Shown here: piece by piece, positions 1-64,000 of the stretch | How positions within the stretch are numbered: position 1 is the stretch's first letter | Layout of the letters: every line of letters starts with the position of its first letter | Assembly: GCA_028279275.1 (NCBI GenBank) | Contig: JANQOB010000018.1 | Span: forward strand, 434,001 to 498,000 | DNA: 64,000 bases | Direction of reading: 5' to 3' | Source of the DNA: Gammaproteobacteria bacterium | GTDB lineage: Bacteria; Pseudomonadota; Gammaproteobacteria; UBA4575 | Notes under the pieces: model-generated | Database searches by the model: none | Seen by the model: the letters and a program-made list of their open reading frames with translations, nothing else | What the model was told of the DNA's origin: nothing | Program-made: the position numbers and the translations under genes

Positions 1-599
1 ATAGCAGAGTTTAACCAGTCGACGATCTTGTTTTGTGCCTGATGGAGACCAATCTGCTTAGTGGCAGAGAAGGTTTGAACCCCACAATTAAATCCTTCTT
101 GCTCTAATTTTGAAGTGACTAAAGTCATGGCCTTTGTTGTGTGATTGCGATTCACTTTATCTGCTTTAGTCAACAGAATATATAGCGGTAATTGGTAATG
201 GTTTGTCCAGTGAATCATCGTCCAATCAATTTCTGTCAATGGATGGCGTATATCCATAAGTAACACTAAACCACATAAAGACTCTCGAATCGTTAGGTAG
301 TCTTCCATTAACCGTTGCCATTTTTGCTGTACTTTAGCGGGTGCTTTGGCATAACCATAGCCAGGTAGATCAACCAAGCAAGTATCACCATCTAATTTGA
401 AAAAATTGATTAATTGCGTGCGACCTGGGGTTTTGCTGGTACGTGCAAGATTTTTCTGTCCACATAATGCGTTAATTGCACTGGATTTACCCGCATTGGA
501 GCGACCACAAAATGCGATTTCAGCCACGATATTATTAGGGAAATCTTGCTTTGCTGAAGCACTTCGCAAAAAGTGTGCTTTTGACAGTACAGAACTCAT
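1..599 (-). CDS. engB: Ribosome biogenesis GTPase EngB/YihA (C-terminus cut by window)
   Basis: Circularly unpermuted TRAFAC GTPase needed for 50S subunit assembly in the cytoplasm. Reading the minus strand from the ATG at 599 gives 199 uninterrupted codons that run off the left edge. The GTPase motifs are in order: G1 GRSNAGKS at residues 32-39, a G2 region with TPGRTQ near 58-62, G3 DLPG at 77-80, G4 TKAD at 144-147 and G5 SAT near 178. EngB proteins are about 200-215 residues, so only a few C-terminal residues should be missing. It is divergent from the cytochrome c4 gene, and engB-c4-dsbA is a conserved gammaproteobacterial neighbourhood. Identity is secure; the exact end is outside the window. 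Confidence 0.95.
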   Translation of the reverse strand, partial: MSSVLSKAHFLRSASAKQDFPNNIVAEIAFCGRSNAGKSSAINALCGQKNLARTSKTPGRTQLINFFKLDGDTCLVDLPGYGYAKAPAKVQQKWQRLMEDYLTIRESLCGLVLLMDIRHPLTEIDWTMIHWTNHYQLPLYILLTKADKVNRNHTTKAMTLVTSKLEQEGFNCGVQTFSATKQIGLHQAQNKIVDWLNSA

Positions 600-811
600 A
601 TTGGCTTGTTTTAATTGGTTTTTATGGAGCTACTCAGTAAGTAAGATGGATTTTAGCGTCATTGAGCTCAACAATTGTGTCCACTATAAATGAGCAACTA
701 TTTTGCGGCTATTAGTGCTTTTGCTATATCATGGCGCGCTTCAAATAGGCACGATAGTAATAAACCAATCAAACTTAATTCATCAAATACTCTGTAGCAA
801 GGATTCTATAA

Positions 812-1453
812 ATGAAGAGATTATATTGTTTGCTTATCTTAGCGTTATTAATTGTTTCACTGCATGCAACCGCTGTGCATGCTGCAGGTGACCCAGAAGC
901 CGGCGAACAAAAGTCTCAACCTTGTGTGGCATGTCATGGTGTAGCTGGTGTGAGTGTAAATCCTGCTTGGCCCAATATTGCGGGACAAGGAGAGAAATAC
1001 TTGATTGATCAACTGCATTTATTCAAAGACAAGGTTCGTGTGAATGCTTTGATGAATCCGCAAGCGGAAAATTTATCTGACCAAGATATCAAAGATCTTG
1101 CCGCCTATTACTCTAGCCAGGAACCTGCCCGAGGAAGTGCAGATCCGGACAAAGAATATAAGGGAGAGAAGTTGTATGAAATAGGCGAAAGAATTTATCG
1201 TGGAGGTAATTCTGAAACAGGAGTGCCTGCTTGTATGTCATGTCATGGGCCTGATGGTGCAGGTAACGGACCGGCAAAATTTCCACATCTCGCAGGCCAG
1301 CACGCAGCATATACTGCGGCTACATTAAGGGCGTATCGTAGTGGCGATCGCTATCACCCTGATGACAATCTGAACATGATGAAAGATATTGCAGCCTATA
1401 TGAGTGATACTGAAATTGACGCGGTATCGGAATATATTTCTGGCTTACATTAA
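812..1453 (+). CDS. Cytochrome c4, dihaem periplasmic electron carrier
   Basis: A 213-residue secreted dihaem cytochrome that passes electrons from the bc1 complex toward terminal oxidases. Residues 1-24 form a signal peptide ending VHA-A. Two class I cytochrome c domains follow, each with one haem-binding motif: CVACH at 38-42 and CMSCH near 140. Methionine axial ligands are available in each half (for example in NMMKDIAAYMS near the end). The length and duplicated-domain architecture are those of cytochrome c4. It stands between engB and dsbA, as in Pseudomonas, and probably has its own promoter in the 212-bp gap from engB. Confidence 0.95.
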   Translation: MKRLYCLLILALLIVSLHATAVHAAGDPEAGEQKSQPCVACHGVAGVSVNPAWPNIAGQGEKYLIDQLHLFKDKVRVNALMNPQAENLSDQDIKDLAAYYSSQEPARGSADPDKEYKGEKLYEIGERIYRGGNSETGVPACMSCHGPDGAGNGPAKFPHLAGQHAAYTAATLRAYRSGDRYHPDDNLNMMKDIAAYMSDTEIDAVSEYISGLH

Positions 1454-1556
1454 ATAGTCTGTTTATAGGATGAGCGGTAAAAAAAGCGACTAAACTCTAG
1501 AACTAGTAGCTATCGGGTGAGTCAAAATAATTAATCAATCTCAGCTTAATAAAAAT

Positions 1557-2255
1557 ATGAATATGCTTACATCGCGCGCTATTTTTACAACTATAAATGC
1601 CTTGTTACTTACAACACTTTTAGTGTTGTCTGCACATGCAGAAGATGGTCATCAGCATGCCAATCTAACTAATCCCCAAGAGGGACAGCACTATCATAGA
1701 ATTACTCCAGACGTACCCACAGAAGTTGAAGAAGGTAAAGTCGAGGTGGTGGAAGTGTTTTGGTACGGTTGCCCACATTGTTTTGATTTTGAGGTACATC
1801 TTGAGAGCTGGAAAGAAAATCTTCCGGAACATATAAGTTTTAAGCGTATGCCTGCAGTGTTAAACCGTAGTTGGGTTGCACATGCAAGAGCTTTTTATGC
1901 ATTAGAAACAATGGGTGAATTAGACAGAATACACCCTCTTTTTTTCGAAGCCATCCATACACAAGGAAGACGCTTAAGAGATAAAGAATCAATGGCAAGA
2001 TTTTTATTTCAGCATGGTATTGATGCAGAAAAATTCAAGAGCGCTTATGACTCCATGTATGTAGAAACAAAAGTTAAGCGCTCGGACCAAATAGTGCGTC
2101 AATATGGCGTGAGCTCTGTACCGCAAGTAGTAATAAATGGTAAATATCGAACCTCAGCGAGTGATGCAGGTGGTTATGATAATTTATTACATGTAGTAAA
2201 TATGTTAGCTGAGCAGGAAGCAAACGCTATGAATGCTTCATCGGAGATTTACTAA
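1557..2255 (+). CDS. dsbA: Periplasmic thiol:disulfide interchange protein DsbA
   Basis: Introduces disulfide bonds into exported proteins in the periplasm. The 232-residue product has an N-terminal signal peptide (about residues 1-28, ending AHA), the thioredoxin-fold strand VEVFWYG and the catalytic CPHC at residues 72-75, identical to the E. coli DsbA active site. The cis-proline loop VSSVPQVVING lies near residue 187. A His-rich stretch (EDGHQHANL) follows the signal cleavage region. It lies 103 bp downstream of cytochrome c4 in the same direction. DsbA supply next to a c-type cytochrome gene fits the shared oxidising-periplasm chemistry. Confidence 0.96.
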   Translation: MNMLTSRAIFTTINALLLTTLLVLSAHAEDGHQHANLTNPQEGQHYHRITPDVPTEVEEGKVEVVEVFWYGCPHCFDFEVHLESWKENLPEHISFKRMPAVLNRSWVAHARAFYALETMGELDRIHPLFFEAIHTQGRRLRDKESMARFLFQHGIDAEKFKSAYDSMYVETKVKRSDQIVRQYGVSSVPQVVINGKYRTSASDAGGYDNLLHVVNMLAEQEANAMNASSEIY

Positions 2256-2263
2256 ATAGAGTT

Positions 2264-2413
2264 CTATATTTCTGAATGATTGTCGCGTTTGCGATGATCT
2301 TTAAGCATTTGATCAACATTAATGCGATCATTTTTACGAGGACGCATCTTAGGCTGTTGCTTTCTTAGATGCTCAAATATTTTACGTACTGTATGTCTAA
2401 CTTCTGTATCCAA
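2264..2413 (-). CDS. Small basic protein, unrecognised (TTG start)
   Basis: A 49-codon minus-strand frame lies in the otherwise gene-free stretch between dsbA and the NlpC gene. It starts at TTG 2413, with an AAGG ribosome-binding-like sequence about 8 bases upstream. The product is very basic and hydrophilic (HLRKQQPKMRPRKNDR in the middle, then KDHRKRDNH) with no membrane segment. An in-frame ATG occurs only at about codon 23. I do not recognise a family. The charge pattern and the ribosome site argue for a real gene, but shortness and the rare start keep this tentative. Confidence 0.35.
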   Translation of the reverse strand: MDTEVRHTVRKIFEHLRKQQPKMRPRKNDRINVDQMLKDHRKRDNHSEI

Positions 2414-2563
2414 TGTACTTTACCTTGTTACATCCATGAATAAGGTTCATAAACTATAACGGCAATTTAGCCGAATACTTATCTGACTTAAGATAGGAGG
2501 AATCGAAGGCAGGATAGGTGGATAGTAATAGTCATTCAAGAATTTCAGTAATTGTTTGGCAAC

Positions 2564-3046
2564 TTAGTAAAATCTCCCACCCGCTACAATACGCGGCTGC
2601 CAATAGTCATCATTTAAATGGTTGACCGCTACACGCTTACCGCTTTTAGGCGCATGTACAAACTTCCCTTTGCCAATATAAATTCCAACATGAGAAACGT
2701 TTTTGTTGTTAAGCGTGAAAAATATTAAATCACCAGAACTTAATTCGTTTAGTTTAATATTTTTTGCATATTTATATTGTTGTGATGAAGTGCGCGGGGT
2801 ACGAATTCCAAATTGCCCGTGTGTGTAATATACCAAACCACTACAATCAAACCCTCTGGGTGATGCGCCTCCATATTTATATGGCGCGCCTAATAAAGAT
2901 TTAGCTAAGTTCGCTATTTTTTGTCCATCATGCGTATGATTAACAGTTTGTTTCGTTGACCGTTTAGGTTCAGGTGAATGTGCACAAGCTAAGAGCAAGC
3001 TTGAACATATAATAGTGATAAAAAGTATTCGTAGAACTGAAATCAT
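2564..3046 (-). CDS. NlpC/P60 family lipoprotein (peptidoglycan endopeptidase)
   Basis: A 160-residue lipoprotein of the NlpC/P60 cysteine peptidase family, which cuts gamma-D-Glu-mDAP or related bonds in peptidoglycan. Residues 1-20 form a type II signal peptide with lipobox LLAC, lipidated at Cys21. The catalytic domain spans about 45-160. The nucleophile is Cys68 in FDCSGLV, with a catalytic His in VSHVGIYIG (near 117) and a third polar residue, His, in FVHAPKSG (near 131). Length matches the single-domain NlpC/Spr class. It is monocistronic, with its 5' end toward the DASS transporter gene. Confidence 0.92.
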   Translation of the reverse strand: MISVLRILFITIICSSLLLACAHSPEPKRSTKQTVNHTHDGQKIANLAKSLLGAPYKYGGASPRGFDCSGLVYYTHGQFGIRTPRTSSQQYKYAKNIKLNELSSGDLIFFTLNNKNVSHVGIYIGKGKFVHAPKSGKRVAVNHLNDDYWQPRIVAGGRFY

Positions 3047-3182
3047 TACAGGTAAATCCTTATACCATACTCATTACAGACAGATTGTACGATAGATCAT
3101 CTTTTCCTAATAATTGGCTTGTATAAAAGAAATATTTATCTGGATGAATGACCATTAGTAACTTAGTTTGTGTATGGATTTG

Positions 3183-5012
3183 TCACAATTTATAAAGCCA
3201 AGGCAGTAGTAAGGAATAACTCAACCACATGATTAGAGTAAGAGGGGTGCCTACTTTGACGAAGTCCATAAACTTATAGCCACCCGCATTCATAACTAAC
3301 AAGTTTGTTTTGTATGCCATGGGTGTGATGTAACTCATGTTTGCACCAAATAGTACTGCTAATATAAAAGGTGCTGCGGGTTGATCAAGTTGTTGTGCAA
3401 TGCTTACAGCAACAGGTGTGCCGATTACAGCCGCCGCATTATTCGACACAATATTTGTAAGCAACGCCATAAGTAACATTAAACCACTCAACACAATGGG
3501 TGCGCTTGCTCCTGCAGTTAAATATAAAAATACACTGGCCATATACTCAGTACCTCCAGTGATGAGTAGTGCAGAACCCATAGCTAAACTTGCAACTACA
3601 ATAAGTACTATAGGTGTGCTCAAAGCTTGTGTCGCTTCGCGCCAATTTAAACATCCAGTGATAATAAGTAATAACACCCCGCATACTGCACTGATTGCAA
3701 TGGGTAAAATTCCTAAAGCCGCTGTAAGCACAATACCGATCATTATGATTAAAGCTAATGTTGCTTTTTCAGAATGTGGAAGATCTTCAGTAGAATCTAA
3801 AACTAATAACTCACCACTTTGTTTCAATTTTTTCAAAGTATCTGCTTTGCCTTGTACTAAGATGATATCCCCAGTGCGTAACCAAACTTCGTGCACACCC
3901 GAATAAAGATTTTCTATCTTTTTACCAGCGTGGTGCAGGGCCAGCGGTATGAGTTGATATCGATCATTAAACCGTAAGCGAGACAAAGTTGTATTTTCAA
4001 GCGGCGAGCCTTGAGACACTACGATTTCAGCTAGTTGTTGTTGAGAGGTTGAAGCGAGGTCATCACCTTTAATAGGCTCGTTATCAGAGTACAAAGTAGC
4101 ACCGAGTACCTCTTCATACTCTTTTAGTTCTTTGGGAGTATCACGCACGAACAATCGATCACCTGCTTTAATTTCTACGTCGGGCAATAATGATAGAAAT
4201 GTATTTTCGCCGCGTTGAATTTTTTCTACCTTCATCGCATTGCTGGTTTTCTTCATGAGTTGCGCAAGGGTTTCACCAACAGAGTTGCTGTCTTCTGGAA
4301 TATGAAGCTGTGCGAGAAAAACACGTGGTGAAGTATCACTTAAGGGTGTTTCACGTTCGGATACGAGCAATGGAGCAATCAGCCATAGATACGTAACCCC
4401 AAGTACAGAAGCAATGCTAGCGGGTAATAGAAAATCAAACATGGAAAATTTTTCTACGCCCATATCGGACGCAACAGACACCACAAGCAAGTTAGTAGAA
4501 GTGCCAATTGTGGTGCACATTCCACCCACTAATGTGGCAAAGCCCATAGGCATCAAGACACTAGAAGGTGAACGATTGGTACGTAATGAAACACTTATTA
4601 AAATCGGTAGCAATAACACCACTACTGGAGTGTTGTTAATGAATGCACTCAACACTGCTCCAATAACCAATGTCAGTAATAATGAAATTAACGGACTAAT
4701 ACGCCAAAGTTTTGCCAAAGAACGGCCAATAGGTTCGAGCGCGCCAGTACGAACTAACGCTTGGCCAGCGATCATGAGTGCGCATACGGCAATCAGAGCT
4801 TCATGACCAAAACCAGAAAATAGACCAATTGAATGAAAGTCATTCCCATCTTGTTGATAGGGGAAAACTTCAAAACCTACGGCTAATATCGCGATTACGA
4901 GCAGACTTGAGGTCTCCAGAGGAATATTCTCGCGTGTGAATAAAATTAGGGCAACAACGGTTAGTATCAAAATTCCTATTGCGTGAGGATCGGGGGGTGC
5001 AGGGAACGGCAT
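3183..5012 (-). CDS. SLC13/DASS family transporter with two TrkA-C (RCK_C) domains
   Basis: A 609-residue inner-membrane permease of the divalent anion:Na+ symporter type with the SAC1/CysZ-like layout. An N-terminal membrane half (about 1-215) has the FINNTPVVVLLLPI hairpin sequence. Two tandem cytosolic TrkA-C domains follow (about 225-305 and 325-405). A second membrane half (about 415-609) carries the repeated NIVSNNAAAVIGTP motif. The paired SNT/NNT-type sequences are family substrate- and sodium-binding loops. Substrates of this class are usually sulfate or dicarboxylates; the sequence does not tell which. It is transcribed alone, divergent from cytochrome c5. Confidence 0.88.
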   Translation of the reverse strand: MPFPAPPDPHAIGILILTVVALILFTRENIPLETSSLLVIAILAVGFEVFPYQQDGNDFHSIGLFSGFGHEALIAVCALMIAGQALVRTGALEPIGRSLAKLWRISPLISLLLTLVIGAVLSAFINNTPVVVLLLPILISVSLRTNRSPSSVLMPMGFATLVGGMCTTIGTSTNLLVVSVASDMGVEKFSMFDFLLPASIASVLGVTYLWLIAPLLVSERETPLSDTSPRVFLAQLHIPEDSNSVGETLAQLMKKTSNAMKVEKIQRGENTFLSLLPDVEIKAGDRLFVRDTPKELKEYEEVLGATLYSDNEPIKGDDLASTSQQQLAEIVVSQGSPLENTTLSRLRFNDRYQLIPLALHHAGKKIENLYSGVHEVWLRTGDIILVQGKADTLKKLKQSGELLVLDSTEDLPHSEKATLALIIMIGIVLTAALGILPIAISAVCGVLLLIITGCLNWREATQALSTPIVLIVVASLAMGSALLITGGTEYMASVFLYLTAGASAPIVLSGLMLLMALLTNIVSNNAAAVIGTPVAVSIAQQLDQPAAPFILAVLFGANMSYITPMAYKTNLLVMNAGGYKFMDFVKVGTPLTLIMWLSYSLLLPWLYKL

Positions 5013-5176
5013 GATGAATGAAAATAATGTGGTTTGTAGACTTATTTCTAACTAAATAGTGTCTCTACCTAATTATTTACCTGCGGAATACTGTTATAGG
5101 TAATTGGTTTCGTAACGCCCATTCACTATAATCCGCCTCGTTCAAGAATCGAATCAACAAGATATTAGGAGTTTGT

Positions 5177-5662
5177 GTGAACGACAATCAGTTTGCAACG
5201 ACATTGATGGTCATAATTGGCGTTTTAGTGGCCACAACAGTAGTGATCATGATTATTGCCAATGTTCTTCTTCCCGATGCTAATTATTCGGAAGATGACT
5301 TAATACAAGGAAATCTGCAGGAAAGAATCAAGCCTGTCGGCAATTTGGCAATTAGTGGCGTCAGCCCGGTAAATGCCAGTGAAGCTGAAGAGATTGTCGT
5401 CGCTTCAAATGATGCAGGGGCTGCCAAAAGTGGTGAAGAGCTCTATACCGCATGTGCGGCTTGTCATGATGCAGGGGTACTCAATGCACCTAAATTAGGT
5501 GATAAGGCAGGCTGGGGCGATCGACTTGCGAAAGGTAAAGATACTTTGTATGCCAATGCGATAAATGGAATTGGAGGAATGCCTCCCAAAGGCGGTCGTG
5601 CAGATTTATCAGATGACGATATTAAGTTAGCTGTTGACTTCATGTTGGAGTCTGTACAGTAA
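5177..5662 (+). CDS. Cytochrome c5 family protein, membrane anchored
   Basis: A 161-residue monohaem class I cytochrome c. The GTG start at 5177 is preceded by TTAGGAG. Residues 8-30 are a hydrophobic segment without a clear cleavage site, so the protein is probably anchored in the inner membrane facing the periplasm. A low-complexity linker follows, then the c5 domain (about 80-161) with CAACH haem ligation and the GIGGMPPKGG loop that supplies the axial Met. Cytochrome c5 is thought to donate electrons to terminal oxidases. Its convergent neighbour is comM, a pairing seen in other gammaproteobacteria. Confidence 0.92.
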   Translation: MNDNQFATTLMVIIGVLVATTVVIMIIANVLLPDANYSEDDLIQGNLQERIKPVGNLAISGVSPVNASEAEEIVVASNDAGAAKSGEELYTACAACHDAGVLNAPKLGDKAGWGDRLAKGKDTLYANAINGIGGMPPKGGRADLSDDDIKLAVDFMLESVQ

Positions 5663-5677
5663 TTAATAACTGTACAC

Positions 5678-7191
5678 CTATTTATTCAATAATCGATCAT
5701 ACTGTCTATAGCCTATAGCTTCACTTAAGTGATTGGCTAGTATCTGCTCAGAGTTTTCTAAATCGGCTATCGTGCGTGCTAGTTTAAGCGTGCGATGGTA
5801 GCCACGAGCAGATAAACCTAATTTTTCAAATGCGGTATCGATAAGCTTTTCGCTTTCTTCTTCGAGCGCACAATATTTTTCTATTTCTTTATTAGTCATA
5901 TAAGCGTTTGGCTTTTGTTGTCTTTGTAATTGAATTTCACGTGCTGCACAAACTCGCTGTTGTACATCGGCGCTTGATTCACTTTCATTTGCTGTTTTTT
6001 GTCGAAGTTGTTCTTTAGCAACGCGCGGCACATCAATATGTATATCAATTCGATCCAGTAAGGGTGCGGAAATACGTCCACGATAACGACGAATTTGTTC
6101 AGGTGTGCACGCACAGTTACCGTTGATATCAATGTCGCAGCCTTGTGGGCATGGATTCATTGCAGCGACTAACTGAAAACGAGCCGGGAATTGCACTTGA
6201 CGCGCAGCACGTGAAATCGCAATGGTGCCTGTTTCAAGTGGTTCACGTAATACTTCTAATACATGTCGATCAAACTCCGTTAATTCATCTAAGAACAATA
6301 CTCCATGGTGCGCTAAAGATATTTCGCCAGGTCTTGGATCTGAGCCACCCCCAACAAGTGCGACAGCAGATGCGGTATGGTGCGGTGCACGAAACGGGCG
6401 TAAACCCCATTGCTCATTTGAAAAGCACCATGGCTTATTGAATAGATCGTCGCGGATTCAACTGCCTCTTCTTCAGTTAGTTCTGGCAAAATGCTAGGTA
6501 GGCGACTCGCTAGCATTGTTTTACCACTTCCTGGCGAGCCTACCATCAACATATTATGAGAACCCGCAGCGGCGACTTCTAAAGCACGCTTAGCACGATG
6601 TTGTCCACGCACATCACTTAGGTCTAATGTCTCTCTTTGATAATTGCTTTGTAAAGTTTCAGTAAAAGGCGTAATGAATTCTTGTGCAGAAAGATGCGCG
6701 CATAGTTCTAATAAATTTTTTGTGGCGAATACGGTGGTTTGTTTTGCAAGGAGCGCTTCACTACCATTTTCAAATGGCACGATAATAGAACGCTGTTGTT
6801 TATGGCTGGCAACTGCTGCAGGTAACACACCATTAACTGCACGTAAGTTGCCGCTTAAACTTAGTTCACCAATAAATTCATTGGACGCTAAAGAGTCATC
6901 TTTAAGTTGCTTTGATGCAGCAAGGATTCCTAGTGCGATAGGTAAATCAAATCGGCCACCTTCTTTTGGTAAGTCTGCAGGCGCTAAATTTACAGTAATA
7001 CGTCTGCTAGGAAACTCAAAACCGGAGTTTAGTAAAGCAGCTCGTACGCGATCTTTGCTCTCTTTAACTGCGGCTTCGGGTAAACCTACAATTGATAAGC
7101 CAGGCAATCCATTTGAAAGATCTACCTCCACAGTAACTAGCGGCGCTTCCATACCCGTTTGTGCACGGGAATAGATCGTAGCGAGACTCAT
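5678..7191 (-). pseudogene. comM: comM/yifB, Mg-chelatase-like AAA+ protein, interrupted by a frameshift
   Basis: ComM is a hexameric AAA+ branch-migration helicase that helps integrate DNA during natural transformation. The N-terminal part (7191 down to about 6440) carries the ComM N domain and Walker A (GSPGSGKTMLA). That frame then drifts into non-homologous sequence and stops at 6313. The correct continuation is in another frame: from about 6438 down one reads NEQWGLRPFRAPHH, GEISLAHHG, the Walker B region FLDELTEF and the C-terminal Mg_chelatase_C domain to 5678. A single missing base near 6435-6445 restores a protein of about 503 residues. All other motifs are intact, so this is either a recent inactivation or a sequence/assembly error. 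Confidence 0.9.
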
Positions 7192-7203
7192 TTTTATGTT
7201 GTC

Positions 7204-7476
7204 TTATGATGTATTTTTTAATTTTTCTTCAAGTTGGCTGAGACGTTGTTCTAATTCTTTCACTCGTTGTTGACTTTTAGTTAGCAACATAACTTGCACA
7301 TCAAATTCTTCGCGAGTTACAAGATCTAATCGTTGGAATGCCCCCTCAACCGTTGCACGTGCATTTTTTTCAAGTCCCTGTTTTGCACTCTTCAAATCAT
7401 CAGGAATTGCAGCGCTAATTTTACGCACAATTTCATTTACTGCCTGATCTAAAGCTTCGGTATCTAATTTCATCAC
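7204..7476 (-). CDS. ubiK: Ubiquinone biosynthesis accessory factor UbiK (YqiC/BMFP)
   Basis: A 90-residue protein of the BMFP/YqiC family. UbiK binds UbiJ and lipids and is required for efficient aerobic ubiquinone synthesis. The N-terminal part (about 1-45) is an amphipathic helix region, KISAAIPDDLKSAKQGLEKN. Residues about 48-88 form a trimeric coiled coil (REEFDVQVMLLTKSQQRVKE then a Leu heptad). The length is typical. It lies 12 bp upstream of comM on the same strand and is probably co-transcribed with it. The divergent neighbour is the nitrogen-regulated porin operon. Confidence 0.93.
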   Translation of the reverse strand: MMKLDTEALDQAVNEIVRKISAAIPDDLKSAKQGLEKNARATVEGAFQRLDLVTREEFDVQVMLLTKSQQRVKELEQRLSQLEEKLKNTS

Positions 7477-7529
7477 ATTTCTCCTTAAAAGCAGCGTAAT
7501 AGTGTAACGGAATCAAAATTAAATAAAGC

Positions 7530-7578
7530 GCACCGTTTAGGTGCATACACGCAATATAGCAGAGCATTATTTTGGTGC
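7530..7578 (+). promoter_or_regulatory. Two NtrC-type enhancer sites
   Basis: A perfect dyad GCACC-N5-GGTGC spans 7530-7544, and a near copy GCATT-N5-GGTGC spans 7564-7578, 34 bp apart centre to centre. Both match the NtrC (GlnG) consensus half-sites. They lie about 115 and 80 bp upstream of the start expected from the sigma-54 promoter at 7626, the usual enhancer distance. Together they indicate activation of the porin-glnK-amtB unit under nitrogen limitation. Confidence 0.75.
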
Positions 7579-7625
7579 ACGCTACTAATAAAATTATAAC
7601 TTGTTGTTTTAATTGAGATAAAAAG

Positions 7626-7643
7626 TTGGCATGTGTTCTGCAA
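7626..7643 (+). promoter_or_regulatory. Sigma-54 (-24/-12) promoter
   Basis: The sequence TTGGCATGTGTTCTGCAA has the invariant GG (7628-7629) and GC (7640-7641) separated by exactly 10 bases, matching TGGCAY-N5-TTGCW in most positions. Transcription would start near 7653, leaving a 40-nt leader with the ribosome site GGGAGG before the porin ATG at 7693. Confidence 0.75.
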
Positions 7644-7692
7644 TAACAAATTTGAAATATAAACAAAGCCTTTTTCAAGGGAGGAAATTGAA

Positions 7693-8427
7693 ATGAATAA
7701 GAAACTACAACACCTGTCATTAGCGGCTGTTTTAGCTACTAGCACATCAGTGTTAACTACTACAGCATCAGCAGAAGCAACGCTTTCTGGTAATGCCGGA
7801 ATATTATCTGAATATATTTTCAGAGGCATTGTTCAAAACGATACTGCCTCAGGTAATGGTGGCATCGATCTAGAGGTGGGTGGCTTTTACGCTGGCACAT
7901 GGATTGCTGATGTAGACGACGGTGTGGAATATGACTTGTATGCTGGTTATGTGCACGAATTTGCAAATGGATTTTATTTAGGTGTGGGTGGTACGAGTTA
8001 TCAGTACTCCGATAGTTTTGATAATGAGTATAACGAAGTGAATTTTTATGCAGGTTGGTCAGATGATGTTTGGTCGCTTGATCTGGAGTACACCAGTGGC
8101 GAATACAACGGTGACTTTGTTGACGATGATGGAAACATCGAAGGTGATGAGTATGACTTTCTTGCGTTAACAGCTGGATGGAATGGAGTCTACGTAACCT
8201 ATGGCATGTTTGGTGATGATGCTGATGATCAGTTAGGAGAATATATTGAAGGCGGTTATGGATTTGAAGTAGCTGGTTTTGATGTAACTGCTGCAATTGT
8301 ATTTACCGATCTTGATGATGACCCTGCAGGCTTAACAAGTGACGGCGGAAGTCCGGGTGATGGAGATGAAACTTCTGCATATGTAAGCATCCATCGCAGC
8401 TTTGACATTATGAAGTGGGGCAGTTAA
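7693..8427 (+). CDS. TorF family putative outer-membrane porin
   Basis: A 244-residue secreted beta-barrel protein of the TorF/TIGR02001 putative porin family. The signal peptide ends near residue 28 (TTASAEA). The mature part begins with the family hallmark LSGNAGILSEYIFRG, followed by alternating aromatic/acidic beta strands with aromatic girdles. It is unusually acidic (many DDD and DGD loops), which would suit cation uptake. It directly precedes glnK-amtB and sits behind the sigma-54/NtrC promoter. I infer it supplies the outer-membrane entry route for a nitrogen source such as ammonium or a small nitrogenous solute; the actual substrate is unknown. Confidence 0.85.
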   Translation: MNKKLQHLSLAAVLATSTSVLTTTASAEATLSGNAGILSEYIFRGIVQNDTASGNGGIDLEVGGFYAGTWIADVDDGVEYDLYAGYVHEFANGFYLGVGGTSYQYSDSFDNEYNEVNFYAGWSDDVWSLDLEYTSGEYNGDFVDDDGNIEGDEYDFLALTAGWNGVYVTYGMFGDDADDQLGEYIEGGYGFEVAGFDVTAAIVFTDLDDDPAGLTSDGGSPGDGDETSAYVSIHRSFDIMKWGS

Positions 8428-8440
8428 GCAAAAGAATTTT

Positions 8441-8467
8441 AACCGTGTTGTTTCATACAACACGGTT
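8441..8467 (+). other. Hairpin between porin gene and glnK
   Basis: A perfect 10-bp stem, AACCGTGTTG (8441-8450) with CAACACGGTT (8458-8467), closes a 7-base loop. No T run follows, so it is not a classical terminator. It could partly attenuate readthrough or stabilise the 3' end of the porin message, setting the porin:GlnK/AmtB ratio. Confidence 0.6.
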
Positions 8468-8485
8468 ATGAATTTATAAAATTAA

Positions 8486-8845
<360 letters not shown>

Positions 8846-8890
8846 AAAATTTTGGATATAAATAATTAAATTCCTAATTAGGAGGGAATT

Positions 8891-10123
8891 GTGGAAAACA
8901 ATATATTTGAATTGCAATATGCACTAGACACCTTTTACTTTTTGGTGTGTGGTGCATTAGTTATGTGGATGGCAGCTGGTTTCGCAATGCTGGAAGCTGG
9001 GTTGGTTCGTTCAAAAAACACAACAGAAATACTTACAAAAAATATAGCGCTATATGCGGTCGCTTGTACCATGTACATGATTTGTGGATATATGATTATG
9101 TACGATGGTGGAACTTTCTTAAGTGGCATTATGGGTGACGGTGTTGCTGGCGCAGAAGAGCCCGCTACCTATGCACCATCTGCAGACTTTTTCTTTCAAG
9201 TCGTATTTGTTGCAACAGCCATGTCAATCGTTTCCGGTGCGGTTGCTGAGCGTATGAAACTATGGGCCTTTCTTTTATTTGCTGTGGTCATGACGGGCTT
9301 TATTTACCCAATGGAAGGTAGCTGGACATGGGGAGGTGCGTCTGTCTTTGGTATGTACACATTGGGTGACTTAGGCTTCTCTGATTTTGCAGGCTCAGGC
9401 ATTGTTCATATGGCCGGTGCTTCTGCTGCGTTAGCGGGGGTCATATTACTAGGTGCACGTAAAGGTAAATATGACAGTGAGGGCAAAGTCGTTGCTATGC
9501 CGGGTGCGAATTTACCATTGGCAACACTTGGAACATTTATCCTATGGCTCGGTTGGTTTGGCTTTAATGGCGGATCTGTTTTGGCGACTGCCAGTGTGGA
9601 AAGTGCAAACTCAGTTGCAGTTGTATTCATGAATACTAATGCTGCGGCAGCGGGTGGTCTCATAGCTGCATTAATACTTGCACGTATAATGTTTGGGAAA
9701 GCAGATATAACTATGGCACTTAACGGTGCGTTAGCGGGCTTGGTTGCAATCACTGCTGAACCTTCAACACCATCACCATTAATGGCCACAATTTTTGGCG
9801 GTCTGGGTGGAATACTCGTTGTATTTAGCATTATCACACTAGATAAACTTAAAATTGACGATCCTGTGGGAGCTATATCGGTTCACGGCGTAGTGGGTCT
9901 ATTAGGATTATTACTCGTGCCAATAACAAATGACGGGTCTTCATTTTCTGGTCAATTGATCGGTGCAGCTACCATCTTTATTTGGGTGTTCGTTGCTAGT
10001 TTCATCACATGGATGATTATTAAAATGATCATGGGCATTCGTGTAAGTGATGAAGATGAATATGACGGTGTAGATCTATCTGAGTGTGGCATGGAAGCCT
10101 ATCCGGAATTTGTGACTAAGTAG
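8891..10123 (+). CDS. amtB: Ammonium transporter AmtB
   Basis: A 410-residue inner-membrane ammonium channel of the Amt/Rh family. The GTG start at 8891 follows a strong TAGGAGGG site. Eleven hydrophobic segments are visible. The twin-histidine pore residues appear in SGIVHMAGA and AISVHGVVGLLG, and the family signature around DFAGSGIVHM is present. The N-terminus lacks the extra cleaved signal helix found in E. coli AmtB, as in many homologues. It is the last gene of the nitrogen unit and is followed by a clear terminator. Confidence 0.96.
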   Translation: MENNIFELQYALDTFYFLVCGALVMWMAAGFAMLEAGLVRSKNTTEILTKNIALYAVACTMYMICGYMIMYDGGTFLSGIMGDGVAGAEEPATYAPSADFFFQVVFVATAMSIVSGAVAERMKLWAFLLFAVVMTGFIYPMEGSWTWGGASVFGMYTLGDLGFSDFAGSGIVHMAGASAALAGVILLGARKGKYDSEGKVVAMPGANLPLATLGTFILWLGWFGFNGGSVLATASVESANSVAVVFMNTNAAAAGGLIAALILARIMFGKADITMALNGALAGLVAITAEPSTPSPLMATIFGGLGGILVVFSIITLDKLKIDDPVGAISVHGVVGLLGLLLVPITNDGSSFSGQLIGAATIFIWVFVASFITWMIIKMIMGIRVSDEDEYDGVDLSECGMEAYPEFVTK

Positions 10124-10204
10124 ATACTCCTCCTAAAATTCTTACGATGGATATTTATAATAGTTGGTATTCAAAGTAAGTTTTATACTTAAGGCACAAC
10201 CTTT

Positions 10205-10232
10205 AAGCGCCCCTATACGGGGCGCTTTTTTT
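10205..10232 (+). terminator. Rho-independent terminator after amtB
   Basis: The stem AAGCGCCCC / GGGGCGCTT with a 5-base loop is followed by an uninterrupted run of T. It ends the porin-glnK-amtB unit. Confidence 0.9.
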
Positions 10233-10239
10233 ATGTACG

Positions 10240-10372
10240 ACCGCCATGGATGGAGGAAGTGCAGAAAATGCAGGAGCAATTTTCTGCCAGGGATGTGCTG
10301 TATGCTGACAACGCACGACTACATGGATGTAGGAGGTAGAACGAAGCAGGAAGCCCGAGTCGAGGATAAGCT
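10240..10372. repeat. Intergenic element with repeated CATGGATG boxes and a hairpin
   Basis: Between the amtB terminator and speE lies about 130 bp with no credible gene but clear structure. Two related boxes, CATGGATGGAGGAAG (from about 10245) and CATGGATGTAGGAGG (from about 10322), flank a perfect 9-bp hairpin GCAGAAAAT (10261-10269) / ATTTTCTGC (10279-10287). The stretch looks more GC-rich than its surroundings. It resembles a dispersed intergenic repeat rather than a promoter, but a genome-wide copy count is needed. Confidence 0.4.
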
Positions 10373-10373
10373 T

Positions 10374-11228
10374 TTAATCGTTTAGTTTACTTTTAACAAA
10401 TTCAGGCGTGGCAAAACAAGCATTGTGAATAGCATGATTGTAAAAAAGCGTCGAAAATTCAATATTGCGCGTTTCTGATTCACGCAAGAAATGGGTAGCC
10501 GATTTTTTACTTGCCATTGTTGCCGTCCACCAACCTGTGGGATAAGAAGCTACTGGAAAATGCATGAGTTGAATGTAATTAAAACCTGCGGTTTTCATGC
10601 ACTGTTGCATAGGCTGAATAATGCTCTCAAGATGAATGAGCGGTGATTCACTTTGTTGAATGATTAAGCCGTCGTCTTTAAGTATGCGTGCGCAGTCTTG
10701 ATAAAAGGGAGTAGAAAATAACCCTTTAGCAGGTCCAATAGGATCTGTGCTATCTACAATAATTACGTCCAGTGAATTTGTAGCTGCATTTTTTATCCAT
10801 TCGATGGCATCATCGAAAATTAAATCTACACGCGGGTCATGATTTGAATCACAAAGCTCAGGAAAATATTGTTTTGATAACTCCGTTACACGCTGATCGA
10901 TTTCTACTTGGGTAATATTTTTCACGCAATGGTGCTTGGCTACTTCACGCAGCGTGCCGCAGTCACCACCACCCACGATTAGCACATTGATAGGTTGCGC
11001 ATGACTAAATAGTACGGGGTGCGACAACATCTCATGGTATATAAAATTGTCACGTTCCGTTAACATTACAAAGCCATCAATGACCATGAGATTGCCAAAC
11101 GTTCTGGTTGCGTAAATTTCAATATTTTGAAATGGGGTTTGTTCTTCATGCAGCTTACTTTCAATTTCTAATGAAAATGCAGTGCCACACTCGCTACATT
11201 TTTCGGTAAACCAGTTATTATTCTGCAT
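10374..11228 (-). CDS. speE: Spermidine synthase (polyamine aminopropyltransferase)
   Basis: A 284-residue cytosolic enzyme transferring the aminopropyl group of decarboxylated S-adenosylmethionine to putrescine. It has an N-terminal beta domain and a Rossmann methyltransferase-like core with GGGDCGTLRE, the acidic residue in VEIDQRV, the DDAIEW loop and the gatekeeper VDSTDPIGPAKGLF containing the catalytic Asp. The length is normal. A Cys pair (ECGTAF region) near the N-terminus is unusual but not diagnostic. It is divergent from speA with a 73-bp gap, so the two polyamine genes probably share a regulatory region. Confidence 0.94.
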   Translation of the reverse strand: MQNNNWFTEKCSECGTAFSLEIESKLHEEQTPFQNIEIYATRTFGNLMVIDGFVMLTERDNFIYHEMLSHPVLFSHAQPINVLIVGGGDCGTLREVAKHHCVKNITQVEIDQRVTELSKQYFPELCDSNHDPRVDLIFDDAIEWIKNAATNSLDVIIVDSTDPIGPAKGLFSTPFYQDCARILKDDGLIIQQSESPLIHLESIIQPMQQCMKTAGFNYIQLMHFPVASYPTGWWTATMASKKSATHFLRESETRNIEFSTLFYNHAIHNACFATPEFVKSKLND

Positions 11229-11301
11229 TTTTAATTGTCCTAGTAAACTCTATTTTTTCACTGCCTACTGTAAATAAAAATATAAAAAAGTCATCATTTA
11301 T

Positions 11302-13212
11302 ATGAGCGATCAAAAAACATGGAATGCCACCAAGGCAAAGCATCATTATCGTGTTGATCATTGGAGCGCGGGACATTTTGATGTTAATAACCATGGCAAT
11401 GTAATCGTAAAAGCTAACAGTACCGAGTTGGACCTATATGAATTAAGTACGTCAATCAGAAAACAAGGCATTGCTTTACCCGCTCTAGTGCGATTTCCAC
11501 AAATACTACAACAGTCTTTAAGGGCATTATGTTTATCATTTGAGCAAGCGATTCATGATTACCGTTACGAAGGTAAGTATGTTGCAGCTTATCCAATTAA
11601 AGTTAATCAACAAGCCACGGTCATTCAACACTTTCAAAAACAGACTGAATGGCCCGTGGTTTTTGAGGTAGGTAGTAAAGCCGAGCTAATTGCTTGTTAC
11701 GGTATATCACATCAAGCACTCACTATTATTTGTAACGGCTACAAGGACCCATCATATGTTCGTTTGGCGTTACTGGGGAGTTTGTTGGGCCATAAAGTAA
11801 TTATCGTGTTAGAAAGTTTAACGGAATTTAAATATGTTATTGAGCAATGTTCGCAACTTAATGTGGAAGCACATTTAGGTATGCGTGTACGTTTGTCTTC
11901 TATCGCAAAAGGAAATTGGCAAAACACAGGTGGTGAGCATTCAAAGTTTGGTTTGACTTCAAATGAAGTGCTTAATTTAGTAGAAGAGTTACAAGTAAAC
12001 AACGCACTTACATGGATGAAAATGCTGCATTTCCATATGGGATCACAAATTCCATGCTTAAATGATATTCAATCTGGAATTACAGAAGCCATGCATTACT
12101 TTGTTCAATTAGCTCAGCATGGTATTGAGTTCCAGGAGCTAAATATTGGAGGAGGTTTAGCAGTTGATTATGAAGGGAGTATGTCGGGACAATACTTTTC
12201 TATGGATTACTCAATACAAGAGTATGCTAATACGATAGTCAATGCGGTTAAAAAAAATTGTGATCAGCATTCCTTAGAGGCACCTATAATTATTAGTGAA
12301 AATGGGCGCGCAATGACAGCATATCATGCAGTTTTGTTAACGGATGTTATCGATGCAGAAATCCCACACATTGATTCTAAAAATGAATGTGAGGCATTAT
12401 TAGAAAAACAATCGGAAAATATTCACCTGAAAGAATTTGTCGAACGAGTTAAAACACTTAAAGTTAGTCTAAATAATATTGAAGGTTCAAAAACTATTCT
12501 TGAAAATTATCTTGAGTTAGAAAAAATAATTAAAAAAATCGACAAGGAATTTTCGCAAGGCAATTTGCCTTTGTCTGACAAGGCATTATCAGAAAAACTT
12601 ACAAGTTACTGTTACCGAAAGTTACTAAATGCAAGAAGTATTTTAAACGAGGAACAACGATTGGTACTCGAAGATAAATTAGTCGCAAAATACTTTTGTA
12701 ATTTTTCTCTATTTCAATCCACACCTGATATATGGGGTTTGCAGCAGATTTTTCCGATCATGCCCTTACATAAATTGAATGAGCACCCTGCAATTCACTC
12801 AAGAATTTATGACTTAACATGTGATTCGGATGGTCGTATTGATCGCTACGTTCAGGGTGAGGGAATGCAGCCACATTTGTCACTACATGAGTTCAATGTA
12901 CAACAAGATTATGTGCTGGGAATATTTTTGGTGGGTGCATACCAGGAAATATTGGGAGATATGCATAATTTGTTTGGAGATACCAACGCGGTAAATATAG
13001 TGATGAACGAGGATGGATCTCATCAAATTTGTGATGAAGAGCCTGGCGATACTGTTGCAGAAATACTATCTTATCTGCATATAGATACTGGTCATATGCA
13101 TAAACTTTGGTTGGAACGGCTCAGCCGCCAAAATGTATCTGGCGAAGTTAAAGAGCTTGTTTTGAGAGAACTTGAATCTTCACTACATGCAAACAGTTAT
13201 CTTACTGAGTAG
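11302..13212 (+). CDS. speA: Biosynthetic arginine decarboxylase
   Basis: A 636-residue PLP enzyme converting arginine to agmatine, the first step of the arginine route to putrescine. The PLP lysine sits in VAAYPIKVNQQ (near residue 97). The fold-III barrel follows (HFHMGSQIP, ELNIGGGLAVDYEGS, ENGRAM), then the family-specific helical insertion and a C-terminal beta domain with the active-site loop VGAYQEILGDMHNLFGD. The length agrees with SpeA (about 630). The divergent neighbour speE uses the downstream product; no agmatinase or agmatine deiminase gene is in this window. Confidence 0.96.
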   Translation: MSDQKTWNATKAKHHYRVDHWSAGHFDVNNHGNVIVKANSTELDLYELSTSIRKQGIALPALVRFPQILQQSLRALCLSFEQAIHDYRYEGKYVAAYPIKVNQQATVIQHFQKQTEWPVVFEVGSKAELIACYGISHQALTIICNGYKDPSYVRLALLGSLLGHKVIIVLESLTEFKYVIEQCSQLNVEAHLGMRVRLSSIAKGNWQNTGGEHSKFGLTSNEVLNLVEELQVNNALTWMKMLHFHMGSQIPCLNDIQSGITEAMHYFVQLAQHGIEFQELNIGGGLAVDYEGSMSGQYFSMDYSIQEYANTIVNAVKKNCDQHSLEAPIIISENGRAMTAYHAVLLTDVIDAEIPHIDSKNECEALLEKQSENIHLKEFVERVKTLKVSLNNIEGSKTILENYLELEKIIKKIDKEFSQGNLPLSDKALSEKLTSYCYRKLLNARSILNEEQRLVLEDKLVAKYFCNFSLFQSTPDIWGLQQIFPIMPLHKLNEHPAIHSRIYDLTCDSDGRIDRYVQGEGMQPHLSLHEFNVQQDYVLGIFLVGAYQEILGDMHNLFGDTNAVNIVMNEDGSHQICDEEPGDTVAEILSYLHIDTGHMHKLWLERLSRQNVSGEVKELVLRELESSLHANSYLTE

Positions 13213-13244
13213 TCACAAACTAGTTTAGGAAATTATTTAGAAAT

Positions 13245-13955
13245 ATGCTCGCTCAAATTGTTTTAATTCTAGCGTTACTACTGCTCCTTGTGGGCATGAT
13301 CATGGTATTGCTTGATGCTTTTAAAGAAAGTTTTATTTGGGGCTTGTTGGTAATGCTTGTACCTCCGCTTTTTGTGCCAGTGTATAGTTTTGCAAAGTGG
13401 GCAAACAGCCAGGCTCGCAATGGTTTTGCCATGTCATTAGTTGGTTTAGTCATGGCTGGGATAGGCATTTATGGTGGTGGCTTAAAAACTTTGCCGGTAA
13501 TAAGTGAACATGAAATTGTCAGTAGTATTCCTACTGCTGCTCCGCCAGATGAACCATTACCTAATGAAGAAGAAGCCGCACAAGTTGAACTGGAAGATGG
13601 CGAGGCCTATGACCCGGTATTAAGTACTGATAAAGATCGTTTTACATCAAGCGAGATAGAACCTCTAGCACCTAAGGAAGATGAGACCGTTAAAAACATT
13701 AGTAAAAGTAAACCTCGTGCAATACCTGTCCCAATTGAAAGTGTTAATTCTGCAATTGGTGCAAATGTAGAGGTCACCTTTAATGATGGAGAGAAATCTT
13801 CAGGTACTTTAGTTAAAACATCTGAAGACTCAGTTACCGTAGAACAGCAGGCAGGTGGCGGTACAGTTTCGTTCGAGTATCCTTTCGAAAATATCCAATC
13901 TATTGTTAGGTATACAAGGCCTAAGCCAACACCTGCTGCACCAATAGTAGAGTAA
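13245..13955 (+). CDS. Membrane protein with a C-terminal SH3/LSm-like domain, unknown function
   Basis: A 236-residue protein that I do not recognise. Residues 1-85 hold three hydrophobic segments (about 3-23, 29-50 and 62-82). An acidic, Pro-rich linker follows (about 90-165), then a compact C-terminal beta domain (about 166-230) with the pattern VEVTFNDGEKSSGTLVKTSE...VEY-like strands, suggesting a small beta barrel of SH3/LSm type. It starts 32 bp after speA on the same strand and may be co-transcribed. The domain reading is inference from strand periodicity only. Confidence 0.75.
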   Translation: MLAQIVLILALLLLLVGMIMVLLDAFKESFIWGLLVMLVPPLFVPVYSFAKWANSQARNGFAMSLVGLVMAGIGIYGGGLKTLPVISEHEIVSSIPTAAPPDEPLPNEEEAAQVELEDGEAYDPVLSTDKDRFTSSEIEPLAPKEDETVKNISKSKPRAIPVPIESVNSAIGANVEVTFNDGEKSSGTLVKTSEDSVTVEQQAGGGTVSFEYPFENIQSIVRYTRPKPTPAAPIVE

Positions 13956-13980
13956 AGGCAAATATTCAACCTATCAATTT

Positions 13981-14010
13981 ACTAGAGAAGAGTAAACATT
14001 CTTCTCTAGT
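13981..14010. other. Strong hairpin after the 236-residue membrane protein gene
   Basis: A perfect 11-bp inverted repeat, ACTAGAGAAGA (13981-13991) with TCTTCTCTAGT (14000-14010), encloses an 8-base loop. No T run follows on either strand. It probably marks the 3' end of the speA transcript, as an RNA-stabilising or Rho-assisted end. Confidence 0.6.
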
Positions 14011-14086
14011 AAACTCCAATTAAATTTCTATAATTTACGCTGAAACCTGTATTGACATTGTTTCATCGCTAAGCTTTTATGTAGAT

Positions 14087-14332
14087 ATGAAATGTTTTGT
14101 ATATAAAAGTGTGAAAAAAGTGGATAGTTATATATATATCGATCAAAAAGACAATTTTTCTAACGTGCCAGAGAAATTATTATTGTTATTTGGAACGCCA
14201 CAGTTCACACTTGAATTTGATCTTACAGAGGATCGCAAGCTAGCAATGGCAGACGCAAAGCAAGTGATGCAAAGCATCCATGAACAAGGCTACTATTTAC
14301 AAATGCCACCTAAAAATAATCTGCCCATATAA
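14087..14332 (+). CDS. YcgL domain-containing protein
   Basis: An 81-residue protein of the small YcgL family, conserved in gammaproteobacteria, with a characteristic fold but no settled function. Family features are the opening MKCFVYKS, the YIYI strand, the FG-P-F-LEFDL segment near residues 43-53 and the ending EQGYYLQMPP. It is cytosolic, with no signal or membrane segment. It is 18 bp upstream of the next membrane protein gene and probably co-transcribed with it. Confidence 0.9.
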   Translation: MKCFVYKSVKKVDSYIYIDQKDNFSNVPEKLLLLFGTPQFTLEFDLTEDRKLAMADAKQVMQSIHEQGYYLQMPPKNNLPI

Positions 14333-14349
14333 CAGAATTATTAAATATC

Positions 14350-14757
14350 ATGGCACCTCGATTTATCCTTCATATTATCCTTACTTTATTGTTATTTTCT
14401 ATTGGTTGGTGGCTATACATGCGGCTGGTAGGCACTAACTCAAGTGTTAATTCTATAACTGTGGCTACTTACTGGTTTGCAGCACTCGTTTTTATTTTCT
14501 TTAGCTGGATATTTTATTGGTTTGTGCATCGACTTAGCTCTACCGCATGGATGATTGCACTTTTAGCTGCTTTAGCAATTGCAATTATTTCTACATTAAT
14601 ATTGCTATATATATCACAAGAAAATCAAAAAAAGCTTGAAGAAGAATCTATGCGGCTCGAGCAAGAACAAGCATCTGAGCCAGATTCACAAACAGATCAA
14701 ACACAACAATCTGAATCTAACAATCAAATAGAAACATTAAATTTAGGTGAAGAATGA
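14350..14757 (+). CDS. Inner-membrane protein with a Gln/Glu-rich tail, unknown function
   Basis: A 135-residue protein with three predicted membrane helices (about 5-25, 37-58 and 65-92). A strongly hydrophilic cytosolic or periplasmic tail follows (about 93-135) rich in Gln, Glu and Ser (ENQKKLEEESMRLEQEQ then QTDQTQQSESN). I recognise no family. It follows the YcgL gene closely and ends in an AT-rich gap that contains an imperfect hairpin. Confidence 0.75.
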   Translation: MAPRFILHIILTLLLFSIGWWLYMRLVGTNSSVNSITVATYWFAALVFIFFSWIFYWFVHRLSSTAWMIALLAALAIAIISTLILLYISQENQKKLEEESMRLEQEQASEPDSQTDQTQQSESNNQIETLNLGEE

Positions 14758-14778
14758 GTCAGCGCAGGAATGTGAGCA

Positions 14779-14807
14779 CAGGACGTGCGAATATGAGGCG
14801 CGTCCTG
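14779..14807. repeat. Hairpin in a GC-richer intergenic patch
   Basis: CAGGACG (14779-14785) pairs with CGTCCTG (14801-14807) across a 15-base loop, inside a short patch (about 14757-14830) that looks more GC-rich than its surroundings and includes further GCG-rich half-repeats. It may be a relative of the structured element at 10240-10372 (shared CTGGATG/CATGGATG-like words), but the match is loose. Confidence 0.3.
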
Positions 14808-14880
14808 GATGACGCGAACTGATTACAGTTATGTGAATTAAAATAATGAATATGTTGGGTAATTCAAATCAAATCTTAAT

Positions 14881-14910
14881 AATGTCTGCTATCGACCCAA
14901 AGCGGACATT
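14881..14910 (+). repeat. 30-nt hairpin element, copy 1 (forward)
   Basis: Arms AATGTCTGCT and AGCGGACATT enclose the 10-base centre ATCGACCCAA. In plus-strand RNA the single non-Watson-Crick position is a U-G wobble, so the stem is 10 bp. Four T follow. It lies directly upstream of the secreted protein gene at 14917 and is one of five copies in the window (others at 15348, 17871, 52299 and 52943). Confidence 0.9.
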
Positions 14911-14916
14911 TTAAAG

Positions 14917-15330
14917 ATGTTAAAAATTCTGCTTATAAGCTTGAAATTCAGTGTGATTGCGTTACTTGCATCACCAGCCTGCACGAATGACACGGACGCA
15001 TCTATTTTCAATAAAATGATTGGAACATGGTCTTATGAAGAAGATTTTGGTGAGAGCGTAGTAACAGCCACACAGGAATTTAAAAGCAATGGCATCGCGT
15101 ATGCTAGCGCATCTATGTATACAAATGGCAAGTTTGTAGGTGTGCATACGTATGTTTCTAGGTGGCAAGTTGAAGATGGTGATGTAACGATGGAAATTAT
15201 TAGTTCAACTAGTAAAAATATAAAAGTCGGACGAATAGATAAAGTGAAAGTTTTATCTATTGATGACAAAGAATTTAACTATATTGAATATGAAATTGAT
15301 AAAAAATTTACGCTGACTAAAATTAAATAA
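14917..15330 (+). CDS. Small secreted protein or lipoprotein, unknown (hairpin-flanked)
   Basis: A 137-residue protein with a hydrophobic N-terminal export signal (about 1-22). The sequence ASPAC at its end could be a weak lipobox lipidated at Cys22. The mature part begins near IFNKMIGTWSYEED and has repeated short beta strands (SRWQVEDGDVTMEII, YIEYEIDKKFTLTKI), resembling a lipocalin-like or small beta-barrel fold; this is inference. The gene is alone between two copies of the 30-nt hairpin in opposite orientations (14881 forward, 15348 inverted), which suggests a self-contained accessory module. No close family is recognised. Confidence 0.75.
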   Translation: MLKILLISLKFSVIALLASPACTNDTDASIFNKMIGTWSYEEDFGESVVTATQEFKSNGIAYASASMYTNGKFVGVHTYVSRWQVEDGDVTMEIISSTSKNIKVGRIDKVKVLSIDDKEFNYIEYEIDKKFTLTKIK

Positions 15331-15347
15331 TACTTAATTGTAATCAT

Positions 15348-15377
15348 AATGTCCGCTATTGGCCGAAAGCAGACATT
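15348..15377 (-). repeat. 30-nt hairpin element, copy 2 (inverted)
   Basis: On the plus strand the arms are AATGTCCGCT and AGCAGACATT. Read on the minus strand they become AATGTCTGCT and AGCGGACATT, identical to copy 1, so this copy is inverted. Its C-A mismatch on the plus strand becomes a G-U pair on the minus strand, supporting that orientation. It closes the module that begins at 14881. Confidence 0.88.
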
Positions 15378-15435
15378 TATAAACGTCATATTTATAGATC
15401 AAATACTGCTAATAAATAATTTATGAGGTGTTTTA

Positions 15436-15846
15436 GTGAGTAATATTGAAAGTTATAAAGTGAATTGCAGTTGTGGAAAAATTGAAATGTCTATGGAAGG
15501 AGCCCCAAGAGTGAGAGGTTTTTGCCATTGTGAAGATTGTCGAGAACTTTTAAATATACCTTATCACTCTGTAAATGCATGGGAAAATAATAAGGTTACA
15601 ACCTTAAAAGGTCATGAATATATTAGAGAATATCAACACCCTAATCTCAATATGAAAAAATTCTATTGTAGTGAATGTGGTGACACTATTTGCAATTCTA
15701 ATGCGATGGATTGGAGGGTATTTTCACAGTTGTTGATTGCTAAATATTACAATGGAAATTTACCAATAGAACTTAATTCTGAATCCCACTTTTTTTATGA
15801 CAGACGCATTATTGATGTCGATGATGAATTGCCTAAACATAGTTGA
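15436..15846 (+). CDS. GFA (glutathione-dependent formaldehyde-activating enzyme-like) family protein
   Basis: A 136-residue zinc protein of the GFA/CENP-V fold. The GTG start at 15436 follows TGAGGTG. The zinc-binding Cys pattern is present: CSCG near residues 11-14, CHCEDC near 31-36 and CSECG near 78-82. The GFA fold was first described for glutathione-dependent formaldehyde handling, but most stand-alone members have unknown substrates. It lies between hairpin copies 2 and 3 in the accessory patch, next to the glutathione-dependent reductase gene on the opposite strand. Confidence 0.88.
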   Translation: MSNIESYKVNCSCGKIEMSMEGAPRVRGFCHCEDCRELLNIPYHSVNAWENNKVTTLKGHEYIREYQHPNLNMKKFYCSECGDTICNSNAMDWRVFSQLLIAKYYNGNLPIELNSESHFFYDRRIIDVDDELPKHS

Positions 15847-15899
15847 TTAAAATGTAATGAGCGAAATTCAAATTATGTTTAGCGATGTTTATATGCTTG

Positions 15900-16835
15900 T
15901 CACTTTATAAATTCTGCTGGACCTTTAGGTACGATGCGATAAGGGTTTATAATTTCATGTGAATAGTAATAGTGTCTTTTGATATGCTCAGAGTGATGGT
16001 TCTTAGAAATCGCATCAATGGCGTAGAGGTTGGCTGTGTATTGAGATAGGTTTCTATAATCAATTATGCGACGAATATTGGTTTTGAAATGAACAAAATA
16101 AACAAGGTCAAACCGTAATAACGTCGGAATTAAACGCAAATCTGCCTCAGTTAGATGCCCACCGACGAGATAATCTTTGCCATCTAAGTGTGTATCCAAT
16201 TGATCTAATACATCGAACAAACTGGTCACCGCTTCATCGTAGGCTTTTTGTGTCTTAGCAAATCCAGCTCGATATACGCCGTTGTTAATATTGTCATAAA
16301 TAAGCTCGTTCCAGTGGTCAATCTCTGGACGCAAGTCTTTTGGATAATAATCTTCTGTGTTACCCGTCAGATGATTAAATCCTGTGTTAAAGATGCGAAT
16401 TATTTCTGAGGATTCATTATTAACGATTTGTTGCGTTTTTTTATCCCAGAGAACTGGCACTGTTACACTTGTGGTGACATCACTCTGTGCTTTTTGATAA
16501 AGCTCGTATAGGTAAGTCAGGTCATACAAACTATCACCAGTTGCTCCGGGAAAGTTAGCATCAAAAGTCCAGCTGTTCTCTAACATATCAGGGTGCACTA
16601 CGCTGACCCCAATGTGGTCTTCTAGCCCTTTAAGAGATCGATAAATCAGGGTTCGTGTTGCCCATGGACATGCATACGAAACATAGAGATGGTAGCGATC
16701 AGTTTCTGGTGTGAAAACAGAGTGATCTTTGTTGATGACTTCACGAAAACTACGTGGTTCACGATCATAGCGACCAGATGTATCGCTTTTTATAAAACTC
16801 GTTTCTACCCATTTTCCATCAACTAACTCGCTCAT
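15900..16835 (-). CDS. Glutathionyl-hydroquinone reductase (YqjG/ECM4-type GST)
   Basis: A 311-residue Xi-class glutathione transferase that reduces glutathionyl-hydroquinones to hydroquinones. The signature CPWA active site (SYACPWATRTL) carries the catalytic Cys near residue 56. The family-specific long N-terminus (DKSDTSGRYDREP-type segment), an all-helical C-terminal domain and the YAID-like loop follow. The length matches YqjG (about 315-330). The divergent gap upstream (16836-17021) holds no gene. Function in this organism is likely quinone detoxification. Confidence 0.9.
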   Translation of the reverse strand: MSELVDGKWVETSFIKSDTSGRYDREPRSFREVINKDHSVFTPETDRYHLYVSYACPWATRTLIYRSLKGLEDHIGVSVVHPDMLENSWTFDANFPGATGDSLYDLTYLYELYQKAQSDVTTSVTVPVLWDKKTQQIVNNESSEIIRIFNTGFNHLTGNTEDYYPKDLRPEIDHWNELIYDNINNGVYRAGFAKTQKAYDEAVTSLFDVLDQLDTHLDGKDYLVGGHLTEADLRLIPTLLRFDLVYFVHFKTNIRRIIDYRNLSQYTANLYAIDAISKNHHSEHIKRHYYYSHEIINPYRIVPKGPAEFIK

Positions 16836-17021
16836 GTCATACGCCTTATGAATTAACTATCAACATGATTGCAGATTTTAATCCTATAGCGTTGAATAAT
16901 AGAATATCAATTGATAAAAACTAAAATTAAAAAGTTGCAAATATCAATTTTCAATTAGAATAGAAAGGCGAATTTGGAAATCGTGAAATTCTATTAAAGC
17001 TATTGGGTAAGTATGCTTGAT

Positions 17022-17435
17022 TCAAGCAGCCTTTGATAAGTCTGCGTCTTCTTCAACACCACCTTGCCATAACATTTCATACCCGAGTTCGTATGTTTCA
17101 CTCGCATATTCAACTAATGCATCAAATTTTTCTTTGAAGACAGTATCTGCATGAGACCGTTCATGCTGCTCATAAGACTTCCAATACGTCACAATTGCGA
17201 TATGTATATTTGTGTCCTTGTTGGATTTTACAGAACCTTCTTCTGAAACAAATCCAGAATACTTAAACACTTGCCCGCCAATAAATCCACCTTCATCATT
17301 ACCGTAAGTGTTCTTGACAACATTACACATTTCGCCGAGCGCGAGTTCTACATCTTCCTCAGATACACCTTGTTTTAGTTTGACAACGTTGTAGAGCATT
17401 ACACAACCAAATGGGATTGTTAGCGGGTTAAACAT
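17022..17435 (-). CDS. ABM-like (dimeric alpha-beta barrel) protein
   Basis: A 137-residue protein whose core (about 13-110) has the ferredoxin-like pattern of antibiotic-biosynthesis-monooxygenase or Dabb proteins: MLYNVVKLKQGVSEED, a helix, IHIAIVTYWKSYEQHERSH, a helix, then YELGYEMLWQGG. The chosen ATG at 17435 has GGAG about 15 bases upstream. The alternative Met at codon 13 (17399) matches the usual family start but has no ribosome site. An acidic C-terminal tail (EEDADLS) is unusual. Members degrade haem or act on quinone-like metabolites, or have no known reaction. Confidence 0.7.
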   Translation of the reverse strand: MFNPLTIPFGCVMLYNVVKLKQGVSEEDVELALGEMCNVVKNTYGNDEGGFIGGQVFKYSGFVSEEGSVKSNKDTNIHIAIVTYWKSYEQHERSHADTVFKEKFDALVEYASETYELGYEMLWQGGVEEDADLSKAA

Positions 17436-17524
17436 AATATTTTATATCTCCATATAATTTAATTTCGGTTAATTTAAATTTAGTCCATTATCAAATTTCA
17501 TCATTGCAATTTTTGCAAAGATAA

Positions 17525-17629
17525 TTATGAAAATGTTATTAGTGCCATAAAATAAGTAGCAGTAATGGCTAAAATCAGTATTCCTAGTTCTTTCCATAAA
17601 GTACACTCGAAGCATTTATCTTTTTTCAT
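17525..17629 (-). CDS. Possible 34-residue small membrane protein
   Basis: In the 500-bp gap between the ABM-like gene and the coiled-coil gene, a minus-strand ATG at 17629 opens 34 codons: a charged, Cys-containing head (MKKDKCFECTLWKE) and one hydrophobic helix (LGILILAITATYFMALITF). AAGGATG lies about 10 bases upstream. Small one-helix proteins of this type are common and often missed. The CxxC-like head (CFEC) could bind metal. The rest of the gap is AT-rich and contains only hairpin copy 3. Confidence 0.4.
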   Translation of the reverse strand: MKKDKCFECTLWKELGILILAITATYFMALITFS

Positions 17630-17870
17630 AGTCTCATCATCCTTTTTAATCGTTAAATAAACTAAAGTGTTCGTATCTAAAATTCATTCATAGTTGAATA
17701 TGTTTTAAATATGCTAAGTGCAGCTATGTTTCTAATCAATTCGTATTAATTTGCACTACAGTTCGTGTTTATCGAATACATTGAAAAATATATACGAAAA
17801 AATCGATATATTATCTAATCGTAGATATACCTAGTCTCTGTAATTAAGACCAATTGGAGTGGAATGCCAG

Positions 17871-17900
17871 AATGACCGCTATGGGTCGAAAGCGGACTAA
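17871..17900 (-). repeat. 30-nt hairpin element, copy 3 (degenerate, inverted)
   Basis: The plus-strand arms AATGACCGCT and AGCGGACTAA keep only the inner CCGCT/AGCGG stem. The minus-strand centre TTCGACCCAT matches the forward copies (ATCGACCCAA) at 8 of 10 positions, so it is an inverted, decayed copy. It lies just downstream of the 398-residue coiled-coil gene. Confidence 0.7.
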
Positions 17901-17935
17901 ATTAACTTTTAATTAAAAGTAAGCGAAATGCTTGA

Positions 17936-19132
17936 TTAAAGCTTGAACATGGTCTTACTGGCGCGTCGTAGTTCAGTAAGAATATCTTTTTGTAATTGAT
18001 CGAGTTCAGCAATTTTATTTTCTGCTGCACCACTTAACCATGCAGTAGCAGTGTTTTTCTTCTTGGTAAAATAATTCAGAATGAATTGCTCAGACATTAA
18101 TACAAACTTAATGGCTTTTTCAGGATCTACTTGAATGAAGGGGTTTTTAGCAATTTGAATAGCTGATGCCTCCTGTGAGGCACAGAATTTATTTAATAAA
18201 TAAAATAAAGAAATTCTCGCTTGACGTAGAGATTTTGTAACACGCTGTTTTGAATGCTCATTGAGGCTGGCTTCAACTATTGCATCTAACCATAGAATTA
18301 AATCACTTTCTGCTATAACAACTTCGCTGGCTTTAATTTCGTTGACCAAATCGTAAATTCGTTGTTGTACTTCTTTGGTTTCATCAATTGTCTTTTTACG
18401 CTTCATGGTGCGCTTCCATAATGTCTGCGCTTCACGAAGATCAGCTTGCAATTGATCAAGCTCTTGTTGTTTGAGTTGTATGGTTTCTTCGCGAGTTTCG
18501 ATTAGCTTACGTTTTTGATGAATGGCGCGTGCCAGAACTTTTAGACGTAAAATGTAATACTCAGCTAAAATTTTACCAACTGATATAGTTTCTTTATTTA
18601 AAGTATGAATTGATACATCAAACCTTTTTTTATCTTCTTCATTAGCAGGTTTAGCTTTTTTCAGCACTTCCAAATTTTCATGTAAGTGAATAGTTTCGCT
18701 TCGCACATCGATCAGTAAATTGTTAATCGATGTTATATGCTTAACAAAAGTATCATTGCTCACCTTTTTTGTTCCGCGTTGAGCAGATTGTAGAATTTCA
18801 ACCAGTAACAAAATCTTATTTTTGAATACACGTAAATTAGCCGAACCGCTTGCGGTTTTGGCTTTATCCAAGGCAGCGACTACATGTTTGCCATACGCTT
18901 CTTGATCGCGCATGCGTCGTTTAAGATGAAATGAATTTGCCGTCATGATCAGGTCATCAACCGCACTTCTAGATGCCATTGGGATCTTTTCGCTGATATC
19001 AGCAGGAATATTGTTGGGTAATTTTTCTATTGGAAGTTCTGCAATACGCGCAGGCGGTAACTTCTGCAGCAACTTGATAAATTGCTGAAGTGATAACGGG
19101 TTCTGAATGTCAGTTGATGCTTGAGCAGTCAT
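17936..19132 (-). CDS. Predicted coiled-coil protein, unknown function
   Basis: A 398-residue cytosolic protein I do not recognise. There is no signal or membrane segment. A Pro-rich N-terminal part (about 10-55: LPPARIAELPIEKLPNNIP) precedes an almost wholly helical, strongly charged body. Residues about 200-275 form a long Lys/Glu/Gln coiled coil (KRKLIETREETIQLKQQELD then LREAQTLWKRTMKRKK). It is monocistronic, upstream of nothing on its strand except the accessory patch, and divergent from no obvious partner. The composition suggests a structural or scaffold role; nothing in context identifies it. Confidence 0.75.
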   Translation of the reverse strand: MTAQASTDIQNPLSLQQFIKLLQKLPPARIAELPIEKLPNNIPADISEKIPMASRSAVDDLIMTANSFHLKRRMRDQEAYGKHVVAALDKAKTASGSANLRVFKNKILLLVEILQSAQRGTKKVSNDTFVKHITSINNLLIDVRSETIHLHENLEVLKKAKPANEEDKKRFDVSIHTLNKETISVGKILAEYYILRLKVLARAIHQKRKLIETREETIQLKQQELDQLQADLREAQTLWKRTMKRKKTIDETKEVQQRIYDLVNEIKASEVVIAESDLILWLDAIVEASLNEHSKQRVTKSLRQARISLFYLLNKFCASQEASAIQIAKNPFIQVDPEKAIKFVLMSEQFILNYFTKKKNTATAWLSGAAENKIAELDQLQKDILTELRRASKTMFKL

Positions 19133-19291
19133 TAATTATAAGTTGGGTCTAAACGACCCTCGCTAGCGATTAGTGACTGATATTGCGTGAATTTCAGGTA
19201 AATGTTTAGGGTCTAGTGCACAAAAGGCTATAAAGGGCGACGAACTCGATTATTCGCTGGGTATAAGGTATAGAGGGTATTTTTTGGCTTA

Positions 19292-20365
19292 TCAATGAGC
19301 CACAAATTCAAGCATTCTACTTGTCGAGCGGAAAGCTTTTTGGCGGATATCCTCATCGACAAATATCTCGTTTTCACCGCTTTCTAAGCCTGATTCCAGC
19401 ACGCTTTCAAGATTATGTAGGCCGTTCATGGCCATCCAAGGACAATGTGCGCAACTTTTACAAGTTGCTCCTTCACCGGCTGTAGGCGCTTCAATAAAAG
19501 TTTTCCCGGGTGCTGCTTGTTTCATTTTATAGAAAATTCGATTATCCGTAGCAACAATGAATTTTTTATGTGGAAGTTCTTTAGCAGCCTTGATCAAAGC
19601 CGTGGTCGAACCCACCACATCTGCAACTTCAATAACTGCCGCGGGAGATTCAGGATGCACAAGTATTCCTGCATCAGGATGTTTTTCAATAAGCTCTCCT
19701 AAGCCACGCGCTTTAAATTCTTCATGCACGATACAAGCACCTTGCCACAGTACCATGTCGGCTCCGGTAACTTTTTCAATATAGTGACCAAGATGTTTGT
19801 CAGGTGCCCACAAAACTTTCTTTCCCTGATCCATTAAATGTGAAACAACTTTTAACGCAATACTAGAGGTTACTACCCAATCTGCACGCGCTTTGACTTC
19901 AGCACTTGTGTTGGCATAAACAACTACTTCATGGTCAGGATATTGATCACAAAATTCTCCAAATTCTTTTGCAGGGCAACCTAAATCAAGTGAGCAGGTT
20001 GCATCTAAAGTAGGCATTAACACACGTTTTTCAGGATTTAAAATTTTTGCTGTTTCACCCATAAAACGAACACCTGCAACGATTAAAGTAGTCGCAGGAT
20101 GTCGGTTACCAAAACGCGCCATTTCCAACGAGTCAGATACAAAGCCACCTGTCTCTTCTGCGATCATTTGTAAATCTTCATTTGTATAATAGTGCGCAAC
20201 TAAAACCGCATTTTCACGTTTTAGTAAACGCTTAATGTTGGCAATTTTCTCCTCACGTTCATTAGCTGAGTAAACAGGTAAATTAGACTGAATCACTGCC
20301 GTTTCCGGGATGCCTTTTAACGGCACAGCAAACTCAGTAGATTTTTCTGGGGAATATTCAGGCAT
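19292..20365 (-). CDS. nadA: Quinolinate synthase NadA
   Basis: A 357-residue [4Fe-4S] enzyme condensing iminoaspartate with dihydroxyacetone phosphate to make quinolinate for NAD synthesis. Three pseudo-repeated domains are visible. Cluster cysteines lie in [24 protein letters not shown] and the C-terminal [18 protein letters not shown], the gammaproteobacterial CxxCxxC form. The substrate-binding motif [10 protein letters not shown] lies near residue 58. Length and start are typical. No nadB or nadC is adjacent. Confidence 0.96.
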
Positions 20366-20517
20366 GTTGCGAAACCATGGATATCGGTATTATTTAATAT
20401 ATAAGGGCGATAAAGTGTAAATTCAACCTATAACAATAAGGGTATTTATCGCGTATTGATAGAAATGCTGTGTATTTAGCTTAAATTAGTGCTGATACGT
20501 AACGAAGATCAACCAAT

Positions 20518-22329
20518 ATGGCAAAAACAGACTATATTCCTCCTGAGCTTGCAAAAACTTTACCAGGTTTATTGCAACAACGATTGATACGTTCAAATAC
20601 TTTACATGCATATGGTTACTTTGATGAAACACATGGTTGGTGTGATCTAACTTGGCAAGATGTAGCAAATAAAGTTGCTGCTATTCAAGAAGCGTTAAAA
20701 AAAGAACAGATGAATAAAGGTGATCGTGTCGCCATCATGCTGAGGAATTGCCCGGAATGGATCATGTTCGATATTGCTGCCATGGCATGTGGTCTTGTTA
20801 CGGTGCCATTATATACAAATGATCGTGCTGAAAATGTTGCCTATGTTGTCCAAGATGCAGGAGTAAAAATTTTATTGTTACAAAATCAACGTCAATGGCG
20901 TGAGCTGGTAAAAACACAATCCATTTCCGATTCAATTCAGCGCGTGATTCATGTGGATCAAAACGAAAGCGATGAAAAGCACGATCCCCAGTTAATTCAT
21001 TTATCCGATTGGTTAAAATCTGCTGAGGGTTCTGCAAAATTTTCAATAGAAAATATTGATGCTACTGATTTAGCAACCATTGTTTATACCTCAGGTACTA
21101 CCGGAAAACCCAAAGGTGTAATGCTGAGTCATAAGAATATACTTTCAAATGCATATGCCGCATTGCAATGCGGTGATTTTTTCCCACATGATGTGTTTCT
21201 ATCTTTTTTGCCTTTATCGCATACATTAGAGCGTACAGGAGGCTGCTATTTGCCCATGATGGCGAGCTCGAAAGTATGTTTTGCGCGATCTATACAAACA
21301 CTTGCTGATGATATTCAAATTGTGCGTCCTACCACGTTCATATCTGTACCTAGAATTTATGAAATGATTTATGCAAAGGTGCAGGCTTCTCTAGAAAAAG
21401 AATCTTCCGTAAAGAAAAAAATATTTGCTCTAGCACAAAAAATTGGTTGGAGGAATTTCCAATACCAAACTAAAGCTAAGGGCTGGAATTGGAGTTTATT
21501 GTTTTGGCCCGTGTTTGATTTTTTAGTGGCGAAAAAAATTAAACAACGCTTGGGTGGGCGATTAAGATATGCCATCGCAGGCGGAGCGGCGTTAAACAAA
21601 TCGATTGCACAATTTTTTATTAGTTTGGGAATTCCTGTGTATCAGGGTTATGGAATGACAGAGAGCAGTCCCACGATTAGTGTTGGGCGACAAGAAGATA
21701 ATGATCCATTTAGTATTGGTAAACCACTTCCAGGCATTGAAATTAAACTTACTGAAGAAGGTGAGTTATGTACTAAAAGTGACTGTGTGATGCTTGGGTA
21801 CTTTAATAACAAGCAAGCGACTGATGAAGTCATCGATCAAGAAGGCTGGCTCCACACCGGGGATCTGGCATCCATCAGTGATGAGGGATATTTGTATCTC
21901 ACTGGGCGAATTAAAGACATTATTGTGCTTGCCAGTGCTGAAAAAGTTCCTCCGCAAGATATGGAAACCGCAATTTGTGCTGATCCATTATTTGATCAAG
22001 CCATGATTGTCGGTGAAGCAAGACCTTTTTTATCCGCTCTAATTGTATTGAGCGAAGAAGAATGGAGGACTTTAGCTAAAAAATTAGATCTAGACCGAAA
22101 AAATATTGAAAGTTTGAGAGAAACATCTGTGCAAAAGTATGTAATCAAGCGTATTTCAAAATGCTTAAGTGAATTTCCTGGCTATGCACAAGTACGTCGA
22201 GTCAGTTTATACTTAGAGCCTTGGAGTATAGAAAATGGACTGCTAACTCCAACGCTTAAAACCAAACGTCCACAATTACTCAAGACTTTCGCAGCGGATA
22301 TTGATGCTATGTATGAGTCTCTTTCTTAA
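20518..22329 (+). CDS. Long-chain fatty acid-CoA ligase (AMP-binding)
   Basis: A 603-residue member of the ANL adenylating superfamily, long-chain acyl-CoA synthetase branch (FadD15-like). The P-loop YTSGTTGKPKGVMLSH lies near residues 188-203, the A5 motif YQGYGMTESSP near 377, A7 (LHTGDLASISDEGYLYLTGR) near 445-464 and the A10-type lysine region LTPTLKTKRP near the end. It probably activates fatty acids for membrane lipid recycling. The short 5' leader has no obvious operator. The lipoprotein gene at 22341 begins 11 bp downstream and is likely co-transcribed. Confidence 0.9.
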   Translation: MAKTDYIPPELAKTLPGLLQQRLIRSNTLHAYGYFDETHGWCDLTWQDVANKVAAIQEALKKEQMNKGDRVAIMLRNCPEWIMFDIAAMACGLVTVPLYTNDRAENVAYVVQDAGVKILLLQNQRQWRELVKTQSISDSIQRVIHVDQNESDEKHDPQLIHLSDWLKSAEGSAKFSIENIDATDLATIVYTSGTTGKPKGVMLSHKNILSNAYAALQCGDFFPHDVFLSFLPLSHTLERTGGCYLPMMASSKVCFARSIQTLADDIQIVRPTTFISVPRIYEMIYAKVQASLEKESSVKKKIFALAQKIGWRNFQYQTKAKGWNWSLLFWPVFDFLVAKKIKQRLGGRLRYAIAGGAALNKSIAQFFISLGIPVYQGYGMTESSPTISVGRQEDNDPFSIGKPLPGIEIKLTEEGELCTKSDCVMLGYFNNKQATDEVIDQEGWLHTGDLASISDEGYLYLTGRIKDIIVLASAEKVPPQDMETAICADPLFDQAMIVGEARPFLSALIVLSEEEWRTLAKKLDLDRKNIESLRETSVQKYVIKRISKCLSEFPGYAQVRRVSLYLEPWSIENGLLTPTLKTKRPQLLKTFAADIDAMYESLS

Positions 22330-22340
22330 GAAATAAAAAA

Positions 22341-22838
22341 ATGACAAAAGATTATCAGACTTTTTTTAAACAGTTATTTATTTTAACGTTGATTCTGTTT
22401 TTATGTGCTTGTGCAAGCACTAAGAATCCAACTTATGGCCCAGTACAAGATGAAAATTTTCAGAGTGTTTTTCTAGAAAGTCTTGCTGATGATCAACAAG
22501 AAGTAATTTTTTATAGTAGGGCGATATGGTATCCGAATAAAAATGGGTTTAAATTTTTACCAGCAGGAAAAAAATCACGCAAAGGAGTAATTGTTTATAC
22601 AGACCAAGGTGTTTATTTTTCAGAATGGAGCTCAAAACAATATACATCCGTATTTAGCTCTAAATATGATCAAATTAGTGAATTGCGTTTGGCAGCAAAC
22701 GACCTTTTTGGTCGTGTAGTAGTTAAAACAGATAATTACAACAGTTTTGAAATATTAGGCGTAGAGGGTCCGCACTTACCTGATAAAGGAGAAACGGAAG
22801 TTGCGTTTCAAATATTGGAACAACAAAAAAGCCAATAA
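22341..22838 (+). CDS. Small lipoprotein, unknown function
   Basis: A 165-residue protein with a type II signal peptide (about 1-22) and lipobox region FLCACAS. The mature part looks like a compact beta-rich domain: VIFYSRAIWYPNKNGFKF, GVIVYTDQGVYFSEW, ISELRLAAND. This resembles a PH-like or GRAM-like small domain, but that is only pattern inference. Eleven bases separate it from the acyl-CoA ligase gene, so co-expression is likely. It ends 4 bp before the convergent SPOR gene. Confidence 0.78.
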   Translation: MTKDYQTFFKQLFILTLILFLCACASTKNPTYGPVQDENFQSVFLESLADDQQEVIFYSRAIWYPNKNGFKFLPAGKKSRKGVIVYTDQGVYFSEWSSKQYTSVFSSKYDQISELRLAANDLFGRVVVKTDNYNSFEILGVEGPHLPDKGETEVAFQILEQQKSQ

Positions 22839-22842
22839 GCTT

Positions 22843-23376
22843 TTAATTTTTGGTCTGTAATAAGATGGTATCTATCTGACTCGATTTTAAGCGCTTGCGC
22901 AGCGCTTCTAACGCGCTACGATCATTTGACGGACCAATTTGCACGCGATGCCACTTAGTTTTATTTACTTCGACAGACTGAATGTTAGCTTCAACACCAA
23001 TTAAGGCCAAACGCGCTTTTAAGCTGTCGGCTTCATTAAATTGTTGGAATGAACCGGCTTGAAGCAAGTATCCACCTTTATATTCGGTTTGGGTGGTGGT
23101 GCTAGAATTTTGCTTTGGAGGTAATGTTTCTTCATGCGGGATCACGATTTCCAGTTCCGGAAGCAATGTGTAGAAATCGAATTTTCGCTTTGTGGTCGGT
23201 TCAGTAGTAATTGGAGATTGAGAGGGGCTTACGATTTTAGAATCATTAATATTGCCTCCATTTGATCTTGTGAACATTGCGATCCCAAGACCAATTAAAA
23301 TTCCGAGTGTCAGCCAAATCCAAGCCGGAATAATGCTTGATGATTTTGTAGTTGAACGTTTTTTTCTTCGTGCCAT
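22843..23376 (-). CDS. SPOR domain-containing membrane protein
   Basis: A 177-residue bitopic inner-membrane protein. A basic cytosolic head (MARRKKRSTTKSS) precedes one membrane helix (about 17-36) and a low-complexity periplasmic linker. The C-terminal SPOR domain (about 100-175) has YLLQAGSFQQFNEADSLKARL and WHRVQIGPSNDRSALEALRK. SPOR domains bind denuded septal peptidoglycan, so the protein probably acts at the division site. The SPOR-argS-priA order is conserved in gammaproteobacteria, and all three are on the same strand here. Confidence 0.9.
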   Translation of the reverse strand: MARRKKRSTTKSSSIIPAWIWLTLGILIGLGIAMFTRSNGGNINDSKIVSPSQSPITTEPTTKRKFDFYTLLPELEIVIPHEETLPPKQNSSTTTQTEYKGGYLLQAGSFQQFNEADSLKARLALIGVEANIQSVEVNKTKWHRVQIGPSNDRSALEALRKRLKSSQIDTILLQTKN

Positions 23377-23398
23377 TAAATCAACCTGTCGAAATTAT

Positions 23399-25162
23399 TC
23401 ACATTTTCTGAGGAGCGCTTACATCAAGCAGATTTAGTCCATTGTAAAGCACTATCTTTGTAGCATTAATAAGTTTCAATCTTGCGTATCGGAGTTCAAG
23501 ATTTTCACTTATAACTTGATTATCTTTTTCATTATAAAAACTATGAAAAGCATTCGCCAGATCGCGTAAATAATTCACCACAATGTGAGGCGAAAGTTTT
23601 TCAGCGGAGGACAATACGTGCTCTGGGAATTGCTCTAGTAGTTTTAATAGATTTTTTTCATGTTGGTTTGATAATTGTGAATTATCAGCGCTTATAACAG
23701 AGGGGTCTTGCATCGCTACGTTAGCCTGCTGAAAAATACTACATATTCTTGCATGCGCATACTGAACATAGTACACAGGATTGTCTTTAGACTGCGAAGT
23801 TGCAAGATCTAAATCAAAGTCTAAATGTTGCTCATGTTTACGCATTACATAGAAAAATCGTGCGGCATCTTTACCAACTTGTTTACGCAGTTCACGTAAA
23901 GTAACAAACTCACCCGAACGAGTAGACATTACAAGTTTTTTACCACCTTTATATAAATTTGCAAATTGCACGAGTGGTATATTTAAAGATGTTGGATCTT
24001 GACCAAGTGCCTCAACTGCAGCTTTAATTCTGGTTATGTAGCCGTGATGGTCTGCTCCCCATATATTGATTAAGCGATCGAATCCACGGTTATATTTATC
24101 TAAATGATAGGCAATGTCTGAGGCGAAATACGTATGATTACCATTTTCTCGAACTAAAACCCTGTCTTTTTCATCACCAAACTGGATACTTCTAAACCAA
24201 AGTGCACCATCCTTTTCATAGGTATGGCCGTTTTTTTCCAATGTGCTCAGTGCTTCTTGAACTTTATGATTCGTTATCAGAGATTTTTCTGAATACCAAT
24301 TGTCATACTGTACTCCAAACAGAGCTAGATCGTCTTTAATATCATTGGTTATAGTATCTAAGGCACATTTAGCAAATATCTCATAGTTATCTTTACCAAG
24401 TAATGATTTAGCTTTTTTGATAATTGCATCGATATGAACCTCTTTATCACCTCCTTGTGGTTCATCAGCAGGTAAATCAATCATCCATTGTTGAGTGTGA
24501 TGTAGAAATTTATCTGAATATTCTCGATGTAAAGTTGCAGCGATGTCCCAAATGTAATCACCTTGATAAGCATTTACAGGAAAATTGAAATTTTCATCAC
24601 AAAGTTCTAAATAACGCAGCCAAACAGACGTGGTCAAAATATCAATTTGACGACCTGCATCATTTACATAATATTCTCGTTGTACTTGATATCCGACAGC
24701 TGCTAATAGATTGGCTATCGTGGCACCATAAGCAGCCCCACGACCATGCCCAACATGCAAAGGCCCAGTTGGGTTTGCAGAAACAAATTCTATTTGAACT
24801 TTTTTATTCGAATATTTTTTCGATAATCCGTAACTTTCATTTTGTTGTAAAACGCTATCAAGAATTTCGCCATGTAAATTTTCATTTACATAAAAATTCA
24901 AAAATCCGGGGCCTGCAATTTCTACTTTTTTAATATTTCCATCATCAGGAAGGTTCGATACTAATAATTCTGCGAGCTGACGCGGCGCCATCTGGGCTTG
25001 TTTTGCAAGCTGCATAGCAATGTTGCAAGCAAAATCCCCATGTGCTTTATCTTTACTGCGAGTGACTTGAAAATTTATTTTTAAGTCTTGGGGTAGTTTT
25101 TCGGTAGCCTGCAAACTACTGATTGCAGTACTTACCGCTTTAGTTAATTTTGTTTGCATCAA
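23399..25162 (-). CDS. argS: Arginyl-tRNA synthetase
   Basis: A 587-residue class Ia aminoacyl-tRNA synthetase. The Add1 tRNA-binding domain forms the N-terminus (about 1-100). The HIGH-like motif is HVGHGRG in NPTGPLHVGHGRGAAYG (near 128-145). The KMSK-like region is reduced (KLVMSTRSGEFV), as usual in ArgS. The DALR anticodon-binding domain occupies about 460-587 and ends in the expected short C-terminal helix. It is transcribed from downstream of priA and followed by the SPOR gene. Confidence 0.97.
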   Translation of the reverse strand: MMQTKLTKAVSTAISSLQATEKLPQDLKINFQVTRSKDKAHGDFACNIAMQLAKQAQMAPRQLAELLVSNLPDDGNIKKVEIAGPGFLNFYVNENLHGEILDSVLQQNESYGLSKKYSNKKVQIEFVSANPTGPLHVGHGRGAAYGATIANLLAAVGYQVQREYYVNDAGRQIDILTTSVWLRYLELCDENFNFPVNAYQGDYIWDIAATLHREYSDKFLHHTQQWMIDLPADEPQGGDKEVHIDAIIKKAKSLLGKDNYEIFAKCALDTITNDIKDDLALFGVQYDNWYSEKSLITNHKVQEALSTLEKNGHTYEKDGALWFRSIQFGDEKDRVLVRENGNHTYFASDIAYHLDKYNRGFDRLINIWGADHHGYITRIKAAVEALGQDPTSLNIPLVQFANLYKGGKKLVMSTRSGEFVTLRELRKQVGKDAARFFYVMRKHEQHLDFDLDLATSQSKDNPVYYVQYAHARICSIFQQANVAMQDPSVISADNSQLSNQHEKNLLKLLEQFPEHVLSSAEKLSPHIVVNYLRDLANAFHSFYNEKDNQVISENLELRYARLKLINATKIVLYNGLNLLDVSAPQKM

Positions 25163-25201
25163 ATATTTTTAGCTTTTAAAGGCGTTGCATTGTACTCAAA
25201 T

Positions 25202-27397
25202 TCAGCTCATTTCCAATGGATCAACTTCTATATCCCACCTGACACGTTTTGCTAGTGGTTCACGGGTAATTTTATCTGTCCAGGATTTCAGGTTTTCTTG
25301 TAAAGTCTTTCTATAGCTAGTAAATACAACTAATTGGCTCTGATACATGCCGGCTTTTCGCCCCATCATTGCAGGTATAGGGCCGTATATGGTCAAGCCC
25401 TCGATAGATTTAGCCGTCATGAGAGATTTTGCTTTTTGTAAAAAATTTTCTGTCATCGTCTGTTGGGTAGCACGTGCTCGTAATAACAACATAGAAGTAT
25501 AGGGCGGTAATGAACACTCTTGACGTATTTTTAAAGCTTGTTGGCTAAAAGAACTATAGCCCTGTGATAACAAACAATTTAGCAGTGGGTGTTCAGGTAA
25601 ATAGGTTTGAAGTAAAACTTTTCCTTTTTTGTTGCTACGCCCAGCCCTGCCTATTACTTGAACTAATAGTTGTGCTAAACGTTCAGTAGCTCGAAAATCC
25701 GTGCTAAATAAACCATGATCAACATTTAAGATTCCAACTAATGTGACATTAGGGAAATCATGTCCTTTTGAAAGCATTTGCGTACCGATAATAATTTGAT
25801 ATTTGCCTTGATGTATCTCAGCTAATTTATCCTTCAAAGCATCTTTTTTGCGCGTACTATCACGATCAATTCTTATAATGGCCGTGTCTGAAAAAATCTC
25901 TTGTAATTTATTTTCGATACGTTGAGTGCCTTCGCCTAGCCATAATAAATTTGGAGAGTTGCATGATGGACATTGAAGAGGAACAGTCTCTTCTTTTAGA
26001 CAGTGATGACATTTAAGAATATTTCTTTCTTTATAAAAGGTCATGCGTGCATCGCAACGTGAACATTCCGCTACCCAAGCACAATCTTGACAAAGTATAG
26101 TGGGCGCATAACCACGCCGATTTAAAAATAGTAATACTTGATTATTATTATCAACCTCAGTTTTTATTGCATGAATTAATTCATTCGATAATCCTTCTTC
26201 AGATGATTTAGATCGCATGTCAATTAATTTAACATCAGGGGTGCTAGACTGCTTAGCTCTTTTTGTAAGAATCAACTTTTGATAGCGTTCTCGTAGGACA
26301 TTTAATTGAGTTTCGAACGAGGGTGTTGCGCTACCTAGTAGAACAGGTATTGAAAGTTGTTTTGCACGATAAACAGCGATATCTCGTGCATTGTAAAGAA
26401 AGCCTTCCTGTTGTTTAAATGATAAATCATGCTCTTCATCAATCACGATTAAACCAAGATCAGAAAACGGTAAAAATACTGCCGAGCGTGTTCCAACGAT
26501 AATTTTTGCTTTAGCTGTTTTGGCGGCTAACCAAGCTTGAGCGCGTTGTGAATCATTTAAACCTGAGTGCAATACGTGAACTTTATTGCCTAGACGTCGC
26601 TCAATGCGTTCTACTAATTGAGGAGTCAATCCAATTTCGGGAACAAGAAATAAAACTTGTTTATTATTTTGTAAAACATCATCAGCAAGTGATAAATACA
26701 CTTCGGTTTTCCCGCTACCTGTCACGCCATCAAGCAAACAGCAATTAAATATGTTTAATTGATTTTTCAGTTTGTTATATGCATTTTGTTGTTCGGAATT
26801 TAGTTGTAGAGGCTCAACTGGCAAAAAATCATCTTCTTTTGGATCATCTTGCACAGTTTTTTGTACTAATTTTTTATCAATAAGCGCCTTTATTGTACTG
26901 CGCCATGAAGTTACAGATTTTTTAATTTCCTCACTACTCAGGCCTTGAGGATTTGCTTTTAAAAGCTTAACAATCTGTTGTTGTTTTGGTGCACGTTTTA
27001 GTTTTTCATCAAAAATTTGATGCGTTGTTAGACGGTAAAAAGCATTGCTGTTGGGCTTGATATATTTGCCCTTGCGGAGTACTGAAGGAAGGGCAGCAAA
27101 GACCACTTCACCTATGGGTTGTTGATAATATTCAGCAGCCCAAAATAATAATTCGAGTAATGTTTGGTCAAACACGGGCTGATCATCCAGTACTTCGAGT
27201 ATGTGTTTGAGTTTTGGGATCTCACTATTTTTTTTCTGGGCAACAATCATTCCAATGAGTTTTCGTTGACCAAATTGGACGCGAACGCGCATGCCTACTT
27301 GGTAATGATTGAGGGCTTTAGTACTGGTGGCTAGGTAATCAAACTTCTGATATAGCGGTACAGGTAAAGCCACTACCAGAACGGTAGCGTCATTCAT
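25202..27397 (-). CDS. priA: Primosomal protein N' (replication restart helicase PriA)
   Basis: A 731-residue 3'-5' helicase that recognises stalled forks and loads the primosome. Order: DNA-binding N-terminal and winged-helix domains (about 1-200), Walker A GVTGSGKTEVY (near 225), DEEH box in VIDEEHDLSF, eight zinc-binding cysteines in CQDCAW, CSRCD, CHHC and CPSC (about 440-485), then helicase motifs including QMLSKGHDFPNVT and VIGRAGR. Length and motifs are complete. Two DnaA boxes lie immediately upstream of the ATG. Confidence 0.97.
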   Translation of the reverse strand: MNDATVLVVALPVPLYQKFDYLATSTKALNHYQVGMRVRVQFGQRKLIGMIVAQKKNSEIPKLKHILEVLDDQPVFDQTLLELLFWAAEYYQQPIGEVVFAALPSVLRKGKYIKPNSNAFYRLTTHQIFDEKLKRAPKQQQIVKLLKANPQGLSSEEIKKSVTSWRSTIKALIDKKLVQKTVQDDPKEDDFLPVEPLQLNSEQQNAYNKLKNQLNIFNCCLLDGVTGSGKTEVYLSLADDVLQNNKQVLFLVPEIGLTPQLVERIERRLGNKVHVLHSGLNDSQRAQAWLAAKTAKAKIIVGTRSAVFLPFSDLGLIVIDEEHDLSFKQQEGFLYNARDIAVYRAKQLSIPVLLGSATPSFETQLNVLRERYQKLILTKRAKQSSTPDVKLIDMRSKSSEEGLSNELIHAIKTEVDNNNQVLLFLNRRGYAPTILCQDCAWVAECSRCDARMTFYKERNILKCHHCLKEETVPLQCPSCNSPNLLWLGEGTQRIENKLQEIFSDTAIIRIDRDSTRKKDALKDKLAEIHQGKYQIIIGTQMLSKGHDFPNVTLVGILNVDHGLFSTDFRATERLAQLLVQVIGRAGRSNKKGKVLLQTYLPEHPLLNCLLSQGYSSFSQQALKIRQECSLPPYTSMLLLRARATQQTMTENFLQKAKSLMTAKSIEGLTIYGPIPAMMGRKAGMYQSQLVVFTSYRKTLQENLKSWTDKITREPLAKRVRWDIEVDPLEMS

Positions 27398-27400
27398 GAT

Positions 27401-27421
27401 TGTGGATAACTCTGTGGATAA
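27401..27421. promoter_or_regulatory. Tandem DnaA boxes upstream of priA
   Basis: Two exact copies of TGTGGATAA (reverse of the TTATCCACA consensus) occupy 27401-27409 and 27413-27421, 12 bp apart, starting 4 bp outside the priA start codon. This position would let DnaA bind over the priA promoter or leader. Confidence 0.7.
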
Positions 27422-27723
27422 GATGGCATTAAATGGTTTAAATTCTTAGTTTGCTTAGCCCGATGAACTATTTTATTTAGACTACTGGTATTTAAGTCAC
27501 TGATATATATGACTAAAATTTGTACTATTTACATTTCAGGAGATCTATCGCCAGAATTTTTTAAATTATCCGATAATGTGAATAAACTACATTAACATTG
27601 TGGACTATCTGGCACTAATCCCTTTAATAAAGTGTCAACCAAATTGACACTGATGCGTTATTTATATTGTAAGGGCTTTATAGCCATGGGTTAATGAAAA
27701 GTTGCTGAATAGTAGAGGGAAGT
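27422..27723. promoter_or_regulatory. Divergent priA/sigma-operon intergenic region with an 8-bp palindrome
   Basis: No gene is visible in these 302 bp. A perfect 8-bp inverted repeat AGTGTCAA-N5-TTGACACT spans 27631-27651 and is operator-like. Its right half contains TTGACA, a consensus -35, and a weaker -10 (TATTGT) follows about 15 bp later. Any promoter would read toward the sigma-factor operon at 27724. Autoregulation by a dimeric repressor bound to the palindrome is plausible but unproved. Confidence 0.5.
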
Positions 27724-28266
27724 TTGAATTCAACACAACACCAGCAGCTTGAGGAATTTTTGATGAAGGTAGAACGCCGTGCTTTTCGCATGGCTGAATT
27801 GTCTACAAGAAATCGGGACGATGCTTTGGACATAGTGCAGGATGCCATGATGCAATTAGCAAGTAAGTATGCGCATAAACCAGAGGAGCAATGGACACCA
27901 TTGTTTTATCGTATCTTAAATAATCGCATTATGGATTTTCATCGTAAAAGTTCTACACAAAACCGTTGGCGAGTTTGGTTTACTGGCAATGAAGATGAGG
28001 ATGAATTCTATGATCCTGTTCAGCAGGCGAGTAGTAATGAGATGAGTCCTAGTGCCAAAGCTGATTTGCATGACTCTGTTGAACGGACAAATCACTTTAT
28101 TCAACAGTTATCACCTAGACAAAGACAGGCTTTTTTATTACGTGCTTGGGAAGGAATGGATGTTGCTGAAACTGCAAAAATTATGAATTGCTCACAAGGT
28201 AGTGTGAAAACTCATTATTCACGGGCCGTGCATTTTTTGCGTGAACAGCTACACGAAAACATATGA
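27724..28266 (+). CDS. RNA polymerase sigma factor, sigma-70 (ECF-like) family
   Basis: A 180-residue regulator with region 2 (about 8-85: RRAFRMAELSTRNRDDALDIVQDAMMQL) and region 4 (about 118-175: LSPRQRQAFLLRAWEGMDVAETAKIMNCSQGSVKTHYSRA) joined by a short linker; regions 1 and 3 are absent. The TTG start at 27724 follows GAGGGAAG and keeps the N-terminal residues usual in this family. An ATG at 27763 with GAGGA upstream is the alternative. The stop overlaps the next gene's ATG by 4 bp. It heads a four-gene unit with DUF3619, an acidic secreted protein and DUF3106. Confidence 0.9.
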   Translation: MNSTQHQQLEEFLMKVERRAFRMAELSTRNRDDALDIVQDAMMQLASKYAHKPEEQWTPLFYRILNNRIMDFHRKSSTQNRWRVWFTGNEDEDEFYDPVQQASSNEMSPSAKADLHDSVERTNHFIQQLSPRQRQAFLLRAWEGMDVAETAKIMNCSQGSVKTHYSRAVHFLREQLHENI

Positions 28267-28613
28267 AAGAAGACCAAAACTTAAGTGATGAAAAATTGGT
28301 TTCACAAGTATGTGAAGCTTTGGATGAATCTGTTAATCGCATTAATGCGGAAACCAGTCAACGAATTGTTGCGGCCAGACAGCAAGCGCTTGCCAGCTCA
28401 CCAAGAAGGTTTTTTTCAGCAAAGCTTTTTGCTGTTACTGCAACTGCGTTTTCAATATTTCTTGCTGTGATAATTGTTAATACACAACTTAATCAGCCTT
28501 TAGAAAACGAAAGTGTTGAAGCCATAGAATTAATGGCATCACAAGATACCTTCGAGTTATACGAAGAACTAGAGTTTTACACCTGGTTAGCGGAAGAAGA
28601 TGTCACTGGTTAG
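28263..28613 (+). CDS. DUF3619-like membrane protein, possible anti-sigma partner
   Basis: A 116-residue protein with a charged cytosolic N-terminus (about 1-50, LVSQVCEALDESVNRINAET), one membrane helix (about 55-73) and an acidic periplasmic tail ending ELYEELEFYTWLAEED. It resembles DUF3619 proteins, which travel with this kind of sigma factor. The bitopic layout and a 4-bp overlap with the sigma gene suit an anti-sigma factor, but it lacks an obvious zinc anti-sigma motif, so the role is inferred from position. Confidence 0.75.
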   Translation: MKEDQNLSDEKLVSQVCEALDESVNRINAETSQRIVAARQQALASSPRRFFSAKLFAVTATAFSIFLAVIIVNTQLNQPLENESVEAIELMASQDTFELYEELEFYTWLAEEDVTG

Positions 28614-28833
28614 ATGTACTACAAGCTTATGTTTAGTTTTTATGTTGCAGCAAGGTTTAGCTGAAACTAATCATGCGTCTGAAACTATAACAAATGAAGA
28701 TTTGGATGAGGAGTTTTTAGAAGTACTAGGGTCCGTTGAAGCAGACGGAGATGAATGGTTTGAAGTATTTATATCAATTATGGATGAATATGAGGTAGAC
28801 GAAGAAATTACAGTTGATAGCGAATATGAATAG
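28600..28833 (+). CDS. Small acidic secreted protein of the sigma operon
   Basis: A 77-residue protein with a signal peptide (about 1-22, ending GLA-E) and a very acidic mature part: DLDEEFLEVLGSVEADGDEW, then EVFISIMDEYEVDEEI. It overlaps the DUF3619 gene by 14 bp and the DUF3106 gene by 8 bp, so translation is coupled. The motif EFLEVLGS resembles the EELEFYTWL tail of the upstream protein. Its opposite charge to the very basic DUF3106 product suggests the two could bind each other in the periplasm (inference). Confidence 0.7.
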   Translation: MSLVRCTTSLCLVFMLQQGLAETNHASETITNEDLDEEFLEVLGSVEADGDEWFEVFISIMDEYEVDEEITVDSEYE

Positions 28834-29287
28834 ATTCACCACGATTATAGTTTTACTTATGCTTTGCTTATCTGTACACGCTCAAGAAGCAATTGAATGG
28901 AATGATCTAAATGATGAACAAAAACGAGTATTGAAAGGGTATGAAGATCGTTGGCAAGAGCTATCGCCACAAAAACAAAAAAATTTATCACGAGGTGCTA
29001 ATCGTTGGCAAAACATGACACCTGAACAGCGCGAGAGAGCTAAGTATCGTTTAGAAAAGTGGAGATCTCTTGATGCTGATAAAAAGCAAAAAGTACGGGA
29101 ACGTTTTCAAAGATTTGAACAGTTGCCGCCTGAACAACAACAAAGGATTCGTGAGCGTTATAAATGGTTTAAAGATTTGCCGCCAGAAAAACGACAAAAA
29201 CTACGCGACAAGTGGCAAAGCATGTCTCCTGAGGAACGAAAAGAGTTTCGCAAAAAACAAAAATACAAATTTAAACAAAGGCAATAA
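28826..29287 (+). CDS. DUF3106 periplasmic protein with basic helical repeats
   Basis: A 153-residue secreted protein counted from ATG 28826; a TTG four codons earlier (28814) is less likely because the signal peptide begins MNRFTTIIVLLMLCLSVHAQ. The mature part is a run of about seven 15-20-residue helical units with W and LPPEQ/MSPEER turns (GYEDRWQELSPQKQKNL, RANRW-like, LPPEQQQRIRERYKWFKDL). It is very basic overall. DUF3106 proteins are uncharacterised; the architecture recalls CpxP/LTXXQ-like stress sensors. It ends the sigma-factor operon. Confidence 0.82.
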   Translation: MNRFTTIIVLLMLCLSVHAQEAIEWNDLNDEQKRVLKGYEDRWQELSPQKQKNLSRGANRWQNMTPEQRERAKYRLEKWRSLDADKKQKVRERFQRFEQLPPEQQQRIRERYKWFKDLPPEKRQKLRDKWQSMSPEERKEFRKKQKYKFKQRQ

Positions 29288-29406
29288 AAGGAAAAATAAC
29301 TGCAACAACAAGCAGTAGTCTTGTTGTTTCTAGTAATTTAGTTTTTGAGTTTTAAATTAATTGCGATTGGGATAAAGTATATTTTTTAACCCATGCGATT
29401 TGCTTC

Positions 29407-30360
29407 ATGACCATAGCGCCTGGTGATACCCGTCAACTCTCCACGTTATCACGTCTTGGTTTATTTGGTTCCGTGGATTTAGAACAGTGCGCTGGTCTTC
29501 TCGCAAAATGTACAAGTAAAACATTAAATCCTGGTGAGATGCTTCTCTATAAGGACCAGGTCAACCATTCCATGTTTGTCATTGTTGATGGCCATTTAGG
29601 TATGCATTTGCATGAAGATGCATCGGCTGTAGTAACGTTAAACTCAGGTGATACGGTGGGTGAGATGTCAGTTATAGGTGGGCAACCCACGAGTGCATTT
29701 GTGATTGCGCAGTCAAAATGCAAAGTATTGGAAATTCCTGAAAACCTTCTATGGGAATTTGTCTCCAGTGATTTAAATTTTGCTAAAAATTTAATGAAGC
29801 TTTTTGTTCAACGCATGCTTGATCTAAATCGAATGCTCTATCAACAATTACATGAAGACACTAGAAGTAAGATCAAAGCTGAAAAAGACCAGGTAACGGG
29901 TTTATACAAAAAAGAATGGATGAAAGAAACGCTTCCTTATGAAATGACGCGTTGCGATATGCGTAACCGTGCATTATCTATCATGATGTTGAAAGTTGAT
30001 CGATATAATAATTTTGTACAATCTTATGGGGCATACACTGCGGATAAAATTTTCCAAGCCGTTGCAAATGCAATTCAAATTGAACTTCGTGGTATGGATA
30101 TGGCAGTAAAATATGATGATGGTTGTTTGGCATTAATACTAATTGGTACCGATGAAATACAGGCTGAAAATGTTGCGAAACGCTTGCATAATGTAGTGAA
30201 TCATTTGGTATTGGGCGATCAAAAATTGAATGAAACGTTTACAATCTCTATTGGTGTTGCGGAAATGGCGAAAGAGGATTATGCAGATCTATTAATTGCA
30301 CGCAGCCAGGCAGCATTGGATCGTGCTGTCAACGATGGTGGAAATCAAACATCACATTAA
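29407..30360 (+). CDS. Cyclic-nucleotide-binding domain plus degenerate GGDEF protein
   Basis: A 317-residue cytosolic regulator. The N-terminal Crp-type cNMP-binding domain (about 15-130) includes DGHLGMHL, GDTVGEMSVIGGQPTSAFV and a helical connector (LMKLFVQRMLDLNRM). A GGDEF-type domain follows (about 160-312: DQVTGLYKKEWM, MMLKVDRYNNF). The catalytic GGDEF signature is replaced by DDGCL (about 236-240), while the RxxD product-binding I-site (RGMD) survives at the correct spacing. It is therefore probably an inactive cyclase that binds c-di-GMP or acts as a sensor. The cNMP half lacks a full cAMP phosphate cassette. Confidence 0.85.
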   Translation: MTIAPGDTRQLSTLSRLGLFGSVDLEQCAGLLAKCTSKTLNPGEMLLYKDQVNHSMFVIVDGHLGMHLHEDASAVVTLNSGDTVGEMSVIGGQPTSAFVIAQSKCKVLEIPENLLWEFVSSDLNFAKNLMKLFVQRMLDLNRMLYQQLHEDTRSKIKAEKDQVTGLYKKEWMKETLPYEMTRCDMRNRALSIMMLKVDRYNNFVQSYGAYTADKIFQAVANAIQIELRGMDMAVKYDDGCLALILIGTDEIQAENVAKRLHNVVNHLVLGDQKLNETFTISIGVAEMAKEDYADLLIARSQAALDRAVNDGGNQTSH

Positions 30361-30496
30361 AGAAATTCTGCTGCAATATCACACTAATTTAAGGGTTTTA
30401 AGAATTTTGTAGTATTTATATGGTCAAATCTATAATTGCAATCGTTTGTGGTTTACCTATAAAGTTTGCAACCAATGATTCGTTGGAGTAACGAAA

Positions 30497-31081
30497 GTGA
30501 TTGATCTCGGTCTTCAAGTATTACGCACGGATGTATCCGGTATGCCAATGGAATGGATCAACTACCAGGATGCCGCTCGCCTTTATCATGGAGAGCAGGT
30601 TGCTTATACCTGTGGTGAGCGCTTATATATTATTCACGGTGGCGTAAATGCTCGCAGCGGAATTCGAAGTGAGATCGAAGTACATTCAATCATTGCCACA
30701 CATGGCAATAATAAATCCCTACATGAGAGTTACGTTCCACCATTGAACAATCGCACTCTTTTCAAGCGCGATGCTAATTTATGCCTCTATTGCGGTGAAC
30801 GATTTGATCGTCGAGAATTATCCCGTGATCATGTCCGTCCGATCAGTCAGGGTGGCACGGATGAATGGAATAATGTGGTAACGGCATGCAAGCGATGTAA
30901 TAACCATAAAGCAGGCCAAACACCTGAACAGGCGAATATGCAATTATTAGCGATTCCCTTCATTCCAACGCATGCAGAATATATTTATCTGCAAGGACGC
31001 AGAGTGCTCGCAGACCAAATGAAATTTTTATTGGCGCATTTTCCCCGAACCAGCCCACTCCATAAGCGCCTAAGTATGTAG
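30497..31081 (+). CDS. HNH endonuclease family protein
   Basis: A 194-residue protein starting at GTG 30497 after GGAGTAACGAAA. The C-terminal half carries a zinc-supported HNH nuclease core: CLYCGERF, then the catalytic SRDHVRPISQGGTDEWNNVVTACKRCNNHKAG (given here in parts: SRDHVRPISQGG and NNVVTACKRCNNHK), with two CxxC zinc pairs. The N-terminal 85 residues are family-specific. Stand-alone HNH proteins of this class are widespread in gammaproteobacterial core regions; the cellular substrate is unknown. No restriction partner or intron is adjacent. Confidence 0.85.
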   Translation: MIDLGLQVLRTDVSGMPMEWINYQDAARLYHGEQVAYTCGERLYIIHGGVNARSGIRSEIEVHSIIATHGNNKSLHESYVPPLNNRTLFKRDANLCLYCGERFDRRELSRDHVRPISQGGTDEWNNVVTACKRCNNHKAGQTPEQANMQLLAIPFIPTHAEYIYLQGRRVLADQMKFLLAHFPRTSPLHKRLSM

Positions 31082-31216
31082 AGTTAGAAGCTTTTTCAAT
31101 ATCAAGAGTCTTATACATTCCTTCTACGCAATGGTCCTTAGTGTTGCTAATTGACCACCTTTTTCAGTAGTCTGTATCGAACAAAAGCCCAACAAGGCCA
31201 TATTAAGTAATTATTT

Positions 31217-32317
31217 ATGCCGAAATTTAAAGGCAAAGAAAGCTATGTCCATGGAAGCGATGCTTGCTTAGGTGTACTCATCACAAATCTAGGTACACCT
31301 GCAGCGCCTACACCTAAAGCAATTCGAAAATATTTAGCAGAATTTCTCTGGGACCCGCGTGTAGTTGAAATCCCAAGGCCGATCTGGTGGGTCATCTTAC
31401 ACGGTATTATTTTAAATACTCGACCAAAAGCTAAAGCAGAGGATTACCAAAAAATATGGACTGATGAAGGCTCTCCACTGTTGGTAATTAGTAAACAACA
31501 ACGCGATGCATTACAAAGCCAGCTTGATGACAGATTTCCAGGCCCAGTAAAAGTAGTATTGGCAATGCGATATGGTCAACCTTCTATTCAGGCTGGTCTG
31601 GAAGAGTTAAGACAACATAATGCAAAACGAATTTTAGTGCTGCCTTTATATCCTCAATATTCTGCCAGCACCACAGCATCCACATTTGATGCCATCGCAA
31701 AAGAGTTTATGTTGCAACGTTGGATGCCGGAATTGCGAATGGTGAATAATTACGGCTCTAATACAGATTATATCAATGCCTGTGCAACAAAAATTCAAAA
31801 TTACTGGAAGGAACACACCCAAAGTCAGAAACTGGTATTTTCTTTTCATGGTTTACCCAAACGTAATTTAGAATTGGGTGATCCCTATCATTGTGAGTGT
31901 CATGAAACAGCGCGCTTAATTGCAGAAAAATTAAAACTCAATGAATCGCAGTGGCAATTAACATTTCAATCACGATTCGGCAAAGCTGAATGGTTGCAGC
32001 CCTACACGATTAAAACGATGGAAGGGTTACCGCGACAAGACACAAAGTCTATAGATGTATTTTGTCCAGGGTTTTCGGCAGACTGTATTGAAACGCTGGA
32101 AGAGATCAATATGGAAAATCGAAGTGTATTTCTAGATGCCGGTGGAGAATCATTTAATTACATTCCGGCATTGAATGCCGAGGATGTGCATATTACAGCT
32201 TTAAGTAATATCGTTATGCAACATAGTCAAGGTTGGCCGGAAAGTTCGAGTAATTATCAAACTCCTGATAAAGAAGCGATTAAACAGCGTGCGTTAAAGT
32301 TAGGTGCGAAACAATAA
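31217..32317 (+). CDS. hemH: Ferrochelatase
   Basis: A 366-residue enzyme inserting Fe2+ into protoporphyrin IX, the last step of protohaem synthesis, at the cytosolic face of the inner membrane. Seen: N-terminal GVLITNLGTPAAPTPKAIRKYL, metal-site region LPLYPQYSASTTAS, catalytic His in VFSFHGLPKRN (near 212), and the C-terminal PGFSADCIETLEEI acid patch. The cell therefore both makes haem and, from the operon at 53 kb, imports it. Length is normal for proteobacteria. Confidence 0.96.
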   Translation: MPKFKGKESYVHGSDACLGVLITNLGTPAAPTPKAIRKYLAEFLWDPRVVEIPRPIWWVILHGIILNTRPKAKAEDYQKIWTDEGSPLLVISKQQRDALQSQLDDRFPGPVKVVLAMRYGQPSIQAGLEELRQHNAKRILVLPLYPQYSASTTASTFDAIAKEFMLQRWMPELRMVNNYGSNTDYINACATKIQNYWKEHTQSQKLVFSFHGLPKRNLELGDPYHCECHETARLIAEKLKLNESQWQLTFQSRFGKAEWLQPYTIKTMEGLPRQDTKSIDVFCPGFSADCIETLEEINMENRSVFLDAGGESFNYIPALNAEDVHITALSNIVMQHSQGWPESSSNYQTPDKEAIKQRALKLGAKQ

Positions 32318-32371
32318 TTTAGCCAATATTACAGTGGATACTCAATAAGAATTATTCATCTAACGGTTGTT

Positions 32372-32863
32372 ATGGATACTTTATTCATTCACGAAATTTC
32401 ACAGGTTATTCAGTTAGCCGTTGCACCTGTTTTTTTATTGGCCGGTATTGCAGGATTTTTAACGGTGTTATCTCACCGCCTTAGCCGAGTAGTTGATCGT
32501 ACGCGTAGTGTTGATAGAAGTATTCATGTTGCGCAGTTAAGCGAGCATCAGGAATTACTATGGCGAGAAGCAAGTGTTCTTGAACAGCGCACCAAGATCA
32601 TTAATTGGGCCATTCGCCTAGCTGTGGGGTCAGCTCTTGCAGTTTGTCTCGTTGTAATGAGTCTATTTCTTGGTGATATTACAGTTTTTAGGTTAGATGC
32701 AACCATTGCGTATTTGTTTGTTGCGGCAATGATGTTAATTATTTTTTCATTACTACTACTGTTAGTTGAGATACATATTTCTACAAAAAATTTGCGTCAT
32801 GGCTTGGAGCACTTAATCGTAGATTCAAATGCACCAACAAAGTCAAAACAAAATGACTGTTAA
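32372..32863 (+). CDS. DUF2721 family membrane protein
   Basis: A 163-residue inner-membrane protein of the uncharacterised DUF2721 family. Three hydrophobic segments are visible (about 12-35, 84-104 and 110-135). The family signature sequence IAGFLTVLSHRLSRVVDRTR links the first helix to a cytosolic helical hairpin. It starts 54 bp after hemH on the same strand and ends 7 bp before the convergent adk gene. No function can be assigned. Confidence 0.85.
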   Translation: MDTLFIHEISQVIQLAVAPVFLLAGIAGFLTVLSHRLSRVVDRTRSVDRSIHVAQLSEHQELLWREASVLEQRTKIINWAIRLAVGSALAVCLVVMSLFLGDITVFRLDATIAYLFVAAMMLIIFSLLLLLVEIHISTKNLRHGLEHLIVDSNAPTKSKQNDC

Positions 32864-32870
32864 TTTTAAT

Positions 32871-33548
32871 TTAGATATGAGCAGCTGCTTTGATGTTGCT
32901 TAGCGAATTGAAAATCTGATCGCGTACTTCTGTGACACTTCCACTACCATCTATTTGAATAAACCTCGGTGCTTTTATATCCCCTGTGGCTGCCCAATGA
33001 GAATAATACTCAATTAAAGGTTGAGTTTGAGTGTGATAAACATTTAATCTTGCGCGGACTGTTTCTTCTTTATCATCCTGGCGTTGAATAAGCGTATCGT
33101 CAGTAATGTCATCACGATTTTCATTTTTAGGTGGGTTAAATATTACGTGGTATGTGCGTCCTGATGTAGGGTGGTAACGTCTACCGCTTATGCGTTTTAT
33201 AATTTCATCATTGTCTACATATATTTCAATTACATAATCTATATATAAGTTTTGGCTTTTTAAGCTTTCAGCTTGCGCAATGGTACGTGGGAACCCATCG
33301 AATAAATATCCATTTTTGCAATCATCCTGTTTAATTCGATCTGTGACTAAACCTAAGATAATTTCGTCTGAGACTAAGCCACCCGCTTCCATGACTTCCT
33401 TAGCTTGCAGGCCAAGTGGAGAGCCTTGTGCGATAGCCGCACGCAGCATATTTCCAGTTGAAATTTGCGGAATACCAAATTTTTCTGCGATGAAGTTTGC
33501 CTGAGTGCCTTTCCCGGCTCCAGGCCCACCAAGTATGATGATACGCAA
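32871..33548 (-). CDS. adk: Adenylate kinase
   Basis: A 225-residue nucleoside monophosphate kinase balancing ATP, ADP and AMP. P-loop GGPGAGKGT at residues 7-15, the NMP-binding [10 protein letters not shown], the FDGFPRT motif (near 81-87), a lid domain (about 122-160) without the zinc cysteines, and the [11 protein letters not shown] arginine region. It is slightly longer than the E. coli enzyme (214), mostly from lid and C-terminal residues. Monocistronic. Confidence 0.96.
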
Positions 33549-33734
33549 GGCTCAGCTCCTATGAACAAGCGTAGTTGCTTTACAAACTTAAGAACAACGT
33601 AATTAGGATCGCAAATTAATTATACGACAATTTGAATTAGCTTAAATGGTGTTTCTAACAGGATAAAGTTAATTTTTTCGAATTATTAACACGTAAAAAA
33701 CTTTGTTAACAGTCTTTATCTAGGGTGTTTGTAG

Positions 33735-34316
33735 TTAAACAAATTCATTCACCAACTTATCGATAGCAATACATTTATATTGACCGAGTCCTAACGAGCC
33801 CAAGTTCACCGGGCCTATACGGTGACGAATGAGCCTTAGAGTGGGATGATTGATAGCCGCCGTCATACGACGTACTTGGCGGTTACGGCCTTCTCTAATT
33901 ACGATTTCTAACCACTGAGTAGGCACTGATTTGCGAAAGCGAATAGGCGGGTCACGTTGCCAAAGATGATCGGGTTCAGTAATACAATTGACCTCGGCAG
34001 GTAATGTCATACCGTCTTTGAGCATAAGGCCTTGACGAAGTTTTTGCAGAGAGTCAGCACTTAATTCTCTCTCAACTTGCACCCAATAGTATTTAGCCCA
34101 CTTGAATCTAGGGTCTGCTATTCGCTCTTGTAACTTGCCGTTATCAGTGAGCAGTAATAAGCCCTCAGTATCTTTATCTAAACGGCCCGCAGCATAGACA
34201 TTCGGTATGTCAATAAAATCTTTGAGAGTTTGCCTTTTAGGGTTCTTATCTTCGTTAGTATCCGTAAACTGGCTGAGTACACCATAGGGCTTGTTGAAGA
34301 GGATAAGCTTGGCCAT
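33735..34316 (-). CDS. rluE: Ribosomal large-subunit pseudouridine synthase, RluE type
   Basis: A 193-residue RsuA-family pseudouridine synthase without the N-terminal S4 domain, the layout of RluE, which modifies 23S rRNA U2457. The catalytic Asp is in YAAGRLDKDTEGLLLLTDNG (near residue 45), and the C-terminal motif IREGRNRQVRRMTAAINHPT is present. It is one base from the end of the exonuclease gene (34318) on the same strand, so the two are co-transcribed. Confidence 0.9.
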   Translation of the reverse strand: MAKLILFNKPYGVLSQFTDTNEDKNPKRQTLKDFIDIPNVYAAGRLDKDTEGLLLLTDNGKLQERIADPRFKWAKYYWVQVERELSADSLQKLRQGLMLKDGMTLPAEVNCITEPDHLWQRDPPIRFRKSVPTQWLEIVIREGRNRQVRRMTAAINHPTLRLIRHRIGPVNLGSLGLGQYKCIAIDKLVNEFV

Positions 34317-34317
34317 A

Positions 34318-35208
34318 TTAGGCAGCTTTTAAAAACCTCATCCATTTTTCTTTGCGAAACTCGCCAAAATCGAGTTGTTCAAATAAGTCATTCAACATTG
34401 TGAAGTCTGGTTTTTTTCTCTCTAATTTTACGTTCTCAGATAGCTTTGCTTCACATTCTATGCCTGTGAGTTTTCGATATAGTAGTAACTCCTTCTGATG
34501 CTCGTCGATTAAATTTTGAATGCGTTTAGCGCCACGAATTTTCATATCGCTAATGTTTTGAATATTTTCTAACAATTCATCTAAACTGGAAAACTTATTT
34601 AATAATTTGGCTGCCGTAGCCATGCCAATTCCAGGTACACCAGGGATATTGTCTACACTGTCTCCTGCAATCGCTAACTGATCTGCGATTTGATTCGGAT
34701 ACACACCAAATTGTTTTTTTATTTGCGGAATAGAATGACGTTGACCTTTTGCAAAGTTCCAAAAAGTATCGTTTTCTGTAATCAATTGCGCCAGATCTTT
34801 ATCCGAAGAGATAATAGTAATTTTATGACCTTTGTTGCGCATGCGAGTAGCTAAGGTGCCAATTAAATCATCTGCCTCATAATGAGGGCTTCCTATTTGG
34901 CAAATGCCTAAGGCCTCTATGAATTCGCGACAATATTTAAATTGACGTTTTAATTCTTTTGGAGCCGGATCACGATTTGCTTTGTAGTCAGGATAGATTT
35001 CATTACGAAAAGAAGTTTGCAAGCTTTCATCGAACGCAAAACTTACATAGTTTGGATTAGCCTGTTGTAAAAATTGAAATACAAAGTCAGCAAAACCATA
35101 TACCGCATTTACTGGTTCATTATTCTTATTAACAACATGATCAGGAACGGTAAACCAAGCGCGAAATACATAGATGCTAGAATCTACAAGGTAGACGTTA
35201 TCAGTCAC
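34318..35208 (-). CDS. 5'-3' exonuclease (PolI N-domain / ExoIX-like)
   Basis: A 296-residue stand-alone flap-nuclease-like protein of the PIN-like superfamily. Metal-binding acidic residues lie in VDSSIYVFRAWF, AFDESLQTSFR, YEADDLIGTLATRMR and SSDKDLAQLI. The helix-hairpin-helix follows as DSVDNIPGVPGIGMATAAKLL. The family processes RNA primers or 5' flaps. It is longer than the E. coli Xni protein (251) and closer to the free-standing PolI 5'-nuclease type. It is co-directional with rluE. Confidence 0.88.
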   Translation of the reverse strand: MTDNVYLVDSSIYVFRAWFTVPDHVVNKNNEPVNAVYGFADFVFQFLQQANPNYVSFAFDESLQTSFRNEIYPDYKANRDPAPKELKRQFKYCREFIEALGICQIGSPHYEADDLIGTLATRMRNKGHKITIISSDKDLAQLITENDTFWNFAKGQRHSIPQIKKQFGVYPNQIADQLAIAGDSVDNIPGVPGIGMATAAKLLNKFSSLDELLENIQNISDMKIRGAKRIQNLIDEHQKELLLYRKLTGIECEAKLSENVKLERKKPDFTMLNDLFEQLDFGEFRKEKWMRFLKAA

Positions 35209-35226
35209 AGATTTATCTTATGGACA

Positions 35227-35257
35227 TAAAAAAAGCGACTCTACTAAAGAGTCGCTT
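35227..35257 (-). terminator. Rho-independent terminator of the M48 protease gene
   Basis: On the minus strand AAGCGACTCT pairs with AGAGTCGCTT around a 5-base loop and is followed by at least seven T. It lies 35 bp past the M48 stop codon and separates that gene from the downstream exonuclease gene. Confidence 0.9.
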
Positions 35258-35291
35258 GGTTGTCATTTAGTTGGTTAGAAAAGAAACTATT

Positions 35292-36758
35292 TTATTGGAC
35301 AATTTTAATCAACTGCCCGGCTTTAGGTTCACCATCAGGGTACATACCATTAATCAAGCGTAATTGCTCTTCAGCATGGTGTGTAATATCAGAACGTTTA
35401 GCTAATGACGCAAAAGTATCGCCTTTTTTTGCACGAATAAGTTTTAAGTGTTTAGGTTTAGCTAATTTCACTTCACTGCTTTTTAGCTCACGCATACTTT
35501 TAATCATTGCTAAACCTGCTGCATCATGTTTATTTAACGCAGCAGAGTTTTGACCGGCTATTAGTACCTGATAAATTCGTTTATTTTGAAAAACTGCAGC
35601 AACACGACTGGGCACCTTACCACTTCTAGTGCTGAGTGTTGTAAGTCCGGTATACCCCTTGAAATTTGCAGTTTGCACAGGCTGGCCTTTATCGATCTGA
35701 CCTTTAAACTGTTCATCTAAGTATTGCTTAGGGGTTTGGTTCTTATTTAAATCATCAATTGTAATTTGAATTTGCGCGTCTCCTGCTTTTGTCTGGGCAA
35801 TTAATCGATCTGGTAAGTTATCGATTTTCCAACCCACTGGAAACTCAATAAATAAGTTTAAATCACTGTGATAAAATTTATTCTTTCTTAATATGCCATC
35901 TTTTTCTGAGTTACCAAGCACCACACCATCCATATAATTTAAGAACGTTTCTCGACCTGCTTCACGCGTGGCAGCCGTTTTAATTCTATCGGCGGCACCG
36001 ATAACTTCTTGTAAGCGCTTGTCATTAGCGGGGTGAGTAGAGAATGTGCCATGGTAAGAGCGAGGTTCGCGGCCTTCTTCTTTTGCTAATTGTTTATCAA
36101 AATCTTCTTGGTCTTTAAGAATTTCGACGACTTTTAACATTTCTTGCGGGTCATAGCCTACATTTGCTATGTATTCTGCGCCTAAGCGATCGGCTTCCAA
36201 TTCATGGTTGCGACCATAACCGCGTATAAGAGCAGTACCGCCCACATTTGCTGCTTGCGCGGCTTGGCTACTGCCAGTAAGTATTCCTACACCTGCACCT
36301 AAAATACCTGCCACTGTTCCTGCACTTTGTTGGCGTACACCATGACGTGCAGTGATGTGTCCAATTTCATGTCCAAGAACACCGGCTAATTCCGCTTCTG
36401 AATTCATGTAAGCCATGATTCCACGAGTGATGTAAAGGTAACCGCCGGGAAGTGCAAATGCATTTATTTGCGGGCTGTCTAGAACAGTCACATGATAAAC
36501 AAGGTTTGGGCGATGGCTTTTCTTGCCAATTTCATCTACTAGGCCTTCTACATAACTTTGCAACGCCGGGTCATTATAGGGGCGATATTGCTTCATGATT
36601 TGCTGGTGAGCCTGCTTGCCAAGATTAATTTCCTGCGCTTCAGACATTAAGACAAAATCTTGTTTGCCTGTGACAGGATTGGTAGCACAACCACTAAACA
36701 GGAAACTTATTGCGAGTATTAAGCCTGCACTGAAAATATTAAATTGTTTGCCCATCAT
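35292..36758 (-). CDS. M48 family metalloprotease lipoprotein with C-terminal LysM-like domain
   Basis: A periplasmic zinc protease of the BepA/LoiP/YfgC class that handles misassembled outer-membrane proteins. I start it at ATG 36758 (488 residues), which has GAGGA 5 bases upstream; an ATG 11 codons earlier lacks a ribosome site. Signal peptide with lipobox FLFSGCATNP, then the zinc motif HEIGHITARHG and third ligand ELEADRLGAEY. A middle beta domain follows. Residues about 440-488 (IRAKKGDTFASLAKRS, KAGQLIKIVQ) form a LysM-like peptidoglycan-binding end, replacing the TPR tail of BepA. Confidence 0.9.
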   Translation of the reverse strand: MMGKQFNIFSAGLILAISFLFSGCATNPVTGKQDFVLMSEAQEINLGKQAHQQIMKQYRPYNDPALQSYVEGLVDEIGKKSHRPNLVYHVTVLDSPQINAFALPGGYLYITRGIMAYMNSEAELAGVLGHEIGHITARHGVRQQSAGTVAGILGAGVGILTGSSQAAQAANVGGTALIRGYGRNHELEADRLGAEYIANVGYDPQEMLKVVEILKDQEDFDKQLAKEEGREPRSYHGTFSTHPANDKRLQEVIGAADRIKTAATREAGRETFLNYMDGVVLGNSEKDGILRKNKFYHSDLNLFIEFPVGWKIDNLPDRLIAQTKAGDAQIQITIDDLNKNQTPKQYLDEQFKGQIDKGQPVQTANFKGYTGLTTLSTRSGKVPSRVAAVFQNKRIYQVLIAGQNSAALNKHDAAGLAMIKSMRELKSSEVKLAKPKHLKLIRAKKGDTFASLAKRSDITHHAEEQLRLINGMYPDGEPKAGQLIKIVQ

Positions 36759-36979
36759 GCTGTCCTCATCATTCTTTTGGCGAAGAGTCATACATTAATT
36801 TGACGTGGTATGGAGACCTAAAGTTTCCATAATTTTTTATCTAACATACCTACATGCTAGCCTTGATTCGCGATGAATCCAAATACTAATAGCGCTAAAA
36901 CCCTATACAACAAGGTGTTAAGAGGAGTTAATTGGACGCCGAATTTATGCTCGACGTTAAATACAAGAGCGAATTTAGA

Positions 36980-37189
36980 CTAACTTTTCTTGCCGTAGCG
37001 TTTGCGGAATTTATCGACTTGTCCTGCGGTATCAACAATTTTTTGTTTACCTGTAAAGAAAGGGTGACACTGAGAACAAACATCTATACTCATTGTGTCG
37101 TTTCCATATGTAGAACGAGTAGTGAAGGTATTCCCACAGCTACAGGTCACATTAACCTCTTGGTATTTTGGATGAATATCAGGTTTCAT
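36980..37189 (-). CDS. rpmE: 50S ribosomal protein L31
   Basis: A 69-residue ribosomal protein of the zinc-binding (type A) L31 class. Zinc cysteines are present as CSCG near residue 16 and CSQCHPF near 37-43; MKPDIHPKY opens it and DKFRKRYG closes it. In many gammaproteobacteria rpmE is next to priA; here the two are nearly 10 kb apart. Paired DnaA boxes lie about 160 bp upstream. Confidence 0.97.
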
Positions 37190-37612
37190 AATCGGCCAAA
37201 TCTAGATGTTTCTCTTCAGAGCTCGCGGATCATACGCAACCCGCTAGTGCAACTCAAGTATCCAAGATGTGTACTTTGTTTGCCTCATTTTTTAATAGGG
37301 TTCTTGATGATGTGTGTTTAAGTCTTTGTCCAAGTAGGGTTTTATCAGTTATCCACAAAATCTGTGGATAAAACTGTGTACATTTTCAAAGTCTAGCGGC
37401 AAAACTCGGGAAATTTTACATTTTTGTTAAATCGCCCAAAAAATGTACAAGAATTTAAGCTATTGTTTTTATTGGAGTTATGTCCAGAGCACATAATTTG
37501 TTGATTTAATGATCAAACAAAGCTCTTGTAAGTGACATTTTTATAGCGCTTGTGCATAACCTCTCCGTAAAGCACGAAATATTGAGTTCTAGTGAGGAAA
37601 ATTTGCACAATC
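37190..37612. other. 423-bp intergenic region upstream of rpmE
   Basis: No gene is visible. The region is AT-rich and contains the inverted DnaA-box pair at 37349-37371 and several T-rich promoter-like stretches. The expected minus-strand rpmE promoter should lie within the first 150 bp. No terminator is evident for the upstream CPXCG gene. Confidence 0.6.
37349..37371. promoter_or_regulatory. Inverted pair of consensus DnaA boxes
   Basis: TTATCCACA (37349-37357) and TGTGGATAA (37363-37371) are both perfect DnaA boxes and form a palindrome around the 5-bp spacer AAATC. They lie upstream of rpmE. No other origin features (clustered boxes plus AT-rich 13-mers, dnaA, gyrB or mnmG) are present. 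Confidence 0.7.
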
Positions 37613-37810
37613 TCATTCAGAGTCGGTTTGAGCCAGAATTTCAACAATTTCGCCTGTTTCATCCATGGCTACCGTAATTTCAATCGGTGCACAACATACC
37701 TGGCAGTCTTCGATATAGCTATGGTTACCGGCACTGCCGTCTACCAAAATTTCCAAGGATTCACCGCAGTAAGGGCAATAGATATGTGAGCTATTAAGAA
37801 CATTGCTCAT
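37613..37810 (-). CDS. CPXCG motif-containing cysteine-rich protein
   Basis: A 65-residue probable zinc protein of the small CPXCG family. The first knuckle is CPYCGE (near residues 12-17) and the second CQVCCAPI (near 36-43). The remaining sequence is a short beta ribbon ending ETGEIVEILAQ. The family is widespread in gammaproteobacteria and uncharacterised. It is 8 bp downstream of the 622-residue repeat protein gene and co-transcribed with it. Confidence 0.9.
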   Translation of the reverse strand: MSNVLNSSHIYCPYCGESLEILVDGSAGNHSYIEDCQVCCAPIEITVAMDETGEIVEILAQTDSE

Positions 37811-37818
37811 GTATGGAC

Positions 37819-39687
37819 TTAGCCTTCAGGAGCTTCGTCCGGTGGTAAGCGTGCATACAGTTGCTCGGCACGTTGCGGGTAGCTGTAAGAAATTTGGTCA
37901 GCGATTTGCCGAATCAGGGCATTGCGTTTATCTGCACTTGGCATATTTTGCGCAAGCTCTAAAGCATAATCCACATCTGTACTAGCTGCAGTACTCGCTA
38001 CAGCGGTAAGTAAATCACCATACACAGCTTCACCTCGAAAATTCTCTACCCAAGTTGCGGCTTCATTTAAATCATAAGAGGCATAGTAATAAGTTATATT
38101 TTCTGCCCAACTGTTTCTCACTGCACCATTGAGTTGTGGCAAATAACTAGCTGCCATATCAGGGTCTACGCTTGCAAGTTGGCTGCCTAAGCTGATTAAA
38201 CCATCTTCACGCAATGAGCCACTTTTGCTGTTCAACCATGCCATTGCGGATTCGGGATCACTGTTACCCCAACCATAGATCACAGAATTAACCAGTTCAC
38301 TATTTACTTCATTGCTAGGCAATTGATCAATTAATTCTGCAGCCCTGACAGGGTCGGAATATGCAAGTGAATTAATTACAGAGAGGCTTAGCTGTTGACG
38401 CAAAGTTGCTTGTTGTGCCGTTTGTGCAATCTGGAAAGCACGATCTGGATTTTGTGCAGCAATTTGTCCTATAACAGTATCTTGTAAATAAAGCTGTCCG
38501 CCTGGATCCATTTCTCTTGCCCAATTTAATGCGTCTTCAGGAGATTGCGCACTTAAATATTGCACAACAGTGGGTGCTAATTTTTGCTTAAGCTGTTTAT
38601 TATCAAGCTGAGCAACGTAGCTTGCAGCGGCTTCTGCATCTTTTGCAGCCCAAGCAGTTACCGTCGCACTATATGCATCACTTCGGCTACGAGAAGAATG
38701 AATGTTTTCAATAAATGCTAACGCATCTCTCGGATCTTGATTAGCTATGTTTGTAAAGACGCTATAACTAATGTTAGAAATATTCCCATGCGGTAGTGAT
38801 TGCATCACTTCATATGCAGTTTGTGGATCGGATTCCGCCCAACGATAAAGAACTGCTTCTTGCAAACGTTGCTGCATTAATTTGTCATTTACACGTTGCG
38901 TAAATTCAAATGCTAACTCAGGATCTTCAGCGGCCCAAGAGTCGATAATGCCCAACATCGCATTTTCACGCTCATATCCGCGAGGCATAAGTAATGCTTC
39001 TTCGATTGCAGACTCGGGATCTTGTACACCTTTTTCAATTAATGCATCGCTTACATATTGTTGTTCATTAGTCTGTATGCCCAAACGTTCTGATAATTCG
39101 ATTCTGAATGCCACGTTGTTTACATCGATAGCCGCTAATATACCTTGTGACGCAGATTCTTTTAGATTTTGCTCTTCAATACGGTTTGCCCGTTTCACAG
39201 CTGCATCAGCATCAAGTTTTGCCCAGTTTTTAAATACATCATGCACAAGTGAATAATTATTATTTTTGTATGCATCAATAGCGATGTTCGCTGCACTTTT
39301 GGGATCAAGTTCTGTTAAGCGTGCAACTAAAATCTGCATAAAGCTATTTCGTTGTTGTGTATTACCGACACCTGCAGTTTCTTTTAGCAACTTTAGTAGT
39401 AGTAATTTATTTGCCCGCCCTGCAACCGCATATAAAGCTTCATTTTGTGCAAATAAAGAAGGTAAAGATAATATTTCTGGAATGCTGTTTACGTTTTGGT
39501 AATGATCTTTACGTTGTAATTGAGCAGCCTCAATAGTCATAGTCCCTGATGCAATCGTTGGTGAGGTGGGTTTTTGGGTAAATACATCACTGCTATCGTG
39601 ACGAGCAATATAATGGCCCAAACCATAGCCAGCAGTTCCGACTACGATTAGCAAACACGAGATCAATAGTAGAGGTTGTTTTGGCAT
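37819..39687 (-). CDS. Membrane-anchored periplasmic helical-repeat protein, unknown function
   Basis: A 622-residue protein. Residues about 5-25 form an uncleaved membrane anchor. The rest is a solenoid of some 14-16 helical repeats about 30-35 residues long, each built around a DPE/DPx-A turn: ELDPKSAANIAIDA, VQDPESAIEEALLM, ESDPQTAYEVMQSLP, NQDPRDALAFIENI, NSDPESAMAWLNS, SVDPDMAASYLPQL. Repeats often begin with a Trp (SWAAEDPE, AWAAKDAE, GWGNSDPE). This resembles Sel1/TPR/HEAT-type scaffolds, but I do not recognise the family. The small CPXCG gene follows 8 bp later. Confidence 0.8.
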   Translation of the reverse strand: MPKQPLLLISCLLIVVGTAGYGLGHYIARHDSSDVFTQKPTSPTIASGTMTIEAAQLQRKDHYQNVNSIPEILSLPSLFAQNEALYAVAGRANKLLLLKLLKETAGVGNTQQRNSFMQILVARLTELDPKSAANIAIDAYKNNNYSLVHDVFKNWAKLDADAAVKRANRIEEQNLKESASQGILAAIDVNNVAFRIELSERLGIQTNEQQYVSDALIEKGVQDPESAIEEALLMPRGYERENAMLGIIDSWAAEDPELAFEFTQRVNDKLMQQRLQEAVLYRWAESDPQTAYEVMQSLPHGNISNISYSVFTNIANQDPRDALAFIENIHSSRSRSDAYSATVTAWAAKDAEAAASYVAQLDNKQLKQKLAPTVVQYLSAQSPEDALNWAREMDPGGQLYLQDTVIGQIAAQNPDRAFQIAQTAQQATLRQQLSLSVINSLAYSDPVRAAELIDQLPSNEVNSELVNSVIYGWGNSDPESAMAWLNSKSGSLREDGLISLGSQLASVDPDMAASYLPQLNGAVRNSWAENITYYYASYDLNEAATWVENFRGEAVYGDLLTAVASTAASTDVDYALELAQNMPSADKRNALIRQIADQISYSYPQRAEQLYARLPPDEAPEG

Positions 39688-39768
39688 AAGGCACTCCTAC
39701 TAATCAATATAGGATAAGTATATAGCTAAATTATGTTTTAGATGGGGCAAGATCTAGGCGATTTACCG

Positions 39769-40947
39769 CTAAGCTGCATAATCTCGGGCTTCAGGTAGCC
39801 AATTTTGCAAGATATCGTCAAGAAAACGATATCCGTGCTCACTACAACGAATCCCATTATTGTCTATTATCAGTAAACCTTCTTCTACTTGCGACTGTAG
39901 CTTTTGATAAACGGACTGCAATGTTAATCCTGTATGTAACTTGAATAGCTGCTCAGTAAAGCCCTTTTTTAAACGCAAGGCGTTCAACAAAAATTCAAAA
40001 ACAATATCTTGTTCATTTAAAGTATTTGTTGAGATTATTTTGCTTTCATCCTCCATGGTGTGCATATACTGTTGCGGATGTTTGGGCTTTTCACAGCGAA
40101 CGATTGTACTCGGAAGACTAAAACTTATTTTTTGATGTGCGCCTGCACCTATTCCTAAATAATCGCCAAATTGCCAATAGTTTTTATTGTGCACACATAC
40201 TTTATTGTCTTTGGCATAAGCCGAAACTTCATACTGAAAATAATTGTTTTCGGAAAGAAATTTCATTCCGGCTTGCTGAATAGCCCAACTGGTTTGTGAA
40301 TCGGGGAGCGAAGGAGGTCGTCGATAAAAATGCGTATTTGGCTCTAATGTGAGTTGATAATAAGAAATATGGCTAGGCGATAGCGAAATAGTTTTCTCAA
40401 GATCTTCCATTGCAGCTTGTAGAGTCTGTTGAGGTAGTGCATACATTAGATCGATATTAATGTTTTCAAAACCTGCTTGTTTTGCGGTTTGCACGCTGTT
40501 TATTGTGTCTTGTGCATCATGAATGCGCCCTAATTTTTGAAGTTGTTGATTTGCAAAACTTTGAGCCCCAATTGAAATGCGATTCACACCTGCTTCGCGA
40601 AAGCCCGTAAAGTTTTCTTGATCCATTGTGCCTGGATTAGCTTCAATAGTAATTTCAATATTTTCCGAGAAAGGAACAAGTTCATTAATTTTGTTTAATA
40701 GCTGTTGAATGCTTTGCGCTGAAAAAATACTTGGTGTACCGCCACCTATAAATATACTGATTATTTTTCGGTCTTGTACATCTTTAATGAAACGTTTTAG
40801 ATCTGTAACCAGTGCATTGATGTATTGTTCCTCGGGAACCTTATTTTTTATTTCGTGCGAATTAAAATCACAGTAAGGACATTTTTTGATACACCAAGGT
40901 AGGTGAATATAAAGCGAAAGGGGAATCGATTGGTTTGGTTCAGACAC
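39769..40947 (-). CDS. hemW: Radical SAM haem chaperone HemW
   Basis: A 392-residue radical SAM protein that binds haem and delivers it to respiratory enzymes; it was long misnamed as an oxygen-independent coproporphyrinogen oxidase. The cluster motif is CIKKCPYC (CxxxCxxC, near residues 18-25). It lacks the extra Cys of true HemN. SAM-binding regions IFIGGGTPS and EANPGTM follow, and the C-terminal HemW domain (about 300-380) is present. It runs directly after rdgB and rph on the same strand (16-bp gap). Confidence 0.93.
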   Translation of the reverse strand: MSEPNQSIPLSLYIHLPWCIKKCPYCDFNSHEIKNKVPEEQYINALVTDLKRFIKDVQDRKIISIFIGGGTPSIFSAQSIQQLLNKINELVPFSENIEITIEANPGTMDQENFTGFREAGVNRISIGAQSFANQQLQKLGRIHDAQDTINSVQTAKQAGFENINIDLMYALPQQTLQAAMEDLEKTISLSPSHISYYQLTLEPNTHFYRRPPSLPDSQTSWAIQQAGMKFLSENNYFQYEVSAYAKDNKVCVHNKNYWQFGDYLGIGAGAHQKISFSLPSTIVRCEKPKHPQQYMHTMEDESKIISTNTLNEQDIVFEFLLNALRLKKGFTEQLFKLHTGLTLQSVYQKLQSQVEEGLLIIDNNGIRCSEHGYRFLDDILQNWLPEARDYAA

Positions 40948-40963
40948 GTAAAACTGTTGGATG

Positions 40964-41569
40964 TTAGTTCAGTGCGACAATCAATTTTTGTAAGGCTTGT
41001 GCACGGTGACTGATTTTATTTTTTTCCGCAGGGTCCAAATCAGCAGAAGAGCAGCCATGTGTGGGAACAAAGAACAAAGGGTCATAACCAAATCCGTTCA
41101 CACCACTAGGTTCGTGTAAAATTCTTCCCTCCCAGGTGCCTTCGCATATAAGTGGCATGGGGTCTTGCACATGACGCATATAAATAATCACACATTGAAA
41201 GCGCGCGGAGCGCTGATCATCTGCAACACCTTTTAACTCTTGCAGTAGTTTAGCGTTATTCGCATCGTTATCTCCATGTTGGCCAGCATATCTTGCGCTG
41301 TATACGCCAGGTGCACCTTGTAGAAAGTCCACTTCAATACCTGAGTCATCGGCTAAAGCAGGTAGCCCTGTTAATTCAGCTGCATGACGGGCTTTGATAA
41401 TGGCATTTTCAACAAAAGTAGTGCCGGTTTCGGCAACATCCGGTACATTAAATTCAGATTGTTTAATTAATTGATAGCGTTGTTGATTTAAAACTGCCTG
41501 GATTTCTCTTAATTTTCCAGAGTTGCTGCTTGCTAAGACAATTTTTTCGGGTGCATTTTTGTTTGACAT
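40964..41569 (-). CDS. rdgB: XTP/dITP diphosphatase (RdgB/HAM1)
   Basis: A 201-residue house-cleaning pyrophosphatase that removes dITP and XTP. Seen: [19 protein letters not shown] at the N-terminus, [41 protein letters not shown], and the C-terminal [11 protein letters not shown] region. Three bases separate it from rph upstream, so translation is closely linked. The rph-rdgB-hemW order is conserved in gammaproteobacteria. Confidence 0.96.
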
Positions 41570-41572
41570 GTT

Positions 41573-42301
41573 CTACATCTGCAAACAAGCTTTTTGATGC
41601 TGGATGATTTCCTGAATGCCTTTATTGCCGAGTGCCAATAAACTGGATAGCTCATCTTTCGAGAAAGCCTCTTGTTCTGCTGTACCTTGTATTTCAATAA
41701 AGGCGAGTTGGTCATTCATAACAATATTCATGTCCGTTTCTGCTGCGCAGTCTTCTGCATAATCTAAATCCAATACAGGTGTATTTTGGAAAATTCCGAC
41801 CGAAATAGCGGCCACATTATGGGTAATAGGGTTCGTGTTGAGTTCATCTTTGGTCAGCATGCCCTGAATGGCATCACTCAATGCAATAAATCCACCTGAA
41901 ATAGAGGTGGTGCGCGTTCCGCCATCCGCTTGGATGACATCGCAGTCAACAGTAATGGCATATTCGCCTAGCAGTTTAAGATCGATCGCGGCACGCAAAG
42001 ATCGACCAATTAAGCGTTGAATTTCAAGAGTGCGGCCGCCCTGTTTGCCACGTGCAGCTTCACGAGACATGCGACTGTTGGTAGAGCGTGGCAACATTCC
42101 ATATTCTGCGGTCACCCAGCCCTGATTCTGGCCCTTGAGAAATTTGGGCACCTGATCCGTTACACTAGCAGTACATAAGACTTTTGTATCACCGAATTCG
42201 GCTAATACTGAACCTTCAGCATGCTTGGTATAGTTGCGGGTAAACTGAACATTACGCATTTGGTCTGCATTACGCCCACTAGGACGGTTAAAAGAACTCA
42301 T
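41573..42301 (-). CDS. rph: Ribonuclease PH
   Basis: A 242-residue phosphorolytic 3'-5' exoribonuclease that trims tRNA 3' ends. Seen: [16 protein letters not shown] (family start), [17 protein letters not shown], the phosphate-binding arginines in [25 protein letters not shown] (in parts), and [16 protein letters not shown]. The full length argues for an active enzyme, unlike the truncated E. coli K-12 allele. It is divergent from yicC across 136 bp. Confidence 0.97.
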
Positions 42302-42437
42302 ACAAAACTACCTGGAGCAATGATTAAGAGTCGCGCATTATACGCAAAAAATTTCATTACATTTCACTGTAACAGTATGTTTAGATAGTTTTCAAAATAA
42401 AGAATAATCAAAAAAAAGAGAAATAAGGAAAAATACA

Positions 42438-43304
42438 ATGCTCTGCAGTATGACGGGATTTGCAAGAATGGAGGATGTGTGTGATGAAGGGAACATTAGT
42501 TGGGAACTTCGTTCGGTCAATCATCGATATCTAGAGATCAATTTCCGTCTGCCTGAAGAAGTGCGGCGACTTGAACCACAGTTGCGCCAACATCTACAAA
42601 AACATCTCGCACGTGGAAAAGTGGATTGTACTTTCCGCTATCAACTTTCTGAGTCACAAAGTGCTGCACTAGAGCTTAACGAGCCACTGTTAGAAAGTCT
42701 GTTAAAGCAGGTTCATTATGTGAATGAAAAACTCCCTCAAGCAACGCCGGCAGAAGCCATAGACCTGCTTGCTTGGCCAGGAGTTTTGTGTACTGCGGAA
42801 AAAGATATGCAAAGTTTTGACGCCAAATGTTTAGCTTTATTTGATTCAGCAACTCAGCAATTGTTAGAGATGCGCAGCACTGAAGGTGAACGACTAAAAA
42901 AAATGTTAGAAGAGCGCTGTGAACAAATTAGTAACATTGTGAAACAAGTGCGCACGCGCTATCCACAGGTACTAGAGGAGTTAAGGCAAAAACAACAACA
43001 ACGTATTGATGAGTTGAAAATTGATTTTGACCAACAACGGTTTGAGCAAGAGCTGGTCTACGTCTCGCAAAAACTAGATATTGCGGAAGAACTTGATCGA
43101 TTAGAGAGTCATCTTGCAGAAATGCAAACTGTTTTCGAGCGTAAAGATCCTATTGGTAGGCGGTTAGATTTTTTGATGCAAGAATTTAATCGCGAAGCCA
43201 ATACATTAGCTTCAAAGTCAGCAGATATTGTAACTACACAAGCCGCTGTGGATTTAAAAGTATTAATTGAGCAGATGCGCGAACAAGTACAAAATATTGA
43301 GTAA
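42438..43304 (+). CDS. YicC family endoribonuclease-like protein
   Basis: A 288-residue protein of the YicC/YloC family, whose members act as endoribonucleases in E. coli and B. subtilis. Family markers are MTGFARME at the start, ELRSVNHRYLEINFRLP (near 27-43), a central helical region, and the conserved C-terminal DUF1732 sequence FLMQEFNREANTLASKSAD. It is divergent from rph, as in most gammaproteobacteria, and 15 bp upstream of the asparaginase-like gene. Confidence 0.93.
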   Translation: MLCSMTGFARMEDVCDEGNISWELRSVNHRYLEINFRLPEEVRRLEPQLRQHLQKHLARGKVDCTFRYQLSESQSAALELNEPLLESLLKQVHYVNEKLPQATPAEAIDLLAWPGVLCTAEKDMQSFDAKCLALFDSATQQLLEMRSTEGERLKKMLEERCEQISNIVKQVRTRYPQVLEELRQKQQQRIDELKIDFDQQRFEQELVYVSQKLDIAEELDRLESHLAEMQTVFERKDPIGRRLDFLMQEFNREANTLASKSADIVTTQAAVDLKVLIEQMREQVQNIE

Positions 43305-43319
43305 AAATTAGGTAAAGAT

Positions 43320-43826
43320 ATGTCACAAGAACATGCACAAAAACATCAAGTTAAAATCTTTTGTACGGGAGGCACAATTGATAAAGTATATTTTGATGCT
43401 TTAAGTGAGTACCAAATTGGCAATCCAGTTGTAGAGAAAATTTTAAATGAGGGCTTGGCGAAGTTTTCTTTTGAGGTGGACTCAATATTAAAAAAAGATA
43501 GTTTAGAAATTACTGATGAGGATCGAGAACAAATCTTTCAGCATGTTGCTGCAGAGTCTTGTGAGAATATACTCATTACTCATGGCACGGATACCATGAT
43601 AAACACGGCACAACGATTAGAAGAAATAAAAAATAAAACGATTGTATTGACAGGCGCTATGCAACCGGCGCGGTTTCGCAATACGGATGCGATTTTCAAT
43701 ATCGGTTATGCCATCGCCGCAGCCCAGCATCTTCCGCATGGCGTATATTTGGCTATGAACGGACAGATTTTTACCCCCGATTCGGTACAAAAAAACCGCG
43801 CGGCCGCACAGTTTGAAGCCACTTAG
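43320..43826 (+). CDS. Single-domain asparaginase-like protein
   Basis: A 168-residue protein matching the N-terminal amidase domain of type I/II asparaginases. The two catalytic Thr motifs are present: FCTGGTIDK (near 16-24) and ITHGTDTM (near 80-88), followed by VLTGAMQPA. The C-terminal domain of classical 330-residue asparaginases is absent. The gene ends cleanly, and short single-domain homologues are known in this phylum, so it is not obviously truncated. It is co-directional with yicC. Confidence 0.85.
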   Translation: MSQEHAQKHQVKIFCTGGTIDKVYFDALSEYQIGNPVVEKILNEGLAKFSFEVDSILKKDSLEITDEDREQIFQHVAAESCENILITHGTDTMINTAQRLEEIKNKTIVLTGAMQPARFRNTDAIFNIGYAIAAAQHLPHGVYLAMNGQIFTPDSVQKNRAAAQFEAT

Positions 43827-43947
43827 AAGTGATCGTATTTCTATCTTTCTAAAGACAAAAATTATTAAATATAGCCCTTGAAATAGCTAAAACCGCCCAT
43901 ATTCAATAGACATAAAAGTTAATTGTTTATTTCTATGGAGGCAAATT

Positions 43948-44382
43948 ATGCTTACAAGAGTTTATCGAGACCCTATGGATACTTTTCGTGAGTTTCGCGG
44001 AGAGTTAGATCGTCTTTTCAATAGCAATGCTACTGGATATATCGATACGGCAACCGATTGGGTACCAAGTGTAGATATCAAAGAAGGCAAGGATGCGTAT
44101 GAGGTGGCTGCCGATGTACCCGGTGTGGAGCCAAAAGATATTGATGTTTCATTAGAAGATGGCATGCTCACGGTGAAAGGAGAGCGTAAGTCCGAAACTA
44201 AAGATGAAGGTGAAGGCTATACCCGCACTGAACGTAGTTACGGCAGTTTCTATCGACGCTTTACGCTGCCAGATACTGCAGATGCTGAAAACATTTCTGC
44301 AAAAACGGAGCATGGTGTATTGAAGTTACATATACCTAAAAAAGAAAAGGCGTTGCCTAAGAAAATTTCAGTCAAAGGATAG
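43948..44382 (+). CDS. Hsp20/alpha-crystallin small heat-shock protein
   Basis: A 144-residue holdase chaperone. The alpha-crystallin domain (about 38-135) runs from WVPSVDIKEGKDAYEVAADVPG to the conserved GVLKLHIPK. The C-terminal IxI-like tail is replaced by KKISVKG. AGGCAAA precedes the ATG. The DnaJ-type gene follows 109 bp later, past a terminator-like hairpin, forming a protein-quality cluster with the DegQ-type protease. Confidence 0.93.
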   Translation: MLTRVYRDPMDTFREFRGELDRLFNSNATGYIDTATDWVPSVDIKEGKDAYEVAADVPGVEPKDIDVSLEDGMLTVKGERKSETKDEGEGYTRTERSYGSFYRRFTLPDTADAENISAKTEHGVLKLHIPKKEKALPKKISVKG

Positions 44383-44435
44383 ATTGCTAATTTATGGAAA
44401 CTTACTAAAACGGAACTTATACAAGGAAGTTGATT

Positions 44436-44461
44436 AGCGCCGCGATATTACGCGGCGCTTT
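44436..44461 (+). terminator. GC-rich hairpin terminator after hsp20
   Basis: A perfect 9-bp stem AGCGCCGCG (44436-44444) / CGCGGCGCT (44451-44459) with loop ATATTA is followed by only TTT. It is a likely terminator or partial attenuator between the hsp20 and cbpA-like genes. Confidence 0.7.
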
Positions 44462-44491
44462 AGTGTTGGCTCAATTAAAATGTAGGGTGAT

Positions 44492-45415
44492 ATGGAATAC
44501 AAAGACTATTACAAAATACTCGGCGTGGAACGTGATGCAAAAGAAGCTGAAATCAAAACAGCTTATCGACGTCTTGCGCGCAAGTATCACCCTGATGTAA
44601 GCAAAGAATCGAATGCCGAAGAAAAGTTTAAAGAAGTAGGTGAAGCGTATGAGGTATTAAAAGACCCGCAAAAACGCCAAGCTTATGATCAACTTGGCGC
44701 GAATTGGAAAGCGGGGCAAAATTTTAATCCACCTCCTGGTTGGGAAGATATTTTTACGAATGCAGGATTTTCAACTGGATCTACTGCTGGTGGTTTTGGT
44801 ACCAGTGGCTTCAGTGATTTTTTTGAATCTATGTTTGGTGGTGGATTTGCTCAAAGTGCAACGTCAGGATTTGGTCAATCACATATGCGAGCTCAAGGTG
44901 CCGATCAACATGCGAGTATTACGGTGTCACTTGAAGATGTATTTAATGGTGCAAAGAAAAATATTCGTTTGGGCAGTGGGCGAAACTTAGATGTAAAAAT
45001 TCCCAAAGGCATCACTTCGGGTAAACGCATTCGTCTCACGGGCCAAGGAGGTGCAGGTACAGGTGGAGGGCCAAATGGAGATTTGTATTTAGAAATTTCC
45101 ATTACACCACACCGCTTATTTAAATTAGAGGGTAAAGATATTCTATTGGATCTTCCCATAACACCTTGGGAGGCCGCATTAGGTGCGCGTGTTGAAGTAC
45201 CCACCTTAGGTGGTCGAGTAGAAACTAAAATTCCTGCAGGTTCGCAGTCGGGTAAGAAACTACGCTTAAAAAAACGTGGTTTAAGCGGTAATCCCCCGGG
45301 TGATCAAATTGTCACCCTGCAAATCATGATACCTAAGAGTACTACCGATGAAGATAAAAGCTACTTTGAGGAAATGGCAAAACGTTTTCCTTTTAATCCG
45401 CGGGAGAAGATTTAA
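44492..45415 (+). CDS. cbpA: DnaJ-type co-chaperone, CbpA class
   Basis: A 307-residue type II J-domain protein stimulating DnaK. The J domain (about 3-70) has the HPD motif in ARKYHPDVS. A Gly/Phe-rich region follows (about 80-130). There is no zinc-finger domain. The two C-terminal substrate domains (about 133-300) include TVSLEDVFNGAKKN and LEISITPHRLFKLEGKDI. This layout is CbpA rather than DnaJ. The CbpM partner is not adjacent. Confidence 0.9.
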   Translation: MEYKDYYKILGVERDAKEAEIKTAYRRLARKYHPDVSKESNAEEKFKEVGEAYEVLKDPQKRQAYDQLGANWKAGQNFNPPPGWEDIFTNAGFSTGSTAGGFGTSGFSDFFESMFGGGFAQSATSGFGQSHMRAQGADQHASITVSLEDVFNGAKKNIRLGSGRNLDVKIPKGITSGKRIRLTGQGGAGTGGGPNGDLYLEISITPHRLFKLEGKDILLDLPITPWEAALGARVEVPTLGGRVETKIPAGSQSGKKLRLKKRGLSGNPPGDQIVTLQIMIPKSTTDEDKSYFEEMAKRFPFNPREKI

Positions 45416-45496
45416 ATATAGGGATTATCAACAAAGGATCTTTGATCTTATAATTCGGTCTGATTCATAAGGACCTATAACAAGAACATATAAGGT

Positions 45497-46861
45497 ATGA
45501 ATTTTAAATCACTACATCTTTGTGCGCTGTGCATGCTACTTATACTCAGTGCAAGTCATTTAACGGTCTATGCGGGTTTACCCAATCATGTAGACGGTGA
45601 GCCTTTACCCTCGTTAGCGCCGATGTTAGAGCGCACCACTCCTTCAGTGGTAAATATTTCCACGACCGGCAAAGTCGTCGTGCGCGATCCTTTTTTTGAT
45701 GATCCGTTTTTTCGGCGTTTTTTTGATATTCCGCAACAACAGCGCGAGCGAAAAACTACAGGTTTAGGTTCCGGTGTCATTATTGATGCAAAAAATGGTT
45801 ATGTGATTACCAATTCGCATGTCATCGACAAAGCTCAAGACATCGTCGTGACCTTAGAAGATGGCCAACGTTTTGATGCAAAAGTGATTGGTAAAGATCC
45901 TGGTGCCGATATAGCGGTGATTCAAATTGATGCCACCAATCTCAGTGAAATTTCGTTTGGTGATTCGGACAGCTTGCGGCAAGGAGATTTTGTTGTAGCA
46001 ATTGGCAATCCGTTTGGACTCGGGCAAACCGTAACTTCTGGAATTGTAAGTGCACTGGGTCGCAGTGGTCTGGGGATTGAATCTTATGAAGATTTTATTC
46101 AAACCGATGCTTCTATTAATCCCGGTAATTCAGGGGGTGCGTTAGTGAATTTGCGTGGCGAACTGATTGGCATTAATACCGCAATCTATGGCCCCAGTGG
46201 CGGTAACGTGGGGATTGGGTTTGCAATACCCATAAACATGGCCCAACAAATCACGGCCCAATTAATTGAACACGGTGAAGTTAAACGGGGTCGCCTAGGG
46301 TTCAGTGCACAGGATTTAACCCCCGAACTTGCACAAGCCTTCGGTATTTCGCGTAATAAAGGCGTAGTGGTCGCACGGGTAGAAAAGGATTCGCCCGCGG
46401 ATAAAGCGGACATGCAAGTGGGTGATGTGATTGTCGCGGTTAATGGTCGAGAAGTAACAAGCTCTGCACAAGTGCGGAATGAAATCGGATTACTTCGAAT
46501 TGGTGATCGCGTAGAAATTGATATTTTGCGCAATGGAAAAGCGCGTGCACTTAAGGCAACGCTACAAGATAAAGTCATGAAAAGCGTGCAAGGAAAAAAA
46601 CTAAGTACATTTTTAGCAGGTGCAGAATTTAGTGAAGTGAGTGAAGATACCGCGCGTGGATCCATTTCAGGAATTGAAGTGATCAGTGTAACTGGCAGAG
46701 CAGCAAGTTCGGGACTGCGCAAAGGCGACTTGATTTTAAGTGTCAATAAACAACGCGTGAAATCGATACGCGAAATGCAAGATGCACTGAAGAAAAATGA
46801 GGATGCGGTGTTATTAAATATACAACGCGATTCACGTGGATTGTTCTTACTGATTCAGTAA
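45497..46861 (+). CDS. degQ: DegQ-type periplasmic serine protease (Do family)
   Basis: A 454-residue periplasmic protease-chaperone. Signal peptide about 1-27 (LTVYAG). The trypsin-like domain carries the triad His in ITNSHVIDKA (near 108), Asp in GADIAVIQID (near 138) and Ser in NPGNSGGALVN (near 212). PDZ1 follows with GRLGFSAQDLTPELAQAFG, and a shorter PDZ2 ends the protein. The LA loop is short, as in DegQ rather than DegP. It stands after the hsp20/cbpA genes. Confidence 0.92.
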   Translation: MNFKSLHLCALCMLLILSASHLTVYAGLPNHVDGEPLPSLAPMLERTTPSVVNISTTGKVVVRDPFFDDPFFRRFFDIPQQQRERKTTGLGSGVIIDAKNGYVITNSHVIDKAQDIVVTLEDGQRFDAKVIGKDPGADIAVIQIDATNLSEISFGDSDSLRQGDFVVAIGNPFGLGQTVTSGIVSALGRSGLGIESYEDFIQTDASINPGNSGGALVNLRGELIGINTAIYGPSGGNVGIGFAIPINMAQQITAQLIEHGEVKRGRLGFSAQDLTPELAQAFGISRNKGVVVARVEKDSPADKADMQVGDVIVAVNGREVTSSAQVRNEIGLLRIGDRVEIDILRNGKARALKATLQDKVMKSVQGKKLSTFLAGAEFSEVSEDTARGSISGIEVISVTGRAASSGLRKGDLILSVNKQRVKSIREMQDALKKNEDAVLLNIQRDSRGLFLLIQ

Positions 46862-46865
46862 ATTT

Positions 46866-47192
46866 TTATTTCATCAATTTATAACCTTTGCGTTTCAGCA
46901 TCGCTTGTTTCCATTGGTTACCTTTAAAGCCAATCATTAAGTGCGTTAATAATAGTAGGGCATTCGGTAACAAAAGATAGGTTTGGGTTAAGTTAATCAA
47001 TTTTTCTGAAACGGTAGGAAGAAAAGCATTACCTGCAAAAGCATAAACATACAAAGGGAGTTGAATCAGCATGAATACAATGCCATAACCCCAAAGGCCT
47101 TTTGCAAGCAACCAGCCCCATGAAAAGATAAAGGCTAAAAAACTAAAGCCATGGCCAACGTAAATGACATGGTCATTTTTAACGAAATTCAT
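46866..47192 (-). CDS. Small inner-membrane protein, unknown function
   Basis: A 108-residue protein with three hydrophobic segments (about 10-32, 37-55 and 70-92) and a basic C-terminal tail (KGNQWKQAMLKRKGYKLMK). I recognise no family. The gene ends 4 bp from degQ (convergent), and its ATG is followed upstream by the moaD gene on the same strand at a 40-bp distance, so co-transcription with moaD is likely. Confidence 0.72.
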   Translation of the reverse strand: MNFVKNDHVIYVGHGFSFLAFIFSWGWLLAKGLWGYGIVFMLIQLPLYVYAFAGNAFLPTVSEKLINLTQTYLLLPNALLLLTHLMIGFKGNQWKQAMLKRKGYKLMK

Positions 47193-47232
47193 GTTTCTAT
47201 CGATGAAAAATTTTTGGAAAGATTAAGCTGGA

Positions 47233-47466
47233 CTATCCGCCCGTTACAGGCGGGAAAAACGCGACCTCATCTCCATCGGCCACTTGTTCAGAAAAGCTTG
47301 CATACTCTTGGTTGACCGCCACTAATAAATTCTCGGGGCGCGGCATATTGGAGGTCGCTTGATTCCAAACCTCTTCTACCGTGCTGGATTCAGCAATGGG
47401 CACACTATCGCTGCTGCGACCAATCGTTTCGCGCAAGCTGGCAAAATATTTAACGTTTACCGTCAT
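47233..47466 (-). CDS. moaD: Molybdopterin synthase small subunit MoaD
   Basis: A 77-residue ubiquitin-like sulfur carrier from ATG 47466 (MTVNVKYFASLRETIG); a TTG 13 codons upstream is unlikely because the product would extend past the family start. The C-terminal Gly-Gly that is adenylated and thiocarboxylated is intact (FFPPVTGG). It works with MoaE, which is not in the window, to convert precursor Z into molybdopterin. It is divergent from moaC across a 65-bp gap. Confidence 0.92.
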   Translation of the reverse strand: MTVNVKYFASLRETIGRSSDSVPIAESSTVEEVWNQATSNMPRPENLLVAVNQEYASFSEQVADGDEVAFFPPVTGG

Positions 47467-47531
47467 TCTATAAATTAAACCCTTGAATTCATCACCTAAA
47501 ATCAACTATGAAATGATACCATTTAAAGACA

Positions 47532-48011
47532 ATGAGCAAGTTGACGCATTTTAATCAACAAGGTGAAGCGCACATGGTAGATGTGGGCGAGAAACCTGTA
47601 AGTCATCGTATCGCGGTGGCGGATGGACGCATTCGCATGCAAACTGAAACCTTACAGCTCATTCAAAGTGGTGGACATAAAAAAGGGGATGTGTTGGGTA
47701 TCGCACGCATCGCAGGCATCATGGGCGCTAAGAAAACCTCAGAGCTGGTACCGTTATGTCATCCATTAGCACTTACATCCGTCGAAGTAGAATTTAGTGT
47801 TGAAGAGGCACCGGCTACAGTGTATTGCAAAGCGACCGCTGAAACCCGAGGACAAACCGGGGTAGAGATGGAAGCCCTTACCGCCGTGCAAATTGCACTG
47901 TTAACTATTTATGATATGTGCAAAGCCGTGGATCGAGGCATGGTGTTGCAAGACATCGCGTTGCTGAGTAAACAGGGCGGAAAATCGGGGACATGGATGC
48001 GCGAAGCATAA
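47532..48011 (+). CDS. moaC: Cyclic pyranopterin monophosphate synthase MoaC
   Basis: A 159-residue enzyme making cyclic pyranopterin monophosphate, the first isolable molybdenum cofactor precursor. Seen: [37 protein letters not shown] (substrate-binding), [20 protein letters not shown] and the catalytic MCKAVDRGM near residue 127. It is divergent from moaD. Molybdenum enzymes themselves are not in the window. Confidence 0.96.
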
Positions 48012-48074
48012 ACTTACTTTCGTTAGTAAGGTCAAATAAGCCATAAGAAAAATAATCAGGCCAGGAGTGCAGCT

Positions 48075-50045
48075 GTGAAAATTATCAAATACATCCTCAT
48101 TGCCATCCCATTACTTATTATTCTAGTCATCGGTGCAGGAGCATTCTTTTTATCGACTCTAGACTTGAATGCATACAAATCTCTCATTGTAGAAAAAACC
48201 AAAGAGGCCACGGGAAGAGAACTCACCATTACAGGAGATATTGGTCACCAATTGTTTCCGCGCTTAGGGCTTTCATTAGGGAATACCACCTTTGGTAATG
48301 CAGAAGGTTTTGGACAGAAACCGATGGCCAGCATTGAAGAAGTAGACATTAATGTTGCCGTCATGCCATTACTTAAAGGCAAAATTGAAGCTTCAAAACT
48401 AAAGCTGCATGGTTTGAAAATGAATCTGCACAAAAATGCTCAGGGAGTCACAAATTGGGATGACTTAATTCCAGAAGAAACGACGCAGAAAACGAGCGAA
48501 GAAAAAAGCTCGCAAACCACGGATGTGGAATTAGCTATTAATGGAATTGAAATTACGGATGCTGAATTACTTTGGCAAGATGATCAGGCAGGTAGCAAAA
48601 TTCAAATTGCACCTTTTAATCTCACTACCGGTGCATTAGGGGATGGTAAACCTACAGATGTAAACATGGATTTGAATTTAAAAAATACAAATCCTGTGAT
48701 GGATGCAACACTCAAGATCTTTGCTGAAGCTATATTCGATTCCAAAGCACAAACCTTACAACTGAATGGTTTGGATGTAGATCTGCTTTCAACGGGTGAG
48801 TCTTTTCCAAATGGCGCGATGGAGTTAGATTTGACTTCAAACGTGAGTGGTAACTTTGCAACGCAAAAATATGCCATGGAAAATACTAAAATTAATATAG
48901 CAGGCACCGGCGATGCGTTCCCGGAAGGCAAACTGGATGTTTCCATGCAGACGAATATTAATGCCGACCTTGCAAATGAAGCATTAAGTCTCAGTTCTCT
49001 TGTGTTATCCATGGTGGATACCGAACTTACAGGGGATGCGTCCGTGCAGTCGTTCAGTAAGCCTAATGTTAAATTTTCCTTAGCCTCTGAGTTGTTGGAT
49101 TTAGATAAATTATTACCGACTTCCAGTGCAGAAGAAAAATCAGAAAGTACCCCCGCAGATGAAAACGAACCGATTGAATTGCCTACTCAGACACTTCGAG
49201 ATATGCGTGTGAATGGAGATATCGCCGTTGGTAAATTAATTGTTTCCGGAATGACCATGACGAATGTGAAAGCAACGGTCACGGCCAAAGGCGGTTTACT
49301 CCAAGTCACGCCGATGTCGATGAATCTTTATGACGGTACAATGCAAGGAAAGGCTAGTGTTGATGTACGTGGTGATACTCCCAAATATGCACTGGCTACC
49401 AATATTGCCGATGTTGCGATAGATAAACTAAGCGTTGATTTCTTAGGCGAAGAACAAGCGTATGTTCGAGGCGTGAGCAATCTTTCTCTGGATATCAACA
49501 CTACCGGCAATAGTGTTGCGGAATTGAAGCGTGCATTGGATGGCCAAGTGAAATTAAATGCGGCGGAAGGCGCATTACGCGATGCAAAACTGGCAGCCAA
49601 TGTAGAAAAAGCAGCCGCTTTTTTGAAAGGTCGAGAACCGAAACCTACAGGAGAAGAGCTGGTATTTGATAAATTATTTGGTACGTTCAACATCACCAAC
49701 GGATTGTCGGATAACAAAGATTTCACACTCAACACGCCATTGATCCATGCTAAAGGAATAGGCCAAGTAGATATCGCAAAATCAACAACGGATTATGAGA
49801 TAGCGATTGGTTTATCGGAAGAACCGGATAAATGCGGAGTACCGATCTCGGTGAAAGGACCCTTTGAAAAATTAAGTTACGGTGTGGACGCCGGTGCAGC
49901 GTTGAAATGTGCACAAGCTGAAAAAATTGCTGAAAAGAAAGAAGAGCTCCAGGAAAAGATTGATAAAAAAATAGAAGAAGAGATTTCAGACAAATTAGGG
50001 GAAGGTTTAGGGGAATCGCTTAAAGATAAACTAAAATTATTCTAA
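48075..50045 (+). CDS. AsmA family protein
   Basis: A 656-residue AsmA-like protein of the bridge-type family involved in outer-membrane lipid transport or assembly. The GTG start at 48075 follows AGGAG. One N-terminal membrane helix (about 5-27) precedes the AsmA domain: LDLNAYKSLIVEKTKEATGRELTI then LGLSLGNTTFGNAEGF. A long beta-rich periplasmic body follows, and the AsmA_2-like C-terminal part ends in a Lys/Glu-rich helix (KKEELQEKIDKKIEEEISD). The SRPBCC gene overlaps its stop codon. AsmA-mutY-yggX order is conserved in Pseudomonas. Confidence 0.9.
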   Translation: MKIIKYILIAIPLLIILVIGAGAFFLSTLDLNAYKSLIVEKTKEATGRELTITGDIGHQLFPRLGLSLGNTTFGNAEGFGQKPMASIEEVDINVAVMPLLKGKIEASKLKLHGLKMNLHKNAQGVTNWDDLIPEETTQKTSEEKSSQTTDVELAINGIEITDAELLWQDDQAGSKIQIAPFNLTTGALGDGKPTDVNMDLNLKNTNPVMDATLKIFAEAIFDSKAQTLQLNGLDVDLLSTGESFPNGAMELDLTSNVSGNFATQKYAMENTKINIAGTGDAFPEGKLDVSMQTNINADLANEALSLSSLVLSMVDTELTGDASVQSFSKPNVKFSLASELLDLDKLLPTSSAEEKSESTPADENEPIELPTQTLRDMRVNGDIAVGKLIVSGMTMTNVKATVTAKGGLLQVTPMSMNLYDGTMQGKASVDVRGDTPKYALATNIADVAIDKLSVDFLGEEQAYVRGVSNLSLDINTTGNSVAELKRALDGQVKLNAAEGALRDAKLAANVEKAAAFLKGREPKPTGEELVFDKLFGTFNITNGLSDNKDFTLNTPLIHAKGIGQVDIAKSTTDYEIAIGLSEEPDKCGVPISVKGPFEKLSYGVDAGAALKCAQAEKIAEKKEELQEKIDKKIEEEISDKLGEGLGESLKDKLKLF

Positions 50046-50587
50046 TGAAATCCCTATTTTTAGGGTTCGCTATTTGGTTGGGGTTGTGCACAAGCGCAAT
50101 AGCTGAAGATGTTGGTGTTCGCTATGAAGATAAAAAGTATTTTTTAAGCGCAACATTTGAAGTGAATGCTCCACCAGCGCGCGTTATGAGAGTGCTCACG
50201 GATTTCGACAACATTGCGGACCTGAATCCTGCGATTATTGAAAGTGAACAACAAAGTTCTCCGGTTGGTGAAGGGTTACGCGTTAAAACGGTCATTAAAG
50301 ACTGTGTATTATTTTTTTGTAAAACCATTACCCGTGTAGAAGATATTACCCAAATGCAAAATGAAAAATTGGAAGCTTTTATTGTGCCGATGTTAAGTGA
50401 TTTGCGTTCGGGTTATGCCGTGTGGGAGTTGCAACCCAGTAGTACAGGTACATCAGTAAAATATGTGGCCGACATGCAGCCAAAGTTTTGGATACCACCC
50501 ATTGTGCGTTCTTATGTACTCACTAAAAAATTCAAGAAACGTGTCAAACAAAGTGTTCAGCTTTTACAAAATAAAGCACAACAATAA
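50045..50587 (+). CDS. Secreted SRPBCC (START-like) family protein
   Basis: A 180-residue protein with a signal peptide (about 1-20, ending SAIA-E) and one START-like hydrophobic-ligand fold (about 25-175): [25 protein letters not shown] is the typical opening strand-helix (in the pattern [17 protein letters not shown]), followed by [13 protein letters not shown] and a C-terminal helix. A Cys pair (DCVLFFCK) could form a disulfide. The ATG overlaps the AsmA stop, so it is translationally coupled and may bind a lipid in the same transport route (inference). Confidence 0.85.
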
Positions 50588-50592
50588 ATAGA

Positions 50593-51684
50593 ATGAACCC
50601 TTCTTTTAGTCATCAAGTATTAAGTTGGTTTGCCCAACACGGGCGAAAAGACTTACCTTGGCAAACCATAAAAGATCCCTATCGTATCTGGGTGTCAGAA
50701 ATCATGTTGCAGCAAACACGTGTCGATACTGTCATCCCTTACTATGAAAAGTTTATGCAACGTTTTCCTTCTGTTAATAAATTAGCCGAGGCAGATGTTG
50801 ATGAAGTGTTACATCTCTGGACAGGTTTGGGTTACTACGCACGCGCACGTAATTTACATAAAGCTGCACAACAAATATGTGAATTACATGGTGGACAGTT
50901 TCCTAAACACATCGAACAAGTCGTTGCATTGCCCGGTATTGGTCGTTCTACGGCCGCCGCGATTCTCGCATTGAGCTTTGATCAAGCTCATGCAATTTTA
51001 GATGGAAATGTAAAACGCGTGTTGGCACGTTATTTTGCCTTAGCAGGTTGGCCGGGCAAGCGTGAAGTTGAACAACAACTTTGGCAACATGCAGAGGATC
51101 TATTACCTGAAAAACAATTTGCGCATTACACACAAGCGATGATGGACTTGGGAGCAACGGTCTGCACACGTAGTAAACCCATGTGTGATCTTTGTCCGGT
51201 GCAAGATAGTTGTGCCGCATTCGCGCAACAGCGTCAGCATGAACTACCCACACCTAGACCGACGAAAAAAATCCCAGAGCGAGAAGTGATGGTCGCAATT
51301 GTTCGCAGCGAACAAGACGGCTCCATTTGGTTAGAAAAACGTCCAGCGAGTGGAATATGGGGAGGTTTATATAGTTTTCCAGAATTTAAGGATGAAACGT
51401 CGCTGTTACGATGGTCGCGCCAACACCATAAAAATGCTTGTGATCATTATAAACTCCCTATCATTACCCATACTTTCTCGCATTATCGTCTATTCATGCA
51501 TCCTATCGTCATTCAAATAGAGAATAAGCCCAAAAGTGTAATGGAAGACGCACTTGGGGTTTGGTATAAAATGGCAGATCAAAAAATAGGCTTGGCGGCA
51601 CCGGTCAAAAAGGTGCTTGAACAAGTCCTGCAACAACAGAAGGAAGAACCCCATGACGCGCATGGTGCAATGTGTGAAGCTTAA
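50593..51684 (+). CDS. mutY: A/G-specific adenine glycosylase MutY
   Basis: A 363-residue base-excision enzyme removing A opposite 8-oxoG. Catalytic Glu in [13 protein letters not shown] (near 37), HhH motif [13 protein letters not shown] (near 115-127), catalytic Asp in [14 protein letters not shown] (near 138), and the [4Fe-4S] cluster Cys pattern C-x6-C-x2-C-x5-C in [17 protein letters not shown] (near 194-210). A Nudix-like 8-oxoG recognition domain forms the C-terminus (about 230-350). The end overlaps yggX. Confidence 0.96.
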
Positions 51685-51928
51685 TAAAGAAGCCGAAGGC
51701 CTAGAATACCTACCTTATCCTGGCGACCTTGGTCAAAAAATCTATGACAACGTCTCTCAAGAGGGTTGGCAAATGTGGGTCGGTCATCAAACCATGTTGA
51801 TGAATGAGTATCGTCTTACTCCGGTTGACCCAAAAGCTCGTAAGTTCCTAGAAGAGGAAATGGAAAAGTTCTTTTTCGGTGAAGGCTCTGAAGTTCCTAA
51901 AGAATTCGTTGATCCAAACGCAAAATAG
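51653..51928 (+). CDS. yggX: Oxidative damage protection protein YggX (probable Fe(2+)-trafficking)
   Basis: A 91-residue protein protecting iron-sulfur clusters from oxidation. I start it at ATG 51653, within the last codons of mutY, because GGAAG lies just upstream and [17 protein letters not shown] is the family opening; the conserved Cys7 is present. The mutY-yggX pair is conserved and fits a shared Fe-S theme. A tRNA gene follows. Confidence 0.95.
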
Positions 51929-52006
51929 CGCTTGATAGTCATAAACGTATTGACTCCTTATATATAGGTACGTTTAATAGCCCGCTTCAAATTCAAAAAC
52001 AAATCT

Positions 52007-52082
52007 GGCCAGGTAGCTCAGTTGGTAGAGCAGTGGACTGAAAATCCTCGTGTCGGCAGTTCGATTCTGCCCCTGGCCACCA
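52007..52082 (+). tRNA. tRNA-Phe (GAA)
   Basis: A 76-nt cloverleaf: acceptor GGCCAGG pairs with CCTGGCC, D arm GCTC...GAGC, anticodon arm GGACTGAAAATCC with anticodon GAA, T arm GGCAG-TTCGATTC-CTGCC, and an encoded CCA end. It corresponds to the tRNA-Phe found downstream of yggX in Pseudomonas. Confidence 0.97.
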
Positions 52083-52298
52083 TTAAATCAAAAACTTACT
52101 CAAACTTACTTCTTGCATTATACCTTGGTGCTACTCTGGTGCTACACATGAAATTAAAAGATAAAAAAACTTTTCTTTTCTTTTGTGTTTAAATTTTTAA
52201 ACAAGGGGTAGGGTCTAATAGGTCGACCCGCAATATATAAACCCCTCCCCCTCAAGCCTGGTTCCACCATTCACATGTAACTTTCTTTAATTAGGTAA
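52083..52298. other. Post-tRNA intergenic stretch with short tandem repeats
   Basis: No gene of credible length is visible. Immediately after the tRNA lie AAACTTACT twice (52092-52100, 52102-52110) and GGTGCTAC twice (52127-52134, 52138-52145), then a palindrome GTTTAAATTTTTAAAC (52187-52202) and a G/C-rich complementary pair (GGGTC/GACCC). Such short direct repeats beside a tRNA 3' end are typical of integrase-associated attachment regions, but no integrase gene is present. Confidence 0.45.
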
Positions 52299-52328
52299 AA
52301 TGTCCGCTAACGACCCAAAGCGGACATT
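52299..52328 (+). repeat. 30-nt hairpin element, copy 4 (forward)
   Basis: Perfect 10-bp arms AATGTCCGCT and AGCGGACATT flank the centre AACGACCCAA, which differs from copy 1 at only one position. Six T follow, so on the plus strand it can also act as a terminator. It lies upstream of the secreted protein gene at 52388. Confidence 0.92.
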
Positions 52329-52387
52329 TTTTATTGTAAACATTGATAATATACACCTGTAAATCAGATATACAGAATGGGGGTATT

Positions 52388-52879
52388 ATGAAAGCGAACT
52401 TTAATGGATTTTCTATAATAACTGCTTGTTTACTTTTTTCTGTTTCGAGTCATGCCTTGGCCGAGCAAAAAATTAATTTTAAAGATGAGGCTGTAGTTAA
52501 AAATTTGCTTTTCAATAAAAATTGGCTGTGTACTGTAGGAGATGCCCATCTTGGTGCTCGTGCAACTTGGAAGTTTGAAACCTTGGAAGGAAACAAGGTT
52601 TCTGGATCATTAAGAATGGATGCATGCGTAGGTAGCGCAACGAGTGGTACATCTGCAACTGTTAAAGATGGAACATTTAAAGGTAAATTAAAAAAAGATA
52701 CATTGAAATTTTCTGCAAAACCTCCCTTAGGTGGTGCGTGCACGAATTTCAACGGTAAACTAAAATTCTTCTACTTGGATGGAACTGATTTACAAGCTGA
52801 GGGGAAATACAATCGATCAGAAGCAGATGGCTCTGGTGGGTTGAGAGGAACCATAATCTGTTATGTAGAAGATGTTTAA
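52388..52879 (+). CDS. Small secreted protein, unknown (hairpin-flanked)
   Basis: A 163-residue exported protein from ATG 52388 (preceded by GGGGG); an ATG 15 codons upstream would place extra charged residues before the signal peptide. Signal peptide about 1-24 (HALAEQK). The mature part has a repeated beta pattern, four Cys that could form two disulfides (WLCTVGD, DACVGSA, GGACTNF and TIICYVED) and no recognised family. The gene is bracketed by hairpin copies 4 (forward) and 5 (inverted), like the unrelated gene at 14917. Confidence 0.78.
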   Translation: MKANFNGFSIITACLLFSVSSHALAEQKINFKDEAVVKNLLFNKNWLCTVGDAHLGARATWKFETLEGNKVSGSLRMDACVGSATSGTSATVKDGTFKGKLKKDTLKFSAKPPLGGACTNFNGKLKFFYLDGTDLQAEGKYNRSEADGSGGLRGTIICYVEDV

Positions 52880-52942
52880 TTAAGTTAACTCTTATAATTC
52901 TTTACAATCCATAGATCTATAATAGTATTTCTTAAAACCTTA

Positions 52943-52972
52943 AATGTCCGCTATTGGCCGTAAGCAGACATT
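52943..52972 (-). repeat. 30-nt hairpin element, copy 5 (inverted)
   Basis: Plus-strand arms AATGTCCGCT / AGCAGACATT with centre ATTGGCCGTA differ from copy 2 (15348) at a single base. Read on the minus strand, the arms match copy 1 exactly. It closes the 52299-52972 module. Confidence 0.9.
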
Positions 52973-53111
52973 ATCTATGTTAATTGGTAGGAGTAACCTG
53001 GATAGTGCATTCAGTTTATTAGAGAATTTAGCACTTAATTATATCTAGACTCACTAGAAATCCTCAAAAATCAATTTAAGAACAGATACTTATCTATTTG
53101 AAGATAAGGGC

Positions 53112-53142
53112 TTGTAAACGCAAATGCGAATCGATATCATTT
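53112..53142 (+). promoter_or_regulatory. Fur-boxed promoter of the haem uptake operon
   Basis: TTGTAA (53112-53117) and TATCAT (53135-53140) are separated by exactly 17 bp and form a good sigma-70 promoter. A Fur-box-like dyad (AAATGCGAAT then CGATATCATTT, 53122-53142; 16 of 20 positions fit AAATGAGAATNATTCTCATTT) overlaps the spacer and -10, so iron-loaded Fur would block polymerase. The predicted start is at about 53147-53149, at or next to the hemP ATG. Confidence 0.72.
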
Positions 53143-53148
53143 GCAAGC

Positions 53149-53325
53149 ATGGTCATCGACACACAATCCGAATCATTTGACGCTGAGAGAACAATTTCTA
53201 TTAAGAATAAGCGTTTATTGAGTTCCGATTTGTTCGCTAACACCAATGAATTATTCATCGTTCATAACGATGAGGAATACAAGTTAAGAATTACAGGAAA
53301 TAATAAATTAATTTTAACTAAATAA
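53149..53325 (+). CDS. hemP: Hemin uptake protein HemP
   Basis: A 58-residue HemP-family protein from ATG 53149. The conserved C-terminal half is clear: KRLLSSDLFANTNELFIVHN then EEYKLRITGNNKLILTK. HemP members in other bacteria help haem uptake or act as regulators of it. No ribosome site lies upstream of the ATG, and the promoter places the transcript start at or beside it, so a leaderless message is likely. The alternative TTG at 53098 would span the promoter and is rejected. It heads the haem operon. Confidence 0.85.
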   Translation: MVIDTQSESFDAERTISIKNKRLLSSDLFANTNELFIVHNDEEYKLRITGNNKLILTK

Positions 53326-53417
53326 AATCTAAAAAAGCTAGTAGCTACGAACTTCGTCACCGATTATTAGGCAGCCAGGCACTAAGTAAACGCTTTAAAA
53401 ACTAAAGGAAGTTTAAA

Positions 53418-55448
53418 ATGCGTTTCATCATTCGCCTGATGATTGTCACATCAATTTTATCCCTGCTTGTTCCCATTCATGCAGAAGAGCAAGAAGAAAA
53501 GACAATTACTTCATTTAATGAAGTTACTGTTTATGCAACACGTAGTCCTCAATCTACATTTAAGGTTCCAGCTAACGTTTCTAAAATGAATGCTGATGCA
53601 CCAGGAAATGCAACAGCAGGTGATGTAGCCGATTTATTAGAATTTACTCCAGGTGTAGAAGTTGAAGGAGGGCCGCGTAGAAACGGTCAAACTATATCTA
53701 TACGAGGATTTGATGATGAATCAGTCATCACTTTAATAGATGGAAGAAGACAGAATTTTGAATCTGCACATGATGGAAGATTTTTTATAGACCCAATATT
53801 GTTGAATTCAATTGAAGTCGTAAAAGGATCCTCTTCAGCAATTTATGGTGGGGGTGCAATTGGTGGAGTAGTTGCATTTGAAACCAAAGATGCATCAGAT
53901 TTATTGACACCAGGTGATAATTTTGGAGCTTTAACTTCTTACGGCTATCGCACCGGGAGTAATGAGTATTTCCCAACATTTATCGGATTCGGAAAAGCTG
54001 GTGGTTGGGACTTATTAGGAAGTTTTTCATATCGTGATGCTGATGACATCGAAGATGGAGATGGCGGTAAGTTAGATACAGAAGATGAATTTTTTTCGGG
54101 GATGCTTAAAGCCGGTTATACGTTCAATAACTTTCATAATATAAATTTTCAATTACAAGCCAGTAATAATGATGGCAAAGAACCTAATAATGGAGCAGCA
54201 GGGATAACGCCATCAAACCCAATTGTTGAAAAAGAGGTTGAAGATAAACAATTTAGTTTCAAGTATGATTTTAAAAACCCTGCAAATAAATTAATCCAAC
54301 CAAAGTTACATGTTTACTATAACGATACGGAAGTTGAAGAAGAAGATATTACCGGTACAAATTTAGGTCGAGTTCAATCTCGACAACTCGAGACATTAGG
54401 ATTCACACTTGATAATCAATCTGTCTTTTCAAGCAGTAATAAACTTGTGCAGACATTATCTTACGGTATTGAAGTTTATGAAGATGAGCAAAAAGGCAAA
54501 AGTAACTTTTCAGCAATTCGTGGAGGAGTCCCTGATGCCGATGCAACGAACTATGGAATTTATCTTCAAAATGAAATTACATGGCTTACGAATGCAGGTG
54601 AGTTTTTAATTATTCCGGCTGTACGTTTTGACAACTATGAGAGTGATGATGAAAATAGCAACTCACAAGATGAAAATGAAGTTTCACCAAAGCTATCTTT
54701 AAGCTATTTGCCGAATGATAATGTAGTATTGTTTGGAAGTTGGGCAAGAGCGTTTCGTGCTCCAAATTTGACGGAATTATATCCTGCAGGGCAGCATTTT
54801 CCAGGTATACCATTTGTTTTTCCAAATAATAATTTCATTCCAAACCAAGACTTAAAGCCTGAAACCGTAACAACGCTTGAGCTGGGATTGGGATTTGATT
54901 TCAATAATATTTTTTCTGAAAACGATCGTGCCAAGATAAAAGGCTCTTGGTTTACAAGCGATGGTGAGGATTTTATTACACAAGAGGTAAATCTCTTTGC
55001 TGGCACAACTCAAAATGTAAATATTCGAAATGCAGATTTCAGTGGTTGGGAATTTGATAGCCAATATCAAATTAATTCGCTCAGCATGAAGCTTGGTGCA
55101 TCTTATGTAAAAGCTGAAAATGATGATACGGGTGAATATTTATCCAATAATGTTCCTTTAACTATAGTTGCAGATCTTTCTTACAAGTTAAAAAGCGTTG
55201 ATAGTGTTTTGGGCTGGAGAACACGTCATGCCGAAGACAATGACCGCGTTGGGGATGATGATGAAGAGACGGATAGTTATACCGTACATGACGTTTATTA
55301 TCGTTGGACGCCCGATGCTCTAAGGCTCCAAGCATTCACATTAGACCTTGGTGTCGAAAATATCTTTGATGAAGCCTATACCAAGCGGTTTGAAAGTTTA
55401 TTAGAGGAAGGTCGCAGCTTTACTGCGAAGCTTGCCTATACCTGGTAA
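53418..55448 (+). CDS. TonB-dependent haem/haemoglobin receptor
   Basis: A 676-residue outer-membrane receptor. Signal peptide about 1-22. A TonB-box-like segment (EVTVYATRS region) follows, then the plug domain (about 45-165) with SIRGFDDESVITLIDGRRQ (in the pattern IRGFDDE...LIDGRR) and VVKGSSSAIYGGGAIGG, and a 22-strand barrel ending in the aromatic AKLAYTW. The FRAPNLTELYP sequence near 440 is the FRAP-type haem receptor signature. It belongs to the haemoglobin/transferrin/lactoferrin receptor family; iron source cannot be narrowed beyond haem or haemoglobin from context. Confidence 0.92.
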   Translation: MRFIIRLMIVTSILSLLVPIHAEEQEEKTITSFNEVTVYATRSPQSTFKVPANVSKMNADAPGNATAGDVADLLEFTPGVEVEGGPRRNGQTISIRGFDDESVITLIDGRRQNFESAHDGRFFIDPILLNSIEVVKGSSSAIYGGGAIGGVVAFETKDASDLLTPGDNFGALTSYGYRTGSNEYFPTFIGFGKAGGWDLLGSFSYRDADDIEDGDGGKLDTEDEFFSGMLKAGYTFNNFHNINFQLQASNNDGKEPNNGAAGITPSNPIVEKEVEDKQFSFKYDFKNPANKLIQPKLHVYYNDTEVEEEDITGTNLGRVQSRQLETLGFTLDNQSVFSSSNKLVQTLSYGIEVYEDEQKGKSNFSAIRGGVPDADATNYGIYLQNEITWLTNAGEFLIIPAVRFDNYESDDENSNSQDENEVSPKLSLSYLPNDNVVLFGSWARAFRAPNLTELYPAGQHFPGIPFVFPNNNFIPNQDLKPETVTTLELGLGFDFNNIFSENDRAKIKGSWFTSDGEDFITQEVNLFAGTTQNVNIRNADFSGWEFDSQYQINSLSMKLGASYVKAENDDTGEYLSNNVPLTIVADLSYKLKSVDSVLGWRTRHAEDNDRVGDDDEETDSYTVHDVYYRWTPDALRLQAFTLDLGVENIFDEAYTKRFESLLEEGRSFTAKLAYTW

Positions 55449-56179
55449 TGACGATGACAGGCTCTAAAGGTCACCAATGGATTATTTTTCTAAGTGTATC
55501 GTTGTTTATAAATCTTTGGCTATTCGAAAACCTGCGTATGGATACAAGTAATCAAATCTCTTATGACTTACCTAGTATTAAGGTTAATTTATTGTCGATC
55601 GCTGCACCTATTGCTCATCTTCAATCGAGTCATAAAGAAAAAAATAATACTGAAAATAAGCATGAGAAAAAGGCAATTGAAACAGCTCCTAAATTAGTAC
55701 ATCAACCAGACGCTCAAGAAAAACTTACAAAAGTAATTGAGTTTAAACAAAAGGAAAATCCTTTTGAGAAAAATGAAGTAACTAAAGATAATAAAAATGT
55801 ATCAGAAACGTATCAACGAAAAAGTAAAAACAAAAATCCTCGTAATTCGATAAAAAAACCCATAGTAGCTAGTCTCGAGACGAATACTGGGAAAAAAATA
55901 TCAACCACGATTCACGAAGCAAAATATCGATCTCAAATTCCACCCGTTTATCCTCGACGCGCCTATGAATTAGGACAAGAAGGTATTGTGATTTTATTAG
56001 CAGAAGTTTCTATAAATGGCAAACCAAGTGCTATTGAAGTTGAGGAGTCATCTGGTTACCGACTGTTAGACAGTGCTGCATTAGCGGCTGTGAAGAAATG
56101 GGAGTTTGAGCCTATAAAAGTTAATGAGCAATCAATTGTAAGTTGGGTTCGCGTGCCCGTGCGTTTTGTAATTCAATAA
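55448..56179 (+). CDS. tonB: TonB family protein (dedicated to haem uptake)
   Basis: A 243-residue energy transducer. Its ATG overlaps the receptor stop (TAATG). N-terminal membrane helix about 9-27, then a charged Lys/Glu-rich linker (about 60-150) in place of the usual Pro-rich rod, and the C-terminal TonB domain (about 165-243): IPPVYPRRAYELGQEGIVILL and LDSAALAAVKKWEFEP. With ExbB/ExbD downstream it forms a complete operon-borne Ton system, separate from any housekeeping one. Confidence 0.9.
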   Translation: MTMTGSKGHQWIIFLSVSLFINLWLFENLRMDTSNQISYDLPSIKVNLLSIAAPIAHLQSSHKEKNNTENKHEKKAIETAPKLVHQPDAQEKLTKVIEFKQKENPFEKNEVTKDNKNVSETYQRKSKNKNPRNSIKKPIVASLETNTGKKISTTIHEAKYRSQIPPVYPRRAYELGQEGIVILLAEVSINGKPSAIEVEESSGYRLLDSAALAAVKKWEFEPIKVNEQSIVSWVRVPVRFVIQ

Positions 56180-56197
56180 TTAATAAAGGAGTTAAAT

Positions 56198-57292
56198 ATG
56201 AGCCTATCTGTTTCAACCGAAAGAGAAAGTCACTCACAATTTATTCGTAATCATTATCTCAAAGTTAAAGCTGAGGAGAAGGGTGTGCGTGCGAGAAACG
56301 CTGCACAAACAATGGGAATCTCTGAAGGCGAACTTGTTGCTGCGCATGTTGGAGATAATGTAACGAGATTGATTGACGATGCGGCCACAATATTAAAACA
56401 GGTCTCTACACTTGGTGAGGTCATGGCTTTAACCCGCAACGAATTTTGTGTACATGAGCGGCATGGAGTTTATGACAACCATAACTTTTTCACTCATGGA
56501 AACATGGCGATGGGATTGTTTGTAAATCCAGACATTGACTTACGATTATTTATGAATCATTGGAAGCATAATTTTGCGGTAATCGAAAAAACAAAAAGTG
56601 GAATGCGAAAGAGTTTGCAGTTTTTTGATAAAGAAGGGCAGGCGATTCACAAAATTTATATCACTAAGCATTCCAACGAAGAAGCATTTGATGAATTAAT
56701 TGTTAATCATATGCATAAGAATCAAGAGGCTTATATGGAAATTGAAGCCTATGAGAAAAAATCAGCCTATAAAACAAATGATGAAATTGATTGGAAACGA
56801 TTCAGAGAAGCGTGGGAAAATCTCAAAGATACGCATGACTTCTTTCCGATGTTGAATAAATTCAAAGTGGGTCGTGAACAAGCCTTTGAAAAAATAGGCA
56901 GTGATTTTGCCTATGAAGTCGATAACTCTGCGACCCGCCAAGTATTGGAACATGCGCGTGATGATGAATGTGAAATTATGGTGTTTGTAGGAAATCGAGG
57001 ATGTATTCAGATACACACAGGCCCTGTGAATAAACTTGTTGAGCATGGGCCCTGGTATAACGTTTTAGATCCGAAGTTTAATTTGCACTTAAGTGAAAGC
57101 CACATTGCACGTACGTGGGTCACTAAAAAGCCTACTGAGGATGGAATCGTCACTGCATTAGAACTTTTTGATCAAGATAGTGAAATCATCGCTACATTGT
57201 TCGGAAAACGTAAACCCGGAATACCTGAATTGGAAATGTGGCGCAAGATCATTGCTACATTGTCCATCAAGGAGACTTCTCATGCAGCTTGA
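56198..57292 (+). CDS. hmuS: Haem-handling/degrading protein HmuS (HemS/ChuS family)
   Basis: A 364-residue cytosolic protein of the duplicated HemS/ChuS fold, which binds incoming haem and in some species opens it. Opening QFIRNHYLKVKAEEKGVRARNAA is typical (in parts: RNHYLKVKAEEKGVRARNAA). Internal halves repeat around GEVMALTRNEFCVHERHGVY and CEIMVFVGNRGCIQIHTGPV, each ending in a W/F-rich DPKFNLHL-type segment. A haem-ligating His is expected in the ERHGVY region or the second half. GGAG precedes the ATG. The exbB gene begins inside its last codons. Confidence 0.9.
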   Translation: MSLSVSTERESHSQFIRNHYLKVKAEEKGVRARNAAQTMGISEGELVAAHVGDNVTRLIDDAATILKQVSTLGEVMALTRNEFCVHERHGVYDNHNFFTHGNMAMGLFVNPDIDLRLFMNHWKHNFAVIEKTKSGMRKSLQFFDKEGQAIHKIYITKHSNEEAFDELIVNHMHKNQEAYMEIEAYEKKSAYKTNDEIDWKRFREAWENLKDTHDFFPMLNKFKVGREQAFEKIGSDFAYEVDNSATRQVLEHARDDECEIMVFVGNRGCIQIHTGPVNKLVEHGPWYNVLDPKFNLHLSESHIARTWVTKKPTEDGIVTALELFDQDSEIIATLFGKRKPGIPELEMWRKIIATLSIKETSHAA

Positions 57293-57881
57293 TGCGCTTA
57301 CGCCAACTTGGTTTGAGCAACTCGGACTCATGGGGTGGCCTTTATTTGCATGTTCTTTGATTGCCATTGCTGTGGTGGTGGAGCGTTTGATTTTCATTTT
57401 GAAAATAAAGATTCAAGCAAAAAGAACATATCAAACGCTCTATGATTTTTTGCACTCGCATCAACATCAACCAAAATCTTTACGTGATGAATTGGTTGCC
57501 AATAAGTTAAATGAATTACAACCCACTTATTTTAGTGGCATTAATCTTCTTCGCGTAATTGGGAGTATCAGCCCCATGCTCGGATTAACGGGCACAATCC
57601 TTGGGATTATTTCTGCCTTCAAAGTCATTGCGGCACATACAGGGCCTGTTACACCCAACATTATTGCAGACGGTTTGTGGGAGGCAATGCTGACAACAGC
57701 AGTTGGGCTTTTGATAGCTGTGCCTACTTTGCTTTTTGCATATCTATTTAAACATTTCGCACAACATCAATTAGATGATTTCTGTCGTCGATTAAATCAT
57801 GTTTCGACCTCGTTTGAAATTAAAAATCTATCAGGCAAGCACGATCAAGTGGTGACTGAAATAAAAAACATTGCAGCATGA
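57282..57881 (+). CDS. exbB: Biopolymer transport protein ExbB (MotA/TolQ/ExbB family)
   Basis: A 199-residue inner-membrane protein using the proton gradient to energise TonB. Start at ATG 57282, with AAGGAG 8 bases upstream and overlap of 11 bp with hmuS; longer frames reach upstream but lack this site. Three helices (about 17-40, 92-115 and 140-165). The family signature IGSISPMLGLTGTILGIISAF and TTAVGLLIAVPTLLFAY are complete. ExbD follows with a 4-bp overlap. Confidence 0.93.
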   Translation: MQLDALTPTWFEQLGLMGWPLFACSLIAIAVVVERLIFILKIKIQAKRTYQTLYDFLHSHQHQPKSLRDELVANKLNELQPTYFSGINLLRVIGSISPMLGLTGTILGIISAFKVIAAHTGPVTPNIIADGLWEAMLTTAVGLLIAVPTLLFAYLFKHFAQHQLDDFCRRLNHVSTSFEIKNLSGKHDQVVTEIKNIAA

Positions 57882-58309
57882 TTAATTTAACGCATACTGA
57901 AAATCAATCGAGTACTTGGCAATCAGTTCTGCCTGATCTGACTTCAATGCTCGATATTCTTTTTATTCTTTTGGTGTTCTTTATGTTGACGGTTGGAACG
58001 GTATATCAGTCGCTTGATTTAAAACTACCCTCAAGTGTGATGCAAGAAATCCCGCAAGACTATATAAAAGAGAACATCATGCTTGAAGTGGGTCATGATC
58101 AATATGCTTTAGATGGCAAGACCGTTAATGAATTTGAAGCGTTTAAGACCTTAGTTGTGAAAGAAATGAAAAATAAACCAAATCATGAAGTCATCATTGC
58201 AGGAGATAAGGATATTTCAATAGAAAAGTTACTTAATGTGTTGACGTACTTGCAATCACAAGGAATCGAAGCGGCAAACATTTTAATGCAAGAAAAGGAA
58301 TCATCATGA
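57878..58309 (+). CDS. exbD: Biopolymer transport protein ExbD
   Basis: A 143-residue bitopic protein. The single helix (about 24-44) contains the essential Asp in LTSMLDILFILLVFFML, which carries protons in ExbB/ExbD. The periplasmic domain (about 50-143) includes LPSSVMQEI and KDISIEKLLNVLTYLQ. Overlaps of 4 bp with exbB upstream and hmuT downstream show tight translational coupling across the operon. Confidence 0.94.
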   Translation: MINLTHTENQSSTWQSVLPDLTSMLDILFILLVFFMLTVGTVYQSLDLKLPSSVMQEIPQDYIKENIMLEVGHDQYALDGKTVNEFEAFKTLVVKEMKNKPNHEVIIAGDKDISIEKLLNVLTYLQSQGIEAANILMQEKESS

Positions 58310-59139
58310 GACTTATATTCGCATTATGCTTAATTATTATTCCACTCTCGCTTCAGGCCGATATTCCAAAGCGTATCATTACTATTGGTGGCTCATTAAC
58401 TGAAATTGTTTATGCCTTGGAAGCTCAATCCTTACTTGTGGGTTCGGATACGACAAGTTATTACCCAAAAGCGGCTGAATCTTTACCTAAAGTAGGTTAT
58501 CAGCGGACACTTTCTGCTGAAGGGATTCTATCACTACAACCCGATTTGATTATCGCAACCGAAGAGGCAGGTCCGCCTGTAGTGTTAAAGCAACTGCAAT
58601 CTACAGGTGTTTCATTGCTATCTCTTACAGCAAGCCGTTCATTGGAAGATGTAAAAAATAATATTCGTTCTATTGCAACTGCACTCGATCGATCTGAACA
58701 AGCCGATGTCTTACTTAAACAACTGGATCTTGAAAGTGAAGCGTTGCAACGCGCATTAAAAGAGACTGATGAATCAAAAAAAGTCCTGTTTATTTTGCAG
58801 CATGCGGGAGGGGCTCCGATGGTGGCCGGAAAAGGTACTGCAGCAAACAGTATTATTCTGCTTTCAGGTGCGACTAATGTGGTGACTGGATTTGAAGGGT
58901 ATAAACCTTTTACTCCAGAAGCCATTGTTGCAATGCAACCCGAGATTGTGTTGGTAACTACACAAGGCTTAGAACAAGTCGGTGGCATTGAATCTTTGCT
59001 TAAAGTGCCAGGTCTTGCACAAACCCCAGCAGGTAAAAACAAACATATTGTTGAAATGGATTCCCTGTTGCTTTTAGGTTTTGGACCGCGTACCGCTCAA
59101 GCAGCCTTAACCTTACATCAAATGTACTTTGATCCATGA
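58306..59139 (+). CDS. hmuT: Haem ABC transporter substrate-binding protein HmuT
   Basis: A 277-residue periplasmic haem-binding protein of the BtuF/FepB class. Signal peptide about 1-18 (LQADIPKR). Two lobes joined by one long helix (about 140-165). Seen: RIITIGGSLTEIVYALEAQSLLVG at the N-lobe start (in parts), VGYQRTLSAEGILSLQPDLIIA, and LLLLGFGPRTAQAALTL at the end. Haem ligands in HmuT/ShuT proteins are a Tyr or His; the Tyr in KVGYQRT is a candidate. Overlaps exbD and hmuU by 4 bp each. Confidence 0.92.
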   Translation: MRLIFALCLIIIPLSLQADIPKRIITIGGSLTEIVYALEAQSLLVGSDTTSYYPKAAESLPKVGYQRTLSAEGILSLQPDLIIATEEAGPPVVLKQLQSTGVSLLSLTASRSLEDVKNNIRSIATALDRSEQADVLLKQLDLESEALQRALKETDESKKVLFILQHAGGAPMVAGKGTAANSIILLSGATNVVTGFEGYKPFTPEAIVAMQPEIVLVTTQGLEQVGGIESLLKVPGLAQTPAGKNKHIVEMDSLLLLGFGPRTAQAALTLHQMYFDP

Positions 59140-60179
59140 CAACTCTCACGAAGCAGGCCCTCTTTGCATCGCGATGGTTGAATCATAAATCATCATGGCT
59201 ATTACTCCTCCTATGTGTATTACTCATTGCGATGGTCATTGCTATGTCGATTGGCGCGGTGAGTATTCCAATCTTGAGTTTGCTGCAAGGAAATATAACA
59301 GAACAACAAGCTGCAGTGCTTTCATCTATTCGTATACCGCGTGTGTGTATTGCTGCCATTGTCGGTGCAGCTCTGGCTATCTCGGGTGCGGCGATGCAAG
59401 GTTTGTTTCGTAATCCCCTTGCCGATCCAGGTTTGATAGGTATTGCAAGTGGCGCTGCGTTAGCCGTAGCCCTCATGATTGTTTTGATGGGGCCATTTGA
59501 AGGGGTATGGAATTTGTATGCATTAAGTGTTGCGGCTTTTGTAGGGGGTTTGATTACCTGTTGGGTGATTTTTCATTTTGCACAACTCACCGGTACATTC
59601 TCGGTTACATATATGTTGTTGGCCGGTATTGCGATCAACGCACTGACAAACTCTGGCACTGGATTTTTAATGTATATCAGTAATGATCAACAATTACGTT
59701 CACTTACCTTTTGGACCATGGGTAGTTTAGGGGGCGCGTTATGGCCTGCTGTTCTGGTTGCATGCACGATTGTAATTCCATGTACCTTAGTGTTAATACG
59801 TAATGCACGTGAATTAAATATCATGTTGTTAGGAGAAAATGAGGCACGTCACTTAGGGGTAAACAGCGAACGTTTAAAACGCACTATTATTATTTGTACA
59901 GCGCTTACCGTTGGCGTTGCGGTGGCCGTGAGCGGCATTATTGGATTCTTAGGATTAATTGTTCCGCATCTGGTACGACTGCTCATTGGACCCGATCATC
60001 GTTTGTTAATTCCTGCCTCTGCTATCTTTGGCGCAGCCCTGTTAGTCACTGCAGATACTTTCGCGCGAACCGTCGTTAATCCAGCAGAAATGCCAGTCGG
60101 GATTTTAACTAGTCTTATAGGAGGACCATTTTTTCTTTGGCTTTTGTACAAGCAATATGCTGGGAGGTTTGGAATGTGA
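59136..60179 (+). CDS. hmuU: Haem ABC transporter permease HmuU (FecCD family)
   Basis: A 347-residue permease with about ten helices, FecCD/BtuC type. Conserved: RIPRVCIAAIVGAALAISGAAMQG (in parts RIPRVCIAAIVGAALAISG), the cytosolic coupling helix region around RHLGVNSERLKR, GIIGFLGLIVPHLVRLLIGPDH and the ending PVGILTSLIGGPFFLWLLYK. It works with HmuV and HmuT to import haem into the cytosol. The hmuV GTG overlaps its last codon. Confidence 0.94.
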   Translation: MTTLTKQALFASRWLNHKSSWLLLLLCVLLIAMVIAMSIGAVSIPILSLLQGNITEQQAAVLSSIRIPRVCIAAIVGAALAISGAAMQGLFRNPLADPGLIGIASGAALAVALMIVLMGPFEGVWNLYALSVAAFVGGLITCWVIFHFAQLTGTFSVTYMLLAGIAINALTNSGTGFLMYISNDQQLRSLTFWTMGSLGGALWPAVLVACTIVIPCTLVLIRNARELNIMLLGENEARHLGVNSERLKRTIIICTALTVGVAVAVSGIIGFLGLIVPHLVRLLIGPDHRLLIPASAIFGAALLVTADTFARTVVNPAEMPVGILTSLIGGPFFLWLLYKQYAGRFGM

Positions 60180-60931
60180 TTGAAGCACGAAACTTACATT
60201 GTCAATTTGAGGATCACACAATTTTCAAAAACCTTAATGTCGAGATTCCTGCAGGGAAGGTGACTTCAATTTTAGGACCTAATGGTGCAGGCAAATCCAC
60301 TCTACTTGCTTGCTTATGTGGATCCCGAACACCAGAAGAAGGAGATGTTTATCTTAATGGCACACCAATACAAGAATTTTCATTAACAGAGTTAGCTCAA
60401 AAACGTGCCGTACTCTCACAATCATCGGTAATCAACTTTCCCTTCACCGCAAAAGAAATTGTGATGATGGGGCGTAATCCCTTTTCAAATGATCACAATG
60501 AACAAAAAGATGAAGAGATCGTGAACAAAGTGTTACATCAAATCGATGCGTATCCTCTCAAAGACCGTGTGTATCCGACCTTATCAGGGGGCGAACAACA
60601 GCGCATACAACTTGCACGTGTGTTTGCACAATTATGGCAACAACCCAATGCCTGTCTATTCTTAGACGAGCCTACTTCAGCTTTAGATTTAAAACATCAA
60701 CACCAAATCTTACAACTGACACGTGATTTAGCAGAAGAACAAGGTTTCACCGTTTGTATAGTGATGCACGATCTTAATTTAGTTAAGATTTATTCGGATC
60801 AGGTGATCTTGTTGAAAAACGAGACGGAAAGTATTGCAGGAGATGTGTTAGATGCCCTTACACAAGAAAATATTGCACACATTTTTGATGTGCCTATAAG
60901 TCTCGTAAAGCAAAGTTACGCTTCCAACTAA
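60176..60931 (+). CDS. hmuV: Haem ABC transporter ATP-binding protein HmuV
   Basis: A 251-residue ABC ATPase. GTG start at 60176 follows GGGAGG and overlaps the hmuU stop (ATGTGA); a longer frame from 60137 would add residues that belong to HmuU coding. Walker A LGPNGAGKST (near 35-44), Q-loop LSQSSV, signature LSGGEQQRIQLARV (near 137), Walker B CLFLDEPTSALD and switch His in VMHDLN. It ends the haem operon, 56 bp from the convergent hvfC gene. Confidence 0.94.
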   Translation: MIEARNLHCQFEDHTIFKNLNVEIPAGKVTSILGPNGAGKSTLLACLCGSRTPEEGDVYLNGTPIQEFSLTELAQKRAVLSQSSVINFPFTAKEIVMMGRNPFSNDHNEQKDEEIVNKVLHQIDAYPLKDRVYPTLSGGEQQRIQLARVFAQLWQQPNACLFLDEPTSALDLKHQHQILQLTRDLAEEQGFTVCIVMHDLNLVKIYSDQVILLKNETESIAGDVLDALTQENIAHIFDVPISLVKQSYASN

Positions 60932-60986
60932 AGCCATAATTTGAATTCTATGGTCCATTCATTAAATGAAGATTGATAATCAAAAT

Positions 60987-61754
60987 TTAATTTCTCGTGC
61001 CTAATATAATATCTTTTTGCTGCAATTGAGTTAAAGTTGTTAAACCACCTTGGATAATTACATTTTCCTCAAGATTGGGTGTTTCTTTGGCAAGGCTCTG
61101 CAGAATTTGTTTACCAGATTGTTGTTCGTTATCAGCAATATGTTTAACCAGGCTAGCAGTCATAGGGTTCATTTCTAAAAAACCAACTTTATCTTGTAGA
61201 TCTCTATAGACAAGTAGATAAGTAGGTTCCTCGTTAGCTATCTTAGGTTGAAAACCAGGTTTGATTTTGTGCACTGGAAATTGATATTGGTTCAGATGAA
61301 TCAGAGGAGATAACACGGGTACTTCTTCAAGTAAATTTCCTTGTTGATTTATATTATTCCAGTCTATTTCTACATCAAGAAACGATAAATAAATTTCTAA
61401 CCACTCATAATGAGTTAGCTCTAATAAGAAAAGTGGGTCTTCTGGCTGTGGTTCACGTTCATTAGATAGATACTTAATAAATTCTTTTGAGATATCTTTA
61501 AAGTAGGGTGAATGGCTCTGGTGAATAGAAAAGAAGTCGCGCACCATTTTGTGCCAGTTTTCATCAGAGTAAAGTTTTCTTGTTACCGGGAAACCATTCG
61601 CTAAAAAGCCCTGCACATTGCGGTATAACAGACCGCGATAAATTTCCATGCGGCGATCTTCTATTTCAGTGGGCGCAGGATTATTTTCTGGATCTCTAAG
61701 ATGAGCAGTAAACTGATACTGCACATCTTTAAAATTTTTTATTGCTTCAGGCAT
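60987..61754 (-). CDS. hvfC: HvfC family RiPP maturation partner (DUF2063)
   Basis: A 255-residue protein with the DUF2063 N-terminal helical domain (about 8-100: FTAHLRDPENNPAPTEIEDRRMEIYRGL, quoted in parts as DRRMEIYRGLLYRNVQGFL) and a C-terminal winged-helix-like region (about 185-255) with YRDLQDKVGFLEMNP. DUF2063 partners bring the peptide substrate to MNIO enzymes. It overlaps the upstream hvfB gene by 8 bp and is the last gene of the four-gene copper-peptide cluster. Confidence 0.9.
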   Translation of the reverse strand: MPEAIKNFKDVQYQFTAHLRDPENNPAPTEIEDRRMEIYRGLLYRNVQGFLANGFPVTRKLYSDENWHKMVRDFFSIHQSHSPYFKDISKEFIKYLSNEREPQPEDPLFLLELTHYEWLEIYLSFLDVEIDWNNINQQGNLLEEVPVLSPLIHLNQYQFPVHKIKPGFQPKIANEEPTYLLVYRDLQDKVGFLEMNPMTASLVKHIADNEQQSGKQILQSLAKETPNLEENVIIQGGLTTLTQLQQKDIILGTRN

Positions 61755-62619
61755 TAGCTATCGCCGTTTTGTTTTGTGGTTCCCATTTTTCTTGTAGCAT
61801 CGATATACGGTCGACTTCTTGTAGTAATTCAGGTAGCTCGGGAATATTAAAGTCACGTTCTAGCAAAGTAGGGAATACACCAAATATTTCATATGCTTTA
61901 TCTAAAATTTCCCAAACTGACTCGATCACATTTGCCCCATGGGTGTCGACAATTAAATCATCCGCTTCATTATAGTGACCTGCGATATGAGCATAACTTA
62001 TTCGCTCTTTAGGTAATGCCGTTAAAAAATCAACTGCATCATAACCATGGTTGACTGAATTAACATAGATGTTATTTATATCTAGCAAAAGATCGCAATC
62101 AGCTTCCTGAAGAACTGCATTAATGAAATCGATTTCTTCCATTTGTTTGCCAGGCGCTGCGTAATAAGATGCATTTTCCATAGCAATGCGTTCACCGAGT
62201 ACGTCTTGTACTTGTTTTATTCGATTGGCTACGTAATGCACTGCTTCCTCTGTAAACGGGATAGGCAGTAAGTCATATAAATGACCATCATCAGAGCAGT
62301 AAGTTAAATGTTCTGTGTACTTAAGAATATTATGCTGTTGCATAAAATTTTTGATGTCGTTAACTAGATCAACATCAATCGGTGTGGGTCCTCCAATGGA
62401 TAACGATAAACCGTGAGTGACAAATGGATAACGTTCCGTGTATTGGCGAAAACGTTTACCAAGACGACCACCCATACCAATCCAGTTTTCAGGCGCGACT
62501 TCCATGAACTGAATTTGCGGTGCATCTGTTTCAAGAAGTTGTTCCAACATATGTCCGCGACGTAAACCTAGGCCAGCACCTTTTACACAGTAAGTTTGAG
62601 AGTGTGTTGGATTTTTCAT
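61747..62619 (-). CDS. hvfB: HvfB family MNIO-type RiPP maturase (DUF692)
   Basis: A 290-residue TIM-barrel, multinuclear non-haem iron oxidase. MNIOs oxidise peptide cysteines; in the HvfA/bufferin class they form oxazolone-thioamide or thiooxazole groups. Iron-ligand regions visible: FMEVAPENWIGMGG, THGLSLSIGGPTPID, HLTYCSDDGHLYD, AMENASYYAAPG, LLLDINNIYVNSVNHGYD and YAHIAGHYNEADDLIVDTHG, followed by LLERDFNIPEL. The usual His, Asp, Asn and Glu ligands are therefore in place. hvfC overlaps its 3' end and hvfX lies 36 bp upstream. Confidence 0.93.
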   Translation of the reverse strand: MKNPTHSQTYCVKGAGLGLRRGHMLEQLLETDAPQIQFMEVAPENWIGMGGRLGKRFRQYTERYPFVTHGLSLSIGGPTPIDVDLVNDIKNFMQQHNILKYTEHLTYCSDDGHLYDLLPIPFTEEAVHYVANRIKQVQDVLGERIAMENASYYAAPGKQMEEIDFINAVLQEADCDLLLDINNIYVNSVNHGYDAVDFLTALPKERISYAHIAGHYNEADDLIVDTHGANVIESVWEILDKAYEIFGVFPTLLERDFNIPELPELLQEVDRISMLQEKWEPQNKTAIANA

Positions 62620-62655
62620 ATTTATGTTGGAAGAAATTGTCTCAGAGCACGGTAA

Positions 62656-63264
62656 TTATTCTTTGGAGAATATTAAAGATAAATAATAGTCGATACTTAG
62701 ATATCGCCCAGCGCCCATGAAAAATAGTGCTAACAACATAATGAAGTAAGCGCTAGCAACTTCTATCCCATTCTTGAGGATAGTAATGCTTCCAGTCTCG
62801 CTTAAGTACTTATAGTTAGCATGTTCTTTTAACACGTTTTTAACAATGGCTTTACGCTTATTGCCTTCTTCGATTAAATCAGTGCGCCATTCCCATGGAA
62901 CAGTTTGATTGGCCTCATGAAATTGATGCCAGCCATTTCCCCAGTGTGCTGTAGTGGCTGCTACTATCATCGTGATCATTAACGGTATAGTAAACCAGCG
63001 AACTGCGAAGCCGATGAGTAACGCTATGCCACCAAATAGTTCAGCACCGCCAGCTAAATAAACCATTAACTCTGGGAAAGGCAGGTTTAACGAGTGCTCA
63101 AACCATAGAGCGGTATTGTGAATGCTTTCTTTACTACCGATTTTAGATAGACCCGCATAAATCATAATTGGTGCTAGGAATATACGCAGTAACAATGGCG
63201 CTAAAAAATCTATTGCGCGAAATTTATAGATAAATGAGTTAATGCTATAGATAAAATTGATCAT
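62656..63264 (-). CDS. hvfX: DoxX-like HvfX membrane protein
   Basis: A 202-residue inner-membrane protein of the DoxX superfamily, HvfX type. Four hydrophobic segments (about 20-40, 65-85, 90-108 and 168-188) with APLLLRIFLAPIMIYAGLSKIG and YLAGGAELFGGIALLIGFAVR. A hydrophilic insert of about 55 residues (TAHWGNGWHQFHEANQ, then EEGNKRKAIVKNVLK) separates the third and fourth helices; its GNGWH motif and His residues are typical of HvfX and could bind copper. GGAG precedes the ATG. It sits between the peptide gene and the maturase. Confidence 0.85.
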   Translation of the reverse strand: MINFIYSINSFIYKFRAIDFLAPLLLRIFLAPIMIYAGLSKIGSKESIHNTALWFEHSLNLPFPELMVYLAGGAELFGGIALLIGFAVRWFTIPLMITMIVAATTAHWGNGWHQFHEANQTVPWEWRTDLIEEGNKRKAIVKNVLKEHANYKYLSETGSITILKNGIEVASAYFIMLLALFFMGAGRYLSIDYYLSLIFSKE

Positions 63265-63539
63265 TGTGGCTCCGGAAAAATAAAGAGTCAGTGTCTTGGT
63301 TGTTATAAAGACCTAGAGATGGGTCTATATCATTACAAGTTATTATTTTTATTTTTGTAGACTGTAATTAATAAGCTTAAGTGTATGTTGTAAAGTAAGT
63401 TATGAGTGAATATAGGAAATGTAAGAAGCAGGAATACCGATGATAAAATGGCGGCTTCATCCGTGAAACCGCCGTTTTATAATTAGATCCGACACAAAGT
63501 CGGTCTGCGAAAGTGAATGTTAATTAACACAGTATGTTA
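63265..63539. other. Intergenic region between hvfA and hvfX
   Basis: No gene is visible in these 275 bp. It contains the hvfA terminator (about 63443-63480), a small stem CCGAC/GTCGG near 63491-63505, a loose inverted repeat GACCT...GGGTC near 63311-63326, and the GGAG ribosome site of hvfX. A separate hvfX promoter is possible. Confidence 0.5.
63443..63480 (-). terminator. Terminator or attenuator after hvfA
   Basis: On the minus strand GGCGGTTTC and GAAGCCGCC pair with one G-U wobble around loop ACGGAT, flanked by AAAA and TTTTA. It stops most hvfA transcription about 60 bp past the stop codon while some may read into hvfX-hvfB-hvfC. This would give more peptide than enzyme. Confidence 0.8.
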
Positions 63540-63899
63540 TTAACCTTCGTCTTCACCGCATTTGCCTTCTCCACACTTTCCTTCTTCGGCTTTACCTTCA
63601 CCTTCACCACATTTGCCTTCGCCGCACTTGCCCTCACCGCACTTACCTTCACCACATTTGCCTTCCTCGGCTTTACCTTCACCTTCACCACATTTACCTT
63701 CGCCGCACTTGCCCTCTCCACACTTTCCTTCTTCGGCTTTGTCTTCGCTATGGTTATCAGCAACCATGTAACCTGATGAAAGTTCAGTTAGTTCAAAAGG
63801 GTTAGTATTTGCACTTGCAGTTGGTAAAACAAATACACTAGTAGTCAATGCAGCACCAATCGCTGCAGCTAAAGGTTTAAGTTCGTATTTCTTAGACAT
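63540..63899 (-). CDS. hvfA: HvfA family copper-binding RiPP precursor with nine EGKCG motifs
   Basis: A 119-residue secreted precursor. Signal peptide about 1-30 (LPTASANTNP). A short acidic region follows (FELTELSSGYMVADNHSEDK), then the core: nine EGKCG/EGKCGE motifs in three blocks of 3, 4 and 2, separated by two identical EGEGKAE spacers, ending CGEDEG. Each block contributes one Cys per five residues. In the related Haemophilus system the EGKCG cysteines become oxazolone-thioamide groups that bind copper; the same is inferred here. Transcribed first in the cluster, upstream of hvfX-hvfB-hvfC. GGAG precedes the ATG. Confidence 0.92.
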   Translation of the reverse strand: MSKKYELKPLAAAIGAALTTSVFVLPTASANTNPFELTELSSGYMVADNHSEDKAEEGKCGEGKCGEGKCGEGEGKAEEGKCGEGKCGEGKCGEGKCGEGEGKAEEGKCGEGKCGEDEG

Positions 63900-64000
63900 T
63901 GAAAATCTCCATTTTTGTTTAATAGGTATTCTTTATAAATTCGAAACTAAAGTTAATGTTCCTGCATGAGAGACCCAGCTTGTTGAGGTTTTATTACAGA
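63900..64000 (-). promoter_or_regulatory. hvfA upstream region (cut by window)
   Basis: The 101 bp before hvfA include the ribosome site GGAG, a possible -10 TATAAA on the minus strand, and GGAAC followed about 14 bases later by CGAA, loosely like an extracytoplasmic sigma promoter (GGAAC-N16-CGTC class, spacing short). The window ends before any operator can be judged. Confidence 0.35.

Follow-up and report, generated by a model that had tools for sequence, protein, structure and literature searches.

The genome of an uncultured gammaproteobacterium (the host, G000; 2.70 Mb, assembly 95% complete) contains many small accessory genes that are enclosed by paired short palindromes, either alone or in arrays, and these units are very probably exchangeable cassettes of some kind. 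Two of them, modules 1 and 2, lie in the 64,000-nucleotide stretch of host DNA that was analyzed (the window), and both are solo members of the genome-wide system. Each unit is bounded by two types of site: A, a 28-bp palindrome with the center AACGACCCAA, is found 5' of the gene, and B, a related palindrome with the center ATTGGCCGAA, is found 3' of it.

Paired palindromes are enriched across the host genome

Allowing up to 3 mismatches, the site pattern gave 74 forward and 76 reverse matches in the host genome, a tally in which many sites are counted on both strands, and a reversed-pattern control at the same threshold gave none. Palindrome sites are far above chance genome-wide. Within the window, 10 strand-matches were obtained, corresponding to 5 sites, compared with 0.21 expected and no more than 3 in each of 100 shuffles; the sites are restricted to two accessory spots. 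A reading of the window made from the sequence alone (the sequence-only reading) had argued that two bracketed modules were hard to explain by chance, and these counts bear it out, as do the dozens of further modules present in the genome. Beyond the host, sites were detected in 12 of 55 relatives (≤2 mismatches) and in 9 of 370 genomes of the class (≤1 mismatch).

Modules 1 and 2 are bracketed by a matching palindrome pair in the order A-gene-B, and their B copies differ at one base, both as described in the sequence-only reading. The A copies, which had been said to differ at one center base, in fact differ at two, one in an arm and one in the center. B had further been described as an inverted copy of A. 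Mismatch counts gave this no advantage (6/28 inverted versus 5/28 direct): each copy being a palindrome in its own right, A and B match about equally in either direction. What nevertheless favors the inverted reading is arm conservation, which is higher in the gene-facing arm of both types: arm 2 of A carries 19.6 bits versus 15.2 for arm 1, and arm 1 of B carries 17.3 versus 16.4 for arm 2, the latter being a small difference. In alignments, the outer ends of the junctions read ATGWCCGCT... and ...AGCGGACAT.

Arm positions 4, 6, and 8 vary without compensation, by counts that are rough in that some sites were entered as both types, A resembling reversed B; pairing is therefore not what is kept. 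This bears on the proposal, raised as an alternative in the sequence-only reading, that the palindromes act to terminate transcription or to insulate the accessory genes they surround. Module 2 A does fold strongly (−15.7 kcal/mol, z −4.2) and is followed by a T-run. However, the coding-strand fold of module 2 B yields only −8.2 kcal/mol; of the 8 bases that follow a site in either direction, about 3 on average are T, with few copies reaching 5; the arms lack the covariation of an RNA hairpin; and terminator-like matches in the array are at chance level. A GC-rich stem with a T-tract at most copies, which would mark intrinsic terminators, was not found, and we regard this explanation as very improbable.

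Module 2 lies downstream of a tRNA-Phe gene

The tRNA-Phe gene upstream of module 2 (52007..52082, + strand) is kept in congeners, where unrelated DNA is found 3' of it. Module 2 consists of the upstream palindrome A (ATGTCCGCTAACGACCCAAAGCGGACAT; 52300..52327, +), a single cargo gene, and the downstream palindrome B (ATGTCCGCTATTGGCCGTAAGCAGACAT; 52944..52971, +). The cargo is best read as a 163-amino-acid open reading frame (ORF) (52388..52879, +) with a signal-like N-terminal segment and without a Pfam match. Its homologue in the congener G003, 34% identical in amino acid sequence by pairwise alignment, is a cassette within an array. Structure prediction returned an 8-stranded barrel (mean pLDDT 72, a low-to-moderate model) that, as modeled, would weakly resemble an avidin/calycin fold. 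A promoter-like pair, CGGACA-N18-GATAAT (52321..52350, +), is a consensus match alone and has its first hexamer within the inner arm of A; promoter-like matches in the region are not above chance. Among the congeners compared, no clean empty site was obtained for module 2.

Two further features of the window were recorded. Immediately 3' of the tRNA-Phe gene (52083-52150) is a short GGTGCTAC repeat that is common to the genome G001 and is possibly an old integration end. Toward the end of the window (60987-63899, − strand), an ORF with EGKCG repeats is followed by DoxX-like and DUF692-like genes and another ORF; read by eye, this looks like a bufferin/HvfABC-type RiPP cluster.

Module 1 lies in an insert that is absent from related genomes

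Module 1 comprises palindrome A (14882..14909, +), a 137-amino-acid cargo that is small and exported or lipoprotein-like (14917..15330, +), and palindrome B (15349..15376, +). The cargo matched Lipocalin_4 below the cut-off (E 0.016). Before the module is a promoter-like element, TTGGGT-N17-AATAAT (14855..14883, +), of the type and A-spacing seen in array linkers (see below); this element is absent at module 2, where the promoter-like match reaching into A is a different one. The module is part of a 3.1-kb insert (14758..17935), the far end of which carries a fifth and weaker window copy of the palindrome, a degenerate A type (17872..17899, −). At the orthologous locus in four genomes of two genera (G001, G002, G003, and G006), the insert is absent and the genes that flank it are nearly adjacent. 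Empty sites, which the sequence-only reading had suggested looking for, thus exist for module 1.

Between module 1 B and the degenerate fifth palindrome (15436-17435), the insert also encodes a GFA-family enzyme and a protein resembling glutathione S-transferases, and it has a small ORF there as well; the 3.1-kb insert is a possible compound module.

Arrays are built of head-to-tail cassettes joined by a promoter-like linker

An array of ~16 kb with 41 sites was found on contig C1 of the host, with more arrays and solo modules on other contigs. Cassettes follow one another head to tail (A-gene-B, spacer, A-gene-B), and arrays begin with A and finish with B, the linker being internal only. From the start of B to the start of the next A, the distance is 73 bp at 18 of 19 host junctions and 83 bp at 15 of 17 junctions of G003, a complete congener genome; the linker itself measures 45 to 55 bp, or ~101 to 111 bp with both palindromes. 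By our count, the main ORF reads from A to B in 48 of 54 A-to-B intervals. It usually starts within 45 bp of A and ends no more than tens of bases from B, with a stop codon that sometimes overlaps B. About one tenth of intervals depart from the A-gene-B order, and at some junctions there is just one palindrome.

In the linkers of 34 of 36 junctions, a TTGG-N17-NANAAT element lies at a constant distance from A, with a mean score of 8.3/12 compared with ≤5.2 at other offsets; these promoter-like elements are consensus matches only. TTGG occupies the −35 place, and the second, AT-rich hexamer overlaps the start of A. The 10-bp difference in linker length between the host and G003 sits upstream of the element. 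Cargo is diverse: 24 Pfam families were recognized among 42 cassette proteins, nearly every family from one protein. The cargo includes an Mrr-type endonuclease, a type VI secretion system (T6SS) immunity family, and a glyoxalase, alongside many unknown families.

A second repeat, GTGCGAATATGAGTCGCATC...GGATGATGC, is present at 14775-14830 of the window and at array flanks in both genomes, just outside the arrays. It precedes 5 of 39 leading A sites in constant orientation and is found, invariably inverted, after 7 of 44 trailing B sites; it occurs at none of the array junctions. This repeat may be an outer border mark or an insertion target.

Cassettes differ between genomes and end at the palindromes

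One cassette is duplicated in the host, with a copy in the C1 array (C1:21925) and a solo copy on another contig (C8:92061) that are 95.4% identical over 349 bp. Homology runs from the middle of A into B; the two copies have different outer arms and flanks and no linker in common. In a second case, a 155-amino-acid gene is 73% identical between the host and G003, and DNA homology begins at the edge of a palindrome; the palindrome upstream of the gene is B in one genome and A in the other. Orthologous loci also carry different cassettes. At one locus, with flanking genes 90% and 87% identical, the cassette-type content of the host spans ~9 kb, against ~2 kb of unrelated content in G003, and at a second locus, placed by one conserved flank, the cassettes of the host and G003 are different. 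These differences in array content are between species, not strains. Together, the further modules, the empty module 1 locus, and the alternative cargo in the congener support the suggestion of the sequence-only reading that the modules are exchangeable cassettes.

An alternative needs no dedicated recombinase: cassettes would be exchanged through ordinary homologous recombination, as might follow natural transformation, and palindromes and linkers would provide only shared homology. A dedicated enzyme was indeed not found in the host, and each junction offers ~101 to 111 bp of shared sequence (linker plus both palindromes). Yet where the duplicated cassette stands alone, its surroundings have no more than the 28-bp sites in common with those of the array copy, which is short for RecA, and neither the fixed orientation nor the fixed linker length would be required. 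We consider this route unlikely. Still more doubtful is a reading of the palindromes as dispersed intergenic repeats of REP/BIME or RIME character, which insert beside accessory genes and bracket them only incidentally, the genes themselves not being mobile units. Related single palindromes are scattered in Escherichia coli, Klebsiella, rhizobial, and metagenomic sequences, and the two-palindrome composite linkers resemble mosaic intergenic elements, but against this reading the sites occupy only two accessory spots in the window, roughly nine in ten intervals have A 5' and B 3' of the gene, and the homology of the duplicated cassette stops at the palindromes. Furthermore, no Y1_Tnp domain was found in 11 of the 12 genomes searched, the host included.

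A proposed site-specific mechanism and candidate recombinases

Our preferred interpretation is that each module is a single-gene mobile cassette between two related recombination sites, and on balance we think this probable. Crossover would occur within the 28-bp sites or close to them. Recombination of A with A, or of B with B, would excise a circle composed of the gene, B, the linker, and A, and an array would grow by integration of this circle at A or B. Such excision and integration would produce the observed array layout, in which A comes first, B last, and the linker only between cassettes; in addition, the linker would carry the promoter of the next cassette. Our best guess for the enzyme is a tyrosine recombinase acting in trans or in an ancestor, in which case the host arrays would be orphans. 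Integrons provide a parallel in CALINs, attC clusters that lack an integrase.

A PF00589 search of the host genome recovered XerC and XerD as the only tyrosine recombinases; as the assembly is 95% complete, the enzyme could be missing from it. No recombinase lies beside the arrays in the host or beside most congener arrays, and the extra tyrosine recombinases of G003, G006, and G018 do not adjoin arrays. That XerC and XerD stand alone in the host invites the explanation that A and B are pdif-like sites of these enzymes, as in dif modules, in which inverted sites likewise bound single-gene modules; the 28-bp sites can moreover be read as 11-6-11 with one arm the stronger. The host dif site was located, however, as CGCATAA-TATATA-TTATGTTAAAT, and has no motif in common with A or B. 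The XerCD/pdif assignment was rejected accordingly and retains a negligible probability.

For the putative site-specific enzyme, a lead only is provided by G005, a complete genome of another genus, in which cassettes have a single B-type palindrome apiece and run outward from an A-A pair at the center. Two of its examined arrays end ~25 bp before a convergent gene for a 208-amino-acid tyrosine recombinase, and two do not. The family of this recombinase is common on proteobacterial plasmids, and in the places examined, copies elsewhere had no A/B-like palindromes adjoining. Among the 370 class genomes, the short recombinase occurs in 12 and the sites (≤1 mismatch) in 9, with G005 as the sole overlap, and a general link between the two was rejected. 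In G001, a gene for a phage-type integrase of a different family (L140:452-1579) ends 8 bp from an A site, beside prs. Targeting of tRNA genes was also rejected as a rule, since most arrays are not at tRNA genes.

Relatives of the sites in enterobacteria and wider relevance

Related single palindromes were found in E. coli, including prophage regions, and on enterobacterial plasmids (L190-L194). Several of the sites opened adjoin toxin-antitoxin genes, some near relBE and vapBC. Searches of the open-access literature by sequence and by concept found no prior description of the A/B repeat. More tentatively, these elements could form a separate cassette-array system, defined by a 28-bp site pair of its own, a linker that bears a promoter, and a putative recombinase; its related sites in enterobacteria would be those next to toxin-antitoxin and other accessory genes. 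To our knowledge, few systems other than integrons and dif modules stockpile and swap single genes. If A and B are true recombination sites, they would represent a further route by which small accessory genes spread, and they offer a simple handle for cassettes missed by integron searches.

Comparison with known systems

Known RNA families were rejected, as Rfam matches were to tRNAs only. REP/BIME elements with their RAYT enzymes and rhizobial mosaic elements are, like A and B, short dispersed imperfect palindromes that are partly paired, whereas A and B enclose individual accessory genes, in a set order. RAYT/REP was rejected given that no Y1_Tnp, and hence no IS200/IS605-type Y1 transposase, was found in the host.

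Like integrons and CALINs, the A/B arrays are unidirectional and hold mixed, mostly hypothetical single-ORF cassettes in the same orientation with one recombination-type element per junction, and their content differs between relatives (here, between species). Unlike an attC site, which is a single folded element, the A/B junction consists of two palindromes and a promoter-like linker, and solo A-gene-B copies occur at several loci. The outer R boxes of attC carry AAC and GTT (PMC2727003); this conserved pair is absent from the A/B junction alignments. No IntI was detected in the host by the PF00589 search, and the short recombinase of G005 scored 21.5 bits versus a cut-off of 265 for the IntI model. 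A canonical integron was thus rejected for want of IntI and the attC boxes.

A dif or pdif site consists of a XerC arm, a 6-bp spacer, and the XerD arm TTATGTTAAAT (PMC13141974). The Acinetobacter dif modules recombined by XerC/XerD are likewise small and set between inversely oriented 28-bp sites readable as 11-6-11, and such inversely oriented 28-bp sites surround each A/B module. The A/B sequence is nevertheless unrelated to dif/pdif; neighboring dif modules share one site, whereas A/B cassettes are joined by a linker; and the A/B cassettes are chromosomal and belong to another lineage. We set the A/B system apart from integrons and dif modules because the defining sequence or enzyme tested for each was not found. 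Overall, its layout is integron-like and its site geometry is dif-module-like, and we assign it to neither.
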